From Myxococcales bacterium (GTDB taxonomy: Bacteria > Myxococcota_A > Polyangia > Polyangiales > Polyangiaceae), in assembly GCA_016191785.1 (NCBI GenBank), contig JACPVJ010000197.1:62001-126000 (forward strand): a DNA stretch of 64,000 nt, written 5' to 3'. Positions within the stretch are counted from its first letter, which is position 1; each line of letters starts with the position of its first letter. The notes under the pieces were generated by a model. That model saw only the letters and a list, made by a program, of their open reading frames with translations, did not search any database and was not told the origin of the DNA. The position numbers and the translations under genes are program-made. Positions 1 through 64,000 of the stretch are shown here, in pieces.

Positions 1-108
1 GATCGCTTCTACGACCGCCTACCGAAAGAGCTCCTCTACGAGCGCGAGCTTCTGCGCTCGCGCCTCTGGCGCAGCCCCGAGACCTGGGAGCTTTCGGCAG
101 AGCACTGA
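1..108 (+). CDS. C-terminal end of an unidentified protein (partial)
   Basis: The first frame is open from base 1 and ends in TGA at 106-108, giving 35 residues of a truncated C-terminus. The fragment is rich in charged residues, Leu and Trp and looks helical (it contains [13 protein letters not shown]). The start lies outside the window. No family can be assigned from so short a tail. It is counted as real because codon use matches neighbouring genes and the next gene begins 31 bp later with its own promoter-like box. Confidence 0.5.
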
Positions 109-126
109 CGGCCGCCACGCGTCTGC

Positions 127-132
127 TATCCT
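127..132 (+). promoter_or_regulatory. -10 box (TATCCT) for the lipoprotein gene
   Basis: TATCCT lies 7 bp before the GTG at 140. A transcript started from this box would begin at about the start codon, so the mRNA would be leaderless. There is no Shine-Dalgarno sequence. The same arrangement recurs at several other genes in the window. Confidence 0.45.
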
Positions 133-139
133 CCGCGGG

Positions 140-667
140 GTGCGAACCTCGACGGTCTGGGTAGCGGCGGGTCTGCTCTCGAGCATCGGTTGGTGGGGCT
201 GCAGCAGCAGTTCGACCAACACCGCAGCCGGCGGGGGTTCCGGCGGCTCGAGCGCCACCGGGGGTGGCGGTGCCTCGGGTTCGGGCGGCGGCGCCGCCGG
301 CTCCGGCGGCAGCGTCGCCGGGTCGGGGGGCGCCGCCGGTTCGGACGGCAGCGCCGCCAGCGGGGGCAGCGGCGGCGGTTCGGGTGGCGATGCCGGGGGC
401 GACGCGCCGTCGCTGTGCGACCAGCCGTTCTGTCCCACCGGCGTCCCAGCCCAGTGCTGCAACTGCATGCAGCTGAAGTGCACTCAGGTGTTCAACGCCT
501 GCCGCTGCGAGCAAGACTGTCGCGATCTGTCCGAATGCCTGCGCAACTGCTCGGGCTCGACGACGTGCGAGCAGGGCTGCTACGGCAAGCATTCGACGGG
601 CGCGAACTACTACGGCCCGTTTTACACTTGCAGCGAGGACAAGTGTAAGACCGAGTGCTTCAACTGA
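140..667 (+). CDS. Gly/Ser-rich, Cys-rich lipoprotein
   Basis: A 175-aa protein with an N-terminal signal ending in a lipobox-like GWWGC followed by a Ser run, so it should be lipidated and exported. Residues about 30-90 are a low-complexity linker of Gly, Ser and Ala. The C-terminal 85 residues carry about 16 cysteines, several as CC, CxxC or CxxxC pairs, suggesting a small disulfide-stabilised domain at the cell surface. Such linker-plus-Cys-domain lipoproteins are common in Polyangia; the function is unknown. The GTG start is chosen because the lipobox falls at the right distance and a -10 box lies directly upstream. It converges on the next gene with only 3 bp between stop codons. Confidence 0.8.
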   Translation: MRTSTVWVAAGLLSSIGWWGCSSSSTNTAAGGGSGGSSATGGGGASGSGGGAAGSGGSVAGSGGAAGSDGSAASGGSGGGSGGDAGGDAPSLCDQPFCPTGVPAQCCNCMQLKCTQVFNACRCEQDCRDLSECLRNCSGSTTCEQGCYGKHSTGANYYGPFYTCSEDKCKTECFN

Positions 668-670
668 GGG

Positions 671-1927
671 TCACAGGTTCTTCTTCGCCGTCGACGGCAG
701 GTTCGGGTGCTGGAGGATGACCTTCTTCAGCGCCGTGCTCTTTCGCACGAAGGGCTGCTTGAGCAGGTGCACGAGCAGCGCCGGCGGACAGGCGGGGAAG
801 CGCGCCAGGTTCTGGATGAACAGCACCGAGGTGAACTGGCGGCTGCACAAGATCGAGGTCATGCGCGAGTCGAAGGTCTGACCGATCAGCAGGGTCAGAC
901 AGCGTGCCTCGGTGGCCACCACGAAATCGGCGCGCTCTTCGCTGGACGAGCTGCCCCAGCGTGAGCGCAACAGGCCGCGGGAACCGACGCGGTTCTTCTC
1001 GGCCACGTCGCGGTCGATGCAGACCTTGTACAGCTCGCGGAGCGGCTTCTGACCGACCAGCCGGCGCAAGAGCGCCTCGGTGAGCTGGCTGTTGCGGACC
1101 AGCAGCCGCTGGACCTGCGTGTCCCGCGCGAACTCGGTGCGCTGCACCACCAGCTCGAGGCCCGCCGGGTTCTTGTGGTGCTGCGCGATCAGCCGCGCGT
1201 GGTCGAGGCCCGAGAGCGCGTTCTCGAGCACGGCGCGGATGACCTGCGGTTCGGGGTCCAGGCAGAGCGCGCACAGCATCGAGCCGTCGGCGCCGTGCGC
1301 CAGCGCGACGCGAGCGTCCCGCTCGAGCGGTCGCAGCTCCAGCTCGTAGATCTTCCGGTAGTTGCGCGACGCCTCGAGGTCCTCGGGGGTGGCGGGCTCG
1401 GTTTCTGACTCGGGCTCGGGCTCGGGTTCGGGCTCGGGTTCGAGCTCGGGCTCGGGTTCGCGCTCGGGCTCGGGCTCGGGCTCGCGCGTGGCCTGGGGTT
1501 TGGCATCGGCGGGCGCCGTGGCATCGGCGTGAACGATCTCCAGTCCCGGCAGCGGCTGCTCGGTGTCGTCGAGGTCGGGCAGATCGTCCTCGCCAGGGTA
1601 CGCGCGCCATTCGTCCACTGGCGCCTCGTCGTGCACCTCGTGCTCGGGGCCCAGCACCGGCAGCGCATCGTCGTGCACCTCGTGCTCGGGGCCCAGCACC
1701 GGCAGCGCATCGTCGTGCACCTCGTGCTCCGGGCCCAGCACCGGCAGCTCGGGCTCGGGGATGGTCACCTCGACGTGGAGCTCGTGCTCCGGATCGAGCC
1801 CCGGAAGCTCCTTGGACGAGGACGACGAGGACTCCGAGAAGTCGGGTAAGGACTCGGCGAAGTCGGGAATGCTCGCCAGATCGACGCGGACCGCGCGCAC
1901 TTCTTCGGGGTCGTCGGGGTCGCCCAC
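671..1927 (-). CDS. Repeat-rich acidic protein with a C-terminal helical domain, function unknown
   Basis: A 418-aa protein with a GTG start. There is no signal peptide, so it is probably cytoplasmic. The N-terminal half is acidic and repetitive: a run of Ser, Asp and Glu, three tandem 14-residue units (core LPVLGPEHEVHDDA), then an alternating Glu-Pro stretch of about 30 residues. The C-terminal half (about residues 190-415) is ordinary globular sequence rich in Leu and Arg, with spaced Asn-Pro and helix-pair patterns resembling HEAT or leucine-rich-variant repeats. Nothing catalytic is visible. The start lies 9 bp from the stop of the upstream lipoprotein gene on the same strand, so the two may be cotranscribed. 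The function is not recognised. Confidence 0.75.
   Translation of the reverse strand: MGDPDDPEEVRAVRVDLASIPDFAESLPDFSESSSSSSKELPGLDPEHELHVEVTIPEPELPVLGPEHEVHDDALPVLGPEHEVHDDALPVLGPEHEVHDEAPVDEWRAYPGEDDLPDLDDTEQPLPGLEIVHADATAPADAKPQATREPEPEPEREPEPELEPEPEPEPEPESETEPATPEDLEASRNYRKIYELELRPLERDARVALAHGADGSMLCALCLDPEPQVIRAVLENALSGLDHARLIAQHHKNPAGLELVVQRTEFARDTQVQRLLVRNSQLTEALLRRLVGQKPLRELYKVCIDRDVAEKNRVGSRGLLRSRWGSSSSEERADFVVATEARCLTLLIGQTFDSRMTSILCSRQFTSVLFIQNLARFPACPPALLVHLLKQPFVRKSTALKKVILQHPNLPSTAKKNL
1409..1486. repeat. 6-bp-period repeat encoding Glu-Pro dipeptides
   Basis: About 13 imperfect copies of a hexamer of the type CGGGCT/CGGGTT lie inside the minus-strand gene and encode an alternating Pro-Glu stretch. 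Such runs are prone to copy-number change but keep frame because the unit is 6 bp. Confidence 0.8.
1622..1747. repeat. Three tandem 42-bp repeats
   Basis: Three nearly identical 42-bp units (GTGCACCTCG recurs at 1631, 1673 and 1715) lie inside the minus-strand gene and encode the 14-aa unit LPVLGPEHEVHDDA with little variation. The near identity at DNA level suggests recent duplication. Confidence 0.9.
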
Positions 1928-1936
1928 CCCCCAAGC

Positions 1937-2908
1937 CTACCCAGTGCAGGTCTTCTGATCCACCACCGGTTCGACCGGCTTGCACTTGCCGAAATCGCAC
2001 TCGTAGCTCTGGCACTCGACGGTCTCGCCGCAGCTCGCCCCGCCGGCCTTGGCCTTGGTGCACAGGCTCGTGCTCTTGTTGCAGTAGAACCCGGCCCCGC
2101 ACTCCAGGTTGTAGGGCTTGAAGCCGTTGCACTTCTGGCCTTCGGGCGTCGCGGTCTTGCACACCCCAGGGTAGGGCGGAGTCGGGCTCCAGGCAGCGTC
2201 GCAGTACAGGCCGGGCGCGCAGAAGTCGGCGACGTTGTCGCCGATCGCGCAGTTTGCGCCGAGCGGAAGTCGCTTCGAGGCCGTGCACTTCTTGCTGTCG
2301 TCGTCACAGCCCACGAACACGTTGGGGTCCGACGACGGGGCGCACTCGGCGTCCCGGCTGCAACCGGCGCCGGTCGGCACCTTCCCCTCGAAGGCCCAGC
2401 CGCAGGCCTTCAGCTCGTCGAGCGACGCCAAGAAGTCGTTGATCCCGATCGTGCACGTCGTCAGGAGCTTCTTGTAGGCGGACAGGCAGGTGTCGATCTT
2501 GGTCGGATCGAACTTCATCTTGCCGGCCTTCACGTCGGCCACGTTCTGCTCGCAGTCGCCCAGTGCGTTCTTCACGCAGCCGTTCTGGTCGTACCCGAAG
2601 CCGCTCTGGGTGCAGCAGGCCTTGGCCCACTCGCAGCCCTGCGGCTGCGTCTTCTGACAGACGTTCTCGAGGGTGTACCCGGCGGACCCGCCGGTGCTCG
2701 TGCCGCCGCTGCCGCCCACACCCGCCGACCCGCCAGTGCTCGTGCCCCCGGCGCCTGCCGCACCCGCAGCTCCACCGCTGCCGCTCGAAGCACCCGAGCC
2801 CGCGGCGCCGCCGGTGCCGGACTGACCGCCCGTCCCCGAGAGCCCGTCATCGATGCTCCCGCCGCACGCCACCGCCAACGCCAGAAACCCGAGACTGGTC
2901 CACCGCAT
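1937..2908 (-). CDS. Gly/Ser-rich, Cys-rich lipoprotein
   Basis: A 323-aa protein starting with a signal peptide and the lipobox LAVAC, followed by a Gly/Ser/Thr/Ala linker (about residues 20-78) of the same style as the lipoprotein at 140-667. The remaining 240 residues carry about 25 cysteines spread over short spaced motifs, as in extracellular EGF-like or Dickkopf-like disulfide modules seen in many myxobacterial surface proteins. An AGGAG element lies just upstream of the ATG. It is probably exported and membrane-anchored; the function is unknown. It is likely the first gene of a two-gene unit with the repeat protein downstream. Confidence 0.8.
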   Translation of the reverse strand: MRWTSLGFLALAVACGGSIDDGLSGTGGQSGTGGAAGSGASSGSGGAAGAAGAGGTSTGGSAGVGGSGGTSTGGSAGYTLENVCQKTQPQGCEWAKACCTQSGFGYDQNGCVKNALGDCEQNVADVKAGKMKFDPTKIDTCLSAYKKLLTTCTIGINDFLASLDELKACGWAFEGKVPTGAGCSRDAECAPSSDPNVFVGCDDDSKKCTASKRLPLGANCAIGDNVADFCAPGLYCDAAWSPTPPYPGVCKTATPEGQKCNGFKPYNLECGAGFYCNKSTSLCTKAKAGGASCGETVECQSYECDFGKCKPVEPVVDQKTCTG

Positions 2909-3090
2909 GGTGCTCGGCTCCTAGCACGGGGCGGGCCATCGCGAGCGCGGGCTCTTTTCGCGCGAAGCCGTCCCCGGTGGAGCGCGCGGTTCACACCTGC
3001 CGCGTAACCCCCGGTTCTGGTCCGTCGGGCTCCCATGGCCAAATCCCGCGGGCTGGCGCCGGCGGGCGCAACGCGCCGAGAGTGCCATGG

Positions 3091-3096
3091 TATCCC
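3091..3096 (+). promoter_or_regulatory. Possible -10 box (TATCCC) before the methyltransferase gene
   Basis: TATCCC ends 7 bp before the ATG at 3104, the same distance as other leaderless-type promoters in this window. The last base is C rather than T, so it is weaker than the others. Confidence 0.3.
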
Positions 3097-3103
3097 CGGG
3101 ACC

Positions 3104-4642
3104 ATGAGCTGGTCCCACGGCTACGTGTCCGAGGTCGAGTACACGGCGGGTTACTTCGTCGAGCTGTCGCCGCTACAGGCCCGCTGGGCTCTGACCTGTC
3201 GCGGGGTGAAGACCCGCGAGCTGACTCGCCCGCGCTACCTCGAGCTCGGGATCGGCCGCGGAGTGTCGCTGGCCATCCACGCCGCCGGGGGGGCCGGCGA
3301 ATACTGGGGCAACGACTTCAACCCGGGCCACGCTGCCGAGGCCGAAGAGCTCATGGCCGTGATCGGGTCGAGCGCCCACGTGTCCGAGGCGAGCTTCGAC
3401 GAGCTCTTGCAACGCGACGACCTGCCCACGTTCGACATGATCGCGCTCCACGGCGTCTGGTCGTGGATCTCGGAAGCGAACCGCGGCGTGGTGGTCGACA
3501 TTTTGCGGCGAAAGCTCGCCCCCGGCGGAGTGGTGTACGTGTCGTACAACACCACGCCGGGCTGGACGCCGATGGCGCCGGTGCGTCACCTGCTGCAGCT
3601 CCACGCCGAGCGGGTGGGCAACGAGAGCGAGGGCATCGTGAAGCGGGTCGATGCCGCCCTGGACTTCGTGGACAAGCTGGGCGAGGCCGGTGCGCTGTAC
3701 TTCAAGGCTCACCCGCGCGCGCGCGACCGCTTGAACAAGTTCCGCGACAAGTCCAAGAAGTACGTGGCGCACGAGCTGATGACCGCCGACTGGCACCCGA
3801 TGCCGTTCGCAGAGGCCGCGGAGGAGCTCGGCGTTGCCAAGCTGGCGCACGGCGCCAACGCGACGCTGCTCGAGCAGATCGACGCCTTGCACCTGACCGC
3901 CGCGGGCCAGAGCCTCGTGTCCGGCATCACCGACGTGGTGCTTCGGGAGACCGTGCGTGATTTCCTGTCCAACACGGGCTTCCGGCGCGACTACTTCGTC
4001 CGCGGCGTGCGCCGTCTGTCGAACCTCGAGCAGACCGAGGCGCTGCGACAGTTCCGGGTGACTCTGGTCGAGGACCCGACGACCATCACACTCGACGTGA
4101 AGGGCTCCCTGGGCACCGCGAAGCTGCAAGAGTCGGTGTACCGACCGGTGATCGACGCGCTGGCGCGCGGTGACGCTCGGCCAAAGAGCCTGGAAGAGCT
4201 CGCGTCGGCGTGCCCTGGGGTGGCCTTCGGTCACGTGGTGCAGGCGGTCACCGTGTTGATCGGCAAGACGGCCGTCGGCTTGGTGCAGCCCGACGCAGAG
4301 ATCGAGGCCGCAGCGCCGCGTGCTCGCGCGCTGAACGAGCACCTGCTCGAGCGCGCGCGCTCGAGCGCCGAGAACGTGTACCTGGCGTCACCCGTGACCA
4401 GCGCGGGTATCTTTGCCTCGCGCACCGAGCAGCTGTTCTTGCTGGCCAGCCGAGGCGGCAAGCCGAAACCTGCCGAATGGGCCGAGCACGCGTGGGGCGT
4501 GCTTTCCTCCCAAGGCCAGCGGCTGATGGTGGACGGCAAGCGCGTGGAATCGGAAGAAGACAACCGCCGCGAGCTCGTGCGACAGGCGGAAGCCTTCGAA
4601 AGCATGCGTCTGCCGGTGCTGCGTCGCCTGCAGGTGGTCTGA
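3104..4642 (+). CDS. SAM-dependent methyltransferase with C-terminal regulatory domain
   Basis: A 512-aa cytoplasmic protein. The N-terminal third is a class I methyltransferase fold: glycine-rich SAM motif I reads YLELGIGRG (about residues 47-55), an acidic motif II region follows, and later DMIALHGVWSW and LAPGGVVYVSYNT fit motifs IV-VI. The central and C-terminal parts match the layout of proteins with a methyltransferase-regulatory domain after the catalytic domain. The substrate is unknown. An in-frame ATG at 3035 would add 23 residues of non-conserved type; 3104 is preferred because MSWSHGYVS starts the conserved block and a -10-like box sits 7 bp before it. typA follows after 47 bp. 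Confidence 0.8.
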   Translation: MSWSHGYVSEVEYTAGYFVELSPLQARWALTCRGVKTRELTRPRYLELGIGRGVSLAIHAAGGAGEYWGNDFNPGHAAEAEELMAVIGSSAHVSEASFDELLQRDDLPTFDMIALHGVWSWISEANRGVVVDILRRKLAPGGVVYVSYNTTPGWTPMAPVRHLLQLHAERVGNESEGIVKRVDAALDFVDKLGEAGALYFKAHPRARDRLNKFRDKSKKYVAHELMTADWHPMPFAEAAEELGVAKLAHGANATLLEQIDALHLTAAGQSLVSGITDVVLRETVRDFLSNTGFRRDYFVRGVRRLSNLEQTEALRQFRVTLVEDPTTITLDVKGSLGTAKLQESVYRPVIDALARGDARPKSLEELASACPGVAFGHVVQAVTVLIGKTAVGLVQPDAEIEAAAPRARALNEHLLERARSSAENVYLASPVTSAGIFASRTEQLFLLASRGGKPKPAEWAEHAWGVLSSQGQRLMVDGKRVESEEDNRRELVRQAEAFESMRLPVLRRLQVV

Positions 4643-4689
4643 ATAGACTTGGACGCGGAGCGTGCTTTGCGCTAGGTCCGCGCGCCAGC

Positions 4690-6516
4690 ATGAGCCTCCC
4701 CACTCGCCCCGACGTGCGTAACGTCGCCATCATCGCGCACGTCGATCACGGCAAGACCACGCTGGTCGACGCCATGCTGCGGCAGACCGGCGTGTTTCGC
4801 CAGAACGAGGTCGTCGCCGAGCGGGTGATGGACTCGAACGACCTCGAGCGCGAGCGCGGCATCACCATCTTGGCCAAGCACGCCTCGGTTCGCTACGGCG
4901 GGGTGCTGCTCAACATCATCGACACCCCCGGCCACGCGGACTTCGGCGGCGAGGTCGAGCGCACGCTGAAGATGGCCGACGGCGCCATCTTGCTGGTCGA
5001 TGCGGCCGAGGGGCCGCTGCCGCAGACCCGCTTCGTCCTCAAGAAGGCGCTCGAGCTGGGCCTGGTGGTGGTGGTGGTGATCAACAAGATCGATCGCCAG
5101 GACGCGCGGCCCGACGACGTGCTCAACGAGATCTTCGATCTGTTCTGCGAGCTCGAGGCCAGCGACGAGCAGGCGAACTTCCCCACCCTGTATGCCATCG
5201 GCAAGCTGGGCATCGCCAAGCTGGCGCTCGAGGACGAGGGCGTCGATCTGAAGCCGTTGTTCGAGACCTTGATCGGAAAGGTGCCGGGGCCGAAGGGCGA
5301 CCCGAAGGCGCCGCTCCAACTCTTGGTGCACAACATCGAGCACGACGACTACGTCGGCCGCCTGGCCATCGGGCGGCTGTGGCAGGGCGCAGTCGAGGTC
5401 AACCAAGAGATCGTGCTCCTGCAAGAGAACGGTCAGACCAAGTGTCGACTGTCGAGCTTGTTCACCTTCGAGGGCACCAAGCGCATGAAGGCCACCCAGG
5501 TCGCCGCCGGGGACATCGTCGCGATCGCGGGGATGGAAGACGTGCACATCGGCGACACCGTGGCCGCGGTGGATCACCCGAACCCGCTGCCCCGCATCCA
5601 GGTCGAAGAGCCGACCATCAAGATGAGCTTCCTGGTCAACTCGTCGCCTTTCGCCGGGCGGGCCGGCAAGTGGGTGACCTCGCGGCACGTGCGCGAGCGC
5701 CTGATCAAAGAGTCGAAGCGCAACCTGGCGCTTCGATTCGAGGACACTCCCGAGCCGGACACGTTCTTGGTCTACGGCCGCGGCGAGCTGATGCTGGCGA
5801 TCCTGGCCGAAACCATGCGTCGCGAAGGCTACGAGTTCGCCCTGGGCATGCCCGAGGTGGTGGTGCGCGAGGTCGACGGCCAGAAGATGGAGCCGGTCGA
5901 GCGCGTGGTGGTCGACGTGCCCGAGCAGTTCGTGGGCGCGGTGACCACCCGCCTGGGCGAGCGCAAGGGCCAGATGGTCAAGATGAGCAACCTGGGTTTC
6001 GGCCGGGCACGCATGGAGTACATCGTGCCGTCGCGAGGCCTGATCGGCTTCCGCTCGTCGTTCCTGACCGAGACCCGCGGCATGGGTCTGCTCAACACGC
6101 TGTTCGAGGGTTGGGAGCCGTATCGTGGACCGATGCTCCGCCGGGCGAACGGCGCCATCGTGTCCGATCGCGCGGGAGGCTCCACGCCGTACGCGCTGTT
6201 CCACCTGCAGCCCCGCGGCGTGCTCTTCATCGACCCGGGCACCGAGGTCTACGAGGGCATGATCATCGGAGAGCACAACCGCGCCAACGACCTGGACGTG
6301 AACGTCACGCGTGAGAAAAAGCTGACCAACATCCGAGCGGCGGGTCGCGACGAGAACGTGATCTTGTCGCCGCCGCACCTGCTCAGCATCGACACCGCGA
6401 TGGAGTTCATCGACAAGGACGAGCTGGTCGAGGTCACGCCCGACGCGGTGCGCGTGCGCAAGCGCATGCTCGACGTGAACCGCCGCCCGCGCCGTGACGA
6501 CGAGCGGGTGGACTGA
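4690..6516 (+). CDS. typA: Ribosome-associated GTPase TypA/BipA
   Basis: A 608-aa translational GTPase of the normal family length. It binds the ribosome in an EF-G-like way and supports 50S assembly and growth under stress. The G-domain motifs are complete: AHVDHGKTT (16-24), switch I with RERGITI, DTPGH (78-82) and NKID (132-135). The beta-barrel, EF-G-like domain III/V and the BipA C-terminal domain follow; the C-terminal part contains [18 protein letters not shown], a family hallmark. The ATG at 4690 gives a start typical of the family. There is no clear Shine-Dalgarno sequence. It converges on the hemerythrin gene with a 6-bp gap. Confidence 0.97.
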
Positions 6517-6522
6517 CGGCCC

Positions 6523-6960
6523 TCACGCGAGCCCGCGGCGCTTCGCCCAATCCGCGCCGAGCTCGGTGAGCTTCTGGTCGCTCAGCATCCGCTCGCAGAT
6601 CGGGAAGAGGAACCGCTCTTCCTTCTCGAAGTGCTCACGCAACGTGGCAACCAGCCGCAAGAGCACGCCGCGCCCCTCTTCCAGCGTGGTCGAATCGGCC
6701 ACGGCGCCCGCCAGAAGCTCGATCTCCTTGTGATCCGCGCGCATCACGTCGAGCGCGCCGTTGGTCTGACCGCCCTCGATCAGCGCTGGGAAGAGCACCT
6801 CGTGCTCGAGGGCCATGTGGCTGGCCACGGCGCGGGAGAGGACCCGACCGACGGCGAAGATCTCGGTCAAGTTGCCGGCGTCGTCGGCGGCAGCCTCGAC
6901 CTGATCGAACAGGGCATAGGACAGCGCGTGCTCGCCGAGCAGGCCTTCGGTGATCTTCAT
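6523..6960 (-). CDS. Hemerythrin HHE-domain protein
   Basis: A 145-aa all-helical cytoplasmic protein with the di-iron ligand pattern of HHE hemerythrins: His11, His48, a Glu/His pair at 52-53, His77, His110 and Glu114 (in HFEKEERFLFP). Family members bind O2 or NO or act in iron-sulfur repair (YtfE/RIC type, though this one lacks the N-terminal ScdA domain). It begins 88 bp downstream of the FAD oxidase gene on the same strand. That gap holds two FNR-like inverted repeats, which fits a role in oxygen or nitrosative stress next to a nitrate-respiration island. A GAAGGGGC element serves as ribosome-binding site. Confidence 0.85.
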   Translation of the reverse strand: MKITEGLLGEHALSYALFDQVEAAADDAGNLTEIFAVGRVLSRAVASHMALEHEVLFPALIEGGQTNGALDVMRADHKEIELLAGAVADSTTLEEGRGVLLRLVATLREHFEKEERFLFPICERMLSDQKLTELGADWAKRRGLA

Positions 6961-6997
6961 GCCCCTTCAGGATGCGGGCCAGCGGCGCGGTCTGCGC

Positions 6998-7028
6998 ATG
7001 ACGGCCATCAGGGGCATGACGGATGTCT
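6998..7028 (-). promoter_or_regulatory. Two tandem Crp/Fnr-like inverted repeats upstream of hemerythrin
   Basis: Read on the minus strand, TGAT-GGCC-GTCA (6999-7010) and AGAC-ATCC-GTCA (7017-7028) fit the FNR/FixK core TGAY-N4-RTCA, the second with one mismatch. Their centres are 18 bp apart and about 45 and 62 bp upstream of the hemerythrin ATG. The downstream copy of the 12-mer GACATCCGTCAT is also found at 16251-16262, before the nar operon. Confidence 0.4.
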
Positions 7029-7048
7029 GTTCGGGGAAATCTGCTGGA

Positions 7049-8584
7049 CTATCGTGGAGGTGGGAAATCATACCGCCCCGGCGCGAGCACTCCCAGCGGG
7101 TCCAGGGCCTGCTTCAGCCGGGCGAGCACCGCTGAAAAGTCGTCCCGCGGGGGGGGCAGCCCGCCCATGGCCGGCAAGGCCAGGCGCTGCGGCAGGTGCC
7201 CATCTGCCGCCAGCGTCGCGATCAGCGCGTCGTGACAGGCGAGCGCCCGGGCGTCGGCGTCGGCGTGCTCGCGGTCGAAGACGATCATCGGCAAGAGCTG
7301 CAGCGTTCGCTCGGCGTGGCAGAGCAAGACCACGAGGGGATCGAAGCCGTGCGCGAGCATCACGCGTTCTACCTCGGTCGTGGCGCGGACGATGACCTCG
7401 CCGCGGAGGGGAAGCGCGCCAGAGACCCAGAGCGCGCCCACACCGTCCCGGTCGGGATCCATCTGCCGAGGGGGATCCTCGCGCTTGCGGTAGTACAGAC
7501 TGCGCAGGCTCGCCTCGTGGGGCACGCCCTGCAAGAACGCCAGCGCAGGGTCGTCGGTCGGGAACAGCTCGTGGCCCGCGCGCGGGTCGCCGCACTCGAC
7601 CGCCGTGTCGAGCGAGGTCACCAGCGGGCGCAGCTCGGCTTCGACGTGATCGACGGCCGCTTCGCCCAGCTTGCGGCTGCCGGCATAGATCGACGCCAAG
7701 CCGAACCAGCGATGGCCGACCCTCTCGGCCACGGCCTGCCGCGAGAGCGGTGCCCCTGCCGGGCGGCGCTCGGTCACGGAGAGCACGCGGTAGTCGTTCC
7801 AGACGCCGACCGCAGATCGCAGCGTCCCGTCGAGCCGCAGGCGCCGGATGGCGTCGAGCACCGGGCCGAGCTCCGAGTCGCGCGCGACCGCGAAGCGCAC
7901 CGCCCCGAGGAAGCGCGGCAGCGGCGCGAGCCAGACGGTGGCGCGGGTGACCACTCCGAGGTTCGACTGCGTGAACAGCCCGTCCAGCGCCGGACCCACG
8001 CCGTACCGATGGAGCGTCGCAGTGCTGGCGCCCTGGAAGCGGTCGAACCCGGTGTGCACCACCTCGCCGGTGGGGAGCACGACCTCGAGCGCGGTCAGGT
8101 GGAGCGCGCGGTCGCCATTGGGGCCCGACCCGTCGCCCCGTTCCAGCGCGTTGGCGATCACGCTGCCGTCGGGGCTGCCGCCGGTGGTGGCGGCGAACAA
8201 CCGCGAGCCGCGCTCGCACAGAAACGCGTGCAGCTGCCGAAACGTGACGCCAGGCTCCAGCGTGACGGTCGCCAGGTCTTCGTCGAAGTCGACGATGCGA
8301 TTCAGCCGGCCGAGATCGAGCAGCACCGCGTCGCGCGGGGGCACGCGAGAGCCGAGGCCCCAGTTCTTGCCGCCGCTCACCGGGTACAGGGGGACGTTCG
8401 CGGCGCGCATGAGGTCGCAGACCTCGGCCGGGCTACCGGGCGACACCCGACCGAAGACCCGGCCCCGAGTCGCGAAGGTCGCCGTGCTCAGGCGGTCCAG
8501 CTCGGCGGTGTCGGCAGAGACGTGCTCTCGTCCGACGACCGCCGCGGCCCTCGCGAGGAATGCCGCGAAATCGCCGGGCGACAT
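7049..8584 (-). CDS. FAD-linked oxidase, vanillyl-alcohol oxidase/PCMH type
   Basis: A 511-aa flavoprotein. Residues about 45-220 form a PCMH-type FAD-binding domain, with the diagnostic stretch YPVSGGKNWGLGSRVPP and later TTGGSPDGSVIANALERG and YGVGPALDGLFTQSN. The C-terminal half resembles the substrate domain of 4-cresol dehydrogenase and vanillyl-alcohol oxidase relatives, including the C-terminal YDFPPPR. The likely reaction is oxidation of a phenolic or hydroxy compound; the substrate is not known. No signal peptide is seen. A -10 box 6 bp before the ATG implies a leaderless message. It diverges from the NarK gene and may be cotranscribed with hemerythrin. Confidence 0.8.
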   Translation of the reverse strand: MSPGDFAAFLARAAAVVGREHVSADTAELDRLSTATFATRGRVFGRVSPGSPAEVCDLMRAANVPLYPVSGGKNWGLGSRVPPRDAVLLDLGRLNRIVDFDEDLATVTLEPGVTFRQLHAFLCERGSRLFAATTGGSPDGSVIANALERGDGSGPNGDRALHLTALEVVLPTGEVVHTGFDRFQGASTATLHRYGVGPALDGLFTQSNLGVVTRATVWLAPLPRFLGAVRFAVARDSELGPVLDAIRRLRLDGTLRSAVGVWNDYRVLSVTERRPAGAPLSRQAVAERVGHRWFGLASIYAGSRKLGEAAVDHVEAELRPLVTSLDTAVECGDPRAGHELFPTDDPALAFLQGVPHEASLRSLYYRKREDPPRQMDPDRDGVGALWVSGALPLRGEVIVRATTEVERVMLAHGFDPLVVLLCHAERTLQLLPMIVFDREHADADARALACHDALIATLAADGHLPQRLALPAMGGLPPPRDDFSAVLARLKQALDPLGVLAPGRYDFPPPR

Positions 8585-8590
8585 CCTGGG

Positions 8591-8596
8591 ACTTTA
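8591..8596 (-). promoter_or_regulatory. -10 box (TAAAGT) for the FAD oxidase gene
   Basis: On the minus strand TAAAGT ends 6 bp before the ATG at 8584, with no Shine-Dalgarno sequence between, as expected for a leaderless promoter. Confidence 0.4.
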
Positions 8597-8633
8597 GACC
8601 CGACCCGCCCGCAAGGCTTGCGCGAAATGGGCT

Positions 8634-8665
8634 GTAAGCCCGGCGTAAGCCCGGAAGGGCAGAAC
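8634..8665 (+). promoter_or_regulatory. SARP-type operator-promoter A (NarK operon)
   Basis: Two identical heptamers GTAAGCC start at 8634 and 8645, exactly 11 bp apart. Eight bases separate the second heptamer from the -10-like CAGAAC (8660-8665). The expected transcript start is about 8672, giving a leader of about 60 nt before the GTG at 8731. The same geometry is found at 16333 and 24136. Direct heptamers with 11-bp pitch and an 8-bp gap to the -10 box are the known operator layout of SARP activators, and a SARP-type response regulator is encoded at 14070-16244. Confidence 0.65.
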
Positions 8666-8730
8666 CCTCGTGGACTCGAGCCCCCCGCGGCCGACCCCGG
8701 CCTCACGGGTGAAGGTGAAAGGACCGAACC

Positions 8731-10458
8731 GTGTCGAAGATCATGAAGTGGGAACCGGAAGACCCGCAGTTCTGGAAAGAGCAAGGCAGCGGTCTGGCCT
8801 GGCGCACCTGTGGCATCACCACCTTCAGCTTGCTGTTCTCGTTCGCGACGTGGTTCGTGATGAGCGCCGTGGTCGTGCGGCTGCCGGCGGTGGGGTTCAA
8901 GTTCACGCAGATGGAGCTCTTCTGGCTCGCCGCCATTCCGGGCTTCGCGTCGGGCATCTTGCGTTTGATCCATTCGTTCTTCATCCCGGTGCTCGGCACC
9001 CGGCCGGTGATCAGCATCGCGACCATCATCAAGATCATCCCCATGGTCTGGCTGGGCTTCGCGGTCCAGGATCTGAACACCAGCTTCTGGACGTTCATGA
9101 CCATCGGCTTCCTCAGCGGGATGGGCGGCGGAGACTTCTCGTCGTACATGCCGTCGACGTCGATCTTCTTCCCCAAGCGGCTCCAGGGGCTCGCGATGGG
9201 AGTGCAAGCCGGCATCGGCAACTTCGGGGTGAGCGTCGTTCAGTTCGTGACGCCTTGGATCATCGGCTTCGCTGCGTTCGGCGCTGCGGTGGGGGGGCCG
9301 CAGGTCTTCACCAAAGGCGACAACGTGAAGGGCGCCATCGCGGTCACCAAAGAGAGCGGTGTGGTTTCGGACGTGGTGGTCAAGAAGCCCGAGCTGGCGG
9401 ACGCGATCGTCGTCACCAAGGAAGGCAACAAGGTCACCAGTGTCACCTTCAAAGAGACGGCGACCGCGAAGGCCATCAAGGAAGACGTGCAGAAGGACGC
9501 CGCGGGCAAAGCCGTCTCGGTCACGCCGACCCAGGGCCTGAAGGTCGAGGTGACGAAGAACCCGGCCGGCGCCATCACCGACGTGGCGGTCAAGAGCGTG
9601 GTCAAGAAGGGGATGTGGCTGCAGAACGCGGCCTTCTGGTACATCCCGTGTCTGCTCTTGGCGTTCGTGCTCTCCGTGGTGTTCCTGAGGAGCATCGGCA
9701 GCCTGAAGGGGCGAGGCTTCAAGGGGCAGTTCGAGATCCTGTCGAGCAAGAACCGCGCGCGGACCCACACCTGGAACTGCACCATCACGTACATCTGCTC
9801 CTTCGGTTCGTTCTCAGGGTACGCGGCCGCGTTCCCGGTCATGATCAAGACCATCTACGGCGGCTTCGACGGCGGTCCCGATCCGCTGAAGTACGCCTTC
9901 TTGGGCCCGCTGATCGGTGGGCTGGTTCGTGCGCTCACGGGCCCGGTTTGGGACAAGTGGGGCGGCAGCATCGGGATGCAATGGACCACGGTCGGACAGA
10001 TCCTCGGCTGCGGGTACCTGGTCTTCGGCGGCTACCTCACGCCCACCAGCGTCGACCAGTTCTCAGGGTTCCTAGCGGGCATGCTGTGGATCTTCCTGAT
10101 GACCGGCATCAACAACGCCGCGACGTTCCGCCAGTACCCCATCGTCTTCGCGTACTCTCCCGGCAAGGGCGCCCAGATGCTGGGCTGGACCGGCGCATGG
10201 GCGGCCTTTGGTCCGTTCATCTTCACGAGCCTGATCGGTGCCGCGATCAGCGCCTATGGCAGCGCCAAGGCGTTCTTCATCGGAGTGGCGGTGTTCTACG
10301 CCTACTCGGCCGCGATCAACTGGTGGTACTACACCCGCAAGGGCGCCGAGCGGGGTGACTGGGGCAACAAGGGCGGCACCTGGTGGGACAAGCTCTCCGA
10401 CGAGGAGAAGGCAAACATCAGGCGCATCGACCTGGAGGCCTCGGCGGCCGCGCGGTGA
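8731..10458 (+). CDS. NarK-type nitrate/nitrite major facilitator with large soluble insertion
   Basis: A 575-aa inner-membrane protein of the MFS nitrate/nitrite porter type. Residues 25-185 hold about six membrane segments with the substrate-site arginine region GILRLIHSF (Arg78) and a Gly-rich GIGNFGVSVVQ segment like the nitrate signature. Residues about 190-295 are a hydrophilic, Val/Lys/Thr-rich insertion with beta-strand character, unusual for the family (normally about 450 aa). The remaining helices follow from 297. The likely role is nitrate import or nitrate/nitrite exchange for the reductase encoded downstream. The GTG at 8731 has GGTGAAAGG upstream; an ATG at 8743 is the alternative. 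Its stop overlaps the next gene by 4 bp. Confidence 0.85.
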   Translation: MSKIMKWEPEDPQFWKEQGSGLAWRTCGITTFSLLFSFATWFVMSAVVVRLPAVGFKFTQMELFWLAAIPGFASGILRLIHSFFIPVLGTRPVISIATIIKIIPMVWLGFAVQDLNTSFWTFMTIGFLSGMGGGDFSSYMPSTSIFFPKRLQGLAMGVQAGIGNFGVSVVQFVTPWIIGFAAFGAAVGGPQVFTKGDNVKGAIAVTKESGVVSDVVVKKPELADAIVVTKEGNKVTSVTFKETATAKAIKEDVQKDAAGKAVSVTPTQGLKVEVTKNPAGAITDVAVKSVVKKGMWLQNAAFWYIPCLLLAFVLSVVFLRSIGSLKGRGFKGQFEILSSKNRARTHTWNCTITYICSFGSFSGYAAAFPVMIKTIYGGFDGGPDPLKYAFLGPLIGGLVRALTGPVWDKWGGSIGMQWTTVGQILGCGYLVFGGYLTPTSVDQFSGFLAGMLWIFLMTGINNAATFRQYPIVFAYSPGKGAQMLGWTGAWAAFGPFIFTSLIGAAISAYGSAKAFFIGVAVFYAYSAAINWWYYTRKGAERGDWGNKGGTWWDKLSDEEKANIRRIDLEASAAAR

Positions 10459-10667
10459 TCGAGCGGCTCGACCTGTTCGTCACGCTCCTGGGCATCGCCT
10501 ACGGGGGGGTGTTGGTCTGGGCGTTCTTCGTGAGCAACGCGTTCACCGAGGCGATGCGGATCGACGCCCTCTTGCTTCCCAGGCCTTCGGCCTCGACGCG
10601 CCCGCTGAACCTGGCGGCCGGCATCCTGGTGGCCGGCTACTCTGCGTACTCGTTGATCGCAGGCTGA
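10455..10667 (+). CDS. Small two-helix membrane protein in the nitrate operon
   Basis: A 70-aa protein with a GTG start in a GTGA overlap with the NarK stop, implying translational coupling. It has two hydrophobic segments (about residues 8-28 and 52-68) joined by a short loop containing MRIDALLLPRPSAST. No known family is recognised. Its place between two nitrate carriers suggests a small accessory or stabilising subunit of a carrier, but that is inference. Codon use is like the flanking genes. Confidence 0.7.
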   Translation: MIERLDLFVTLLGIAYGGVLVWAFFVSNAFTEAMRIDALLLPRPSASTRPLNLAAGILVAGYSAYSLIAG

Positions 10668-10772
10668 GCCGATCACGTTTCCGCTCCATCCAGGGCGGGT
10701 CTCTGCTAGGAAGCGCGCAAGGATTGCCGCGATGGTTCGCCTTTGGCGTCTCGTGGCGCTCCCGTTGCGCGA

Positions 10773-12260
10773 ATGACCGAACGCCGTCAAGCCTACATCG
10801 CTCTCAGCATGAGCACGCTGGCGTTCACCGTCTGCTTTGCAGCGTGGATGCTGAACGGCGTGCTGGTCACCTTCCTGTCCGACAACGGGGTGTTCCGTTG
10901 GACCGGCAGCCAGATGGGTACGCTGATCGGCATCCCGGTGCTGACCGGGTCGGTGCTCCGCCTGCCCATCGGCGTGCTGACCGATCGGTACGGCGGGCGG
11001 CCGGTGTTCACCGGCCTCTTGCTGGTGGCGGCGGCGCCGATGTTCTTCCTCGGCTCGGTCAATGGGTATTGGAGCTTCCTCTTGTGCAGCCTGGGGTTCG
11101 GCTCGATCGGCGCGGGCTTCGCGGTGGGCATCGCCTTCACCTCGGTCTGGTTCCCGAAGCACCAGCAGGGCACGGCGATGGGCATCTTCGGCGCCGGGAA
11201 CGCGGGCGCGGCAGTCACCACCATGGGTGCCCCCTCGCTCTTGCGCTGGCTGACCCGCGGCGGCACCGAGCTCGATGCCTGGCGCATGCTGCCCAAGATG
11301 TACGCCGCTGTGCTCGTCCTGATGGCGGTGGTGTTCTACCTCACGACCACCAACCGCCTGCCCGAGGGGGCGGTGGGCAAGCGCCTGGGCGACATGCTCT
11401 CGCCGCTCAAGAGCACGCGAGTCTGGCGCTTCGGCCTGTACTACTTCCTGGTGTTCGGCGGCTTCGTGGCTCTCGCGCAGTGGCTGGTGCCCTACTACAC
11501 CAACGTGTACTCGATGTCGCTGGTCACGGCCGGGCTGATGACCTCGATCTTCTCGGGCCCCTCGGGCGTGATCCGCGCCCTCGGCGGCTGGCTCAGCGAC
11601 CGCTTCGGCGCCCGCGCCGTCACCTTCTGGGTGCTGGTGATCACCGCGACCTGCTGCGCGCTCTTGTTCTTCCCCAAGATGGACGTCGAGTCGCCCGGGC
11701 GCGGGGTGATGGCAACCCGCGCGGGAACCGTCACAGCCGTCAGCACCGATTCGGTGCGCGTGGGTGAGACGGACTACCCGCTGAAGGTGATGCCGCAGTC
11801 CGCCAAGCGCGTGTTCAGCGACAGCGAGCTGGTGGTGATGCCGGTCATCCACTCGTGGCACGAGCCAGCGGTCAAGGCGGGTGACACCGTGGTCAAGCGC
11901 CAGCTTCTGGCGCGCGGCGTGACGCACATCTACTTCCAGGCCAACGTCTGGATCTTCACGGTGCTGGTGTTCGTGATCGGCATCTCGATGGGCATCGGCA
12001 AGGCATCGGTGTATCGCTACATCGCCGATTTCTTCCCCAAGAACGTGGGCGTGGTGGGCGGCACGGTGGGGGTGATCGGCGGCCTCGGCGGCTTCTTCTG
12101 CCCGGTGTTGTTCGGGTACTTGCTGGACACCATCGGCCTGTGGACCACCACCTGGATGGCCCTCTTCGCGACCGGAGTGGTGTGCATCTTGTGGCTGGCG
12201 GTCGCGGTCCGCGTGCGGGCGGCGAAGGGCGGCGAGGCCCAGGACCCAGCCGGGAACTGA
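10773..12260 (+). CDS. NarK-type nitrate/nitrite major facilitator with beta-rich insertion
   Basis: A 495-aa MFS protein. TM1 holds FAAWMLNGV, a substrate-site arginine lies in GSVLRLPIGVLTDRYGGRP (about residues 59-77), and GIFGAGNAGAAVTT (about 138-151) is a clear nitrate-signature motif. Arg268 in SGVIRALGGWLSDRFG fits the second conserved arginine. Between helices at about 305-390 is an 85-residue hydrophilic insertion with short strands and the segment KAGDTVVKRQLLARG, which resembles a barrel-sandwich (lipoyl-like) half motif without a modifiable lysine context. It is likely a nitrate/nitrite carrier. The upstream in-frame ATG at 10743 would add a non-hydrophobic tail, so 10773 is preferred. 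Confidence 0.85.
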   Translation: MTERRQAYIALSMSTLAFTVCFAAWMLNGVLVTFLSDNGVFRWTGSQMGTLIGIPVLTGSVLRLPIGVLTDRYGGRPVFTGLLLVAAAPMFFLGSVNGYWSFLLCSLGFGSIGAGFAVGIAFTSVWFPKHQQGTAMGIFGAGNAGAAVTTMGAPSLLRWLTRGGTELDAWRMLPKMYAAVLVLMAVVFYLTTTNRLPEGAVGKRLGDMLSPLKSTRVWRFGLYYFLVFGGFVALAQWLVPYYTNVYSMSLVTAGLMTSIFSGPSGVIRALGGWLSDRFGARAVTFWVLVITATCCALLFFPKMDVESPGRGVMATRAGTVTAVSTDSVRVGETDYPLKVMPQSAKRVFSDSELVVMPVIHSWHEPAVKAGDTVVKRQLLARGVTHIYFQANVWIFTVLVFVIGISMGIGKASVYRYIADFFPKNVGVVGGTVGVIGGLGGFFCPVLFGYLLDTIGLWTTTWMALFATGVVCILWLAVAVRVRAAKGGEAQDPAGN

Positions 12261-12303
12261 GCCCGCTTGCCCGGGCCCGGGGCGGGTGGCACCCTCGCGG
12301 GGC

Positions 12304-14073
12304 ATGCCCGCCCGCGCGCCCGTGGCCACGGCCGGAAGGACACTACGCGACGCGATCTCTCGCTGGGGGCTCGCACCGCTGTCGGGCTCCGAGCCGAGCG
12401 ACGCCGTCTTCCGATGGCTGGTGGGTCTGCGCTGGATCGCCGTCTTCGGCGTCGCCCTGGTGCTGGGCGTGACCGGTCCCCTCCTCGGCCTGCTTCCGGC
12501 GGGGTCGAGATCCGCGCTCTGGACGGTGCTCGCGGGGCTGGCGTTCTACAACACCGCACTCACCCTCCTCGGCCAGAGCTCGGGGGTGCCTTGGCTGACG
12601 CACTTCGCGGGCCAGATCGTGGCCGACTGCCTGGCGCTCGCCGCCTTCGTGCATTTTTCGGGCGGTGTCGAGAACCCGTTCCTGTCGCTCTTCGTGCTCC
12701 ACATCATCAACGCCAACATCGTGCTCCGACCCCGACCTGCATCGGCGCTCTCGCTGGTTGCGGTCGCGCTCGCCATGGCGGTCGTCATCGGGGAAGGGTC
12801 GGGCTGGCTCCCCCACTACTGTTTGCGCGAGGCCGAGGCCGACTGCATCGCCAGGAGCCTCAGCCCCTGGTCGCTGGGGGTGCTCGGGGGTCTCGGGCTG
12901 ATGCTGGGGTCGAGCTCGTACATCGCGCGCTACCTGACGGCGCGACTGCACGACAGCGAGGAGCGCCTGGCGACCACCGTCGACGACCTCTCGCTCGAGA
13001 AAGAGCGGCTGGCCGAGACGCGGGCGACCATCGAGCTCGAGCGCTCGCGCCTGCAGGCGATCATCGACTGCATGGGCGACGCGGTCACCTTCTCGGATCC
13101 CGAGGGTCGATTGCTCTTGAGCAACGACCGCGCCAAAGAGCTCAGGCGGGGCGGCGACGACCCGTTCGGGCCCGAGTCGCTGACCGCGGTGTTCGACTCG
13201 GTCGCCCAGGGGCGCGAGGCGGTGGCACAGCCCGCCTTCCAGCGGGGCGGGCGAAGCTACGAAGCGACCTGCGCCGTCGTGCGCGACCATCACGAGGCTC
13301 CGCTCGGCCTGGTTACCGTCACCCGCGACATCACGGACCGCCTGGCGCTCGAGCGTCACCTGATGCACGACGAGCGCATGGCGGTAGTGGGCAAGATCGC
13401 CGCGGCGGTCGCCCACGAGATCAACAACCCGATCGGCGTGGTCTCGCTCTATGCGCAGCATGCGCTGGCCAAGCTGCCTCCGGGCAGCCCGATCGAGAAG
13501 CACCTCGAGACGATCCGGCGCAACGCCGAGAGCTGCCGCAAGATCACCGGAGACCTCTTGCAGCTGGCGCGCCCACGCACTCCCGAGCACGCCCTGGTCG
13601 ACCTGCGCTTGCTCTGCAAGGACGTCGCCCAATCGGTCGAGCCGGTGGCCGCCAAGTACGGCGTGGTGGTGGCGGACGAGAGCCGCGCCAACGCCGCGCC
13701 GCTCTGGGCCGAAGGCGACGCGGGCCAGCTGCGCCAGGCGGTGCTCAACCTGGCGCTGAACGCCATCGAGGCCTCGCAAGAGGGCGACCGGGTCTCGCTT
13801 CGCGCCTACGAGACCCAGGACCGCGACGTGACCGCGCGGGTGGTCGAGGTCAGCGACACCGGCAGCGGCATCGAGCCCGACCAGCTGGCGCAGATCTTCC
13901 AGCCCTTTTTCACCACCAAGCCCGCGGGGACGGGCCTCGGCCTCGCGGTCGCGGACAACATCGTGAAGGGTCACAACGGCCGCATGACCGTGGACAGCGA
14001 AGAGAATCGCGGCACCACCTTCCGCATCCTCTTGCCGAGCGCTCCTGCCCGCGCCATGGAAGGCGGAGCGTGA
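12304..14073 (+). CDS. RegB-like membrane sensor histidine kinase
   Basis: A 589-aa kinase. Residues 35-215 form a six-helix membrane domain opening with RWLVGLRWIAVFG, as in RegB/PrrB. Between helices lies GGVENPF (120-126), an exact match to the GGxxNPF heptapeptide that binds ubiquinone in RegB. A coiled coil (215-250) and a PAS-like domain (about 252-345) follow. The kinase core has the H-box AVAHEINNP (His371), then N, G1 (DTGSGIEPD), F (FFTTK) and G2 (GTGLGLAV) boxes. The four-bp GTGA overlap with the next gene makes it the obvious partner of that regulator. I infer that it senses the redox state of the quinone pool. The RegB redox-active cysteine is not present next to its H-box. Confidence 0.88.
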   Translation: MPARAPVATAGRTLRDAISRWGLAPLSGSEPSDAVFRWLVGLRWIAVFGVALVLGVTGPLLGLLPAGSRSALWTVLAGLAFYNTALTLLGQSSGVPWLTHFAGQIVADCLALAAFVHFSGGVENPFLSLFVLHIINANIVLRPRPASALSLVAVALAMAVVIGEGSGWLPHYCLREAEADCIARSLSPWSLGVLGGLGLMLGSSSYIARYLTARLHDSEERLATTVDDLSLEKERLAETRATIELERSRLQAIIDCMGDAVTFSDPEGRLLLSNDRAKELRRGGDDPFGPESLTAVFDSVAQGREAVAQPAFQRGGRSYEATCAVVRDHHEAPLGLVTVTRDITDRLALERHLMHDERMAVVGKIAAAVAHEINNPIGVVSLYAQHALAKLPPGSPIEKHLETIRRNAESCRKITGDLLQLARPRTPEHALVDLRLLCKDVAQSVEPVAAKYGVVVADESRANAAPLWAEGDAGQLRQAVLNLALNAIEASQEGDRVSLRAYETQDRDVTARVVEVSDTGSGIEPDQLAQIFQPFFTTKPAGTGLGLAVADNIVKGHNGRMTVDSEENRGTTFRILLPSAPARAMEGGA

Positions 14074-16244
14074 CCGAAACCCGGGTCCTGGTCGTCGACG
14101 ACAACCGCGACATGGCGGACGGCATCGCCATGCTCCTCGGCGAGCTCCCGCTCAGCGTCGAGGTGGCCTATTCGGCAGGCGAGGCCCTGACCGAGCTGCA
14201 GCACCACGAGTACGCGCTGGTCTTGAGCGACATCCGTATGCCGTACATGAACGGGGTCGAGCTCTTGGCCGAGATCCGGCAGCGCTGGCCACGCACACGG
14301 GTCGTCCTGATCACCGCCTTCGGCAGCATCGACTCGGCGGTCGAGGCGATGAAAGAGGGCGCGAGCGACTATCTGACCAAGCCCTTCGACAACGCCGCCT
14401 TGGTCGAGGTGGTCGAGCGGAACCTGGCGGCGGCCAAGACCGATGACGAGTTCGACGTGCCCGCGGTGGTGGCGGCGGTCGCCGCCCGCCTGTCTCCGGA
14501 CGATCTGTTCGGCAGCTTGACGGATGCGCTCGAGACGCTTCGGGGCGCGGCGGGCGCTGACGACTGCGAGCTTTTCTTGACCGAGCCCGACGGCAAGGAC
14601 GTCTTGCTCTCGGTGTGGGTCGGCCTCGACGGTGAGGCGCTGATCGAGCGTACGCGCTTCGAGCCGGGCTCGGGGTACCCCGGTATCGTGACGGCCACCG
14701 GAGCCTCGCTCTTCAAGCAGGGCGACCTGGCGGACGACCCGCGCTACCTCCGCCATCGGGTGCTCGGCGCAGGGATCAAGTCCTATGCGTGCGCGCCCCT
14801 CAGCGAGCCTCGCGGTTCCTTCGGCTCGATCCACATGCTCTCGCGCCGGGCCGATTTCCCTGCGCACCGGGCGGTCGAGCTCCTCGAACAGGCCGCGGTG
14901 CCCATCGCCAGCGCGGTGCGCGCGGGGCTCTCGGCCCTGCGCCAGTCCATCGACGAGGCCTGCGCGCCCCACGAGGCCGGCTCGCCGGCGCAGCTCAGGG
15001 AGTTGCTCGAGTGCATTCGCAAGAGCGCCGACGCCAGCTATGGCAGCATCGCGCTCGTCGATCCCGAGACCGGCCTGCCTTCGCGAGTGGTGTCGAGCGG
15101 CCCCGCCACGCTGCTCTGCGCCCACGCCGAGGCGGGGGCCTGGGCCGAGTGCCCGTCGGTGCTCGACGGCCACGGGTTCGCGGCGGATCGCGGGCGGCGC
15201 GCGTGGCCGGTCCCTTGTCGGCGCGGCGTCCCGCGACGCGTGGTCAGCCCCTGCTGCCTGCCGCTGATGGAAAACGGCCGCTTTCACGGGCTGGTCACCC
15301 TCGATCTGGGTCGCAAGGGCGAGGCCAACGCCAGCGCCGGCCTGGTGCCGCTGCTGGTGATGTCCCAGCAGGCGGCCATCCACCTGGCCAGCAACCACCC
15401 GGGGCTGAAGCTGGACCCGAAGAGCGACGGTCTGGTCGCCTCGGGGCCGCCCGCGCCAGAGCTCGAGCTCCGCTGCCTCGGCCCGTTCGAGGTGGTGCAG
15501 CGCGGCACCCTGGTGGCTGCGGAGCAGTTCCCCCGCAGCAAGGCCCTCGGCTTGCTCAAGCTCCTGGCGCTCAAGGCCGGCACGCCGCTGAGCAAAGACT
15601 ACTTGATCGACCAGCTCTGGCCGGACGCCGACCCGACCAGCGGCGCCAACCGCCTGCACGGGGTGGTGCACGCGCTCCGGTCGGTGATCGAGCCGCACCG
15701 CGCCGAGCGCAACTGGACGTACGTGCGCAATCGCGGCGAGCTCTACTACCTCGATCTGGAAGCGCCGCTCGAGATCGATCTCTTGCGGTATCGCAAGCTC
15801 TCGAGCCAGGGCATGCGAGCGATCCACGACCCGACCCCCGAAGCGGTCGACGCGCTCGAGCGCGCCGTGGCCCTGTACCGCGGCGAGCTGTTCGGCGACG
15901 AGCCCTACGCCGAGTGGTGCGAGCTCGAACGCCGAGAGCTCGCAGAGCAACAAGTGACGTTGCTCGAACGGTTGGCCGGGGTCCACGCCGAGCGGGGCAA
16001 CGGCGAGCGTGCGCTCGAGCTCATGCGCCGTGCGGTGCGCGTGGCGCCGTATCGGGAAGACTTGCTGATCGCGCTGCTCGACCTCCTGGTCCACCTGGGC
16101 CGGCCCGGCGAAGCGCGCACGCAGTACGACGAGTTCCGCAAGATCCTCGAGCGCGAGCTCGGGGCCCAGCCCTCGCGGGAGCTCGAAGAGTTCCAGCGCC
16201 GGGCCTTCCGCGTCTCGAGCCGCCCTCCGGCCGCGCTGCGCTGA
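14070..16244 (+). CDS. Response regulator with GAF-like region and SARP-type (wHTH-BTAD) output
   Basis: A 724-aa protein. The receiver domain (1-120) has Asp10/Asp11, phospho-acceptor Asp54 (SDIRMP), Thr82 and Lys104. Residues about 125-445 look like two GAF-type domains separated by a helix. From about 463 an OmpR-type winged helix begins (LRCLGPFEV, LLKLLALKAG), followed by a helical BTAD/TPR domain (about 565-715; ALYRGELFGDEPY, LERELGAQPSRELEEFQ). The wHTH-BTAD pair defines SARP activators, which bind 11-bp-spaced direct heptamers. Such sites lie before three nitrate units in this window. It starts at GTG 14070, overlapping the kinase stop. SARP outputs fused to a receiver are uncommon outside actinobacteria. 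Confidence 0.88.
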   Translation: MTETRVLVVDDNRDMADGIAMLLGELPLSVEVAYSAGEALTELQHHEYALVLSDIRMPYMNGVELLAEIRQRWPRTRVVLITAFGSIDSAVEAMKEGASDYLTKPFDNAALVEVVERNLAAAKTDDEFDVPAVVAAVAARLSPDDLFGSLTDALETLRGAAGADDCELFLTEPDGKDVLLSVWVGLDGEALIERTRFEPGSGYPGIVTATGASLFKQGDLADDPRYLRHRVLGAGIKSYACAPLSEPRGSFGSIHMLSRRADFPAHRAVELLEQAAVPIASAVRAGLSALRQSIDEACAPHEAGSPAQLRELLECIRKSADASYGSIALVDPETGLPSRVVSSGPATLLCAHAEAGAWAECPSVLDGHGFAADRGRRAWPVPCRRGVPRRVVSPCCLPLMENGRFHGLVTLDLGRKGEANASAGLVPLLVMSQQAAIHLASNHPGLKLDPKSDGLVASGPPAPELELRCLGPFEVVQRGTLVAAEQFPRSKALGLLKLLALKAGTPLSKDYLIDQLWPDADPTSGANRLHGVVHALRSVIEPHRAERNWTYVRNRGELYYLDLEAPLEIDLLRYRKLSSQGMRAIHDPTPEAVDALERAVALYRGELFGDEPYAEWCELERRELAEQQVTLLERLAGVHAERGNGERALELMRRAVRVAPYREDLLIALLDLLVHLGRPGEARTQYDEFRKILERELGAQPSRELEEFQRRAFRVSSRPPAALR

Positions 16245-16249
16245 AAGGC

Positions 16250-16261
16250 TGACATCCGTCA
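16250..16261. promoter_or_regulatory. FNR/FixK-like inverted repeat TGAC-N4-GTCA
   Basis: TGACATCCGTCA is a perfect TGAC-N4-GTCA palindrome just after the regulator gene. Its core GACATCCGTCAT recurs upstream of hemerythrin. It lies about 115 bp upstream of the inferred nar transcript start, far for a class II site, so its role is uncertain. Confidence 0.35.
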
Positions 16262-16263
16262 TC

Positions 16264-16281
16264 GGGGCCGCGGACGGCCCC
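16264..16281 (+). terminator. GC hairpin after the kinase-regulator operon
   Basis: GGGGCCG and CGGCCCC (16264-16270 and 16275-16281) form a perfect 7-bp stem with a 4-nt loop, 19 bp after the regulator stop. No strong T-run follows, so termination may be partial. Confidence 0.4.
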
Positions 16282-16332
16282 TATCCTTCGTCCACGACAG
16301 CCCGCCGACGGGCCGGATCGGCCGGTCTGCCC

Positions 16333-16364
16333 GTAAGCCCCGTGTAAGTGCCGGACGGTATGCC
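16333..16364 (+). promoter_or_regulatory. SARP-type operator-promoter B (cytochrome c-narGHJI)
   Basis: Heptamers GTAAGCC (16333) and GTAAGTG (16344) are 11 bp apart; 8 bp later lies TATGCC (16359-16364) as the -10 element. The inferred transcript start is near 16371, about 46 nt before the ATG at 16417, and the leader includes a GGAGG ribosome-binding site at 16405-16409. The spacing matches sites A and C base for base. Confidence 0.65.
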
Positions 16365-16416
16365 CCTCGGAGCCGCGGCGAAACCTGCAGAGTCGCCGCT
16401 CTACGGAGGCCTGACG

Positions 16417-17256
16417 ATGAATCTGAAAACGCTCTGGCGCACGCTCGTGGCGGGCGCCGCTCTGGCCCTGGTTTTCTCGCTCGACATGGGCTCGGCCCAG
16501 GCTGCCGGCGGCGACCAGAAGTTCAACAGCGTGTGCGCCGGCTGCCACAGCATCGGCGGCGGCAAGCGCGTCGGCCCCGATCTCAAGGGCGTGACCGATC
16601 GCCGCAGCGAAGCCTGGCTGCTCAAGTTCATCAAGTCGTCGCAAGCGATGATCAACGCGGGCGACCCCGACGCGGTGAAGGTCTTCAACGAGTACAACAA
16701 GACGCCCATGCCCGACATGGCGCAGTTCTCGGACGCCGACATCAAAGACATCCTCGAGTACATCAAGGGCGGCGGCGGCGGTCCGGCCCCCGCGATGGCA
16801 CCCGCGACGCCGGCAGACATCAAGCTCGGCGGAGAGCTCTTCCAGGGCATCGTTCGCCTGAAGAACGGCGGCGCAGCCTGCAACTCGTGCCACCACGTGA
16901 CCAACGACGCGGTGATCGGCGGCGGCGTGCTGGCCAAGGACCTGACCGAGGTGTTCACTCGCGTCGGCGGAACCGGCGTCGGGGCGATCCTCGGCAAGCC
17001 GCCGTTCCCCGTGATGGAGGCCGCCTACAAAGACGCGCCCATCACCCCGGAAGAGAGCCGCGCTCTCGTCGGCTTCTTGCAAGACGTGGACAAGAAGCGC
17101 GCGATGCAGACCCCGAAAGACTACGGCAACCAGCTGGTCCTGGGCGGCGTCGGCATGTTCGCCGTGCTCATGGGCCTGTACTCGTTCGCCTGGCGCCGCC
17201 GCAAGCCGGGCCCGGTCAACCAAGCCATTTTCGACCGCCAGGTGAAGTCCCAGTAG
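16417..17256 (+). CDS. Membrane-anchored diheme cytochrome c of the nar operon
   Basis: A 279-aa protein with a cleavable-looking signal (to about AQA, residue 29), a first heme site CAGCH (40-44), a second heme site CNSCH (155-159), candidate axial Met residues in KTPMPDM (98 and 101), and a C-terminal membrane helix (about 238-258) followed by a basic tail. It is therefore a periplasmic dicytochrome anchored at its C-terminus. It is the first gene of the nar operon, 56 bp before narG. Such cytochromes precede nitrate reductase genes in some bacteria and may move electrons between the quinone/cytochrome pool and NarI or another oxidoreductase; the exact partner is not shown. The ATG at 16417 has GGAGG 7 bp upstream; the longer ORF from 16348 lacks a signal. 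Confidence 0.9.
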   Translation: MNLKTLWRTLVAGAALALVFSLDMGSAQAAGGDQKFNSVCAGCHSIGGGKRVGPDLKGVTDRRSEAWLLKFIKSSQAMINAGDPDAVKVFNEYNKTPMPDMAQFSDADIKDILEYIKGGGGGPAPAMAPATPADIKLGGELFQGIVRLKNGGAACNSCHHVTNDAVIGGGVLAKDLTEVFTRVGGTGVGAILGKPPFPVMEAAYKDAPITPEESRALVGFLQDVDKKRAMQTPKDYGNQLVLGGVGMFAVLMGLYSFAWRRRKPGPVNQAIFDRQVKSQ

Positions 17257-17312
17257 GCGCTGCCACTTGACGCTCACAGAACCCCAGTCACCGAAGACGG
17301 AGATTTGAAGCC

Positions 17313-20300
17313 ATGAGCTGGATCCAGGACATCATCTCGCCCCAAACGCGCAAGTGGGAAGAGTTCTATCGCAACCGCTTTCAGCACGATCGCATCGTCC
17401 GCAGCACGCACGGCGTGAACTGCACCGGGGGCTGCTCTTGGCAGATCCACGTGAAAGACGGCATCGTGGTGTGGGAGACGCAGCAGCTCGACTACCCGCT
17501 GCTCGACGACCAGCTGCCGCCGTACGAGCCCCGCGGCTGCCAGCGCGGCATCTCGTACTCGTGGTACCTGTACAGCCCGCTGCGCATCAAGTACCCGCTG
17601 ATCCGCGGCGCCCTGCTCGACGCGTTCGAGCGCGAGAAGCGCGCCGCCGACGGCGACCCGCTGAAGGCGTGGGAGAACCTGCAGAAGGACGCGAAGAAGC
17701 GCGAGACCTACCAGAAGGCCCGCGGCAAGGGCGGCTACCGCCGGGCCACCTGGGACACGGTGCTCGAGCTGATGGCCGCGGCCAACATCCACACCGCCAA
17801 GAAGTACGGTCCCGACCGCGTGTTCGGCTTCTCGCCGATCCCCGCAATGAGCATGCTCAGCTACGCGGCAGGCGGCCGCTTCTTGCAGCTCTTCGGCGGC
17901 GCCAACCTCAGCTTCTACGACTGGTACTGCGACCTTCCGACCGCGTTCCCCGAGATCTGGGGCGAGCAGACCGACGTGTGCGAGAGCGCCGATTGGTACA
18001 ACGCCAAGATGATCGCGGACATGGGCGCGTGCCTGAACATGACGCGCACGCCCGACTGCCACTTCTTCGCCGAGTCGCGCCACAACGGCACCAAGGCCGT
18101 GGTCTTCTCGCCGGACTTCAGCCAGGTCTGCAAGTACGCCGACCAGTGGGTGCCGCTCCACGCCGGCAGCGACGGCGCCTTCTGGATGGCCGTGTCTCAC
18201 GTCATCTTGAAAGAGTTCCACCACGACACGCAGACGCCGTACTTCATCGAGTACTGCAAGCAGTACACCGACAGCCCGTTCCTGGTGAAGCTCGAGAAAG
18301 AGGGCGACCACTACGTGCCCGGTCGCCTGCTTCGCGCCAACGAGGTCGCCAAGTACAAGGACATCGAGAACGGCGACTGGCAGTTCCTCAACATCGACGA
18401 GAAGTCGAACGAGCTGGTGGTTCCCAAGGGGACCATGGGCTACCGCTGGGCGAAGAGCGCCACCGGCAAGTGGAACATGAAGTTCGAGAACGGGGTCGAC
18501 GACAAGCCCTACGACCCGATCTTGACCTTGCTCGGCAACCGCGACGAGACCCTGCCCACCGAGTTCGTGGAGTACGGCCTGGACAAGAAGGCAGTCCGCA
18601 ACGTCCCGGTGCGCTACATCGAGACCACCTCGGGCAAGGTGGCCGTCACCACCGTGTACGACCTGATCATGGCCCAGTACGGCGTGAGCCGCGGCCTGAC
18701 CGGCGACTACCCGAAAGACTACACCGACAAGGACGCCGCCTACACCCCGGCCTGGCAAGAGATCTTCACCGGCGTCGACTCGAAGACCGTCCTGCAGTTC
18801 GCTCGCGAGTGGGCCCACACCGCCGCGACGACCAAGGGCAAGTGCATGATCATCATCGGCGCGGGTATCAATCACTGGTACCACGCCAACCTGATGTACC
18901 GCTCGGGTGCGATGGCGCTGATGCTGTCGGGCTGCGTCGGTCGCAACGGCGGTGGTCTGAACCACTACGTCGGTCAAGAGAAGCTGGCGCCGGTGGACTC
19001 GTGGGCGTGCATCGCCTTCGCCAAGGACCACATCGCCGCCAGCCGCCTGCAGCAGGCGCCGCTCTGGCACTACATAAACACCTGCCAGTACCGCTACGAC
19101 GGGCACTATGCCAAGTACAACGCGGTCCCGAAGAACGACTGGACCAAGCTGCACACGGCGGACACCATCTTCCGCGCGGTGCGCATGGGCTGGATGCCGT
19201 TCTACCCGCAGTTCGCGCAGAACCCGCTCGACCTGGCGCGCGAGGCCCAAGAGAAGGGCGGCGCGAAGACCGACGACGACATCAAGCAGTACGTGCTCGA
19301 GAAGCTGAAGAGCAAGGAGCTCGCGTACTCGATCAGCGACCCCGACGCCCCCGAGAACCACCCGCGCGTCTGGTACATCTGGCGCGGCAACGCCATCACC
19401 GGCAGCATGAAGGGCCACGAATACGCCTTCAAGCACTACCTCGGGACGCACCACAACTCGATCGCCAAGGACTCGACCGATCACCCGGAAGAGGTGAAAT
19501 GGCACGAGGTCGCCCCGGTCGGGAAGATGGATCTGATCGTCGACCTGAACTTCCGCATGGACTCGTCGGCGCTCTACTCGGACATCGTGCTGCCCGCCGC
19601 GTCTTGGTACGAGAAGGCGGACATGAACAGCACCGACCTGCACTCGTTCATCCACCCGCTGTCGCAGGCGGTGGCGCCGGTGTGGGAGTCGAAGTCGGAC
19701 TGGGAGATCTTCAAGGCGCTGGCCAAGGCCACGGCCGACCTGGCCAAGAAGAAGATGCCCGGAAAGATCAAAGACGTGGTCGCGACGCCGCTGTCCCACG
19801 ACAGCGTCGACGAGATCACCCAGCCCACGGTCAAGGACTGGTACCTGGCCGAGTGCGAGGCGGTCCCCGGCAAGACGATGCACAAGATCAGCGTCGTCGA
19901 GCGCGACTACACCCGCCTCTACGAGGACTTCATCAGCTTCGGCGAGCTGGTGAAGAAGAGCGGCCTCGGCGGCCACGGCAACCACTACATGTGCGAGGAC
20001 GCCTACGACGAGATGGTGGCTTCGAACCACTTCCCGAAGGAGGTCATCGACGGCAAGACGCTGCCCTCGCTGCGCGAGGACGTGATGGCCGCCAACGTGC
20101 TGCTCCACATGTCGACGCTGACGAACGGCAAGCTGAACGTTCGCGCCTACGAGAACATGGAGAAGAAGACGGGCCTCAAGCTCGCAGACCTGGGTGAGGG
20201 CAGCAAAGACGTGCACCTCACCTACGAGGACCTGCAGGCCCAGCCGCGGCGCTACAACACGTCGCCCCTGTGGAGCGGCCTGATGAACAACGGCCGCGCC

Positions 20301-20936
20301 TACGCCCCGTACACCTACAACTACGACAAGCTCGTGCCCTGGCGCACGCTCACCGGCCGGCAGCACTTCTACCTCGATCAGGAGCTCTACATCGCCTACG
20401 GCGAGCACCTGCCGACGTACAAGCCCTCGCCCAAGCCCGAGGCGTACGGCGATCTGAAAGAGACGATGAAGACCGGCGAGTCCATCGCCCTGAACTGTCT
20501 CACCCCCCACGGCAAGTGGCACATCCACTCGACCTACATGGAAAACCACCGCATGCTCACGCTCTCGCGTGGCTGCGAGCCGTGCTGGATGAGCGAGGCC
20601 GACGCCGAAGCATTGGGCATCCAGGACAACGACTGGGTCGAGGTCTACAACGACCATGGCGTGTACTGCACGCGCGCCAGCGTCAGCTCACGCATCCCCA
20701 AGGGCGTGTGCATCGTGTACCACGTGCCCGAGCGCACCGTGGGCATCCCCAAGTCGCAGGTGCGTGGCAACAAGCGCGCCGGCGGCCACAACAGCTTCAC
20801 CCGCGTCCACCTCAAGCCGAACTACCTGAACGGCGGCTACGGTCAGTTCTCCTATCACTTCAACTATTGGGGCCCGATCGCCCCGAACCGCGACACCCAC
20901 GTCTTCGTCAAGAAGATGACGACGGTAATCTTCTGA
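17313..20936 (+). CDS. narG: Respiratory nitrate reductase, alpha subunit
   Basis: A 1207-aa molybdo-bis-MGD subunit that reduces nitrate to nitrite. The FS0 cluster ligands His33, Cys37, Cys41 and Cys76 keep the E. coli spacing (His49, Cys53, Cys57, Cys92 minus 16). Asp206 in YDWYCDLP corresponds to the molybdenum ligand Asp222. There is no twin-arginine signal, so the active site should face the cytoplasm, which explains the need for nitrate carriers nearby. It lies in a narG-narH-narJ-narI order with short gaps and presumably is transcribed from promoter B with the cytochrome. Confidence 0.98.
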
Positions 20937-20958
20937 GAGACCACGGGAGAAAACGAAA

Positions 20959-22509
20959 ATGGATATCAGAGCTCAAGTCTCGATGGTCTTTCACCTCGAC
21001 AAGTGCATCGGGTGTCACACCTGTTCCATCGCCTGCAAGAACATCTGGACCGACCGCAAAGGCGTCGAGTACCAGTGGTGGAACAACGTCGAAACCAAGC
21101 CGGGCACCGGTTACCCCGGCAAGTGGGAAGACCAGGACATCTACAAGGGTGGCTGGGAGCGCGGCGGCGACGGGAAGATCCACCTCAAGGGTGCGGGCAA
21201 GGGCAAGGGCCTGGCCAACATCTTCCACAACCCCTACCTGCCCTCGGTCGAGGACTATTACGAGCCCTTCACCTACAACTACCTGAACCTGATCGAGGCG
21301 CCGCCCGGCGACGATCAGCCCACCGCACGTCCGGTCTCGCTCATCACGGGCGAGCCGATGGACGTGCAGATGGGGCCGAACTGGGACGACGATCTCAGCG
21401 GCACGCCGGACTACGCTCGCAACGATCCGAACCTGAAGAAGCTGAGCCCGGCCGAGCAGGAAGCCATGTTCCAGCTCGAGCGCATGGCCTTCTTCTACCT
21501 GCCGCGTATCTGCAACCACTGCCTGAATCCGGGCTGCGTGGCGTCGTGCCCGTCGGGCGCGATCTACAAGCGCGGTGAGGACGGCGTCGTCCTGATCAAC
21601 CAGGAAGTGTGCCGTGCGTGGCGCATGTGCGTGACGGCCTGTCCGTACAAGAAGTCGTATTACAACTGGCACACCGGCAAGAGCGAGAAGTGCATCCTGT
21701 GCTACCCGCGCATGGAGGCGGGCTACGCCCCGGCGTGCATGCACTCGTGCGTGGGCCGCATCCGCTACCTGGGCGTGATGCTGTACGACGCCGACAAGAT
21801 CGAGAAGACCGCCAGCCTGCCCGAGAACGAGCTGGTCAACGGCCACCTCGACATCATCCAAGATCCCTTCGACCCCGAGGTGATCGAGGCGGCGAAGAAG
21901 AACGGCGTCCCCGACTCGACGATCAAGGCGGCGCAGATGTCGCCGACCTACAAGTTCGTCAAGGAGTGGGGCATGGCCCTGCCGCTCCACGCCGAGTTCC
22001 GGACGCTGCCGATGCTGTTCTACGTACCGCCGCTGCTCCCGGTGATGGCCTCCGTCACCGAGACCGACGGCGCCCAGAAGTCGAAGCTGAACCCCATCGC
22101 CAAGACCTGGACCGACAACTGGCTCTACGACACCAGCACGGAAGAGCTCTGGGGCACCATCGAGCAGTCGCGCTTCCCGCTCAAATACATGGCCAGCATG
22201 TTCACCGCCGGTGACGAGAAGGCCATGGCCGAGCGGCTCAAGAAGCTGATGGCCGTGCGCATCTACCGCCGCTGGAAGACGGTCGGCGACATCGACGAGG
22301 CGAAGGTCAACCAGGTGCTCAAGGACACCAAGCTGACCCACGAGAGCGCCGAGGCCATCTACTACTTGACCTCGCTCGCCAAGTTCAACGACCGCTTCGT
22401 CGTCCCGCCGGCCCACCGCGAGCAGGCCATCGAGATGCTCGAGTTCACGGGTGACGTGAAGGGCTCCACCGGCTTCGGCTTCCGCCAGAAGCCAGAGCGA
22501 GGCATGTGA
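20959..22509 (+). CDS. narH: Respiratory nitrate reductase, beta (iron-sulfur) subunit
   Basis: A 516-aa electron-transfer subunit. The first cluster set Cys16, Cys19, Cys22 and Cys26 is at the same positions as in E. coli NarH. Further sets appear in CNHCLNPGCVASCP, in CRAWRMCVTACPY (Trp replacing a cysteine, as in the 3Fe-4S cluster of NarH) and in CILCYPRMEAGYAPACMHSC. It carries electrons from the NarI hemes to NarG. The start has a GGAGAAAA-type ribosome-binding site, and the gene ends 1 bp before narJ. Confidence 0.98.
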   Translation: MDIRAQVSMVFHLDKCIGCHTCSIACKNIWTDRKGVEYQWWNNVETKPGTGYPGKWEDQDIYKGGWERGGDGKIHLKGAGKGKGLANIFHNPYLPSVEDYYEPFTYNYLNLIEAPPGDDQPTARPVSLITGEPMDVQMGPNWDDDLSGTPDYARNDPNLKKLSPAEQEAMFQLERMAFFYLPRICNHCLNPGCVASCPSGAIYKRGEDGVVLINQEVCRAWRMCVTACPYKKSYYNWHTGKSEKCILCYPRMEAGYAPACMHSCVGRIRYLGVMLYDADKIEKTASLPENELVNGHLDIIQDPFDPEVIEAAKKNGVPDSTIKAAQMSPTYKFVKEWGMALPLHAEFRTLPMLFYVPPLLPVMASVTETDGAQKSKLNPIAKTWTDNWLYDTSTEELWGTIEQSRFPLKYMASMFTAGDEKAMAERLKKLMAVRIYRRWKTVGDIDEAKVNQVLKDTKLTHESAEAIYYLTSLAKFNDRFVVPPAHREQAIEMLEFTGDVKGSTGFGFRQKPERGM

Positions 22510-22510
22510 G

Positions 22511-23203
22511 ATGGCCCGAAACCTCGAGCTCTATGCCCGCCTGGCGGGCGCCTTCGAAGCTCCGGGCGCCGATTTCGTCGCCGAGGTCCGCCGCATCGCG
22601 GCGGATCTCCGCGGCGATCACCCGTCGGCGGCCGACTCCCTCGAGCGCTTCGCGGCCCTCCTCCCTGACGACGCAGACGCCCGCGCCGAGCTCTTCGTGC
22701 GCACCTTCGACATCCAGGCCATCACCACGCTGGACGTCGGGTACGTGCTGTTCGGCGAGGACTACAAACGCGGTGCGCTCTTGGCCGGGCTCAGCAACGA
22801 GCACACCAAGGCCAAGAACGACTGCGGGGCCGAGCTGGCCGATCACCTGCCCAACGTGCTGCGCCTCTTGCCCAAGCTGGGTGACGGCGAAGTTCGCGAC
22901 GAGCTGGTGAGCGTGGTCCTCGGCCCGACCGTCCGCGAGATGCTGCGCGAGTTCGAGCCCGGGCGCATCGCGAAGAAGGAAGAGATCTACCGGAAGCACC
23001 ACAAGACCATCATCGAGCACGCGGAAGACATGGCGCTCCGGACGGCCTATCAGCACGTCATCACGGCGCTCTACGAGATGCTGCGCGCCGACTTCAACCT
23101 GAAGGTCAGCCTGCCCCTCGAGCAGGCCGACACGTTCGAGAAGTCCATCGACACCGAGATGGGCATGGAATCCTGCGGGTCGTCTTGCGGCCCCAGCCTG
23201 TGA
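22511..23203 (+). CDS. narJ: Nitrate reductase assembly chaperone NarJ
   Basis: A 230-aa helical chaperone of the TorD/NarJ type needed for molybdenum-cofactor and FS0 insertion into NarG and for membrane attachment of NarGH; it is not part of the final enzyme. The family feature is FVRTFDIQAITTLDVGYVLF (about residues 62-81) followed by LPNVLRLLPKL. The C-terminal GSSCGPSL is Cys-containing. Position between narH and narI is diagnostic. The start follows the narH stop by 1 bp, suggesting coupling. Confidence 0.95.
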   Translation: MARNLELYARLAGAFEAPGADFVAEVRRIAADLRGDHPSAADSLERFAALLPDDADARAELFVRTFDIQAITTLDVGYVLFGEDYKRGALLAGLSNEHTKAKNDCGAELADHLPNVLRLLPKLGDGEVRDELVSVVLGPTVREMLREFEPGRIAKKEEIYRKHHKTIIEHAEDMALRTAYQHVITALYEMLRADFNLKVSLPLEQADTFEKSIDTEMGMESCGSSCGPSL

Positions 23204-23216
23204 TGTGAGGCACGAC

Positions 23217-23951
23217 ATGAATGTGACTCTGCCGAACCTGTTCTTCTTCGTAGGGCTCCCCTACATCGCCATCGTCATCTTCCTGGTGGGCACCATCCAG
23301 CGCTACCGGAACACGGGCTTCAAGGTCTCGTCGCTGTCTTCACAGTTCCTCGAGGGCAAGAAGCTGTTCTGGGCATCGGTGCCGTTCCACTGGGGCATCC
23401 TGGTGGTGTTCTTCGGCCACCTGATCGCGTTCTTGATCCCGAGCGGCGTCCTGGCCTGGAACGCCCAGCCGGTGCGACTGCTGATCTTGCAGATCACGGC
23501 CTGGGCCTTCGGCCTCTCGGTGCTGGTGGGTCTGCTCGGGCTGCTCGCTCGTCGGCTCACCAACCCGCGCGTGAAGATGGTCACGACCCCGATGGACGTG
23601 TTCATCGAGCTGATGATCTTGGTCCAGACGGTGCTCGGTCTGTACATCGGCTACGCGCACCGCTGGGGCGCCTCGTGGTTCGCCGCCGACCTCTCGCCCT
23701 ACCTCTGGTCGCTGTTCAAGCTCGATCCGCAGATCGCGGCGGTGAGCGCCATGCCGCTGGTCATCCAGCTGCACATCATCAACGCCTTCCTGATCTTCGC
23801 CATCTTCCCCTTCACCCGCCTGGTGCACATCCTGGTGGCCCCGCTCCACTACATCAGCCGCCCGTACCAGCGCGTGATGTGGAACTGGGATCGCACCGCG
23901 ATCCGCGACCCGCGCACGCCCTGGAGCGAGGCGCGCCCGCGCAACAACTGA
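23217..23951 (+). CDS. narI: Respiratory nitrate reductase, gamma (diheme b) subunit
   Basis: A 244-aa five-helix membrane protein that oxidises quinol and passes electrons to NarH. The heme b ligands His58 and His68, and His186 and His204, keep the E. coli spacings (56/66 and 187/205). The ATG at 23217 is preferred over the GTG at 23205 because GAGG lies 7 bp before it and MNVTLPNLFFFVGLPYIA begins the usual N-terminus. It is the last gene of the operon; a strong terminator follows. Confidence 0.97.
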   Translation: MNVTLPNLFFFVGLPYIAIVIFLVGTIQRYRNTGFKVSSLSSQFLEGKKLFWASVPFHWGILVVFFGHLIAFLIPSGVLAWNAQPVRLLILQITAWAFGLSVLVGLLGLLARRLTNPRVKMVTTPMDVFIELMILVQTVLGLYIGYAHRWGASWFAADLSPYLWSLFKLDPQIAAVSAMPLVIQLHIINAFLIFAIFPFTRLVHILVAPLHYISRPYQRVMWNWDRTAIRDPRTPWSEARPRNN

Positions 23952-23973
23952 GCGACGCTCGGCACCGCACCCA

Positions 23974-24005
23974 ACGGCCACGCGCACTTCGGTCCGCGTG
24001 GCCGT
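23974..24005 (+). terminator. Rho-independent-type terminator after narI
   Basis: An 11-bp perfect stem (23974-23984 with 23995-24005; arm ACGGCCACGCG) with a 10-nt loop is followed by ATTTT at 24011-24015. It closes the nar operon and insulates promoter C. Confidence 0.75.
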
Positions 24006-24135
24006 CGTGCATTTTGGGGGTCCTCAACCCAGCGCCGCCTCGGCCTGGCGCCCGATTCGCGATTTTCTTGCGCCGACGGGGCCAAACCAACGATCCACGG
24101 CGCACCAATTTCGCGTTTAATTACCAATACTTAGC

Positions 24136-24167
24136 GTAAGCAGCGGGTAAGCGTGGGGCGCTAGACC
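24136..24167 (+). promoter_or_regulatory. SARP-type operator-promoter C (NarK-UspA gene)
   Basis: Heptamers GTAAGCA (24136) and GTAAGCG (24147) are 11 bp apart; 8 bp later lies TAGACC (24162-24167). The transcript start would be about 24174, some 20 nt before the ATG at 24194. The sequence just upstream is the most AT-rich patch of the nitrate island. Confidence 0.65.
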
Positions 24168-24193
24168 TCGGGGAACGAACCGCGAGGTCCAGC

Positions 24194-25903
24194 ATGCGCA
24201 TCAAGGAGTTCCTCAAGTCTGGCCACTGGCCGACGCTCTTGGCAGCGTTTCTCTACTTCGATTTCTGCTTCGCCATCTGGGTGCTGAACGGCGCCATGGC
24301 GCCCTTCATCAGTGAAGAGTTCAAGCTCTCGCCGGCGCAGAAGGGCTTCATGATCTCGGTGCCGATCATGGCCGGCGCGCTGATGCGCTTCCCGCTGGGC
24401 GTGCTCGCGCAGTACATCGGGCGCAAGCGCGCAGCGATGGTCGAGATGGGGCTGATCATCGTGGCGATGTGCTACGGCTACTTCGTCGTCTCGACCTACA
24501 GCCACGTGCTCAACATGGGCGTGCTGCTCGGGATCGCCGGCGCGAGCTTCGGCGTGGCGCTGTCGCTCGGCTCGGGGTGGTTTCCGGCAAAGTACAAGGG
24601 GCTGGCGATGGGGATCGCCGGCGCGGGCAACAGCGGCACCGTGCTCGCGGTGCTGTTCGCTCCGCCCCTGGCCCAAGCCTACGGCTGGAAGACGGTCTAC
24701 GGCTTCGGCGCGCTGTTCATGCTCTTCCCGATGGCGGTGATGCTCTTCGCGGCCAAAGAGCCGCCGGACATCGAGAAACAGAGCCTGAAGGAGCACGTGA
24801 AGTGCTTGTGGGAGAAGGACGGCTGGATCTTCAACCTGATCTACATCGTGACCTTCGGCGGCTTCATCGGCCTCGCCAACTTCTTGCCCACCTTCTTCCA
24901 CGACCAGTTCGGCGTGACCAAGGTGCAGGCTGGGCAGCTGACCATGCTGGCCGCGCTGATGGGCAGCGGCATCCGCGTGGTCGGCGGCGCCATCTCGGAT
25001 CGCTGGGGGGGCATCAACACCCTGACCGGCGTCTTCGTGGTCGTGATCGGCGGCATGCTGGTCACCGGCGCCCAGTCCACGGCGACCGGGGCGACCATTC
25101 TGTTCATGTTCTGTTTCGCGGCGCTGGGCGCGGGCAACGGCGCGCTGTTCCAGCTGGTTCCGCTGCGCTGGCCCCTGACCACGGCGGTAGCCGGCAGCAT
25201 GATCGGCGAGATCGGTGCGCTCGGCGGAGCATTCATCCCCAACGCCATGGGTCTGTCGAAGCAGTACACCGGATCGTTCATGTACGGGTTCATCGCCTTC
25301 TCGGCGCTGGCTGCCGTCGCGTTCGTGGTGCTGCGTGTTTCGCAGGCCCGGTGGACGCGCACCTGGGTCGACAAGGGCGGGCGGGCGCGAGCCAAACCCC
25401 TGGACCAAGAACTGGTGGTCCCGGCGCTGGTTCGGAGCCCGGTGCGGGCCGGCCTGAACGGCAGCGGATACACCAGCGTGGTCTACCCGGTCGGCGCCGG
25501 GGAGCTGGCCGAGAAGGCCGCCGCAGTGGCGGCGGGCATCACCAAGATGTCCGGCGCGACGCTCGTGCTGGTCTACGTGGAAGACCAGTGGGGCCAGGTC
25601 GGCACCGTCGGCGCGAGCTCGGACGAGTGGGAGGAAATCCGGAAGAACTGGATGAAAGAGGGTGAAGCGTTGCTGGCCCGCGAGGCCCAGCGGCTGAGGG
25701 ACCTCGGCGTCGAGAACGTCGAGACCGAGCTCCGGCAGGGCCGCGTGGCCGATGAGGTCGTGGCGGTCGCAGACGAGCGCAAGTCCGAGCTGATCGTGCT
25801 GGCCAGCCACCAGGCCTCCCCTCTAGGCCGCTTGCTGATGGGCAGCCGGACGTTCGAGATCTTTCAGCGGGCGAGCTGCCCCATCCTGCGCGTGGTCCGA
25901 TAG
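24194..25903 (+). CDS. NarK-type nitrate/nitrite carrier fused to a UspA domain
   Basis: A 569-aa fusion. Residues 1-405 are a 12-helix MFS nitrate/nitrite carrier: FAIWVLNGAMAPF in TM1, GALMRFPLGVLAQYIGRK (substrate-site Arg and loop motif), GIAGAGNSGTVLA (nitrate signature) and SGIRVVGGAISDRWGG with the second Arg. Residues about 420-569 form a universal stress protein domain with the nucleotide-binding signature SPLGRLLMGS and end ASCPILRVV, as ATP-binding UspA proteins do. The cytoplasmic domain may gate transport by ATP or energy state; this is inference. The gene has its own SARP-type promoter and a terminator upstream. Confidence 0.93.
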   Translation: MRIKEFLKSGHWPTLLAAFLYFDFCFAIWVLNGAMAPFISEEFKLSPAQKGFMISVPIMAGALMRFPLGVLAQYIGRKRAAMVEMGLIIVAMCYGYFVVSTYSHVLNMGVLLGIAGASFGVALSLGSGWFPAKYKGLAMGIAGAGNSGTVLAVLFAPPLAQAYGWKTVYGFGALFMLFPMAVMLFAAKEPPDIEKQSLKEHVKCLWEKDGWIFNLIYIVTFGGFIGLANFLPTFFHDQFGVTKVQAGQLTMLAALMGSGIRVVGGAISDRWGGINTLTGVFVVVIGGMLVTGAQSTATGATILFMFCFAALGAGNGALFQLVPLRWPLTTAVAGSMIGEIGALGGAFIPNAMGLSKQYTGSFMYGFIAFSALAAVAFVVLRVSQARWTRTWVDKGGRARAKPLDQELVVPALVRSPVRAGLNGSGYTSVVYPVGAGELAEKAAAVAAGITKMSGATLVLVYVEDQWGQVGTVGASSDEWEEIRKNWMKEGEALLAREAQRLRDLGVENVETELRQGRVADEVVAVADERKSELIVLASHQASPLGRLLMGSRTFEIFQRASCPILRVVR

Positions 25904-25959
25904 GGCGATTCGGCCGCCAGAAATTGGGCCAAAGCGCCCGCGGCATGCCACCGGAGGAC

Positions 25960-27300
25960 ATGGCTCGCCGCATGCTCGAAGCGCTCCCCCTTGGGGTAGG
26001 TGCGCTCGCTCTGGTCGTTTCGGTCGGTTCCCTGGGCTGCTCGAAGAAGAAGGACGACCTGCCGACCCTGGCCAAGAACGAAGAGGTCGAGGTGCCGAGC
26101 GTGCCGGTCCCGGCGGCAAACGGGCCGAAGCTCGGGGCGGTCGCCGAGGTCACGCCGGTGATGGACCGGCCGGCCACGACCGGAAAGCAGCTCGGTTACT
26201 TGCACGCCGGCGCGGCGGTCGCCCGCGCCGAGAAACCGTTCAACACCGACAAGTGCCCGGGGGGCTGGTACCCGGTTCGGCCCCGCGGCTTCGTCTGCGC
26301 CGGAGAGACGGCGACCCTCGATCTGAAGCACCCGACCCTGGTCGCGATGGCGCAGGGGCCGAAGCTCGACCAGCCCTCGCCCTTCGTGTACGGCCGGCTC
26401 AAGGGCGAAGGCTCGCTGCTCGAGCGGGACACCGGCAAGGAGAACGCGGTCAAAGAGGTGGGCAAGCTCCGGCGCCGCAGCATCGTTGCGGTGGTGGGCT
26501 CGTGGAACGCCCTGGACCCGGAAGGGAAGATGCAGCGCCTGGCGCTGATGCCGAGCGGGCAGTTCGTGAAGGCCACGGACCTCGAGCCCGTCGCCGGCAG
26601 CGAGTTCAAGGGCGTCGAGCTGAACGACAAGACCGATCTTCCGGTGGGCTTCGTGGTCAAGCGCGGCATTCGCGCGTGGCAGGTCGAGAAGGGCGAGGCC
26701 GACAAGCTCGATCCGCTCGAGTTTCACCAGGTCCTGAGCCTGACCGGGAAGTTTCGCACCGTCGGCCCGCTCAAGTACTGGGGCATGGCGGACGGGCGCT
26801 ACGCGCGGCACCGCGACGTCCTGGTCGTCCGCAAGCGAAACGCGTTCCCCGATTTCGCTCAAGGCGACCAGAAGTGGATCGACGTGAGCATCGTGACCAA
26901 CACGCTGGTGCTCTACGAGGGCAAAAAACCGGTGTTCGTCACCTTGGTCAGCACCGGCCGCGATCGGCTGGGCGACCCCAAGACCTCCGCCTCGACCGCC
27001 CAGGGAACCTTCGAGCTCTCCGGAAAGCACGTGACCGCCGCCAAGTTCAACCCCAAGGGGATCGAAGAGCTGTTCGACGTCCACGACGCGCCATGGGCCA
27101 TCGAGCTCACCAGCGGCCAGATGCTGATCGGCGCGCCCTGGCACGATCGCTTCGGCATCGAGAACGGTCAGGGCCAGATCCAGCTCTCACCCAACGATGC
27201 GCTGCGCGTCTGGCAGTGGGCTGACCCCGAGGTCCCCGAGGGCTGGCACGGCGTCTCGGTGCCGGGGGAGAAGAAGGTCTACGTCGTCGTCCGCAAGTAG
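25960..27300 (+). CDS. Lipoprotein with L,D-transpeptidase (YkuD)-like domain, catalytic Cys absent
   Basis: A 446-aa exported protein with a signal and lipobox GSLGC. The middle part carries two SH3-like or unknown beta-rich segments. The last 150 residues follow the YkuD fold: WIDVSIVTNTLVLYEG, then GDPKTSAS, GTFELSGKH and APWHDRFG. The expected catalytic stretch SHGCxN/R-L is GQGQIQLSPNDA here, so the nucleophilic Cys is Gln. It may therefore bind peptidoglycan without cross-linking it, or use other chemistry. The start is uncertain: 25960 has GGAGG only 2 bp upstream; 25945 and 25972 are alternatives. Confidence 0.75.
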   Translation: MARRMLEALPLGVGALALVVSVGSLGCSKKKDDLPTLAKNEEVEVPSVPVPAANGPKLGAVAEVTPVMDRPATTGKQLGYLHAGAAVARAEKPFNTDKCPGGWYPVRPRGFVCAGETATLDLKHPTLVAMAQGPKLDQPSPFVYGRLKGEGSLLERDTGKENAVKEVGKLRRRSIVAVVGSWNALDPEGKMQRLALMPSGQFVKATDLEPVAGSEFKGVELNDKTDLPVGFVVKRGIRAWQVEKGEADKLDPLEFHQVLSLTGKFRTVGPLKYWGMADGRYARHRDVLVVRKRNAFPDFAQGDQKWIDVSIVTNTLVLYEGKKPVFVTLVSTGRDRLGDPKTSASTAQGTFELSGKHVTAAKFNPKGIEELFDVHDAPWAIELTSGQMLIGAPWHDRFGIENGQGQIQLSPNDALRVWQWADPEVPEGWHGVSVPGEKKVYVVVRK

Positions 27301-27305
27301 CGCGC

Positions 27306-27311
27306 TATGCT
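27306..27311 (+). promoter_or_regulatory. -10 box (TATGCT) for the HEAT-like lipoprotein gene
   Basis: TATGCT ends 8 bp before the ATG at 27320, with no ribosome-binding site between. This fits a leaderless promoter. Confidence 0.45.
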
Positions 27312-27319
27312 CGGGCGCG

Positions 27320-29140
27320 ATGTCGTTCGCGCGTTGGTCCAGGGCTTCGCTGCCGGGGTGTGTCCTGCTCGCGTGCAGCGCCCCGCCTCGTGCGACCGCG
27401 CCTACGCCCAGGCGCGAAGTCGGCGTCGCGGCGGTACCCGGATCACCGGCCCGTGCCCCGACACCCCCGCCCCGCGCGCCGGGCACGCTCGAGCTGGTCA
27501 GAGCGCTGACGAGCTCGGAGCAGATCGCCGACGCCGAGCGGCGCTGGCACTCCGCCAGGAAACTGCTCGAGGCGATCCGAGCGCTCGCCGATCCTCGCGG
27601 CGCCGACGCGCTGGCGGACTACGTGAAGAGCGCTGCCGGGTGGCCGGGCGACCCCGAGCGGGTCTACCGGCGAACTCAGGCAGCGTTTGCCCTGGCCGAG
27701 CTCGGTGATCTGCGCGCGTTGCCGGTCCTCGCCGCGCGACTCGACCTCGACCCGCAAGACGTCTACCGCGACGATGCCCCGGGCCAGGCCGAGCTCCGTC
27801 GCAGCGACCAAGAGCGCGTGATCGCGGCGCGCTTGATCGGCGATCTCAGCATGCTTCACCCCGAGGCGCTGCCGGCGATTCAGCAGGCCGCCACCGAGAA
27901 TCTGCGGCGCTGGATTGACCAGGCGCCGGCCCCCCACGCCAACGGGCTCCGCGCGCTGGCGCGGATGCAGACCGACGACGCCGCGATCCGAAAGAAGCTC
28001 CGCGACTGGGCGGATCCGGCGGGTGCGCTGCCGCGCCCCAGGGCTCAGCCACCGTTCGAGGACAAGTGGCTCACCGCTCAGTCTGCCTTGCGCTACACCG
28101 GCGCGCTGCGCGATGCCCAAGGCTGGGGCATCCTCGAGAAGCAGCTGGCGCGCAAGCCGAAGACACTGGACGCGACCATGGACGGAATGCTGAACCATGG
28201 AACGGCGCTGCTCGGGATGACGGTCCGGTCCTTGGCCCTGGGCGCTGCGGACGGAATGGCGGAGTGGGGCGACCCGCGCGCCACCGCCAAGCTGCTCGCA
28301 CACGTCGACGACGACAAGCAGAACGAGCAGAGCCGCAGGGGAGCCTGCCGCGCCCTGGGGTTCGTGGCAGACTCGGCCACCGAGCGCGAGGTGAGCGCGC
28401 GTCTCACGAAATGGTCGTCGCTGCCGGACGCTGCCGCGGCGGTGCGGGTGCGGTGTCTGCTCGAAGCGGTGCAGGTGCATCCCGTGGCCGCGGCGACACC
28501 GCTCTTGCTCGCTCGCGTGGTCGGCCCGGGCGACGAGTCGGCTCGCCTGGCGTTCGCCGCTGCCCTCGGGCGGTCCTCGCTGGACGCCGCGAGCGAGGCA
28601 AAGCTCGTGAAGCTGCTCACGACCCGCACCGACGCTCCGATCGCGTCGGTCGCGCTGCTGCTGGGCGGCAGCGCGGACTCCGTCAAGGCCATCGCCGCAA
28701 GTGCGGGCAACTTGGATGCCATGACGAGGGCGTACGAGGGAAGCCTGAATGTGCTCACCGAGCTAGACCTGAGCTCCGGGCGGCTGGCTCGTTGGGTGGT
28801 GAACGCCCGGGCGCTGGCGGCCGAGCGCCGGGGCGACAGCGCGCTGAGCTTCGCCGAGCAGGTGCTGGGTCGACACCTGGTGAGCCAAGAGTTCGATGCT
28901 GGACCACACACCCTCACGCGAACGCTCTTGCGGGCGCGACTTCTGAAGAATGCATCGACCGGCAGCCTGGTCGAGCGGGAGGCCGCCGTCGACACCCTCG
29001 AGCTCGCGCGCGAGCGGGGGGTGTTGCTCGCGCTGTCGGAGGGTGAAGGCCCGGTGGCGAAGCGCGCCGCGGAGGCGGCTGCCCGGCTCGCGCCCGAACC
29101 GGAGCGCACGGCGGTGCCGAAGGATCGCCCGTCCGAGTAG
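27320..29140 (+). CDS. HEAT-repeat-like lipoprotein
   Basis: A 606-aa protein with a short signal and lipobox VLLAC. After a Pro/Ala-rich linker the rest is all-helical with repeated pairs such as AAFALAELGDLRALPVLAAR, GACRALGFVADSATEREV and similar, typical of HEAT or PBS-lyase-like repeats that act as protein-interaction scaffolds. It is anchored in the envelope. No catalytic motif is seen. It sits between an L,D-transpeptidase-like lipoprotein and a Ser/Thr kinase on the same strand, but each has its own start-proximal promoter. Confidence 0.75.
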   Translation: MSFARWSRASLPGCVLLACSAPPRATAPTPRREVGVAAVPGSPARAPTPPPRAPGTLELVRALTSSEQIADAERRWHSARKLLEAIRALADPRGADALADYVKSAAGWPGDPERVYRRTQAAFALAELGDLRALPVLAARLDLDPQDVYRDDAPGQAELRRSDQERVIAARLIGDLSMLHPEALPAIQQAATENLRRWIDQAPAPHANGLRALARMQTDDAAIRKKLRDWADPAGALPRPRAQPPFEDKWLTAQSALRYTGALRDAQGWGILEKQLARKPKTLDATMDGMLNHGTALLGMTVRSLALGAADGMAEWGDPRATAKLLAHVDDDKQNEQSRRGACRALGFVADSATEREVSARLTKWSSLPDAAAAVRVRCLLEAVQVHPVAAATPLLLARVVGPGDESARLAFAAALGRSSLDAASEAKLVKLLTTRTDAPIASVALLLGGSADSVKAIAASAGNLDAMTRAYEGSLNVLTELDLSSGRLARWVVNARALAAERRGDSALSFAEQVLGRHLVSQEFDAGPHTLTRTLLRARLLKNASTGSLVEREAAVDTLELARERGVLLALSEGEGPVAKRAAEAAARLAPEPERTAVPKDRPSE

Positions 29141-29150
29141 CCCGCACGGC

Positions 29151-29156
29151 TATACT
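29151..29156 (+). promoter_or_regulatory. -10 box (TATACT) for the Ser/Thr kinase gene
   Basis: TATACT ends 9 bp before the ATG at 29166; no Shine-Dalgarno sequence is present. It is the best -10 match among the leaderless-type promoters in the window. Confidence 0.5.
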
Positions 29157-29165
29157 CGCGGCCGC

Positions 29166-30737
29166 ATGACCCCGGGGCCCGACGACGGCGCGACCGCCCT
29201 TGCCGGCACCCCGTATCGTTTCGTCGCACCGCTAGGCGAAGGCGGCATGGGCACGGTGCTCGAAGCCGAGCACGTCGGCCTCGCGCAGCGGGTGGTGGTG
29301 AAGCTGCTGAAGCCGGAGCTCACCTCGCGAGCCGATCTGGTGGACCGCCTGCGGGTCGAGGCGCAGGCGCTGGCGCGACTCTCGCACCCGAACTTGGTTC
29401 GCGTGTCGGACTTCGGGACGAGCGCGGAAGGTCGCGCCTACTTGGTGATGGAGCGCTTGCGGGGGCGATCGCTCGGCGAAGAGCTCGCGCGCCGGCGACC
29501 CATTCCAGTCGCCCAGGCCGTGGGCTGGGTCATGCAGGCACTGGCGGGTCTCGAGGTGGCCCACGCGGCGGGCCTGGTGCACCGCGACGTCAAGCCCGAC
29601 AACCTGTTCGTGTGCGACGACGGGACGGTCAAGGTGCTCGACTTCGGGGTGGCCAAGGTGGTGGACGAGGCCGCGCTCTCGGGCCTGGTTCGCCCGCGCT
29701 TCTCGACCCATGAAGGCGGAATGGTGGGCACGCCGCACTTCGCCGCGCCCGAACAGCTGGAAGGCGGCCGCATCACCCCGGCGACGGACGTCTACGCCGC
29801 CGGGCTCGTGCTCTACGAGGCGATCACGGGCGCGCACCCCTTCGACAAGCACAAGTCGGCGGACGCCATCTACCACGCGCAGCTGGTCGAGATGCCGCCG
29901 CCGCCGTCGACGGTGGCGCCGCAAAGCGTCCCGGCGGAGGTTGATCGCGCCATCTTGCGCGCGCTCGCGAAGCGACCGGAAGATCGCTTTGCCTCGGCGT
30001 CGGACTTCGCGCGAGCGCTCGACCGAGGGCCCGCCGTCGACTCGCGCGCGGCGCCGACGCTCGCCTCGGCCCGCGCTCCGACCACGCCGACGCTCGAATC
30101 GATGGTCGCCAGTGAGAGCGTTCCCACGTTGGCGCGGCCGGTCGAGAGCCCGGGCGACCCGAAGACGACCGAGCTCCCGACCGTCGCCATGGCCGCGGGC
30201 CCAGCCTCGGTGCCGAGCGAAGGGTTGGGGGTCCTCTGTTTGGTGGCGGGCGTGCTCACCGCCTTGTGGAAGGTCGCCTCGGCGTTCGGAGCGCTCCCGG
30301 AGCTCTGGGACCCGCTCGGCTTCATCGCGAGCCTTCGCGGCAGCGTGCCGCCCGCGGCGACCGAAGACGTGGCCCTGCTCTCGCGCGCGGCAGCCGCGGC
30401 CACGCTGCTCGACAGCCTGGCGCTGATGCTCGTGGGCGCGGTCTTCGTGGTCGTCGGGGTGGTGTTGATGCGAAAGACACGGCGAGGCCCAGCGGTCGCG
30501 GTGCGCGCCAGCAACGTCGCGCTGGTCGTGGTGGGGCTCAGCGTGCTCCTGAACCTGGCGGTGGTGCTCCCGCTGCGCGGTGCCTTGGTCGGTCAGCTGC
30601 CGGGCTTGCCGAACGCGCTGCCGGGCCTCGAGACGCTGGGGTTCGCCTTCGGCGTGGCACTCGTGGTCGGGGTCTCGGCGCTCGAGATCGGCTTCCTCGT
30701 GGTGGTGCGCGTCTGGGCCAGGCGCCTGCGCGATTGA
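29166..30737 (+). CDS. Membrane-bound Ser/Thr protein kinase (Pkn type)
   Basis: A 523-aa kinase. The Hanks-type domain (about 17-285) has the Gly loop GEGGMGTV (24-31), Lys46, the catalytic loop HRDVKPDN (139-146), DFG (159-161) and GTPHFAAPEQ in the activation segment. A Pro/Thr/Ser-rich linker with possible phosphorylation sites follows, then four membrane helices (about residues 350-520). The kinase domain is cytoplasmic and the sensor is the membrane part. The FHA-domain activator encoded 33 bp downstream is a natural phospho-Thr reader for it. Confidence 0.92.
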   Translation: MTPGPDDGATALAGTPYRFVAPLGEGGMGTVLEAEHVGLAQRVVVKLLKPELTSRADLVDRLRVEAQALARLSHPNLVRVSDFGTSAEGRAYLVMERLRGRSLGEELARRRPIPVAQAVGWVMQALAGLEVAHAAGLVHRDVKPDNLFVCDDGTVKVLDFGVAKVVDEAALSGLVRPRFSTHEGGMVGTPHFAAPEQLEGGRITPATDVYAAGLVLYEAITGAHPFDKHKSADAIYHAQLVEMPPPPSTVAPQSVPAEVDRAILRALAKRPEDRFASASDFARALDRGPAVDSRAAPTLASARAPTTPTLESMVASESVPTLARPVESPGDPKTTELPTVAMAAGPASVPSEGLGVLCLVAGVLTALWKVASAFGALPELWDPLGFIASLRGSVPPAATEDVALLSRAAAAATLLDSLALMLVGAVFVVVGVVLMRKTRRGPAVAVRASNVALVVVGLSVLLNLAVVLPLRGALVGQLPGLPNALPGLETLGFAFGVALVVGVSALEIGFLVVVRVWARRLRD

Positions 30738-30757
30738 CCCAGCGCGCCCGCTGGTCG

Positions 30758-30763
30758 TATCAC
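30758..30763 (+). promoter_or_regulatory. Possible -10 box (TATCAC) before the FHA-sigma54 activator gene
   Basis: TATCAC ends 7 bp before the GTG at 30771. The final C makes it weaker than other boxes of this kind. Confidence 0.3.
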
Positions 30764-30770
30764 CCCACTC

Positions 30771-32159
30771 GTGACGGACCCGCGGGAGACGCTGGCCACC
30801 GAGCACTCGGGACCGCGCGCCGCGAACGAGCGGCGGCGCTACTTGGCCGTGTTCGAGCCGGCATCGTCTCGCGTCGTGCCTCTGCCCGACGCGGGGGAGG
30901 TGTTCGTCGGCCGCGGGGACGAAGCGGGCGTCCGCCTGCGGGACCCCAAGGTGTCACGCAAGCACATCGCCCTCACGCTCGAGCCCGGTGGCGTGAGGCT
31001 GACCGATCTGGGCAGCCAGAACGGCACCTTCGTGAACGGTCAGCGTGTGCACGGCTCGCGGCCCCTTGGCTCTGGCGACTCGATCGAGATCGGACACACG
31101 TGCCTGGTGTTGCACACCGGTGGCTCCGAGGGAGAACGAGCACCGGCTCTCGCCGCGCGCGAGGAGCTCGATCTCGACGGCTCGCAGGTGCTGCTGGCCG
31201 ACCCGAGCATGCTGGCGCTGTACGCGCTGATCCGCCGCTTGGCGAAGGTGAGCCTACCCGTGCTGATCCACGGCGAGACCGGCACCGGCAAAGAGCTGGC
31301 GGCGCGCGCCCTGCATCACTTCTCGCCGCGGGCCCGCGCCCGCTTCGTCGCGATCAACTGCGCCGCCTTGCCCGAGGCCCTGATCGAGAGCGAGCTCTTC
31401 GGCCACGAGCGGGGCGCGTTCACCGGCGCGACGCAGAGAAAGGTCGGCTTGTTCGAGAGCGCCACTGGCGGAAGCGTGTTCTTGGACGAAGTCGCCGAGC
31501 TACCCCTGGGCACTCAGGCCAAGCTCCTGCGCGCCCTCGACACCGGTCGCGTCGTGCCGGTGGGCGCCGTCGACGAGCACCCGATCGACGTGCGCGTGAT
31601 CGCCGCCACCCACCGAAACCTGGAACAAGAGGTGGGCGCCGGGCGGTTCCGACAGGACCTCTACTATCGGCTCAGCGGCGCCACCCTCTGGCTCCCGCCC
31701 CTGCGCGATCGCCCCCGCGAGCTCGGCCTGATCGCCAACCGGATGCTGGCTCGAGCCCGCGAGCGGCTGGGCCTGCCGCCGCTTCGGATCTCGGAGTCGG
31801 CGTGGCAAGCCCTCGCCGCCCACCCGTGGCCAGGAAACGTGCGCGAGCTGTCGAACGTGATGGAATTTCTGGCCGCCACGCACGAGGGCGCCGAGCTCGA
31901 CGCCGACGCGGTGCTCGCTCGCCTGCGCTCGGCCGCGCCGGTGCCGGCGGCAGCTCCTGCTCCGACGGCGGAGCGCCCCTCCGCGGGCTTTCGCCCGCTC
32001 GATGACGAGCTGCGCGATCTCGAGCAGAAGCGGATCGTCGAAGCGCTCGCAGCCGCCGCCGGCAACCAGACTCGAGCCGCCGAGCTGATCGGCATGCCGC
32101 TTCGCACCTTCGTGAGCAAGCTCGAGCGGTACGGGCTCAGAGGGCAGAAGAAGAGCTGA
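30771..32159 (+). CDS. FHA-domain sigma54-dependent transcriptional activator
   Basis: A 462-aa enhancer-binding protein. The FHA domain (about 42-116) has GRG (47-49), SRKH (62-65) and GSQNGTFVNG (81-90), which bind phospho-threonine. The AAA+ domain (about 138-370) has Walker A GETGTGKE (168-175), the sigma54-contact loop GAFTGA (215-220), Walker B VFLDEV and sensor/R-finger motifs. A Fis-type HTH ends the protein (NQTRAAELIGMPLRTFVSKL). Myxobacterial FHA activators are switched by Ser/Thr kinases; the neighbouring kinase is the likely input. The GTG start is preferred because MTDPRET leads directly into the FHA domain. Confidence 0.93.
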   Translation: MTDPRETLATEHSGPRAANERRRYLAVFEPASSRVVPLPDAGEVFVGRGDEAGVRLRDPKVSRKHIALTLEPGGVRLTDLGSQNGTFVNGQRVHGSRPLGSGDSIEIGHTCLVLHTGGSEGERAPALAAREELDLDGSQVLLADPSMLALYALIRRLAKVSLPVLIHGETGTGKELAARALHHFSPRARARFVAINCAALPEALIESELFGHERGAFTGATQRKVGLFESATGGSVFLDEVAELPLGTQAKLLRALDTGRVVPVGAVDEHPIDVRVIAATHRNLEQEVGAGRFRQDLYYRLSGATLWLPPLRDRPRELGLIANRMLARARERLGLPPLRISESAWQALAAHPWPGNVRELSNVMEFLAATHEGAELDADAVLARLRSAAPVPAAAPAPTAERPSAGFRPLDDELRDLEQKRIVEALAAAAGNQTRAAELIGMPLRTFVSKLERYGLRGQKKS

Positions 32160-32168
32160 GGGCGACGG

Positions 32169-34325
32169 TCAGCTCGCTCGAAGCTCGTGCGGTCGCGCGT
32201 CCAGCGCGTCCCGGATCGCGACACACAGCTGATCGTTGGTAAACGGCTTCATGACGAAGCCGCTGGCACACGAGACGAGGCCGTCGTGAAGGTCCTCGGG
32301 GGCGTACCCCGAGATGAACACTACGGGAAGCTCGGGTCGGCGCGCGCGCAGCTCTGTCGCCAGGGCGATCCCGTTCATGCCCGACATGATCACGTCGGTC
32401 ACCACCAGCGCGACGCCCGACACCTCTGCGTCCATGCAAGCCAGTGCTTCCTCGGCGCTGGCGGCCTCGACCACCTGGTAGCCGCGTCGCGTGAGCGCAC
32501 GCGACGTGCTCCTGCGCAGCGCGGGTTCGTCCTCGACCAAGAGCAGCCGCTCGGCCCTGCGCGGCCCCCGGGGTTGCGCCGGCTCGCTCCGGTGCGGGCG
32601 ACCGTCCACCACCGGGAGGCGAATCGAGAAGGTCGAACCGGCTCCGGGGGCGCTCTCGACCGCGATCGAGCCCTGACTCTGGTGAACGAAACCATGGACC
32701 ATCGCCAGGCCCAGGCCGGTACCGGCGCCGGTGGGCTTGGTGGTGAAGAACGGCTCGAAGACGCGCCGCCGCGTCTCATCGTCCATCCCGGTGCCCGTGT
32801 CTGCCACTTCGATGACCGCGCTCGCCTCGCGGCGACGGGTGGTGAACCGCAGAACTCCGCCGGCGGGCATGGCGTCTCGCGCGTTGATCGCCAGGTTGAT
32901 CAGCGCACGCTCGAGCTGCCCGCGGTCGACCTGCACCGTCAACGGCTCGGCCGCGAGCACGAGCTCGACGCGGATGTCCTCGCGCAGCACGCGCACCAGC
33001 AACTTCTGCAGCGACGTGATGATTTCGTTCACATCGTGGCTGGTCGGCGCGAGCACTTGTCGTCGGCCGAAGGCCAAGAGCTGCGCGGTCAGGTCGGATG
33101 CCTTCCGGGCGCTCTCGATGATTTCGTTCACCTCATCTCGATCCGAGGCGTGCCTGAGCTCGTCGGCCGCGCTCAGGATCACGGTCAAGAGCTTGTTGAA
33201 GTCGTGGGCGATGCCGCCAGCCAGCCGCCCGACCGCCTCCATCTTCTGCGCTTCGAGCATCTTCTGCTCCAGCTCGAGCGCTCGCGTTTGGCTGGCGTGC
33301 GCCATGGTCTCGAGCCGACCGAGCTCGAGCTCACGCTCGCTGTGGGCCAGGTCGGCGGCCAGCTTTCGCTCGCGCTCTCGGCGCGACCACAGGGCTCCGA
33401 AGGCGGCCGCGAGGGCCGCCGCCAAGATGCTCGCTCCGACCAGCCACCCTCCGAGCGCTCGGGCCGGGGAATGAACGTCGGCGACGTCGACCTTGCTGAC
33501 GACCGCCCAGTTCGGCTCGTTGAGCGGGCGCGTGGCCGCCAAGACGCGCGCACCTCGATAGTCGAGGAACTCGCCCACGCGCGCCTCGCCTCGGGTCGCT
33601 ACCGCGGCTGCCAAGCTGGGCCGGGACGGGCGAACCACCAACCGGTGGCCGGGTTGATCACGCAGGGGCGACAGGAACCAGACCTCGCTGCCGCTCATCC
33701 GAACGAGGACGGTCTCTGCGCTGCTCGAGTCGGTCGGCTGTTTGAGGCGGGGATACAGCGCAACATGGGGATTGGAGACCAGCACGACGACCCCGTGGGG
33801 CTCGGCGGCGAGCCCCGCCGGAGACGGGATCGGCATCGCGAACAAGAAGTGGTGTTGAGCCACCTCGGTGCCCTCGACGTCGACCACGAACGCGCGGCTC
33901 GCGAGGGCTCGACGGGCCACTGGGGTCAGGTCCAAGCCGCCTTCCCCCCCGGCGCGGGCGATGGGGCGCAGCTCGGTATCGAACACCGCGATTCGCTCGT
34001 AGCCGTACGCGGCGAGGTACCGCGCGAGGTGCCTCGGGAGTGCGTCCTCTACGACGGCGCCAACCCCCAGCGTTCGGCTGAGCTCGAGCGCCTGGGTCGT
34101 GGCCAGCGATTCAGAGAGGATCGCGCTGTCGCCGCGACGCTCGTCGAACCAGAGCCGAGCGACGTCGGAGTAGTGATTGGCCACCGACTCGAGGTGGTCG
34201 CGCCATCGGTCGGCGGCCGCGGCACGCTGCCGCGCCACCACGGCGACGCTGAGCAAGCTGCAGATCCCGAGGGTGATGAGCCCAGCCCGCACACTCCCCG
34301 TCCACAGCTCGGATCCCCTTCGCAT
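32169..34325 (-). CDS. Hybrid sensor histidine kinase with C-terminal receiver
   Basis: A 718-aa protein. An N-terminal helix (about 14-32) and a second helix (about 295-318) flank a 260-residue periplasmic sensor of probable dCache type. A coiled coil follows, then the kinase core with H-box [11 protein letters not shown], where the usual second Asn of HDFNNLL is Lys, a DTGTGMDD G1 box, an [15 protein letters not shown] segment and a receiver domain (about 590-710; [12 protein letters not shown], Lys in FVMKPF). It lies tail-to-tail with the FHA activator, 9 bp apart. The ligand and target are unknown. GGGAG serves as ribosome-binding site. Confidence 0.9.
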
Positions 34326-34418
34326 CGCGCGCTCCCGAAGCGCACAACATATCGGGCGCTGCGGGGCCCCGCCACGCTACGGGTGGGCAGTCTCACTCGC
34401 GCTAGCGAGACGGCTACT

Positions 34419-34631
34419 TCAGTCCTCGAAGACGGGCGGCCCGCCCAGCGTTTCGATCGCGGCTCGGAACGCGTTCGCTCGAAGCTCGGTGCCCTCGACC
34501 AGTGAGGGCCGACCGAGCTGTTGTGCCGCGCGTTGCAGGTTCATGGCGTCGCGTTCGAGGCGGTCGGCCTCGCGCTCGAGCGCTTCGAAGACCAGGGCCT
34601 TCGCCTCGGCCGGAAGTTCGTTCCACAGCAT
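34419..34631 (-). CDS. Small helical protein, function unknown
   Basis: A 70-aa acidic, Leu/Ala/Glu-rich protein predicted to be two helices (core EALEREADRLERDAMNLQRA has coiled-coil character). No family is recognised. It begins 38 bp after the NarL-type regulator on the same strand, so it may be translated from the same message. The ribosome-binding site is weak, which lowers confidence. Confidence 0.5.
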   Translation of the reverse strand: MLWNELPAEAKALVFEALEREADRLERDAMNLQRAAQQLGRPSLVEGTELRANAFRAAIETLGGPPVFED

Positions 34632-34669
34632 GACACCGCGTTTTCGCCTGCACGCGGGCCGATGGCAAG

Positions 34670-35317
34670 TCACTCGCCCTTCGGAGGCCCGCCAACGCCG
34701 TTTTCGATCGCCCACCGGGTGAGTGCCGCCGCGCCGGTCAACCCCAGCTTCCGGCCGATGCGCAGGCGGTAGGTCTCGACGGTCCGGTCGACGATCCCCA
34801 GCGTGGCTCCGATCTCCTTGTTGGACATGCCGCTCGCGACCAGGCGCACCACCTGCAGCTCGCGGGCGCTCAAACCAGCCAGGAGGCCGCGGGACGGTCG
34901 ATTCGTCGCGCACCCTTCCGGCGCGCACCGAACGAGACACTCGGCGAGCTTGGTGGCGGTCGTGTCGAGCTTCCTGAGCACGCAATGCGCGCCCGCGGCG
35001 AAGAACGCTCGAGCGTCCGGTGACTCGCCCGCGGCGAGCACGATCACCTTGGCCCGGGGGCACCGGGTGCGCACGCGACCGATGAGCGCCGCGCAGTCGG
35101 TGTCCGGAAGCGACGTGTCGATCAGCGCCACGTCCACGCACTCGCGGTCGAGCTGGTCCATCGCGCGCTCGCCCGACGCGGCCACCGCCACGAGACGCAA
35201 CGAGGCCTCTTGCGCCACGACGGAGCGCACCCCCTCGAGGATCAATGGGTGGTCCTCGACAACCAGGACCTTGGTCAGCGGCCTGTGGGCGGACAACGAA
35301 CTCCGGCGCAGCTCCAC
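34670..35317 (-). CDS. NarL/FixJ-family response regulator
   Basis: A 215-aa regulator: a receiver domain with VEDHP, phospho-acceptor Asp67 (LIDTSLPD) and a LuxR-type HTH (about 148-205; LSARELQVVRLVASGMSNKEIGATLG with DRTVETYRLRIGRKLGL). The conserved receiver Lys is at LRKLD. The GTG at 35317 is used; a TTG at 35296 (MSAHRPLTKVLVV) with CGGAG upstream is an alternative. No kinase is directly adjacent; the hybrid kinase at 32169 and the soluble kinase at 37471 are nearby candidates. Confidence 0.85.
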   Translation of the reverse strand: MELRRSSLSAHRPLTKVLVVEDHPLILEGVRSVVAQEASLRLVAVAASGERAMDQLDRECVDVALIDTSLPDTDCAALIGRVRTRCPRAKVIVLAAGESPDARAFFAAGAHCVLRKLDTTATKLAECLVRCAPEGCATNRPSRGLLAGLSARELQVVRLVASGMSNKEIGATLGIVDRTVETYRLRIGRKLGLTGAAALTRWAIENGVGGPPKGE

Positions 35318-35400
35318 CGAGTATTGTGACCGGAAACGCCTGCCGAGGGCAGCGCAATGAATGCGGCGAGCCGTCGAGGCGCGGGCAAGCGCTGCGCGAA

Positions 35401-36027
35401 TCAGCGCGGGCGCCGTCCGTGACGTTTCGGACACGCGGCGCCTCCGCGGTCGCAGGCACGACAACCGAACTCTGCGACCAGCGCCACGCGCGATCGCACC
35501 CCCAGCTTGGTCAGCGCCGACTGAACGTGCCCACGGACGGTGTGCGCGCTGATCCCGAGCTGCGCGGCAATCTTGCGGCTGCTGCTGGCCACGGGCAGCA
35601 GACACACCACCTGCCACTCCCGCGCGGTCAGTGGACACCCCGTCGGCGGAGGGAGCACCGGTGCTTGCGCCGCTGCCCGGACCAGCGCTGGTGCTGCGAC
35701 GTGCGGCGTCACGAGTGCCACGATGCCGACCAGTGCCCCGGAAGCGTCGAGCTGGGGTGCCCCCTGCACCCACAGGTCAATGGTGCCGCCCCCGCGCCGC
35801 CGAACCGACATGCGGTCCGTCGAGCCGTGGCCTGCAGCCGCGAGGCGCTCGAGCTCGTCGAGCACTCGCGGGCTCGGTGCCGCGATGATCTCGCGGTGGT
35901 GGACGCCGACCAGGTCTTGGCTCGGAAAGCGAAGGAGCTCCGAGAGGCGTCGGTTCGCGTGGACAATCACGCCCCGGGAGTCCATGGCAGCCAGGCCGAT
36001 TCCGAGCTCGCCCTCCGCTCCCGCCAT
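35401..36027 (-). CDS. PAS-LuxR regulator with C-terminal CxxC-x6-C motif (copy 1)
   Basis: A 208-aa protein. The N-terminal 115 residues are a PAS-like domain (MDSRGVIVHANRRLSELL, LVGVHHREII, WVQGAPQLDASGALVG). A LuxR-type HTH follows (LTAREWQVVCLLPVASSSRKIAAQLG, SAHTVRGHVQSALTKLGV). The tail has Cys-x2-Cys-x6-Cys-Pro-Lys-Arg, like a small metal or iron-sulfur site. It is a paralogue of the gene ending 1 bp upstream and shares the same tail spacing. No receiver domain is present, so the PAS and/or the Cys cluster should sense the signal. The start ATG is at 36027. Confidence 0.8.
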   Translation of the reverse strand: MAGAEGELGIGLAAMDSRGVIVHANRRLSELLRFPSQDLVGVHHREIIAAPSPRVLDELERLAAAGHGSTDRMSVRRRGGGTIDLWVQGAPQLDASGALVGIVALVTPHVAAPALVRAAAQAPVLPPPTGCPLTAREWQVVCLLPVASSSRKIAAQLGISAHTVRGHVQSALTKLGVRSRVALVAEFGCRACDRGGAACPKRHGRRPR

Positions 36028-36028
36028 G

Positions 36029-36691
36029 CTAGCGCGCACCCGGGCCCCGGCGCTTCGGGCAGACGAAGCGACCCTCTGCGCAGGCCCCGCAGTCGAAAGC
36101 GCCCACCAAGCCGACTCTCGACGAGACTCCCAGCTTCCTGAACGCGGACTGGAGGTGCGCGTGGACCGTGTGGGTCGAGACGCCCATCGCGGCGGCCAGA
36201 GCGCGGGTGCTCTCGACCCCGCGGATCGCGGTGGCGACTTCGCGTTCACGCGGCGTGAGCGGGCAACCCGCCACCCTTCCCGCCGGGATCCGAGCGAAGC
36301 CCGCCCGGATCTCGCGGACCGGTGTCACGAGCACCACGGACCCGACGACCTGGCCCGCCGAGTCCAGCCACGGAGCCCCTTGCACCAAGACCGGCCGAGC
36401 GCTTCCGGCCTTGGCTGTCAGGTCGATCCGAAAGGACGAAGCCTGTCCGGCCCGCCGCAACGCGCGATGTTCCTCGATGATGGGCCAAGCGGTGGCGGGC
36501 ACCAGCTCGTGCACCGAGCGCCCCACTAGCTCCGCGGGAAGATGGCCGGTCAAGGCAGCCAGGAAGCGGTTGGCCCTGACGATCACGCCGCGCAGATCGC
36601 CGACCCCGACGCCGACTTCGAGACCCTCGAGCCACTCCACGGACCGACGAGGATACGACAAGTATGGCGATGCTGCTGTACGGTCCACCAC
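36029..36691 (-). CDS. PAS-LuxR regulator with C-terminal CxxC-x6-C motif (copy 2)
   Basis: A 220-aa paralogue of the preceding entry: PAS-like domain (VGDLRGVIVRANRFLAAL, LVQGAPWLDSAGQVVGSVVLVTP), LuxR HTH (LTPREREVATAIRGVESTRALAAAMG, STHTVHAHLQSAFRKLGVSS) and a tail CGACAEGRFVCPKR with the same Cys-x2-Cys-x6-Cys spacing. The two genes arose by tandem duplication and have since diverged. The GTG at 36691 is the first in-frame start after the divergent regulator promoter; a later start is possible. Confidence 0.8.
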   Translation of the reverse strand: MVDRTAASPYLSYPRRSVEWLEGLEVGVGVGDLRGVIVRANRFLAALTGHLPAELVGRSVHELVPATAWPIIEEHRALRRAGQASSFRIDLTAKAGSARPVLVQGAPWLDSAGQVVGSVVLVTPVREIRAGFARIPAGRVAGCPLTPREREVATAIRGVESTRALAAAMGVSTHTVHAHLQSAFRKLGVSSRVGLVGAFDCGACAEGRFVCPKRRGPGAR

Positions 36692-36746
36692 GTACGACGC
36701 TGGAGCTACGGAGCCTTCCGGACGCGCGAGACTTGCGGCGGCCGGC

Positions 36747-36752
36747 TACTCT
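36747..36752 (+). promoter_or_regulatory. -10 box (TACTCT) for the divergent regulator gene
   Basis: TACTCT ends 6 bp before the GTG at 36759, consistent with a leaderless transcript. It lies in the 67-bp gap shared with the divergent PAS-LuxR gene. Confidence 0.4.
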
Positions 36753-36758
36753 GACCGT

Positions 36759-37517
36759 GTGCCTTCGACGACCTCCGGCGCCCACGTGCTCCTCGCGGAG
36801 GCCATCGCGGCCGACGGTGCGGGCTGTGAGACCGCGATCCGCCGGGCCGGCCACCGCTGCACCAAGTTCCGCGATGGGGAGAGCGCTGCCGCCGCGCTCC
36901 GCGTCTGCGAGTTCGACGTGATCGTCACCGACCCGCGCATGCCGGGGAACGAAAACCTCGAGGTGCTGCGCGCGCAGCGAGAGTGGTCGCCCCGCACGCC
37001 GACGATCGTGGTGACCGCCCAGCCCACCCTGGGCACCGCAATCCTGGCCCTGCGACTCGGCGCCATCGACTACCTGCTGAAGCCGATCCAGGCGGGCGGT
37101 TTCGTCGAGGTGCTCGAGCGGGCGCTGTCGCAGTCGCGCAACCTCCGGTCGCTGCGCGACCTCCGGGCGCGCATGCAGGACGAGCAGCAACTGCTGGAGC
37201 GGCTCGAGGGCGTGCTGTCGACCATCGAGCCGCGTTTGCACCACGCAGAGCACCTTCCCCGCTCGCGCACCGAGCGGCGTGCCTCGGCTCCGGACCTGTT
37301 GGTCGGACTCTCGAAACGCGAGATCCAGATCCTCGATCGCTTCTCGGGCGGCGACCGCGCGCCCGCCATCGCCAGGGATCTGGGCATCAGTCCCCACACC
37401 GTTCGCAACCACCTCAAGGCGATCTTCGGCAAGTTGGGCGTGCGTTCCCAGCTCGAGCTGGCGCGCAAGCTCAGCGACCGACAGCCCCCTTCGCCGGCGC
37501 TGGCAGCCAACAGGTGA
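36759..37517 (+). CDS. Response regulator, receiver plus LuxR-type HTH
   Basis: A 252-aa regulator. The receiver domain has a phospho-acceptor in VIVTDPRMPG, Thr in VVTAQPT and Lys in LLKPI. A coiled-coil-like linker precedes a LuxR HTH (LSKREIQILDRFSGGDRAPAIARDLG; SPHTVRNHLKAIFGKLGV). The first acidic pair of the receiver is replaced by the sequence HVLLAEAIA, so metal binding may be impaired. Its 3' end overlaps the convergent kinase gene by 47 bp. Confidence 0.85.
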   Translation: MPSTTSGAHVLLAEAIAADGAGCETAIRRAGHRCTKFRDGESAAAALRVCEFDVIVTDPRMPGNENLEVLRAQREWSPRTPTIVVTAQPTLGTAILALRLGAIDYLLKPIQAGGFVEVLERALSQSRNLRSLRDLRARMQDEQQLLERLEGVLSTIEPRLHHAEHLPRSRTERRASAPDLLVGLSKREIQILDRFSGGDRAPAIARDLGISPHTVRNHLKAIFGKLGVRSQLELARKLSDRQPPSPALAANR

Positions 37518-38205
37518 TCGTGGTTCCGGCTCCGGGGTGGCTCTCGGCCGACACCTCCCCGCCCGCTGCCGTCACCAGATCGCGCACCGAGCACAAGCCC
37601 AAACCCGAACCTGAGCGCTTGGTGGTGAACCGCGGCTCGAAGGCTCGCTTCAGCGTCGTCCGGTCCATGCCGTGGCCCGTGTCGTGAACCGTCAGCGCGG
37701 CGAGCCCCGGCCGAGTGGATCGAACCGAAGGGCCGCGGGTGCGGACTTCGACGCGCCCTGAGTCGGCAAGCGCGTCACGCGCGTTGAGGACCAGGTTCAT
37801 CAGCAGGCGGGCGAGGGCGTGCTCATCGAGACTGACCGGCCCCGAACGGGGATCGAGGTCCAGGTGCAGCTCGCCACGGCCGGCGAGGACACGCCTGAGC
37901 AGGCCGGCTCGGGCGCGAACCGCACCCGAGAGATCCGCGCCGCACGGCTCGGTCATGGTCCCCTGCGCGGCCCGTGCCAGCCACGCGGTGAGCTCGGCGG
38001 CGTGGGCCGTCGCCAGCCTCAAGTCCGAGATCTCTTCCGGGCAGATCTGGGACCGAGCGTCCAGGATCTCGATGCAGGCGCTCATCACGCTGAGCACGTT
38101 GTTGAGATCGTGCGCGACCGCGGCGACAGTCGTCGCTCGAGGTTCGCACGACTCAGCGCCCCACCCATCGTCCGCTTCCGGCGGACGCCCCTCGTCTCGC
38201 ATCAT
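37471..38205 (-). CDS. Small soluble histidine kinase
   Basis: A 244-aa kinase with no membrane or sensor domain: the H-box AVAHDLNNVL appears at about residue 29, then an N-box (LLMNLVLNARDAL), G1 (DTGHGMDR), an FTTKRSGSGLGL segment and a short C-terminus. Kinases of this minimal form usually depend on partner proteins for input. It lies between a CheY and a NarL-type regulator, which are plausible phospho-acceptors. Its coding end overlaps the convergent regulator gene at 37471-37517. Confidence 0.85.
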   Translation of the reverse strand: MMRDEGRPPEADDGWGAESCEPRATTVAAVAHDLNNVLSVMSACIEILDARSQICPEEISDLRLATAHAAELTAWLARAAQGTMTEPCGADLSGAVRARAGLLRRVLAGRGELHLDLDPRSGPVSLDEHALARLLMNLVLNARDALADSGRVEVRTRGPSVRSTRPGLAALTVHDTGHGMDRTTLKRAFEPRFTTKRSGSGLGLCSVRDLVTAAGGEVSAESHPGAGTTITCWLPAPAKGAVGR

Positions 38206-38261
38206 CTCTCGAACCTACTTCCGGATCTCGCCCGCGAGAATGACCACACGGCTAGCGGGTG

Positions 38262-38624
38262 TCAGCGGATGACCGGTCCGAGAACTTCGCGCATGCTCTC
38301 GGGAGTGAACGGCTTGGCGAGCAAGAACAGCGCGCCGGAGCGTGCGGCGCGCTCGCGCATCTCGGGCGTCGCTTCCGAGGTCACGAAGCCGAACTTGACG
38401 GTAGCGCCCTCTTTCTTCAGCTCACCGAGGAGCTCGATGCCGTTCATCTCGGGCATGTTCCAGTCAGAGAGGACCAAATCGGGTGCGGATTGGCGAATGC
38501 TCGAGAGGGCCAGGGCGCCGTTCTCGGCCTCGGTGACCTCGTAGGTTCCGAACCCTGCCTGGCGAAGGGCCCGGCGCACGAGCATGCGCATGGCGCGGCT
38601 GTCATCGACGATCATGATCTTCAT
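38262..38624 (-). CDS. Single-domain response regulator, CheY-like
   Basis: A 120-aa receiver with VDDS near the start, a phospho-acceptor in VLSDWNMPEMNG, Thr replaced context VTSEAT, and Lys in LAKPF. There is no output domain, so it works by protein contact, probably within the chemotaxis locus. GAGGAG lies 8 bp before the ATG at 38624; the longer ORF is rejected because it begins without such a site. Confidence 0.88.
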   Translation of the reverse strand: MKIMIVDDSRAMRMLVRRALRQAGFGTYEVTEAENGALALSSIRQSAPDLVLSDWNMPEMNGIELLGELKKEGATVKFGFVTSEATPEMRERAARSGALFLLAKPFTPESMREVLGPVIR

Positions 38625-38727
38625 GGGGCATCTCCTCGGGTTGCTGGGGGCGGGCTCCACCCACCATCCGTGTGATCGGTCGCTGCATGATTCGCTTGAG
38701 CGCGCGCAGGGGCCACGCCGGCGACGC

Positions 38728-38773
38728 GTTGGCGCGGCGATGTCGCTGTCCGTGACATGACCAATTGGCTAGC
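38728..38773 (+). promoter_or_regulatory. Conserved upstream element of the chemotaxis locus (copy 1)
   Basis: The pattern GTTGnCGCG, 14 bp, CGnGACATG, 6 bp, TGGCTAGC occurs here and at 48802-48847 with identical spacing. Here it lies about 90-130 bp upstream of the gene at 38861 and in the divergent gap with the CheY gene. It may be a promoter or a shared operator; no clear sigma class was recognised. Confidence 0.3.
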
Positions 38774-38860
38774 CCGGCTTGCAAGCATGAACACCCGGGG
38801 CTTCGACGCCCTGGGCCGCTGGGTAGAAGTGGCACGCACGCTGCAATCGAGACGGGTGAC

Positions 38861-39340
38861 ATGGCCTTCGCAATTCCAGAGCCGAAGCACGTCTCCGAGA
38901 TGATGAGCTCGCTCTTCGCGATGCCCACGAGCGCGAAGAAGGCGAGCGCCCCGTACAAGCCAGGCCCCAAGGAGACCGCGTTCTACTCTGCGTTCGCCGC
39001 CGAGTCTCCCGAGGTGGGCGCAGTGATCGTCACCGACCTCAGCTTCGCTTGCCGCGCGGGCGCAGCGTTGGCGTTGATTCCGGTGGGAGTGGCGGAAGAG
39101 GGCATCAAGGCCCACGGGCCATCCGGAGAGCTGATGGACAACTACCGCGAAGTGATGAACGTCGCCTCGACGCTCTTGGCGAACCCGACCACCCGCGCAC
39201 GCCTGCTCGACGTTCGGCCGGCACCGGGCGAGCTCCCCGACGGGTCCTGCGCGATCGTCGAGAAGCCCTCCCGGCGCATCGACTTCGACGTCGACCTCGG
39301 GAAGTACGGCAAGGGGCGCCTGGCGCTTTTGTACCGATGA
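38861..39340 (+). CDS. Hypothetical protein, possibly CheX/CheC-like
   Basis: A 159-aa protein without signal or membrane helix. The segment ELMDNYREVMNVASTLL contains an ExxN pattern of the type used by CheX/CheC/CheZ phosphatases, and the mix of helices and strands is compatible with that fold, but similarity is weak. It is translationally coupled (ATGA overlap) to the HDOD gene. GAGACGGG serves as ribosome-binding site. A role in dephosphorylating the neighbouring CheY is a guess. Confidence 0.6.
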   Translation: MAFAIPEPKHVSEMMSSLFAMPTSAKKASAPYKPGPKETAFYSAFAAESPEVGAVIVTDLSFACRAGAALALIPVGVAEEGIKAHGPSGELMDNYREVMNVASTLLANPTTRARLLDVRPAPGELPDGSCAIVEKPSRRIDFDVDLGKYGKGRLALLYR

Positions 39341-40233
39341 CGAACGCAGCCGATCTCGCCCGTGACCTGCCGACCACACGGCTCGATCGCCCGGAAATCG
39401 AGCTGCTCGCGGCCTCGCTCGACGCCCTTCCGGCTCTGCCCTCGGCCGTGACCCGATTGATGGGGCTGCTCGCAGCCGGCGACCCATCCCCGAAAGAGGT
39501 CGAGGCAGTGGTGCGCCTGGACGCTGCCCTGACGTCGAAGCTCCTCTCCATCGCCAACTCGGCGCGTTTCGGAGTCCGGCGCGAAGTCCGCTCGGTGAGC
39601 CACGCGACGGCGCTCTTGGGCGCGCGGCGGATGTTCGACGCGCTGGTGTGCGCGTCGGTCGCGAACGCGATGCCCAAGCGGCTCGTCGGGTACGGGATGG
39701 ATGCGCACGGCGCCTGGCTGCACAACGTAGCGACCGCGGTGCTGGCCGAAGAGCTGGCTCGCCAGCTGGCGCCCGATCTCGCGAGCGATGCCTTCACGGG
39801 CGGGCTTCTCCACGACGTCGGAAAGCTCGCGATCGCGTCGCTGGTGGAGCGCCGCTGGCCCGAGCTGGCCGTCTGCCTTCACGACCGGGGCCTGACCTTC
39901 GTCGAAGCCGAGCGAGACGTCTTGGGGATCGGTCACCCCGAGGTCGGCGAGCTCGTGTTGCGCGGCTGGAACCTCCCGGCATGCTTCTGCGAGGTCGCTC
40001 GCTTCCACCACGACCCGGAAGCCGCGCCTGTCTCGGGCCTGAGCCTGGTGGCCGTGATTCATGTCGCCAGCGGGCTCGCGCACACCTTTGGATTCGGCGC
40101 CGACGCGGGCGGCCTTTGCCGTAGCACCTCCGACGCGGCTCGCGCACGGCTGGGCCTCGATCGCGCCCTGGTCGAGCGGACCGTGAGCGGCGCGGTCCCG
40201 CGCATCCTCGAGCTAGCCCAGACGGTGACCTGA
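39337..40233 (+). CDS. HDOD-domain signalling protein
   Basis: A 298-aa protein of the HDOD family, related to HD phosphohydrolases and common in signalling loci. The start LPALPSAVTRLMGLL, the AALTSKLLSIANSARFG block and the GGLLHDVGKLAIASL segment (an HD remnant) are typical; HDOD proteins usually lack catalytic activity and work by protein contact. It starts in an ATGA overlap with the previous gene and its end overlaps the convergent cheB gene by 21 bp. Confidence 0.88.
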   Translation: MTNAADLARDLPTTRLDRPEIELLAASLDALPALPSAVTRLMGLLAAGDPSPKEVEAVVRLDAALTSKLLSIANSARFGVRREVRSVSHATALLGARRMFDALVCASVANAMPKRLVGYGMDAHGAWLHNVATAVLAEELARQLAPDLASDAFTGGLLHDVGKLAIASLVERRWPELAVCLHDRGLTFVEAERDVLGIGHPEVGELVLRGWNLPACFCEVARFHHDPEAAPVSGLSLVAVIHVASGLAHTFGFGADAGGLCRSTSDAARARLGLDRALVERTVSGAVPRILELAQTVT

Positions 40234-41280
40234 GGTCGGCAGCGCGCGGGTCGGCGAGCGACGGCGCCCGGACACCGCGTCGCAAATCACCCGCGGGATG
40301 GTCGAGAGCGGCGCCACGGCCTCGGCCCCGCCGAGCTCGATGGCCACCTTGGGCATGCCGAACACGACGCAGCTCTCTTCAGCCTCGGCGACGGTGAAGG
40401 CCCCGCGGGTTCGCATCTCGAGGAGCCCGCGCGCGCCATCTTGCCCCATCCCGGTGAGCAGCACCCCGACCGAGTCGGCACCGGCTTCGACCGCCACGGA
40501 GTGGAGGAAGACGTCGATGCTGGGGCAGTGATGGCGCACGGGCGGACCATCGAAGACGATGGTCTGGTAGCGGGAGCCCGCGCGTACGACGCGAAGGTGA
40601 CGGCCGGCCGGCGCGACCAACGCCACTCCCGGTGCCAGCACCTCTCGATCGGTCGCTTCGTGGACGTCGAAGGCGGTGACCGACGACAACCGGCGCGCGA
40701 AGGCAGCCGTGAAGCCGACGGGCATGTGGATGGCCAGGACGACGGGCGCCATCGCCGCGGGCAACGCGTGGAGGAGGACCTCGATGGCCTTGGTGCCCCC
40801 GGTCGATGCTCCGATGGCCACCAGGCCCACCGACGCCGCCGGCGCGTGGAGTGCGCGGCTCGGGCCGGGCGCCGGCCGGGTGGAAGCGACCCGGGCAGCC
40901 GCGGCCGCGCGGACCGCCGAACGCAGCGCCACCGCCGTGTCGTCACTGGCGTGGTCCGCGCCAGGTTTCGGAACCACGTCGATCGCGCCGAGCGCCAACG
41001 CGCGGAGCGCGACCTCGCTGTTCGCCACGCCGAGCGTGCTCACCAAGACCACGGGGATGGGGTGGTGGCGCATGAGCTTCTCGAGAAACGCGAGCCCGTC
41101 CATCCGCGGCATTTCCACGTCCAGCGTGACCACGTCTGGCTTCAGCTCGCCGATGCGCTCGCGCGCCTCGTACGGATCCGCCGCGTACCCCACGACCTCG
41201 ATGCCGGGCTCGGCCGCGAGCATGCGGGTGATGAGCTTGCGGTACACCGCCGAGTCGTCCACCACCAGCACGCGCGTCAT
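40213..41280 (-). CDS. cheB: Chemotaxis methylesterase/glutamine deamidase CheB
   Basis: A 355-aa protein: receiver domain (VDDS, Asp54 in TLDVEMP, Lys in VPKPG), linker, and the methylesterase domain with catalytic Ser159 (AIGASTGGTKAIE), His185 (AIHMP) and an Asp in LLTGMGQDG. It removes methyl groups from the chemoreceptor when phosphorylated by CheA. It is the last gene of the che operon; its ATG overlaps the cheX stop (ATGA). Confidence 0.96.
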   Translation of the reverse strand: MTRVLVVDDSAVYRKLITRMLAAEPGIEVVGYAADPYEARERIGELKPDVVTLDVEMPRMDGLAFLEKLMRHHPIPVVLVSTLGVANSEVALRALALGAIDVVPKPGADHASDDTAVALRSAVRAAAAARVASTRPAPGPSRALHAPAASVGLVAIGASTGGTKAIEVLLHALPAAMAPVVLAIHMPVGFTAAFARRLSSVTAFDVHEATDREVLAPGVALVAPAGRHLRVVRAGSRYQTIVFDGPPVRHHCPSIDVFLHSVAVEAGADSVGVLLTGMGQDGARGLLEMRTRGAFTVAEAEESCVVFGMPKVAIELGGAEAVAPLSTIPRVICDAVSGRRRSPTRALPTSGHRLG

Positions 41281-41741
41281 GGCTGGCGTGGCCCCGTCAG
41301 GTAGACCGCGACCTCCGCACACCCGGAGTCGAACCCAACACGCGCTCGACCTGCGAGCTCGCCGGTCAGATGGGCGTCGTCGCCCCAGAACACCTCCGGC
41401 GGCGCGACGTCGAACACCTCGCGTGGGCCAGCAAGCAGCGGGAGGGCCGTGCCGCAGGTCACGTTGGCGATCTCGGCCATGCAGTCGCTCTGATCCGCCT
41501 TGGCAGCGGTCTCGGCGGCGCCCAGCATGTCGCGGGTGATGTCGGCGAGCGCGTGGCCTCGGAGCCGGATCGTCAGCTGGCCGACCATCGCCCCCCGGAA
41601 GCCGACCTTCGCGCAGGCCTCGACGGGAAGCTCGTCCCATCGCTGCGACGGAGCGTCGACGTCGGGGGCCAGGAAGCACAGCTCTTCCAGGGTGCGGCAC
41701 AGCGCGGTCCGCAGCGCTTGGTCCCAGTCACTCGTCATCAT
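41277..41741 (-). CDS. cheX: CheX-type CheY-P phosphatase
   Basis: A 154-aa protein of the CheX type. The active-site pattern ExxN is in AEIANVTCG (about residues 86-94), within the long helix after LADITRDMLG, as in CheX. It should dephosphorylate CheY and terminate the signal. The start overlaps the cheY end by 14 bp, and MM gives a second possible start at 41738. Confidence 0.85.
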   Translation of the reverse strand: MMTSDWDQALRTALCRTLEELCFLAPDVDAPSQRWDELPVEACAKVGFRGAMVGQLTIRLRGHALADITRDMLGAAETAAKADQSDCMAEIANVTCGTALPLLAGPREVFDVAPPEVFWGDDAHLTGELAGRARVGFDSGCAEVAVYLTGPRQP

Positions 41742-42117
41742 CGTCGCCTCCTACGGCGTTGACCACGGCCGACACGAGCAGCTCGGGCGTGAACGGCTTG
41801 CGAACGAACCCGGCGCCGCACTCGCGGATCATCTCCATGCGCTGCTCGCTCCCCTCGGTGGACACCATCACCACCGGCAGCTCGGAGGTCTTGGGGTTCT
41901 TTCGGAGCTCGGCAAGCACCGCCAGCCCGTTCATCTCCGGCATGTTGATGTCGAGCAGCGCCAAGTCGATCGGATGCTCGATGGCCGAAGCCAAGCCGGT
42001 GGCGCCGTTGGCGGCTTCGAAGACGCGCGCCACCGGCAGCCCGCTCAGCTCCAGCGCGCGGACGATCATCTTGCGCATCACGGCGCTGTCGTCGACTACG
42101 AGTACGTTGAGTGCCAT
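41728..42117 (-). CDS. cheY: Chemotaxis response regulator CheY
   Basis: A 129-aa single receiver: VVDDSAVMRKMI, phospho-acceptor in LLDINMPEMNG, Ser/Thr in VMVSTEG and Lys in VRKPF. The acidic tail GGDDDDE is unusual. GGAGG lies 8-9 bp before the ATG at 42117; the upstream ATG at 42126 has no spacing to that site. It lies between cheD and cheX. Confidence 0.93.
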   Translation of the reverse strand: MALNVLVVDDSAVMRKMIVRALELSGLPVARVFEAANGATGLASAIEHPIDLALLDINMPEMNGLAVLAELRKNPKTSELPVVMVSTEGSEQRMEMIRECGAGFVRKPFTPELLVSAVVNAVGGDDDDE

Positions 42118-42139
42118 TCGGATCATCCTCCGGTCAGAT

Positions 42140-42652
42140 TCAGAGCAAGGTTTCTCGCCCGTCGCATTTGAGAGAGACCTCCCCCGTGGCGATGGCGAGG
42201 GTCATGGTTCGCGAGGTCGTGCCACCGATCGCCTCGGCCTTGATCAGCACCCCGTTTTTCCACAAGAGCTTGCGGAGCTGCACCATGTTGCGCTTTCCGA
42301 TCTCGAAGTAGTCGGCGTGTCCTCCGGTCGCGTTCGGCGCAGCCCCGCCCGCCACCTTGACCACCATGCGTCGCTTGTCCGCTCCCAGCTCGTAGCAGCG
42401 CCGGAACATCAGGGGCACGCCGGTGTCGACGAACATGTACGGGTTCGTCGCGGCCTTGTCGGGTGCGATGGTGGAGCTCGGCATCATCACGTGCAAGAGC
42501 CCGCCCACCGCGACCTCGGGGTCCCAGACCGTGATCCCGAGGCAGCTTCCGAGCGCGTACGTCACGAGGGACCCCGAGCGCTGTCCGAGCTCGAAGGCGC
42601 CAATGCCCACGACGGTGGACTTACCGGCCGCCGTGGCGACGACTGCGTTCAA
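42140..42652 (-). CDS. cheD: Chemoreceptor glutamine deamidase CheD
   Basis: A 170-aa deamidase. The catalytic Cys lies in LVTYALGSCLGITVWDP and the His in GGLLHVMMP; the family Thr appears in the later block. It converts receptor Gln residues to Glu, and in B. subtilis it is regulated by CheC/CheX-type partners, which fits the cheX gene here. The TTG start overlaps the cheR stop (TTGA) and is preceded by GAGGGTGG, so translation is coupled. Confidence 0.88.
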   Translation of the reverse strand: MNAVVATAAGKSTVVGIGAFELGQRSGSLVTYALGSCLGITVWDPEVAVGGLLHVMMPSSTIAPDKAATNPYMFVDTGVPLMFRRCYELGADKRRMVVKVAGGAAPNATGGHADYFEIGKRNMVQLRKLLWKNGVLIKAEAIGGTTSRTMTLAIATGEVSLKCDGRETLL

Positions 42653-43479
42653 TCCACCCTCGCGTAGGTCGAGGGTTTCACCGAGCGAAACCCGGTCGGC
42701 GATGCGCCCAGGCTCTCGGAGTGGCCAATCAAGAGCCACCCCCCGGGGGCGAGCAGCTCGCGGAAGCGCGAGACCAGCCGCACCCGCGTCGGCTCGTCGA
42801 AGTAGATCATCACGTTCCGGCAGAAGATCACGTCGAACGGGCCTCGCATCGGCCAGTGCCCGAGCAGATTCAGCTGCGCGAACTGCACGCGCGCGCGGAG
42901 TTCCGGGCGGACCCTTGCACCCTGGTCCGTGGCCTCGAAGAACCGCGCCCGTTGCGCCGGCGAGACCCCCTCGAGCGTCGCCTTCGGATAAGCGCCGGCG
43001 CGCGCAGTGTCGAGCACCCGGGGCGAAATGTCGGTGGCCAGGATCCGCGCGTCCCAAGCTTCGAAGTCGCCGAGTTTCTCGGCGAGGACCATGCACAGCG
43101 AGTACGGCTCTTCTCCCGTCGAGCACCCGGCGCTCCAGGCCCTCAGGCGCTTCCCTGCCCGCCGCCAAGCCGGCAGGCCGTGGTCCACGATGAAGTCGAA
43201 GTGGGCGGGCTCGCGAAAGAAGAAGGTCTTGTTGGTCGTGAGCACATCGACCATCCGCCCGAGCTCTTCTCGATCGTGCCCGAGCCGAGCGACGTATTCG
43301 TCGAACGACGCCACCCCCAGAGCGCGCAGGCGCCTGCCCACGCGTGACTTGACCAGCTCTTGCTTGCCAGACCCCAGCTTGATGCCACTGACCGAGTGAA
43401 GCAGCTCCCGGATCGAGTCGTAGGCCTGGGCGGACAGCCCGCGGCTCTCGTCACAGAGGTCGACGCTCGGCGCAGCCAT
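42649..43479 (-). CDS. cheR: Chemotaxis protein methyltransferase CheR
   Basis: A 276-aa SAM-dependent receptor methyltransferase. The N-terminal helical domain and the SAM domain are complete: RAWSAGCSTGEEPYSLCM (motif I), ILATDIS, FDVIFCRNVMIYFD. It methylates Glu residues of the chemoreceptor. The ATG shares its last base area with the mcp stop (one-bp overlap), so it is coupled to mcp. Confidence 0.97.
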   Translation of the reverse strand: MAAPSVDLCDESRGLSAQAYDSIRELLHSVSGIKLGSGKQELVKSRVGRRLRALGVASFDEYVARLGHDREELGRMVDVLTTNKTFFFREPAHFDFIVDHGLPAWRRAGKRLRAWSAGCSTGEEPYSLCMVLAEKLGDFEAWDARILATDISPRVLDTARAGAYPKATLEGVSPAQRARFFEATDQGARVRPELRARVQFAQLNLLGHWPMRGPFDVIFCRNVMIYFDEPTRVRLVSRFRELLAPGGWLLIGHSESLGASPTGFRSVKPSTYARVD

Positions 43480-46052
43480 CAGAACCCCGCGAGCACGGCG
43501 TCGTCATCGTCGAAGGGGATCAGCGCTGCACCTTTCGCGTGGCCGTTGCTCCCCTTGCTCACGGCATGCAGCTTGCGCGGCGCGGACCGCTGCGCGGGCA
43601 GAGGCGGGGGCACGTGCGGCGCTGTGCGCGGGCCCGATGCGGGCGCGGCGCCGGTGTGACCCGCGATCCGAAACCCGCCCACCATGTCGCCGAGGGCGCG
43701 TGCCTGAGCAGACAGCTCTTCGGCTGCGCTCGCCGACTCTTCGCTGGTCGCGGCGTTCTGCTGGGTCATCTGCGACATCTGATCGACCGCCGCGTTGATC
43801 TGCTGCACGCCCACGGCTTGCTGCTCGGCGCTCGAAGCGATCTTGCCGACGACCTCGTGGACCACCTTCACCTGCTCGGCGATCTCGTCGAAATTCCGGG
43901 TCACCACCTCGTTCAGGGCCACGCCCTCGGTCGCGTTCTGCACCGACTCGCCGATGAGCTTGGCGGTGGACTTCGCGGCTTCGGCGCTGCGCATGGCGAG
44001 CCCCCGGACTTCCTCGGCCACCACGGCAAACCCTCTCCCGGCATCACCGGCGCGGGCGGCTTCCACCGCCGCGTTCAACGCCAAGAGGTTGGTCTGGAAG
44101 GCGATCTCGTCGATGGTCTTCACGATCTTCGCGGTCTCGTCGGCGCTGACCTTGATGCGCTCGATGGCCGAGGACATCTGCGTCATGCTCTGCACGCCAC
44201 GCTCGGCGCTCTTGCCGGCCTGGCCGACCATAGTCTGCGCTTCCCGAGCTCGGTCCGAGCTGTCCTTGGCGCGTCCAGTGATCTCTTGCAGGCTGGCGGT
44301 GACCTCTTCGAGGGACGCCGCCTGCTCCGTGGTCGAGTTCGCCAAGGACTGGCTCCCGGAGGTGATCTCGGCCGACGCCGTCGTGACCTGGCTCGACGCC
44401 ACCGACACTTGCGAGAGGGCGGACTCGAGGTCGCCGGCGGCCTTGTTCAGAGAGGAAGCGATCTCCGCGTAGGCGCCGTCGTAGCGCCCCTCGACGCGAG
44501 CGGTGAGGTCGCGCTCGGCGACCCGGCAGAGCACGCTCCCCGCCTCGTCCAAGGGTGCCGCCACGGCGGCGAGCATCTGGTTCATCCCTTGGACGAGCTC
44601 GAGGTACACGCCCTCCATGCCGGCGGTGTCGCCGCGCTGCTCGAGGTGGCCGGACCGAGCGGCGTCGATCAGCTTCGTGGCTTCGGTCACCAGCCTGCGC
44701 TGCGCCGCCGAAGCTCGCTGGAAGCTCTGGCTGAGCACGTCCTTGTCCGATCGTGCGGTCACCTCGCGACTCAGATCGCCGCGCGCCACCGCATCAGCGG
44801 CTTGCGCCGTGGCACGAATGAACTCCACCAGGCCGCGCAAGGCCGACGAGAGGTCGCCGATCTCGTCGCTGGCCTCGTGATCGATGCGCTGATCGATGTC
44901 GCCGAGCGCGATGCGCCCCGCCGCCTCTTTCATCGCTACGATCGGCCGGACCAGGCGCCGAACCACCCAGAATCCCAGGGCCACGATCAGCAGCGCGCCG
45001 ACCAGGCCGGCGCCGATCACCTGCCTGCGAATCGACGAGACCTCCGCCAGGCCCTCCGCTGCGGGAATGCGCACCAACACCGACCAGTTCATGCCGGGGT
45101 AGCCCAGCGCCCCGCGCAGGTGGGTGAAGCCATTCAGCGTGTCGGTCTTCTTGCGGACGTGGAACGCGACCTCGTGCCCGCTTTCGCCGGCCACGGCGCG
45201 CTTGGCCGACTCGACCTTCTCGGCCAGGTTGAACTTGAAGAGGGTGTTGAAGTCGTGCTTCACCTCGTCGCCCCCCGACGCGCTCGGGTCATAGTCGATG
45301 ATCAGGTTGCCCTTTTCGTCGAGCAGGTTCAGCTCGGCAGAGGGGTACCCGCGGCTCTTCAGCTCGGCGTAGGTCGAGCGAAACATCTCTTCGACCACCG
45401 AGAATCGGGCCCGGTTGCTCCAGTACGCGACCACCTTCCCCGTGGCGTCCCGGACCGGCGCCGAGAAGCCGAGCGTGAGGGCAGGGTCCCCACCGAACAC
45501 GGTCTTCACGTCCGGGTCGACATGGGCGTCTTCGATGAAGGTCCCCGTCGACTTGTCGTTGCCCGGCGCGGTGTGGGCCATCTTGGTGGTGAACTGCCCG
45601 GCGGCCACCGCCTTGAACCAGGGGGCCTCCTTGTAGCTCTTGTTCCAGAGGCTGCCGGTGTCCACGGTGCGACCGTCCGCGTCCTTGCTGCTCACGGCGA
45701 TCACTCGCCCGTCGGTGTCGACCAAGATCATCAGGTAGTAGATGCCGTAGGTCGCGACGAGGGTGTTCATCGTGCGAACGATGGGGTTGTCGTCGCCCTT
45801 GCGGTACCAGTCCTTGGTCTCGAGCAAGGTGCGATTCGCAGCGAACGCTTGCACGTCTCCGTAGCGCTCGAAGAGACTCCGGTCGACCTTGTCCGCCACT
45901 CCGACGGCGACGCTCTCGAGGCGGTCTCCGGCGCGGTCTGCGATGGACTCCGACGCCTGGAAGGCGATCGCCCCGATGGCCAGCATCGGGATCAGCCCGA
46001 AGCCCAAGAACAGCGACAAGAGCTTCTTCGTGAGGGTGAACTTACCGAACAT
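43479..46052 (-). CDS. Methyl-accepting chemotaxis protein with multiple HAMP-like domains
   Basis: An 857-aa receptor. TM1 is about residues 11-32, a 290-residue periplasmic sensor (dCache type by length and motif, including [17 protein letters not shown]) follows, then TM2 ([20 protein letters not shown] region). After it come two to three HAMP-like units before the methyl-accepting coiled coil, whose tip has the canonical [20 protein letters not shown]. The C-terminal tail is Pro/Ala-rich and has no CheR-binding pentapeptide of the NWETF type. The only receptor in the operon; the ligand is unknown. AGGAG lies 7 bp before the ATG at 46052, which overlaps cheW by 11 bp. Confidence 0.95.
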
Positions 46053-46581
46053 TTCCCGTCTCCTGGTTTGCTGCGTCATCCGTAGTCTCGGCGCTGGCCG
46101 CGGCGGCGGCTCGAGCGGCCTCGCGAGCCGAGAGCACCCGCTCGATGTCCAGCACCAGCTGGACCCGGCCCCCGCTCTTGCCGATGCCGAGCAGGTAATC
46201 GGTGTTCAGCGCGGCCCCGAAGACCGGCGGGGGCTCGATCTCTCGCGCGGCGATGTCGAGAACTTCGGAGACGCGGTCGACGATGATCCCCATCTCCCCG
46301 GCGAGCCCGTCGACCACGATGATGCAGGTCTCTTCGGTCAGGTCGACCCGTGGCATCTCGAACTTGGTCCGCAGGTCGATCACGGGGACGATCTTGCCGC
46401 GCAGGTTGATGACGCCGCGCACGCACGGCGGCATCCGCGGGACCATGGTCACGTCCATCATCCCGATGATCTCCTGTACCTTCAGGATCGAGATGGCGTA
46501 GTCCTCTTGCCCCAGGCCAAAGGTCAGGAACTTGCCGCCCGTCCTCGCGCCATCGACTGTCCCGGTTTCTTCGTCCGCCAT
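46042..46581 (-). CDS. cheW: Chemotaxis coupling protein CheW
   Basis: A 179-aa coupling protein linking the receptor to Che[42 protein letters not shown] and the [12 protein letters not shown] segment are standard. The Ala-rich C-terminal tail is longer than usual. GAGGGAG lies just before the ATG at 46581. A GTG at 46605 overlapping the cheA stop (GTGA) is an alternative start that would couple it to cheA. Confidence 0.93.
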
Positions 46582-46601
46582 TGCTCCCTCGTCTTTCGCG
46601 G

Positions 46602-48662
46602 TCACGCAGCCAGCGGCGGGCCGTCCGCCAGGTTCGGTTGCTGTCGGGCCAGTGCGGTCAACCCCACTGGGTCGAGAATCAACCCGACGCGGCCGTCGCC
46701 CAAGATCGCTCCGCCCGACACACCGGGCACCTTGCCGATGAACTCGCCGAGCGACTTGGTCACCACCTGTTGCTTGCCCAAGAGGTCGTCCACCAGGAGC
46801 GCAGAGCAGCCCTCGTTCTCGCCGACGATCACCACCAACCCGCGGGTCGGGTCTTCGACGGCGCCGTCGACGCCGAAGATCCGGTGCAGCCTGAACATCG
46901 GGATGGCCTCACCGCGCAAGATCACCAACTCGCCGCGCCCGGCCACGGTCTTCAGACACGCGGGCTCGGGGCGAATGGTGATCCGGATGTTCGAAGAGGG
47001 GACGATGTAGCGCTCGCCGCCCACCTTCACCAGCATCCCGTCGGTGATGGCCAGGGTGAGTGGGATCCGCACCGAGAACGTCGTGCCCTTCCCCTTGACG
47101 GACGAGATGTCGACCCTGCCGTTGAGCGACTCGATCGCGCGGCGCACGACGTCCATCCCCACGCCCCGGCCGGACACGTCGGTCACCGCCGCGGCGGTCG
47201 AGAAACCCGGCTCGAAGATCAGCTGGAAGGCCTCCTGATCGCCCAGGCCCTCCGCCGAGTCGATCAGCCCTTTCTCCAGCGCACGAGCGACCAACTTGTC
47301 GCGGTCGAGGCCGCGGCCGTCGTCCGACAGCTCGACCACCACGTTCCCACCGGCGTGGTAGGCCGACAGCCGAACCGTTCCTGCTTCGGGCTTCCCGGCG
47401 GCGAGCCGCTGCGCGGGCGGCTCGATCCCGTGGTCTACGGCATTGCGAACCATGTGCACCAGCGGGTCGGCGAGGGCGTCGACCAGCTTGCGGTCGATCT
47501 CGGTCTCTTCGCCGTCGGTCACGAGCTCGACTCGCCGCTCGACCCGGCGCGCCGTGTCCCGCACCACTCGGGTCATCTTCTGGAACGTGGCGCGGAGCGG
47601 AACCATCCGCAGCGAGAGGCTCAAGTCCTGGAGCTCGCGCACGGTCTTCCCGGCGTGCGCGACCTTCCTCGCCAGGTCACGAGCTTGGTCGGCGGTCACG
47701 CGACCGTCCGCCGCGACCATCGCGTGGGCGATCACCAGCTCGCCGACGATGTCCATCAGCTGGTCGAGGCGGTCGGTGCGAACTCGCACCCAAGCTTCGG
47801 CGCTGGCGGCGTGGTGAGCCGGGGGCGCACCGGCCGGCGGGGCATCGCCGACGGCGCGAGTGTCCCCGGCGACGGGCGGGGCCTCCGGTGATGGGCCAGC
47901 GCCGACGCCGATACGCTCGGGGTGCTCGAGGGCGTCCATCAGCTCGAGGTACCCGTCGGGCAGCGAGAAGGCCTGCCCTTGCAGGGTTGCCGCGGTGCGC
48001 CCCACCAGGCTGCGGATCATGTCGACGGCGCGAAGCGAGAGGGTCGCGTACTCCGACCCGAATCGTGCTCGGCCGTCGCGGATCGGCGACAGAAGCGACT
48101 CTGCCCGGTGCGCGAAGTCGGCGACTCGCGAGAACCCGAGCACGGCCGCCACACCCTTGACCGTGTGAAAGGCCCGGAAGACGGTGTCGAGCGCGGGGCG
48201 GTCGTCCGGGTTCTCTTCGAGCACCAGCAGCGCCTGCTCCGCGGCCGCGACGTACTCCTGCGACTCGCTCACGAACTCGTTGACGAGCTCTGCGTCCGCC
48301 TCGCCGCTTTCGTCCGCCGTGGGGCGCGGCGCTGCTTCCGGCTCCGCGGGGCGGAGAGAGCGTGCAGGTGCGGGCTCGATCACCGAGGGCGGAGCCGGTT
48401 CGCTCTTGCGGGTCCGAGACGAAGCAGCCACGAGCTTGTTCGCTGCGGCCAGGTTGGCACTCGGGTTCTTGGCGCGGTCCTCCGCGACGGCGCGGAGCTT
48501 GCGCGCGGCGCGCTGGAGCATCCCGGCGACGGCCGGCGCACTCTCCTCGCTCGCCAGGGAGCCGATGCGGTCCGCGAGCGCCGCGATGGCGACGAGGTCG
48601 TCGACGTCGACGCACGCGAGCGTCGCCGCTACATCTTCGATCGCAGCGCTGTTCGTATTCAT
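46602..48662 (-). CDS. cheA: Chemotaxis histidine kinase CheA
   Basis: A 686-aa kinase. After an unusual N-terminal region (1-120; helical block followed by a Pro/Ala linker) comes the HPt domain with phospho-His166 (FHTVKG), a dimerisation domain, the ATPase domain (HMVRNAVDHGIE N-box, DDGRGLD G1, GRGVGMDVV G2) and the CheW-like domain. No separate P2 (CheY-binding) domain is obvious. First gene of the operon. The ATG at 48662 follows an in-frame region without support; its ribosome-binding site is weak. Confidence 0.95.
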   Translation of the reverse strand: MNTNSAAIEDVAATLACVDVDDLVAIAALADRIGSLASEESAPAVAGMLQRAARKLRAVAEDRAKNPSANLAAANKLVAASSRTRKSEPAPPSVIEPAPARSLRPAEPEAAPRPTADESGEADAELVNEFVSESQEYVAAAEQALLVLEENPDDRPALDTVFRAFHTVKGVAAVLGFSRVADFAHRAESLLSPIRDGRARFGSEYATLSLRAVDMIRSLVGRTAATLQGQAFSLPDGYLELMDALEHPERIGVGAGPSPEAPPVAGDTRAVGDAPPAGAPPAHHAASAEAWVRVRTDRLDQLMDIVGELVIAHAMVAADGRVTADQARDLARKVAHAGKTVRELQDLSLSLRMVPLRATFQKMTRVVRDTARRVERRVELVTDGEETEIDRKLVDALADPLVHMVRNAVDHGIEPPAQRLAAGKPEAGTVRLSAYHAGGNVVVELSDDGRGLDRDKLVARALEKGLIDSAEGLGDQEAFQLIFEPGFSTAAAVTDVSGRGVGMDVVRRAIESLNGRVDISSVKGKGTTFSVRIPLTLAITDGMLVKVGGERYIVPSSNIRITIRPEPACLKTVAGRGELVILRGEAIPMFRLHRIFGVDGAVEDPTRGLVVIVGENEGCSALLVDDLLGKQQVVTKSLGEFIGKVPGVSGGAILGDGRVGLILDPVGLTALARQQPNLADGPPLAA

Positions 48663-48801
48663 CGTGGGCAGGGTTCCTAACGGACGACCGTCGAAAAACT
48701 CGAGCCACGAAGTGCAAGCATGATGCCGGGCCTGGTCAGGCGTGGTTGGCTCGCGCGCATTCACCGCGGCACTTCGGCAAAGCCGGCAGAGACGGCGCGA
48801 G

Positions 48802-48847
48802 GTTGACGCGCGTCGCGACAGGAACGCGACATGGCGACGTGGCTAGC
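48802..48847 (+). promoter_or_regulatory. Conserved upstream element of the chemotaxis locus (copy 2)
   Basis: Same pattern and spacing as 38728-38773 (GTTGnCGCG, 14 bp, CGnGACATG, 6 bp, TGGCTAGC). It lies about 105-150 bp upstream of fliW and in the divergent gap of 291 bp between cheA and fliW. The rest of this gap shows no gene. Confidence 0.3.
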
Positions 48848-48953
48848 TCAGTGCGCCAGGCGTGTATTCCCGCGCAAACCACCGGGCGCGCGCTCGGCAA
48901 CGTTGCTGCCCCGGTGAGTGCTTCATGGAACGAGCGTTGCTGACGTGCGTTTC

Positions 48954-49415
48954 ATGACCGCCATTCGAACGACTCGATTCGGAGACGTCGACACTGCAGG
49001 GCTCCCTCGAATCGAATTCCCTCGAGGCCTGCCGGGAATGCCGAGCGAGCGCGAGTTCGTCCTACTCCGTCACGCCGAGAAGTCCGTGGTGATGTGGCTC
49101 CAGTCGACCACTGCCCCCGGCTTCGCACTGCCGGTCGTGGCCGCACATCAGCTCGACCCCGCGGTCTCGGAGTTCCCGGTTGGAGAGCTAGCGGCGCGCG
49201 CCGGTCTCCCGGACCAGCACGACGAGATCGCCGTCTTGGTCGTCACTTCGTTCGGGTCGGCCTCTGGCCCCACGGTCAACCCCATCGCGCCCATCGTGAT
49301 TGGCACTACCTCGCTCAAGGGCGCGCAAGTTCCCTACCCCCGATCCGGGCTCGGTGTCCGCGAAAAGCTGACCCTCGCGGAGACCGACGCTGGTGCCATG
49401 TCCCCAGCCGCATGA
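48954..49415 (+). CDS. fliW: Flagellar assembly factor FliW
   Basis: A 153-aa protein of the FliW family. Hallmarks are IEFPRGLPGMPSEREFVLL, WLQSTTAPGFALPVV and NPIAPIVIGTTSLKGAQVPY. In other bacteria FliW binds flagellin and CsrA, releasing CsrA repression of flagellin synthesis. No csrA or flagellar gene is in the window, but its presence beside che genes suggests a flagellum. The GTG at 48945 is an alternative start. Confidence 0.9.
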   Translation: MTAIRTTRFGDVDTAGLPRIEFPRGLPGMPSEREFVLLRHAEKSVVMWLQSTTAPGFALPVVAAHQLDPAVSEFPVGELAARAGLPDQHDEIAVLVVTSFGSASGPTVNPIAPIVIGTTSLKGAQVPYPRSGLGVREKLTLAETDAGAMSPAA

Positions 49416-49425
49416 CTCGGCTGGG
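49403..49425. terminator. Hairpin at the end of fliW
   Basis: CCCAGCCG (49403-49410) pairs with CGGCTGGG (49418-49425), an 8-bp perfect stem with a 7-nt loop that contains the fliW stop codon. It lies between two convergent genes and could act in both directions, though no T-run is present. Confidence 0.45.
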
Positions 49426-49435
49426 AGGAGCCGTG

Positions 49436-49726
49436 TCAATTGGAGTCCAGCTGGATGACCAACCGCCGGAGCAACGTGCCAGGGGGAATGCGAAGCGTCG
49501 CTTCGATGGAGTAGTCCTCGACGCGCGCTTGGACCCCGAGGATTAGCCCCAGCGGGAATCGGAGCTCAGGCCAGTCGCCTGGCGTGGCTCCCTCGTGGAA
49601 CGTGCCTGCCAACCACCCCGTGGGCAACACCGAGATGGGGACGTAGGCCTCGACGAGATCGCCGCTTCGGAGTGTGAGCGGGGCCGGCGCCGCGTCGTCG
49701 AGTCCCGAGTCTGAACGGTCCTGCAT
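49436..49726 (-). CDS. Small protein of unknown function, convergent with fliW
   Basis: A 96-aa beta-rich soluble protein (GDLVEAYVPISVLPTGWLAG, GLILGVQARVEDYSIEATLR, TLLRRLVIQLDSN). No family is recognised. GGGAGGA lies about 9 bp before the ATG, so it is a real gene. It starts 81 bp after metF, on the same strand. Confidence 0.65.
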   Translation of the reverse strand: MQDRSDSGLDDAAPAPLTLRSGDLVEAYVPISVLPTGWLAGTFHEGATPGDWPELRFPLGLILGVQARVEDYSIEATLRIPPGTLLRRLVIQLDSN

Positions 49727-49807
49727 TTTCTTCGTGTCCTCCCTACCCGCGCAGAACGAGGAAACGAGCCTGGGCTGGAAGGCGGCCTCAGTCGCTAGCC
49801 CGACCGG

Positions 49808-50668
49808 TCACCGCAGCGCTTCCAAGATCTCCACCGTCGCGGTCGAGCGGTTCAGCGTGTAGAAGTGGATGCCCGGGGCGCCGCCGTCGAGCAGCGCGCG
49901 GCACTGGCCGATGGCGTGCTCGACGCCCAGCCGGCGCACCTGGTGAGCGTCGCCGTGCACCGCCTCGAGCCGCGTCAAGAGGTCGGCGGGGATGTGTGCG
50001 CCACACATCGCCGTGAAGCGCTTGATCTGGCTCACGTTGGTGATCGGCATGACGCCAGCGAAGATCGGGACCGTGATGCCGATGGCCCGGGCCCGGTCGA
50101 CGAAGGCGAAGTAGTCGCGCGAGTCGAAGAAGAGCTGGGTCACCAGGAACTCGGCGCCGGCATCGACCTTCTTCTTCAGGGCCGCCAGGTCGGCCTCGGG
50201 GCTGGGGGCCTCGGGGTGCTTCTCGGGGTAGCACGCGCCGGCCAGGCAGAAGTCGTACTGGTCGCGGACGAACTCGATGAGCTCGGAGGCGTGGGCGAAG
50301 CCGCCCTCGGTGACCACGAACCCCGTTTGGCCCTGAGGCGGATCGCCGCGGAGGGCCAGCACATTCTGGACGCCGCCGTCGCGCAGCTGGTCGAGCACGC
50401 CGTGGATCTCGCCCCGCGTGGCGCCCACGCAGGTCAGGTGCGCCATGCACTCGATGCCGGTCTCGCGCTCGATCCGCAGGGTGAGCTCGACGGTCAGGCG
50501 ACGGGTGCTGCCCCCGGCGCCGTAGGTGACCGAGACGAAGGTCGGCTCGTACGGCGCCAGGTGGGCGACAGTCTCGAACAGACGCTCCTTGCCTTCTTCG
50601 TCCTTCGGGGGGAAGAACTCGAACGAGAACGACGGCTTCTTTGACGCCAGCTTCTCGATGATCTTCAT
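49808..50668 (-). CDS. metF: 5,10-methylenetetrahydrofolate reductase
   Basis: A 286-aa flavoprotein that makes 5-methyl-THF for methionine synthesis. Family features include FSFEFFPPKDEEG, FVSVTYGAGGSTR, LALRGDPPQG, the AGACYPEKHPEA block and FLVTQLFFDSRDYFAFVDRA. The length is normal for the bacterial enzyme. The ATG at 50668 begins MKIIEKLASKKPSFSFEFF; the longer ORF is rejected. It is divergent from mpl. Confidence 0.96.
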   Translation of the reverse strand: MKIIEKLASKKPSFSFEFFPPKDEEGKERLFETVAHLAPYEPTFVSVTYGAGGSTRRLTVELTLRIERETGIECMAHLTCVGATRGEIHGVLDQLRDGGVQNVLALRGDPPQGQTGFVVTEGGFAHASELIEFVRDQYDFCLAGACYPEKHPEAPSPEADLAALKKKVDAGAEFLVTQLFFDSRDYFAFVDRARAIGITVPIFAGVMPITNVSQIKRFTAMCGAHIPADLLTRLEAVHGDAHQVRRLGVEHAIGQCRALLDGGAPGIHFYTLNRSTATVEILEALR

Positions 50669-50725
50669 GAGAAGCCGAAGCGTGTAGCAGGGCGCTGACC
50701 CGAGCGAAAGAGAGCGAGAGAAGGC

Positions 50726-52177
50726 ATGCACATTCACGTGGTCGCGGTCGCCGGGACGGGCATGGGGGCCCTGGCCGGGTTGCTCCGAGAGCTCGGGCAC
50801 GACGTCTCGGGCAGCGACGTCAGCTTCGACCCGCCGATGGGGCCGGCCCTGGACACCTGGGGGGTCCGCAAGCTGCCGGGCTTCGACGCCAGGAACCTCG
50901 AGCCCAAACCCGACCTGGTGGTGATCGGCAACGTCTGCCGCCAGAACAACCCCGAGGCGGTGGCCGCCATGGAAGGCGGGCTGCGCTACACCCACATTGC
51001 CGGTGCGCTTCGAGAGTTCGTGCTGTCGAAGACCTCACCGCTGGTGGTCGCCGGCACCCACGGCAAGACCACCACCAGCGCCATGGCTGCCTGGCTGCTC
51101 GACGCGGTCGGACGCGAGCCTGGGTTCCTGATCGGCGGCTTGCCCAAGAATTTCGCGCAGAGCTTCCGGGCGCCGCGGGCGCGCACCGCGCTGTCGACCG
51201 AGGGCGCGCGCCGACGGGCGCCGTTCGTGATCGAAGGGGACGAGTACGACACGGCGTTCTTCGAGAAGACCGCCAAGTTTCTGCACTATTCGGCGGAGGT
51301 CGCGATCATCACCAGCATCGAGCACGACCACATCGACATCTATCCGACTCTCGAGTCGTACCTGGATGCGTTCCGGAAGTTCGTCGCCGGCATCCCCGAG
51401 TCCGGGCTGGTGGTCGCTGCCGCCTCGGACCCGCTGGTGGTCGAGGTGGTGAACTCCTCGGCGCGCGCACCCGTGGCCTGGTACGCCCTCGAGGGAGAAG
51501 ACACCCACGGAATGGCCCCTCACTGGCTCGCCGCGCCGGCCGAGCAGCGGCCCGAGGGCACTACCTTCGACCTGTTCGCGGGCGGCGTGGCCGCAGGCCG
51601 CTTCGCGCTGCGAGCGCCCGGTCGCCACAACCTGAAGAACGCCCTCGGGGCCCTGGCCGCGTGCGCGCAGGGCTACGGCGCGCGGCTCGGCGAGCTGGGC
51701 CACGCGCTCGCGCGCTTCGAAGGCGTACGGCGGCGCCAAGACCTCTTGGGCGAGCCCGGCGGCGTGTTCGTGTACGACGACTTCGCTCATCACCCCACGG
51801 CCGTGCGGGAGACGCTGGCCGCGCTCCGCCAGAAACACACGGGCGGGCGACTGCTGGTGGTGTTCGAGCCGCGCAGCGCGACCGCCTGCCGGAACTTGCA
51901 CCAACACGAGTACGTGAAGAGCTTCGATCTCGCGCACGAGGTCCACTTCGCGCCGCTCGGTCGCGACAACCTGGGGCCCGACGAGCGGCTGGACACGGGC
52001 AAGCTGGCGGGCGAGATCACGCTGCGGGGCCCTCGGGCCGAAGCCCACACGACCCTCGACGCCATCGTGCAAGCGCTCGCCGAGCGCGCCGAGCGCGGCG
52101 ACGTGGTGGCACTGCTCTCGAACGGCGCGTTCGGTGGGATCCACGACAAGCTGCTAGCCGCGCTCACAGGTCGGTGA
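50726..52177 (+). CDS. mpl: UDP-N-acetylmuramate:L-alanyl-gamma-D-glutamyl-meso-diaminopimelate ligase
   Basis: A 483-aa Mur-ligase-family enzyme that recycles the cell-wall tripeptide onto UDP-MurNAc. Mpl features: the N-terminal GTGMGALAGLLRELGHDVSGSD, the ATP loop GTHGKTTTSAM, EGDEYDTAFF and the HNLKNALGALAA block; DDFAHHPTAV is the typical late motif. MurC is excluded by the lack of its N-terminal extension and by the GDEYDTAF signature. AGAGAAGG serves as ribosome-binding site. Confidence 0.94.
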   Translation: MHIHVVAVAGTGMGALAGLLRELGHDVSGSDVSFDPPMGPALDTWGVRKLPGFDARNLEPKPDLVVIGNVCRQNNPEAVAAMEGGLRYTHIAGALREFVLSKTSPLVVAGTHGKTTTSAMAAWLLDAVGREPGFLIGGLPKNFAQSFRAPRARTALSTEGARRRAPFVIEGDEYDTAFFEKTAKFLHYSAEVAIITSIEHDHIDIYPTLESYLDAFRKFVAGIPESGLVVAAASDPLVVEVVNSSARAPVAWYALEGEDTHGMAPHWLAAPAEQRPEGTTFDLFAGGVAAGRFALRAPGRHNLKNALGALAACAQGYGARLGELGHALARFEGVRRRQDLLGEPGGVFVYDDFAHHPTAVRETLAALRQKHTGGRLLVVFEPRSATACRNLHQHEYVKSFDLAHEVHFAPLGRDNLGPDERLDTGKLAGEITLRGPRAEAHTTLDAIVQALAERAERGDVVALLSNGAFGGIHDKLLAALTGR

Positions 52178-52215
52178 GCGTGGACGGCGGGTGGTTCGCG
52201 TGGTCCAATCGGCTC

Positions 52216-52404
52216 ATGGAGCGCATCGCCAAGAAGCTCGCTTCGTTCGAGGAAGCGCGGGCGTACGAGCTCGAGCAGTACCGCGCCATGAGCGTGGAAG
52301 AGCGACGACGCGTGGCTCGCACCCTGAGGGTTCGTCACTATGGGGACCGGTGCCCCGACGTTCGCAGCGTGTTTGCAGGGTCTCGTCGACGTCACGCACC
52401 ATGA
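52216..52404 (+). CDS. Small partner protein of a nucleotidyltransferase
   Basis: A 62-aa basic protein (SFEEARAYELEQYRAMSVEE is its core). Short proteins of this type commonly precede a nucleotidyltransferase gene, and here its stop overlaps the next start (ATGA), so the pair is coupled. It may act as antitoxin or accessory; this is inference from context. Confidence 0.65.
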   Translation: MERIAKKLASFEEARAYELEQYRAMSVEERRRVARTLRVRHYGDRCPDVRSVFAGSRRRHAP

Positions 52405-52907
52405 CGGGGGAGCACCTCTCCGCGGACGTGCAGGAGCTGCTTCGGCTGCTCCATCGCCATCGGGTGCGCTACCTGATCGTCGGCGGAGAAGCCGTCATCT
52501 TCCACGGCTACCCGCGCCTGACGGGCGACATCGACCTCTTCTACGACCGAACGCCGAGCAACGTGAAGCGTCTGTACCGAGCGCTCTCCGAGTTCTGGGG
52601 CGGGGCGGTGCCAGCGCTCGATGGCCCGGATGACCTGATGCAGCCGAGCGTGGTCGTTCAGTTCGGGAGGCCGCCGAACCGCATCGACCTGCTCGGCGAT
52701 CTCGGCACGGTGACGTTCGCGCGCGCCTGGAGCCGACGGGTATCCGAGCCGCTGCGCTCTTCGCCCAGGGCGCGCTGTCGCGTCCACCTGATCGGCGTCC
52801 GGGATCTGATCCGCGCCAAACGCGACGCCGGCCGCCACAAGGACCTGGACGACGTCGAGCATCTCGAGGCGCTGTCGAAGAAGCGTCCTCGACGCCCAGC
52901 ACGCTAG
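52401..52907 (+). CDS. Nucleotidyltransferase-fold protein
   Basis: A 168-aa protein with the pattern LIVGGEAVIFHGYPRLTGDIDLFYDR, the GG-x9-TxDIDL signature of the nucleotidyltransferase superfamily (DUF6036/AbiEii-like), and IDLLGD further on. The downstream KRDAGRHKDLDDVEHLEAL resembles the C-terminal helix of the same group. With the 62-aa gene it may be a toxin-antitoxin-like or tRNA-modifying module. Confidence 0.75.
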   Translation: MTGEHLSADVQELLRLLHRHRVRYLIVGGEAVIFHGYPRLTGDIDLFYDRTPSNVKRLYRALSEFWGGAVPALDGPDDLMQPSVVVQFGRPPNRIDLLGDLGTVTFARAWSRRVSEPLRSSPRARCRVHLIGVRDLIRAKRDAGRHKDLDDVEHLEALSKKRPRRPAR

Positions 52908-52946
52908 CCCATTGCCAGCCCCCTCGAGGGCGACTAACCAGGCGCC

Positions 52947-53768
52947 GTGCGCGCGCGAGGCTCCCGTTCGCTGGCGTTGGGCCTAGCCCTCGCGGCGCTG
53001 ACGCGCATCGCTGGGGCCACGCCCCTCGAGCACGACGAGCAGAAGTATTCGGCGTGGCAGTCCGACCAACACACCTTCTACGCCTCGAGCGCCAGCGACG
53101 CGGGCATCGTCTACGCCCGGCCGCAGCTCACGCTGGGCTACGGGGCTCCGTTCTGGGCCTTCTCGGGCTTCGACGGCTACCTGCTCTCCACCAACGGCTT
53201 CGCCGCGGCCTACGCCGGCTGGCGGGCGAGCTTGCCGTTCCTGGACTTCCAGATCGGGCGGCGCTGGAATTACCCGTTCAACCGGCGGTACTTGCCCAAA
53301 AAGTCCAAGTACCGGGCACGCGATCTCGATCTGAACGGCAGTGACGAACGCGCCACCTACGCCGTGACCGAGATGGAATTCACCGTGCTCGCGCCGGTGC
53401 TGCACGGCGCGACCTTCCTCGAGCTTCACCCGATGTGGTTCGACGCGCCCAAGGGTAGGTACGTGTTCGAAGAGGTGATGCGCGTCGTCGTGGTGCCCCC
53501 CTTCGCGATGCGCACGCGCCTGGGGTACGTGTACGGCGCGGGTCCCGCGCAAGCGGTGAAGGTCGGGGCGATGGTCGAGTACCTGGTCACTCCGGGTCGG
53601 CCGCGGAACACCACCCGTGTCGGCCCGTTGGCGCTGATCTCGTTCCGGAAGGACTTCGAGGGACTGTTCACCACCACCGTGGTGGTGTCGGGGCCTGACG
53701 ACCTCGGGCTGTACGCCAGCACGTACGGATTCGCGGGGGTGCGCTACCGCTGGGCGCAGCGCTTCTGA
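52947..53768 (+). CDS. Exported, probable outer-membrane protein
   Basis: A 273-aa protein with a signal peptide (GLALAALTRIAGA) and many alternating aromatic/hydrophobic strands (FYASSASDAGIVYARPQLTLGY, GFAAAYAGWRASLPFLDFQIG, YGFAGVRYRWAQRF, ending in Phe). A C-terminal Phe and repeated strands fit a beta-barrel. No family is recognised. It uses a GTG start. Confidence 0.7.
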   Translation: MRARGSRSLALGLALAALTRIAGATPLEHDEQKYSAWQSDQHTFYASSASDAGIVYARPQLTLGYGAPFWAFSGFDGYLLSTNGFAAAYAGWRASLPFLDFQIGRRWNYPFNRRYLPKKSKYRARDLDLNGSDERATYAVTEMEFTVLAPVLHGATFLELHPMWFDAPKGRYVFEEVMRVVVVPPFAMRTRLGYVYGAGPAQAVKVGAMVEYLVTPGRPRNTTRVGPLALISFRKDFEGLFTTTVVVSGPDDLGLYASTYGFAGVRYRWAQRF

Positions 53769-53812
53769 ACCGCAATGGCCAAGCCGCGCCGCGCGTGCCA
53801 TCATCGTCAGCT

Positions 53813-56092
53813 ATGAAGGCAGTGACGGGGCTCGCCCGCGGGCTGGCGTTTCTCTCTTTGTCCCTCGCGGTGTTCGCCAGCTGCGGGGACGACTCGGAGG
53901 GCGGCACGGCTTCGAACGCCGGTGGCGGCGGTGGCGCCGGCGGCACCGGCGGGTCGGGGGGCGGCGGGTCGGGCGACTCGTCGATCGACGGACAGAGCTG
54001 CCAGCCCGGCAGCGCCTGCGGCGACGGCGGGATCTGCGCCGGCGGCGTGTGCTGCGAGAAGGCCAATGCCTGCGGCGACGACTGCTGTGGCACCGGCGAG
54101 CTGTGCTCGTTCCAGAAGTGCGTGACGCCGGGCAAGGCCTGCACCGAGAGCTCGGACTGCGCGGCGGGCGAGTACTGCGAGCTCGCGCTCGGTTCGGGCA
54201 ACGACGCCGGCACCCCCGGCGACGCCGGCAGCTGCACCGGGGGGTACGTGATCGGCGAAGGCAAGTGCTTGCCCAAGCCGCCGGTGTGCGCCGGCGCCGA
54301 GCCGAAGCCCGACTGCTTGCCGAAGTGCGAGCTGCCGCCGAGCAGCGCGGCCTTCGACCCCGAAATCACCTACACCTGGGGCGGCGTCACCGCGTCTCCG
54401 TTCTCGAGCGACGTGATGATGACGCCGATCGTGGTGCAGCTGGACGACGACAATTGCGATGGCAAGGTCACGGAGCGCGACATCCCCGAGATCGCTTTCA
54501 TGACCTTCGCCAGCGGCGCCTACTCGGGCATCGGGACCTTGCACGCCATCTCGATCGTCGACAAGAAGGTGGTCGACAAGTTCAGCGTGCCAGGGGTCCT
54601 GTCGGCCATGACCGAGCTGGCGGGCGGCAACATCGACGGCAAGCCGGGCAACGAGCTCGTTGGCTGCGGGGCCAACAGCGTGTCGGCCTTCGACGGCACG
54701 GGCAAGAAGATCTGGACCAGCCCCAGCATCTCGTGCCGCGCCCCCGCGCTGGCCGACCTGGACGGCGACGGTGACGTCGAGGTGGTGGTCGAGGGCGGCA
54801 TCTTGAACGGCAAGGACGGAACGCTGAAGCACGCTTTCCCGATCGGCCTCAGCGTCCCGTCGGTGTCGGACCTGGACGGCGACGGCAAGCTCGACATCAC
54901 CAACGGGAGCCGGGCGTACCGCGGCGACGGAACGCTGCTCGCCGACTCGACGCACCCCTCGTCGTGGTCGGCGGTGGGCGATCTGGACAAGGACGGCAAG
55001 CCCGAGATCGTCGGCATCGATCCTTCGACCGGCAGCCGGCGCATGCACATCTGGCGGGTGAAGTCCGGCGCGCCGGGCTACGAGCTGGTGCGAGCGCCCT
55101 TCGACATTCACGAGACCGCGCCCTCGAACCCCTGCGGCCACACCGCGGGCGGCGGCCCGCCCACCATCGCCGACTTCAACGGGGACGGCACGCCCGACGT
55201 CGCGCTGGCCGGGTCCATTGCCTACGTGATCTTCGACGGCAAGAAGCTGATGACCTCGACCGTCGCCACCAAGGACACGCTGCTCTGGCAGAGCGTCACC
55301 CAGGACTGCTCGTCGGCCGCCACCGGCAGCTCGGTGTTCGACTTCAACGGCGACGGCAAGGCCGAGGCGGTGTACTCGGACGAAATCTACCTGCGGGTGT
55401 ACGACGGCGCGACCGGCAACGAGCTGTGGAAGACCTGCAACACCACGGGGACGCTGATCGAGTACCCGGTGGTCGCCGACGTGGACAACGACGGGCAGGC
55501 CGACATCGTGGTCGCTTCGAACGCCTACGCCTTCAACTGCGGCGGCACCAAGCAGAGCGGCATCCGCGTGATCCAGAGCAAGAGCAAGTCCTGGGTGCGC
55601 ACGCGCCGCGTGTGGAATCAGCACACCTACCACGTGACCAACGTGGCCGAGGACGGCACCGTCCCTGCCAAAGAACAGGCGAACTGGACGGTGGCGGGGC
55701 TGAACAACTTCCGCCAGAACAAGCAACCCGGCAGCGAGCTGGCGGCCCCCGACGCGACCGTCACCGTCAAGCCCCGCTGCGCGGGCGCCTTCGGAGTGCT
55801 GGTCGAGGTCCGCAACCTGGGCAGCGCGCCGCTGCCTCCCGGCATCAAGGTCGAGGTCTTTTCGGGTAACCCGCCGAGCGGCACGCTGCTCACCACCACC
55901 GCCACCACGCTGCCGCTCTACGCAGCCCAGGCCGAGGTGCTGGTGATCGACCTCTCGACGGCTCCGGCCGACGTGAAGAGCGGTGCGACCCCGGTCTACG
56001 CGACGGTCACGCCCCCCACCGGGGTGGTCGAGTGCCGCACGGACAACAACAGCTCCCTGGCGGTGAGCGCGGTCTGCAGCTCACCGAAGTGA
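53813..56092 (+). CDS. FG-GAP/VCBS-repeat lipoprotein
   Basis: A 759-aa surface lipoprotein (lipobox FASC). A Gly/Ser linker and a Cys-rich domain (about 62-180) are followed by a beta-propeller-type region with at least six calcium-binding loops: [50 protein letters not shown] and [12 protein letters not shown]-terminal beta-sandwich-like domain ends the protein (CARDB-like: [15 protein letters not shown]). It probably binds ligands or other cells outside. Its end overlaps the convergent exonuclease gene by 12 bp. Confidence 0.85.
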
Positions 56093-56653
56093 GTTGGCCG
56101 ATCTGAGCTCGGCCAGCATGTTGCAGAACAGCGCGCCTTGCTCGATGGCGTCGTCGAGCGCCCTGTGCGTGTGCGGCAGGTCATCGAACCAACGGCGCGG
56201 CATCCGTGGCTTGGTGGACTCGCGATAGCCCTTGCCCAGCATCGCCATGGCCAACGTCTTGATGTCGAGGGCCGAGTGCGAAAAGGGGCTCCGCCCGACG
56301 AAGCGCACCATGTACCAGTAGACGAACATGAAGTCGTACGCGACGGGGTAGCCGACGAACACCGGTGCGCCAGCCAAGGACTCGACCCACTCGACGTAGC
56401 GCCGCATCGCCTGGGTAGGGGCCTCGGGGCTCTCGCGGCAGGCCGCCCACGCCTCGGGCTGCGACAGCCACCACTTGGCGGTGTCCGGGTGCGGGCTCGC
56501 ACCCGGCAGCGTCTCGAGGTTCGCGCTGAAAGTGGACACCAGCTGCTTGTCGGGAAGATACGCGGCCGAAGCGAAGCTCAGCATCGAGTGCGGGCCGGGG
56601 ATCGGGCCGTCGGCTTCGACGTCGGTGCTGACATAGATCTCCGGAGCTGCCAT
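56081..56653 (-). CDS. DEDDh-type 3'-5' exonuclease
   Basis: A 190-aa protein with the exonuclease motifs of the DEDDh group: STDVEADGP (Asp and Glu), [13 protein letters not shown] (Asp), and [12 protein letters not shown] (His and Asp). It resembles oligoribonuclease/RNase T-like exonucleases; the substrate is unknown. The ATG at 56653 is preferred, since the upstream residues are unrelated. Confidence 0.8.
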
Positions 56654-56760
56654 CGCCGTAGGCTCCCAGATCCGCGCCGGATGATCCACGTGCGTCCACG
56701 CTCGAGGATTGTCGGCCCCTGCCTGGCCGTGGTACCCGGCCCCCCTTTCTGGAGGGCGGC

Positions 56761-58317
56761 ATGACCACGGTCGCGAGCGAAGAGGACCTGAGCGCGGGGC
56801 CTCCGCGGGTTCTCAGACAAGGCGAGCTGTTCGAGGTCCAGGGCGAGATCGTCTCGCCGTACAGCAACCACGATCTGTCGCCGGTGCGGGTCAAAGAGCG
56901 CAAGTGGGGCACGAAGGACATCGCCGCCCTCTGGATCTCGATGTCGGCCTGCGTGCCGACCTACATGCTCGCGTCGAGCGTGATCGCCGAGGGCATGAGC
57001 TGGTGGCAGGCGGTGCTCACCATCTTCCTCGGGAACACCATCGTGCTCTTGCCGATGATCCTGAACGCCCACGCGGGGACCAAGTACGGCATCCCGTTTC
57101 CCGTCTACTGCCGCCCGGCCTTCGGCATGCTGGGCGCCAACGTGCCGGCCATCTTGCGCGCACTGGTGGCCTGCGGCTGGTTCGGGATCCAAGCGTGGAT
57201 CGGCGGCTGGGCCATCTACAAGATCCTGACGGTCTGGATCCCGGGCTGGGACAAGCTCGGAAACCTGCCGTTCATCGGCATCAACCTGCCGCAGCTGGTG
57301 TGCTTTCTCGCCTTCTGGGCGGTGAACATGCTGGTGATCTACAAGGGCATCGAGTCGATCCGGATCTTGCTCAACATCAAGGCGCCGCTGCTGATCGTGC
57401 TGGGCCTCGCGCTCTTGTACTGGGCGTACTCGCGCGCCGGCGGCTTCGGTCCGATGCTGGACAAGCCTTCCGCGTTCGACGCCGGCCAGCCCAAGGCGGG
57501 TCAGTTCTGGTCCTTCTTCGTGCCGGCCCTGACCGGCATGGTCGGCTTCTGGGCCACGCTCTCGCTGAACATCCCCGACTTCACGCGCTACGCGCGGTCG
57601 CAGCGCGATCAGGCCGTGGGGCAAGCCTTGGGGCTGCCCACCACCATGGGCTTGTTCGCGTTCATCGGTGTGGCAGTCACCAGCGCGACCGTGGTCATTT
57701 ACGGTGAGACCATCTGGGATCCGGTGATGCTCATCACCCGCTTCCAGAACCCAGTCCTGCTCGTGGTCGCGCTCGGTGCGCTGGTGCTAGCAACGCTGGC
57801 CACCAACATCGCCGCCAACGTGGTCAGCCCGGCCAATGACTTCGCCAACATCGCTCCGAAGAAGATCTCGTTCCGCACTGGTGGGCTGATCACCGGCGTG
57901 ATCGGCATCCTGATCCAGCCCTGGCGACTGGTGTCGGATCCGAGCGGCTACATCTTCACCTGGCTGGTCGGCTACTCGGCGCTCCTCGGGAGCATCGGCG
58001 GCGTCTTGATCGCCGACTACTACCTGGTGCGAAAGACCAAGCTCGACCTCTTGGGCCTCTACGACCGAAGCGGCCCCTACTGGTACAAGGGCGGCTGGAA
58101 CCCCATCGCGCTCGTCGCCCTCGCGGCTGGCATCTTGCCCAACCTGCCCGGGTTCTTGGGCGTGGTGAAGTGGGCCACCGTCGGCGACTTCTGGCTGAAG
58201 CTCTACAACTATGCCTGGTTCGTGGGCTTCGGCCTTTCGTTCGCGGTGTACGCTGGGCTGACGCTGGCGCTGGCGAAACCCCCGGCCGGGGTGACATCGA
58301 GCGCGAGCGAAGCATAA
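56761..58317 (+). CDS. NCS1-family nucleobase/hydantoin permease
   Basis: A 518-aa membrane carrier of the NCS1 group (cytosine, uracil, hydantoin or allantoin). Typical are [24 protein letters not shown], the [17 protein letters not shown] block, the [13 protein letters not shown] segment and the [19 protein letters not shown] stretch. Substrate cannot be read from sequence, but the beta-ureidopropionase-like and methylmalonate-semialdehyde dehydrogenase genes nearby favour uracil, dihydropyrimidine or hydantoin. GGAGGGCGGC lies just before the ATG. Confidence 0.9.
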
Positions 58318-58318
58318 T
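58313..58318 (+). promoter_or_regulatory. -10 box (CATAAT) for the M20 hydrolase gene
   Basis: CATAAT ends 6 bp before the ATG at 58325 and overlaps the stop codon of the permease gene, so this gene may have its own leaderless promoter. Confidence 0.4.
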
Positions 58319-58324
58319 CGGGCG

Positions 58325-59593
58325 ATGACGCTGGTCCGGCGCCTCTCCGAAGAAGCCGAGCGCGCCCGGGACGAGCTGTGCGCTCTCACGGTGCGGCTGG
58401 TGCGCATCCCGACCGTCAACCCACCCGGTGAGCACTACCAAGACGCGGCCGAGCTCTTGGGCCGCGAGCTCGCCAAGAACGGCTACACGGTCTCGTTCCA
58501 CCCCGCGATCGATCGACCCGAGCACACGCCGAAGCACCCACGGGTCAACGTGATCGGTCGCCTGGGTGATTGCGTTCACCCGGCGGTCCACCTGAACGGA
58601 CACCTGGACGTGGTGCCCGCCGGTGAGGGCTGGACGGTGGAGCCATTCGCTGGCGAAGTGCGCGACGCCAAGCTCTACGGTCGGGGGACCGCGGACATGA
58701 AAGCGGGGCTCGCCGCGGCCGTGCTGGCCGTCGAGGTCGCTCGGCGCGCGGGCCTGCGGCTGCGCGGCAGCGTCGAGATCTCGGGAACCGTGGACGAAGA
58801 GAGCGGCGGTCAGGCCGGGGTCGCGTGGCTGTGCGAGCAAGGCATCATCCGCAAAGACCGCGTCGACCACGTGATCATCCCCGAGCCGCTGAACCCGGAT
58901 CGGATCTGCGTGGGCCACCGCGGGGTGTACTGGTTCAAGGTCACGGCCCACGGTCGCGTGGCCCACGGCAGCATGCCGTTCTTGGGTGTGAGCGCCATCG
59001 ACCAGCTGGCCCATTTGGTCGAGCGCATCCGCACCGAGCTCCAGCCTACGCTCTTGGGGCGCACCACGAAGATGCCGGTCGTTCCCGACGGCGCGCGGCA
59101 CGCCACGCTGAACGTGAACTCGATCTCGGGCGGGCAGGCCGGACGCGAGCCGCAAACGCCGTGCGTGGCCGACCGTGCCGAGGCGATCTTCGATCGCCGC
59201 TTCTTGCTCGAAGAGGGCTTCGATGCTGCGAAGGCCGAGATCGAAGAGCTGCTCGCCCGGGCCCAGGCCGAGGCCCCAACGAGGCGCTACACGTTGGAGG
59301 ACCTCTTGACGTTCCATCCGGTGCAGACGCCCGAGGGCTCACCGCTCGTGGCCGCGCTCGATCGCGCCATCGCCGGAGTCTACGGTCGTCCGGCGAGCTT
59401 GGTGGCGAGCCCGGGGACGTACGACCACAAGCACTTCGCGCGCCTCGGCGGCATCGAGCACTGCGTCGCCTACGGCCCCGGCACCCTCGAGCTCGCGCAT
59501 CAACCCGACGAGCACGTGCGGGTCGACGATCTGGTCCGCGCCACGGCGGTGATGGCGCTCGCGCTGGTCGAGCTGGGGGTATTCGGAGCCTGA
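58325..59593 (+). CDS. M20-family metallohydrolase (ArgE/DapE type)
   Basis: A 422-aa zinc hydrolase that cleaves amide bonds of N-acyl amino acids. Metal-site motifs: HLNGHLDVVPAG, GRGTADMKAG, ISGTVDEESGGQAG and later DHKHFARLGG. The family includes acetylornithine deacetylase, succinyl-diaminopimelate desuccinylase and N-carbamoyl amino acid hydrolases. Its place beside an NCS1 permease suggests a role in the same nucleobase pathway, but the substrate is not known. Confidence 0.85.
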   Translation: MTLVRRLSEEAERARDELCALTVRLVRIPTVNPPGEHYQDAAELLGRELAKNGYTVSFHPAIDRPEHTPKHPRVNVIGRLGDCVHPAVHLNGHLDVVPAGEGWTVEPFAGEVRDAKLYGRGTADMKAGLAAAVLAVEVARRAGLRLRGSVEISGTVDEESGGQAGVAWLCEQGIIRKDRVDHVIIPEPLNPDRICVGHRGVYWFKVTAHGRVAHGSMPFLGVSAIDQLAHLVERIRTELQPTLLGRTTKMPVVPDGARHATLNVNSISGGQAGREPQTPCVADRAEAIFDRRFLLEEGFDAAKAEIEELLARAQAEAPTRRYTLEDLLTFHPVQTPEGSPLVAALDRAIAGVYGRPASLVASPGTYDHKHFARLGGIEHCVAYGPGTLELAHQPDEHVRVDDLVRATAVMALALVELGVFGA

Positions 59594-59615
59594 AAGCCGC
59601 CCGCCGAAACTGGGG

Positions 59616-59621
59616 TACACT
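59616..59621 (+). promoter_or_regulatory. -10 box (TACACT) for the Uma2 gene
   Basis: TACACT ends 6 bp before the GTG at 59628 with no Shine-Dalgarno sequence between. This is the leaderless pattern seen elsewhere in the window. Confidence 0.4.
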
Positions 59622-59627
59622 CGGCGG

Positions 59628-60206
59628 GTGACCGCCCCGAGCGCCAGCGCCCCGATGACCGCCACCGAGTATCTGGCGTGGGAGCGCGCGCAGCCCCTCA
59701 AGCACGAGTACCACCACGGCGAGATCTTCGCGGTGTCGAGCGCCAGCCTGCGACACAACGCGATCGCAGCGGCTGTCATCGCCGAGCTCGGTAACGCCTT
59801 GGTCGGGAAGGGGTGCCGCGTCCTGACCAGCGCCCAGCGGGTCGCAGCCCCGCGGAGCCAGCGCTACGTGTACCCCGACGCCACGGTCGTCTGCGGCCCG
59901 CCAGCGGTCCAGCCGGGGGAGCTCGACGTGCTCGAGAACCCGAGCACCGTGGTCGAGGTGCTCTCGCCGAGCACCGAAGCCTACGACCGCGGCATCAAGT
60001 GGGAGGGCTACCGGCGCGTGCCGTCGGTCGCGGACTACTTGTTGTTCTCGCAAGACGAAGCGAAGGTCGAGCACTACCAGCGCCAAGGCGACGGGGCCTG
60101 GCGCTACCAGGTGCACGAGGGCGGTGGCAGCGTGAGGCTCACGAACGGCGCCGAGCTGTCCGTCGATGCCATCTACGCGGGGGTGTTCGAGCTGGGCGAA
60201 GGCTGA
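59628..60206 (+). CDS. Uma2-family (DUF820) putative endonuclease
   Basis: A 192-aa PD-(D/E)XK-fold protein. Features: ATEYLAWERAQPLKHEYHHG, RYVYPDATVVCG (catalytic Asp), TVVEVLSPSTEAYDRGIKWEGY (Glu and Lys) and ADYLLFSQDEAKVEHYQR. The biological role of the Uma2 family is not established. An alternative ATG is at 59655. It is followed by the DUF3820 gene after 2 bp. Confidence 0.85.
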   Translation: MTAPSASAPMTATEYLAWERAQPLKHEYHHGEIFAVSSASLRHNAIAAAVIAELGNALVGKGCRVLTSAQRVAAPRSQRYVYPDATVVCGPPAVQPGELDVLENPSTVVEVLSPSTEAYDRGIKWEGYRRVPSVADYLLFSQDEAKVEHYQRQGDGAWRYQVHEGGGSVRLTNGAELSVDAIYAGVFELGEG

Positions 60207-60208
60207 GC

Positions 60209-60433
60209 ATGCAACCGCACGAGCTCGACCCGGAGGTCTTGCGCGAGCTCGTCGCGGCCAAGATGCCGTTCGGTCGCTTCAAGGGTCAGCACCTGTACGA
60301 GCTGCCCGAAGCGTACCTGGTCTGGTTTTCGCGCCAGGGCTTCCCACCGGGCAAGCTCGGCCGGCAGCTGGCGCTGATGCTCGAGATCAAGCACAACGGC
60401 CTCTTGCCCTTGCTCGACCCGCTCAGGGGTTGA
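60209..60433 (+). CDS. DUF3820-family protein
   Basis: A 74-aa protein. MPFGRFKGQHLYELPEAYLV and WFSRQGFPPGKLGRQLALML match the DUF3820 family (small proteins often annotated as putative quorum-sensing-regulated virulence factors). The function is unknown. It starts 2 bp after the Uma2 stop, so the two are probably cotranscribed. Confidence 0.75.
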   Translation: MQPHELDPEVLRELVAAKMPFGRFKGQHLYELPEAYLVWFSRQGFPPGKLGRQLALMLEIKHNGLLPLLDPLRG

Positions 60434-60464
60434 CGGGCGAGCGCTTCTTGCAAATGGTGGCCGC

Positions 60465-61685
60465 GTGGCTCGCCTCGTGAAAGCCGCCTGCCCGAACTGC
60501 GGCGCCGGCGTCTCGCTGGATCCAACCCGGGACGTCGTCAGCTGCACCTTCTGTGGCACGTCGTCGTTCGTACAACGACCTCGCCGTGCGCCCACGGCGC
60601 CGACGCCCGTCGTACCCCAGGGCATGCCCACCATCGTGGTCAGCGACGACCACGTGAGAAACCCTGCGCCTATCCTGGTGGGCGTGGCGGTGATGGCGCT
60701 GGTGGTGGGCGGCGGCATGTTTGCGTTGCTCTCCACCGAGACCCGCGCATCCGGAGGCGGGCGGTACTCCGTGGGGGGGCGCCCGCTGCCGCTCGACGCG
60801 AACGGGGACGGCGTGGCCGACATCGCGATGCAGCTCACGACGCTGCAAGACAAGAGCACCGAGCACCTGGCGGCGTTCGACCCAGCCAGCGGCAAGCAGC
60901 TCTGGCGTACCGACGCGCTTGCAAAGACCCCCGAGCACGTCGCCGCGGTCAAAGACCGGCTGGTCGCCGCCGTCGGCGCCCAGCTCTTGGGCTTCGATGC
61001 GCGCACCGGCCAGCGGGCCTTCGCGACCGCGCTGCCCGAGCTGCCCGATGCGCTCTGCGACCACCAGACCGGCCTGGCCGTGCTGACCAAGGACAAGAAG
61101 CTGTACCCGGTCGATCTCGGCAGCGGCGCGCTGGGCGCGCCCACTGCCGGCGCGCGGTACTACCAAGAACCCGGCACACGCTGCATCGACCTCGACCCTC
61201 CGCACCGGAGCCAGGGCCCTCGCTTGTTCGAGCTCAACGAGGGCCCATACCGCGAGCGCGCGAAAGGAATGCAGGTCTCGGACGTGTACGCGCTGGGGGA
61301 CTCGAAGCAGGCGCTGGTCGTCGGCACGCGGCAACCCGGCACGCGGGTGCCCATGGTCGCGATGTTCGACGGCGACCGACAGCTCTGGATGCAAGAGGTC
61401 CCGGGCAGCGAGCCGTTGGCGGCGAAGGAGGGCGACCCCACGGCCATCGGGTTCGGCTCGGGGCGGGTGTTGGTCGCCTACGAGCGCAGCGACAAGGAAG
61501 AGCTGCACCTGGTCTGCATCGAGGCGATGAGCGGGAAGCGCGCGTGGGAGGTGGCCTTCCCCGAGCGGGCCTTCTTCACCTCCTTCGGCATCACCGATCG
61601 CTACGTGGTGATGAGCGGCTTCGGCAAGGCCCGTTCGCTGGCGCTGGCCGATGGCCGCCAGCTGGCGGTGATCTCCGGTCACTGA
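60465..61685 (+). CDS. Zinc-ribbon membrane protein with PQQ-like repeats
   Basis: A 406-aa protein. The N-terminus has a zinc ribbon (CPNCG ... CTFCG, two CxxC pairs), then a Pro-rich linker and a single membrane helix (about 66-86: ILVGVAVMALVVGGGMFALL). The outside part has repeated WxTDALAKT and LGFDARTGQRAF-type units, as in PQQ-like beta-propellers. The zinc ribbon would be cytoplasmic and the propeller exported. The function is unknown. An alternative GTG is at 60477. Confidence 0.75.
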   Translation: MARLVKAACPNCGAGVSLDPTRDVVSCTFCGTSSFVQRPRRAPTAPTPVVPQGMPTIVVSDDHVRNPAPILVGVAVMALVVGGGMFALLSTETRASGGGRYSVGGRPLPLDANGDGVADIAMQLTTLQDKSTEHLAAFDPASGKQLWRTDALAKTPEHVAAVKDRLVAAVGAQLLGFDARTGQRAFATALPELPDALCDHQTGLAVLTKDKKLYPVDLGSGALGAPTAGARYYQEPGTRCIDLDPPHRSQGPRLFELNEGPYRERAKGMQVSDVYALGDSKQALVVGTRQPGTRVPMVAMFDGDRQLWMQEVPGSEPLAAKEGDPTAIGFGSGRVLVAYERSDKEELHLVCIEAMSGKRAWEVAFPERAFFTSFGITDRYVVMSGFGKARSLALADGRQLAVISGH

Positions 61686-61720
61686 ACATCGGTCCGTTGC
61701 CCGTCGCGGCGCGGCCTGGC

Positions 61721-61726
61721 TACCAT
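61721..61726 (+). promoter_or_regulatory. -10 box (TACCAT) for the beta-ureidopropionase-like gene
   Basis: TACCAT ends 7 bp before the ATG at 61734, supporting that start over the ATG at 61725, and implying a leaderless message. Confidence 0.4.
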
Positions 61727-61733
61727 GCGCGCC

Positions 61734-62600
61734 ATGGCCCAGATTGTCCGTTGCGGGTTGATCCAGTGTGCGAACGCGCTCAACGACGAGAGCGCGCCGG
61801 TGAAGAAGATCCAGCAGGCGATGCTCGACAAGCACATGCCGCTGATCGAAGAGGCGGCGAAGAAGGGCGTGCAGATCCTGGGGCTGCAAGAGATCTTCAA
61901 CGGACCCTACTTCTGCCCGAGCCAAGACAAGCGCTGGTACGAGGCCGCCGAGAGCATTCCCGGGCCGACCACCGAGTTGTTCCAGGCCATCGCCAAGAAG
62001 CACGGCATGGCCATCGTGCTGCCGCTCTACGAGCAAGAGATGCGCGGCGTGTTCTACAACACCGCCGCGGTGATCGACGCCGACGGCAAGTACCTGGGCA
62101 AGTATCGCAAGCAGCACATTCCGCAGGTGGCCGGCTTCTGGGAGAAGTACTTCTTCAAGCCCGGCAACGGCGGGTACCCGGTGTTCCAGACGGCCTTCGC
62201 CAAGGTCGGGGTGTACATCTGCTACGACCGCCACTTCCCCGAAGGCGCGCGCTGCCTGGGGCTGAACGGCGCAGAGATCGTCTTCAACCCGAGCGCCACC
62301 GTCGCCGGCGTCTCGCAGTACTTGTGGAAGATCGAGCAGCCCGCCCACGCGGTGGCCAACGGCTATTTCGTGGCGGCGTCGAACCGTGTCGGCACCGAGG
62401 CGCCCTGGAACATCGGCAAGTTCTACGGCACCAGCTACTTCGTCAACCCGCGCGGGCAGATCGTGGCCGAAGCCAGCGAGGACAAGGACGAGCTGGTGGT
62501 CGCCGATCTCGATCTGAACCTGATCGACGAGGTCCGCCAGGCCTGGCAGTTCTTCCGCGACCGGCGACCCGACGCGTACCAAGAGCTGGTCGAGCCGTGA
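61734..62600 (+). CDS. Nitrilase-superfamily amidohydrolase, beta-ureidopropionase-like
   Basis: A 288-aa carbon-nitrogen hydrolase. The catalytic triad is visible: Glu in LQEIFNGPYF, Lys in YRKQHIP and Cys in GVYICYDRHFPEG. The FNGPYFCPSQ and GKFYGTSYFVNPRG segments match beta-ureidopropionase relatives that hydrolyse N-carbamoyl-beta-alanine to beta-alanine, CO2 and NH3, the last step of reductive pyrimidine breakdown. The nearby NCS1 permease and semialdehyde dehydrogenase support that pathway. Putrescine- or other N-carbamoyl hydrolases are alternatives. Confidence 0.88.
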   Translation: MAQIVRCGLIQCANALNDESAPVKKIQQAMLDKHMPLIEEAAKKGVQILGLQEIFNGPYFCPSQDKRWYEAAESIPGPTTELFQAIAKKHGMAIVLPLYEQEMRGVFYNTAAVIDADGKYLGKYRKQHIPQVAGFWEKYFFKPGNGGYPVFQTAFAKVGVYICYDRHFPEGARCLGLNGAEIVFNPSATVAGVSQYLWKIEQPAHAVANGYFVAASNRVGTEAPWNIGKFYGTSYFVNPRGQIVAEASEDKDELVVADLDLNLIDEVRQAWQFFRDRRPDAYQELVEP

Positions 62601-62654
62601 ACCGATGAAGTCCGCAACTCCTGGCGGGTCGCGGCCGATGGGGGGCCGCCATGA

Positions 62655-62660
62655 TAACCT
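62655..62660 (+). promoter_or_regulatory. -10 box (TAACCT) for the second Uma2 gene
   Basis: TAACCT ends 7 bp before the GTG at 62668. A GGAGGAG element lies between, so a start at 62677 from a leadered message is also possible. Confidence 0.3.
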
Positions 62661-62667
62661 GGAGGAG

Positions 62668-63228
62668 GTGTCGGACGTGCAAGCCATCGCACCGGAACGA
62701 GTCAGACCGCTCAAGCGGTCGGAGTTTGATCAGCTCGTCGCGCTGGGCGCGTTCGAGCACGAGAACCTCGAGCTGCTGTACGGGGTGATCGTCCGCATGC
62801 CCCCGATCGGAGCGCCGCACAGCTGGAGCGTTCAGGTGCTGAACGAGCAACTGACGCCCAAGCTGCTGGGACGCGCAACCGTGCGGGTGGGCCTTCCCTT
62901 TGCCGCCGACGACGCCTCCGAGCCCCAGCCCGACGTGGCCATCGCTGCCTGCGGCGACTACCGGCGCGAGCACCCCCGCGCGCTCCTGGCGGCCATCGAG
63001 GTCGCCGACGCATCGCTGTCGGGCGATCGCGGCATCAAGGCACGCCTGTACGCAGAGGCCGGCGTCCCCGAGTACTGGATCGTGAACCTGCGCGACCGAG
63101 TCATCGAGGTGCGCACTGGACCCGCGGCCGGCGCGTACACCGAGGTCGCGATCTACCGCGCGGGGGAGGTCGTGCGGTTGGCGGCGTTCCCCGACGTTCA
63201 GATCCCGGTCGACGACGTGATCGGGTGA
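62668..63228 (+). CDS. Uma2-family (DUF820) putative endonuclease, second copy
   Basis: A 186-aa protein with the same PD-(D/E)XK pattern as the Uma2 gene at 59628: LELLYGVIVRMPPIGAPHSW, EPQPDVAIAACGDY (Asp), LLAAIEVADASLSGDRGIKA (Glu and Lys) and AGVPEYWIVNL. The two copies differ strongly in sequence, so they are not a recent duplication. Start uncertain between GTG 62668 and GTG 62677. Confidence 0.8.
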   Translation: MSDVQAIAPERVRPLKRSEFDQLVALGAFEHENLELLYGVIVRMPPIGAPHSWSVQVLNEQLTPKLLGRATVRVGLPFAADDASEPQPDVAIAACGDYRREHPRALLAAIEVADASLSGDRGIKARLYAEAGVPEYWIVNLRDRVIEVRTGPAAGAYTEVAIYRAGEVVRLAAFPDVQIPVDDVIG

Positions 63229-63268
63229 TCAGGGCGCACGTGGCCCCCACCTCGACCCCCGTCTTGGC

Positions 63269-63297
63269 TTGAACGGCGGTCCGGCCCGCGTCATGCT
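63269..63297 (+). promoter_or_regulatory. Sigma70-like promoter before the semialdehyde dehydrogenase gene
   Basis: TTGAAC (63269-63274) and CATGCT (63292-63297) are separated by exactly 17 bp, a good sigma70 layout. The transcript would start near 63304, about 60 nt before the ATG at 63366. Confidence 0.4.
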
Positions 63298-63365
63298 TCG
63301 CGCCTCGATCGCGCCCCCCGTTCCTCGGTTGGGCAGCGCCGAGCCTCACAGGAGACGACACGCTC

Positions 63366-64000
63366 ATGAGCAAGCTGCCCGCTTTTTCCGCCCGTAGCTA
63401 CGACTTCGTCGAGTACGTTCCGGCCAGGAACTGGATCGGTGGGCAGTGGCGTGAGCCCACCACGAAGAAGACGGTCCCCGTCGAGAACCCGAGGTTCGGC
63501 AAGGCGCTGTCCAGCGTGCCGCTCAGCGGAGCCGAGGACGTGGATCTGGCGGTGAAGGCCGCCGAGCGCGCCCAAAAAGGCTGGCGCGAGGTGCCGATGC
63601 GCGAGCGCGCGCAGGTCTTCTATCGGCTGAAGGCGCTGATGGAGCGCGACCTCGAAGAGCTGGCGTGGCTGGTCACCCACGAGAACGGCAAGCCCTACGA
63701 AGATGCGCGCGCCAGCGTCGAGAAGGGCATCGAGTGCGCCGAGTTCGGCGCCGCGCTGCCGAACGGCGGCGGCGCGGGTCAACAGCTCGAGGTCAGCCGC
63801 GGCGTCGTCTGCCGCGAGATCCACGAGCCGCTCGGGGTGGTCGCGGGCATCACCCCGTTCAACTTCCCGATCATGGTCCCGCTCTGGATGCTGCCCCAGG
63901 CTATCGTGGGCGGGAACGCCTTCGTGCTCAAGCCCAGCGAGCAGGTGCCGCTCGGTAGCATGAAGCTGGCCGAGCTCTTGAAAGAGGCCGGGCTGCCCGA
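63366..64000 (+). CDS. mmsA: CoA-acylating methylmalonate-semialdehyde dehydrogenase (partial)
   Basis: The first 211 residues of an aldehyde dehydrogenase; the gene runs out of the window. WIGGQWREPTTKKTVPVENPRFGKAL, AQKGWREVPMRERAQVFYRL and PLGVVAGITPFNFPIMVPLWMLPQA match methylmalonate-semialdehyde dehydrogenases, which convert methylmalonate- or malonate-semialdehyde to propionyl- or acetyl-CoA. Malonate semialdehyde is the product of beta-alanine transamination, linking it to the upstream beta-ureidopropionase-like gene. AGGAGA lies before the ATG. Confidence 0.9.
   Translation, partial: MSKLPAFSARSYDFVEYVPARNWIGGQWREPTTKKTVPVENPRFGKALSSVPLSGAEDVDLAVKAAERAQKGWREVPMRERAQVFYRLKALMERDLEELAWLVTHENGKPYEDARASVEKGIECAEFGAALPNGGGAGQQLEVSRGVVCREIHEPLGVVAGITPFNFPIMVPLWMLPQAIVGGNAFVLKPSEQVPLGSMKLAELLKEAGLP

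Follow-up and report, generated by a model that had tools for sequence, protein, structure and literature searches.

A membrane-bound sensor kinase and the response regulator encoded next to it very probably form a pair dedicated to the control of a nitrate respiration (nar) operon in the window, i.e. the whole stretch of 64,000 nucleotides from a Myxococcales bacterium that was analysed here. The input to this kinase is reasonably likely to be redox state or anoxia. The full reading, for which we estimate a probability of roughly 0.5, is that the kinase senses redox state or anoxia, likeliest via menaquinone at a loop with the motif GGxxNPF, and, together with its partner, is dedicated to the control of a narCGHJI operon of the Thermus type in Polyangia-like Myxococcota.

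The kinase ORF (12304-14073, + strand) opens at ATG and codes for 589 amino acids. Its identification as a histidine kinase in the preliminary description, which was made from the DNA letters, agrees with the ORF and with Pfam, which finds HisKA and HATPase_c; NCBIfam and AlphaFold2 were also used for the assignment. The order of domains is a six-helix membrane domain of the RegB/PilS-like type, a linker, a PAS-like domain, HisKA with the phospho-accepting residue H371, and HATPase_c. PAS is a sub-threshold Pfam match, as is 6TM_PilS (residues 101-155), which spans the motif. The membrane domain extends over approximately residues 36-214 (12409-12945, +), as judged by NCBIfam, AlphaFold2 and ortholog alignment. 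Six helices are seen in the AlphaFold2 model based on six orthologs (mean pLDDT a modest 67), and helices 3 and 4 flank the motif; a Foldseek search with the membrane model gave no match below E = 1.3.

The translation bears out the motif GGVENPF at residues 120-126 (12661-12681, +) of the membrane domain, and orthologs and AlphaFold2 agree. Because six helices are predicted and the kinase domain is cytoplasmic, the TM3-TM4 loop that carries the motif is predicted to lie on the periplasmic side; a cytoplasmic loop had been named as the finding that would count against a RegB-like role. The RegB motif has reportedly been placed in a periplasmic loop as well (by Swem et al. in 2006, a study to which PMC8191878 and PMC10525716 refer). 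Five distinct full-length orthologs are 94, 66, 57, 54 and 49% identical to the window kinase; including the window copy, GG[VIL][ED]NPF is kept in 6/6, with G, G, N, P and F invariant. Of 18,950 NCBIfam models, just two match the membrane fragment (residues 31-229) when it is used alone, and these belong to the RegB family: NF033792 (ActS/PrrB/RegB, E 2e-10) and NF045988 (RegB, E 7.7e-5). The suggested comparison of the membrane domain with RegB/PrrB has therefore revealed homology, and since the isolated fragment finds these models, chance does not account for the motif. On sequence grounds, this domain and the sensor domain of RegB/ActS are truly, if distantly, related.

The partner of the kinase is a response regulator of 724 amino acids (14070-16244, +), in which Pfam and homology distinguish a receiver, a GAF domain, a second GAF-like domain, a winged helix and a BTAD (SARP) domain; this is the SARP regulator that had been expected. 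GC3-based gene calling placed a reverse-strand ORF over the gene, and homology settled the forward reading. The N-terminal receiver scores 102 bits in Pfam, and the second GAF-like stretch alone gave no Pfam match. The GAF-GAF model has a mean pLDDT of 77, and a structure search with it found generic GAF domains only, and no iron-sulfur GAF, among the matches listed.

Without its receiver, the regulator shows approximately 35% identity to Thermus GAF-BTAD proteins over 55% of the query, and 29% identity to a Deinococcus protein over 92% of the query. On the plasmid pTTJL1801, the gene for the Thermus relative adjoins a CRP-family gene and is divergent from narC-narG-narH-narJ-narI, which is the position of dnrS; the genes for the Deinococcus relatives adjoin a molybdopterin oxidoreductase and nitrate transporters. 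As these alignments indicate, the post-receiver part of the regulator is related to Thermus DnrS. DnrS is a GAF and BTAD protein, proposed to be an oxygen sensor of unknown mechanism (PMC5748679, PMC6282519, PMC7694296). It is needed for nar transcription (PMC5748679, PMC7694296), and an oxygen-sensitive conformation has been published for it (PMC5748679). A literature search found no paper in which a SARP protein controls nar in Myxococcota.

The second GAF-like domain of the regulator harbours a cluster of cysteines (C350, C361, C383, C395 and C396; 15117-15257, +) that alignment shows to be invariant in six regulators, and all five are also found in the regulator of genome G033. DnrS and a Deinococcus protein match the four-cysteine pattern C-x(4-10)-C-x(16-21)-C-x(9-12)-C, with the third cysteine in a different alignment column from that of the window regulator. 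Such conservation suggests that the cluster is a candidate metal or thiol redox site.

Downstream of the regulator follow genes for a NarC-like c-type cytochrome (16348-17256, +; 35% identity to Thermus NarC over 251 amino acids), for NarG, the alpha subunit of respiratory nitrate reductase (17313-20936, +; TIGR01580 at 1431 bits, over the cut-off), and for NarH, NarJ and NarI (20959-23951, +; assigned by position and by homology to the neighbours of the relatives). NarG, NarH and NarI are 59, 58 and 43% identical to the Thermus proteins. Upstream of the kinase, family matches identify two NarK-type nitrate/nitrite transporters with a short ORF between them (8731-12260, +). The MFS fold of both transporters (8731-10458 and 10743-12260) apparently has an insertion of ~90-100 residues that forms a soluble stretch. 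Just downstream of narI, a gene (24194-25903) codes for an MFS transporter that ends in a universal stress protein domain fused to its C-terminus. A hemerythrin-domain protein (6523-6960) adjoins the nitrate island; in Deinococcus and Thermus, too, hemerythrin genes occur close to those for DnrS-like proteins.

The full-length regulator adjoins nar genes in all lineages in which it was detected. Next after it come narC-narG in the window, L005, L009, G055 and G033; in L007, kinase and regulator share a stretch with narI/narK, and in L008 with narHJI/narK. In G033 the genes are split between two loci (G033:C17, L006, and G033:C52, L206), the kinase being on a separate contig from the regulator and nar genes. 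This kinase gene follows genes for a MoaA-like (molybdenum cofactor) protein and a MOSC-domain protein, which were named from sequence.

The cysteines of the kinase also bear on its input. The phospho-site of RegB is H225. C411 (codon 13534-13536, +) is located at H371+40, which by alignment is the column of the RegB redox-box cysteine, Cys-265 (PMC8191878). The preliminary description had the RegB redox cysteine missing; instead, C411 is present in 7/7 orthologs, and when RegB-like kinases, one of them from Azospirillum and encoded beside a cyo operon, are aligned with the window kinase, it falls in the RC column common to all of them. In a background sample of generic HisKA kinases that is small and biased, 3/21 have C in the same column. 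C256 in the PAS domain and C438 are likewise invariant in 7/7. Among the full-length orthologs, C109 (TM3) and C173 are invariant and C181 occurs in 5/6; the latter two lie in the TM5-TM6 loop, predicted to be periplasmic from the ortholog alignment (12820-12846, +). With C411 present, the kinase does not have to rely mainly on quinone binding; that it would do so had been argued from the supposed lack of this cysteine.

Ubiquinone had been put forward as the ligand, and this part of the proposal fares less well. The genome contains the MenD family, over its cut-off, which indicates the classical menaquinone route; there was no match to COQ7 in this 95% complete assembly, COQ7 not being the sole possible ubiquinone hydroxylase. 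The futalosine route to menaquinone was considered and rejected, as the MqnA/D families had no match in the same 95% complete assembly and classical MenD was found instead. The host thus appears to make menaquinone and not ubiquinone, which is unlikely to be present; because MenD is present and COQ7 was not detected, any quinone ligand of the kinase is most likely menaquinone. A quinone input to the kinase is plausible. The view of quinone at GGxxNPF as the principal input is tentative, and we give it somewhat less than even odds.

In the proposed mechanism, the kinase would sense the respiratory redox state or anoxia, with the GGxxNPF loop of the six-helix RegB/PilS-like domain as the most likely point of contact with the menaquinone pool. 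A thiol check like that in RegB may come in addition from C411, which lies in the dimerisation helix. The kinase would then phosphorylate the receiver of the DnrS-like GAF-GAF-BTAD activator, whose conserved GAF2 cysteine cluster may provide an oxygen or redox test of its own, so that nar transcription would need two consistent signals. An elaborated form of this scheme is rather speculative and probably does not hold in full: a two-key switch, in which a DnrS-type sensor with a cysteine-ligated GAF2 cofactor has gained a receiver and answers to a kinase of the RegB/PilS superfamily that reads menaquinone, the same four cysteines being the oxygen sensor of Thermus DnrS.

The relationship to RegB raises the question of whether the kinase might simply be an ortholog of RegB/PrrB/ActS whose output has changed. 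The homologous membrane domain and the cysteine at H+40 would fit, and yet the whole kinase scores 98.2 bits against NF033792, for which the cut-off is 350 bits. All orthologs have the H-box HEINNP, which is neither HELGTP nor a near variant; there is a PAS-like domain; and the partner is a REC-GAF-GAF-BTAD (SARP-type) protein, not a RegA-type response regulator. Moreover, the same genome encodes a second, RegB-like kinase (L074; G000:C99:26703-27920) with 240.7 bits to the RegB family, the motif GGPTNPF, the H-box HELASP and the RC cysteine. In a tree of membrane domains, the six window-type kinases form one clade (support 1.0), and their nearest neighbours are L097, L099 and L111 (joint support 0.87), whose adjoining genes match the window regulator in the receiver region only. 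The RegB-like kinases, L074 among them, are on another branch. Orthology was rejected on score, H-box, tree branch and the separate RegB-like kinase, and we consider it very improbable. A membrane-domain profile found relatives in 143/379 sampled Myxococcota genomes. GGxxNPF is present in 63/98 distinct relatives, a proportion biased by the drawing of the set by similarity to the query, and most others have a close variant such as GGxxSPL. Kinases, with H-boxes of several types, make up most of the scanned relatives, and the majority of these relatives match 6TM_PilS (PF25323); the window kinase reaches 19.8-20.4 bits, below the curated cut-off of 27 bits that several homologous kinases exceed. 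Given these widespread relatives and the separate branch of the RegB-like kinase from the same genome, GGxxNPF is a mark of the fold family, not of RegB membership. The likeness to the quinone-binding motif of RegB thus stands with regard to motif, loop and domain homology, and falls short in that the motif is not specific for quinones: it is common across a broad six-helix family with many outputs, and so does not by itself specify them.

This breadth lends some weight to a different reading of the six-helix domain, in which its signal is not quinone but, for instance, nitrate or nitrite, some other small molecule or the state of the membrane, and GGxxNPF is a structural turn on which the entire 6TM_PilS/RegB fold depends. 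Two members of PF25323 illustrate the range: GrtK is reported to be an ammonia sensor (PMC12918730), and PilS controls pilin expression (PMC6058289). The NCBIfam matches of the window kinase are to RegB-type models only, though, and the linked genes are respiratory. The RegB motif itself is reportedly backed by quinone cross-linking and mutation data, and on balance we regard a non-quinone signal as rather unlikely. Alternatively, the signal could be read in the cytoplasm, by PAS or by C256/C411, leaving the membrane domain mainly as an anchor. The seventh ortholog, from another species of the same genus (G055, an assembly in five contigs), speaks for this. In this kinase (G055:C2:3187021-3188199; L044, L184), TM1 is fused in frame to TM6, so that TM2-TM5 and the motif are absent, while the PAS and kinase domains with C256 and C411, the regulator and the downstream nar genes are retained, which shows that, in at least one lineage, the motif is dispensable for the retention of the kinase/regulator/nar system. 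The invariance of C256, C411 and C438 points the same way. Against this, the six-helix domain is complete in six other lineages and has invariant residues in its loop and helices, which an anchor would not require, and a purely cytoplasmic input is doubtful. Upstream of the truncated kinase gene, a membrane protein that looks to be of the TehA/SLAC1 type takes the place of NarK.

Efforts at an in vitro study of DnrS failed because no active protein was obtained (PMC5748679). The four cysteines common to the Thermus, Deinococcus and Myxococcota regulators provide a concrete, mutable candidate for oxygen sensing by DnrS, and expression may be less difficult with its homologues from myxobacteria. 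The G055 kinase, which naturally lacks the putative quinone loop, offers a direct test of the role of GGxxNPF outside RegB. GGxxNPF by itself should be treated with caution, as it is no proof of quinone sensing.

Among known systems, RegB/PrrB/ActS share with the window kinase the six-helix membrane domain, the position of GGxxNPF between TM3 and TM4 and the cysteine at H+40, and differ in H-box, partner, clade and score, in the absence of the extra PAS-like domain, and in that the window host appears to make menaquinone. Denitrification is under RegAB control in other organisms (PMC8191878). The 6TM_PilS family (PilS, GrtK and relatives) has the same membrane domain superfamily and a matching motif region; the window kinase lies under the curated cut-off of this family, and its output and gene context are unlike. 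With NarX/NarQ-NarL, which are nitrate two-component systems, the window pair can be likened as a membrane kinase and a response regulator that control nar, although sensor and DNA-binding domains are unlike those of the window pair. Thermus thermophilus DnrS has the same GAF-GAF-BTAD architecture, four-cysteine pattern and site beside narCGHJI. No counterpart of its CRP-type companion DnrT was seen beside the regulator within the window. DnrS stands alone without a receiver, whereas the myxobacterial regulator has an N-terminal receiver and a partner kinase.
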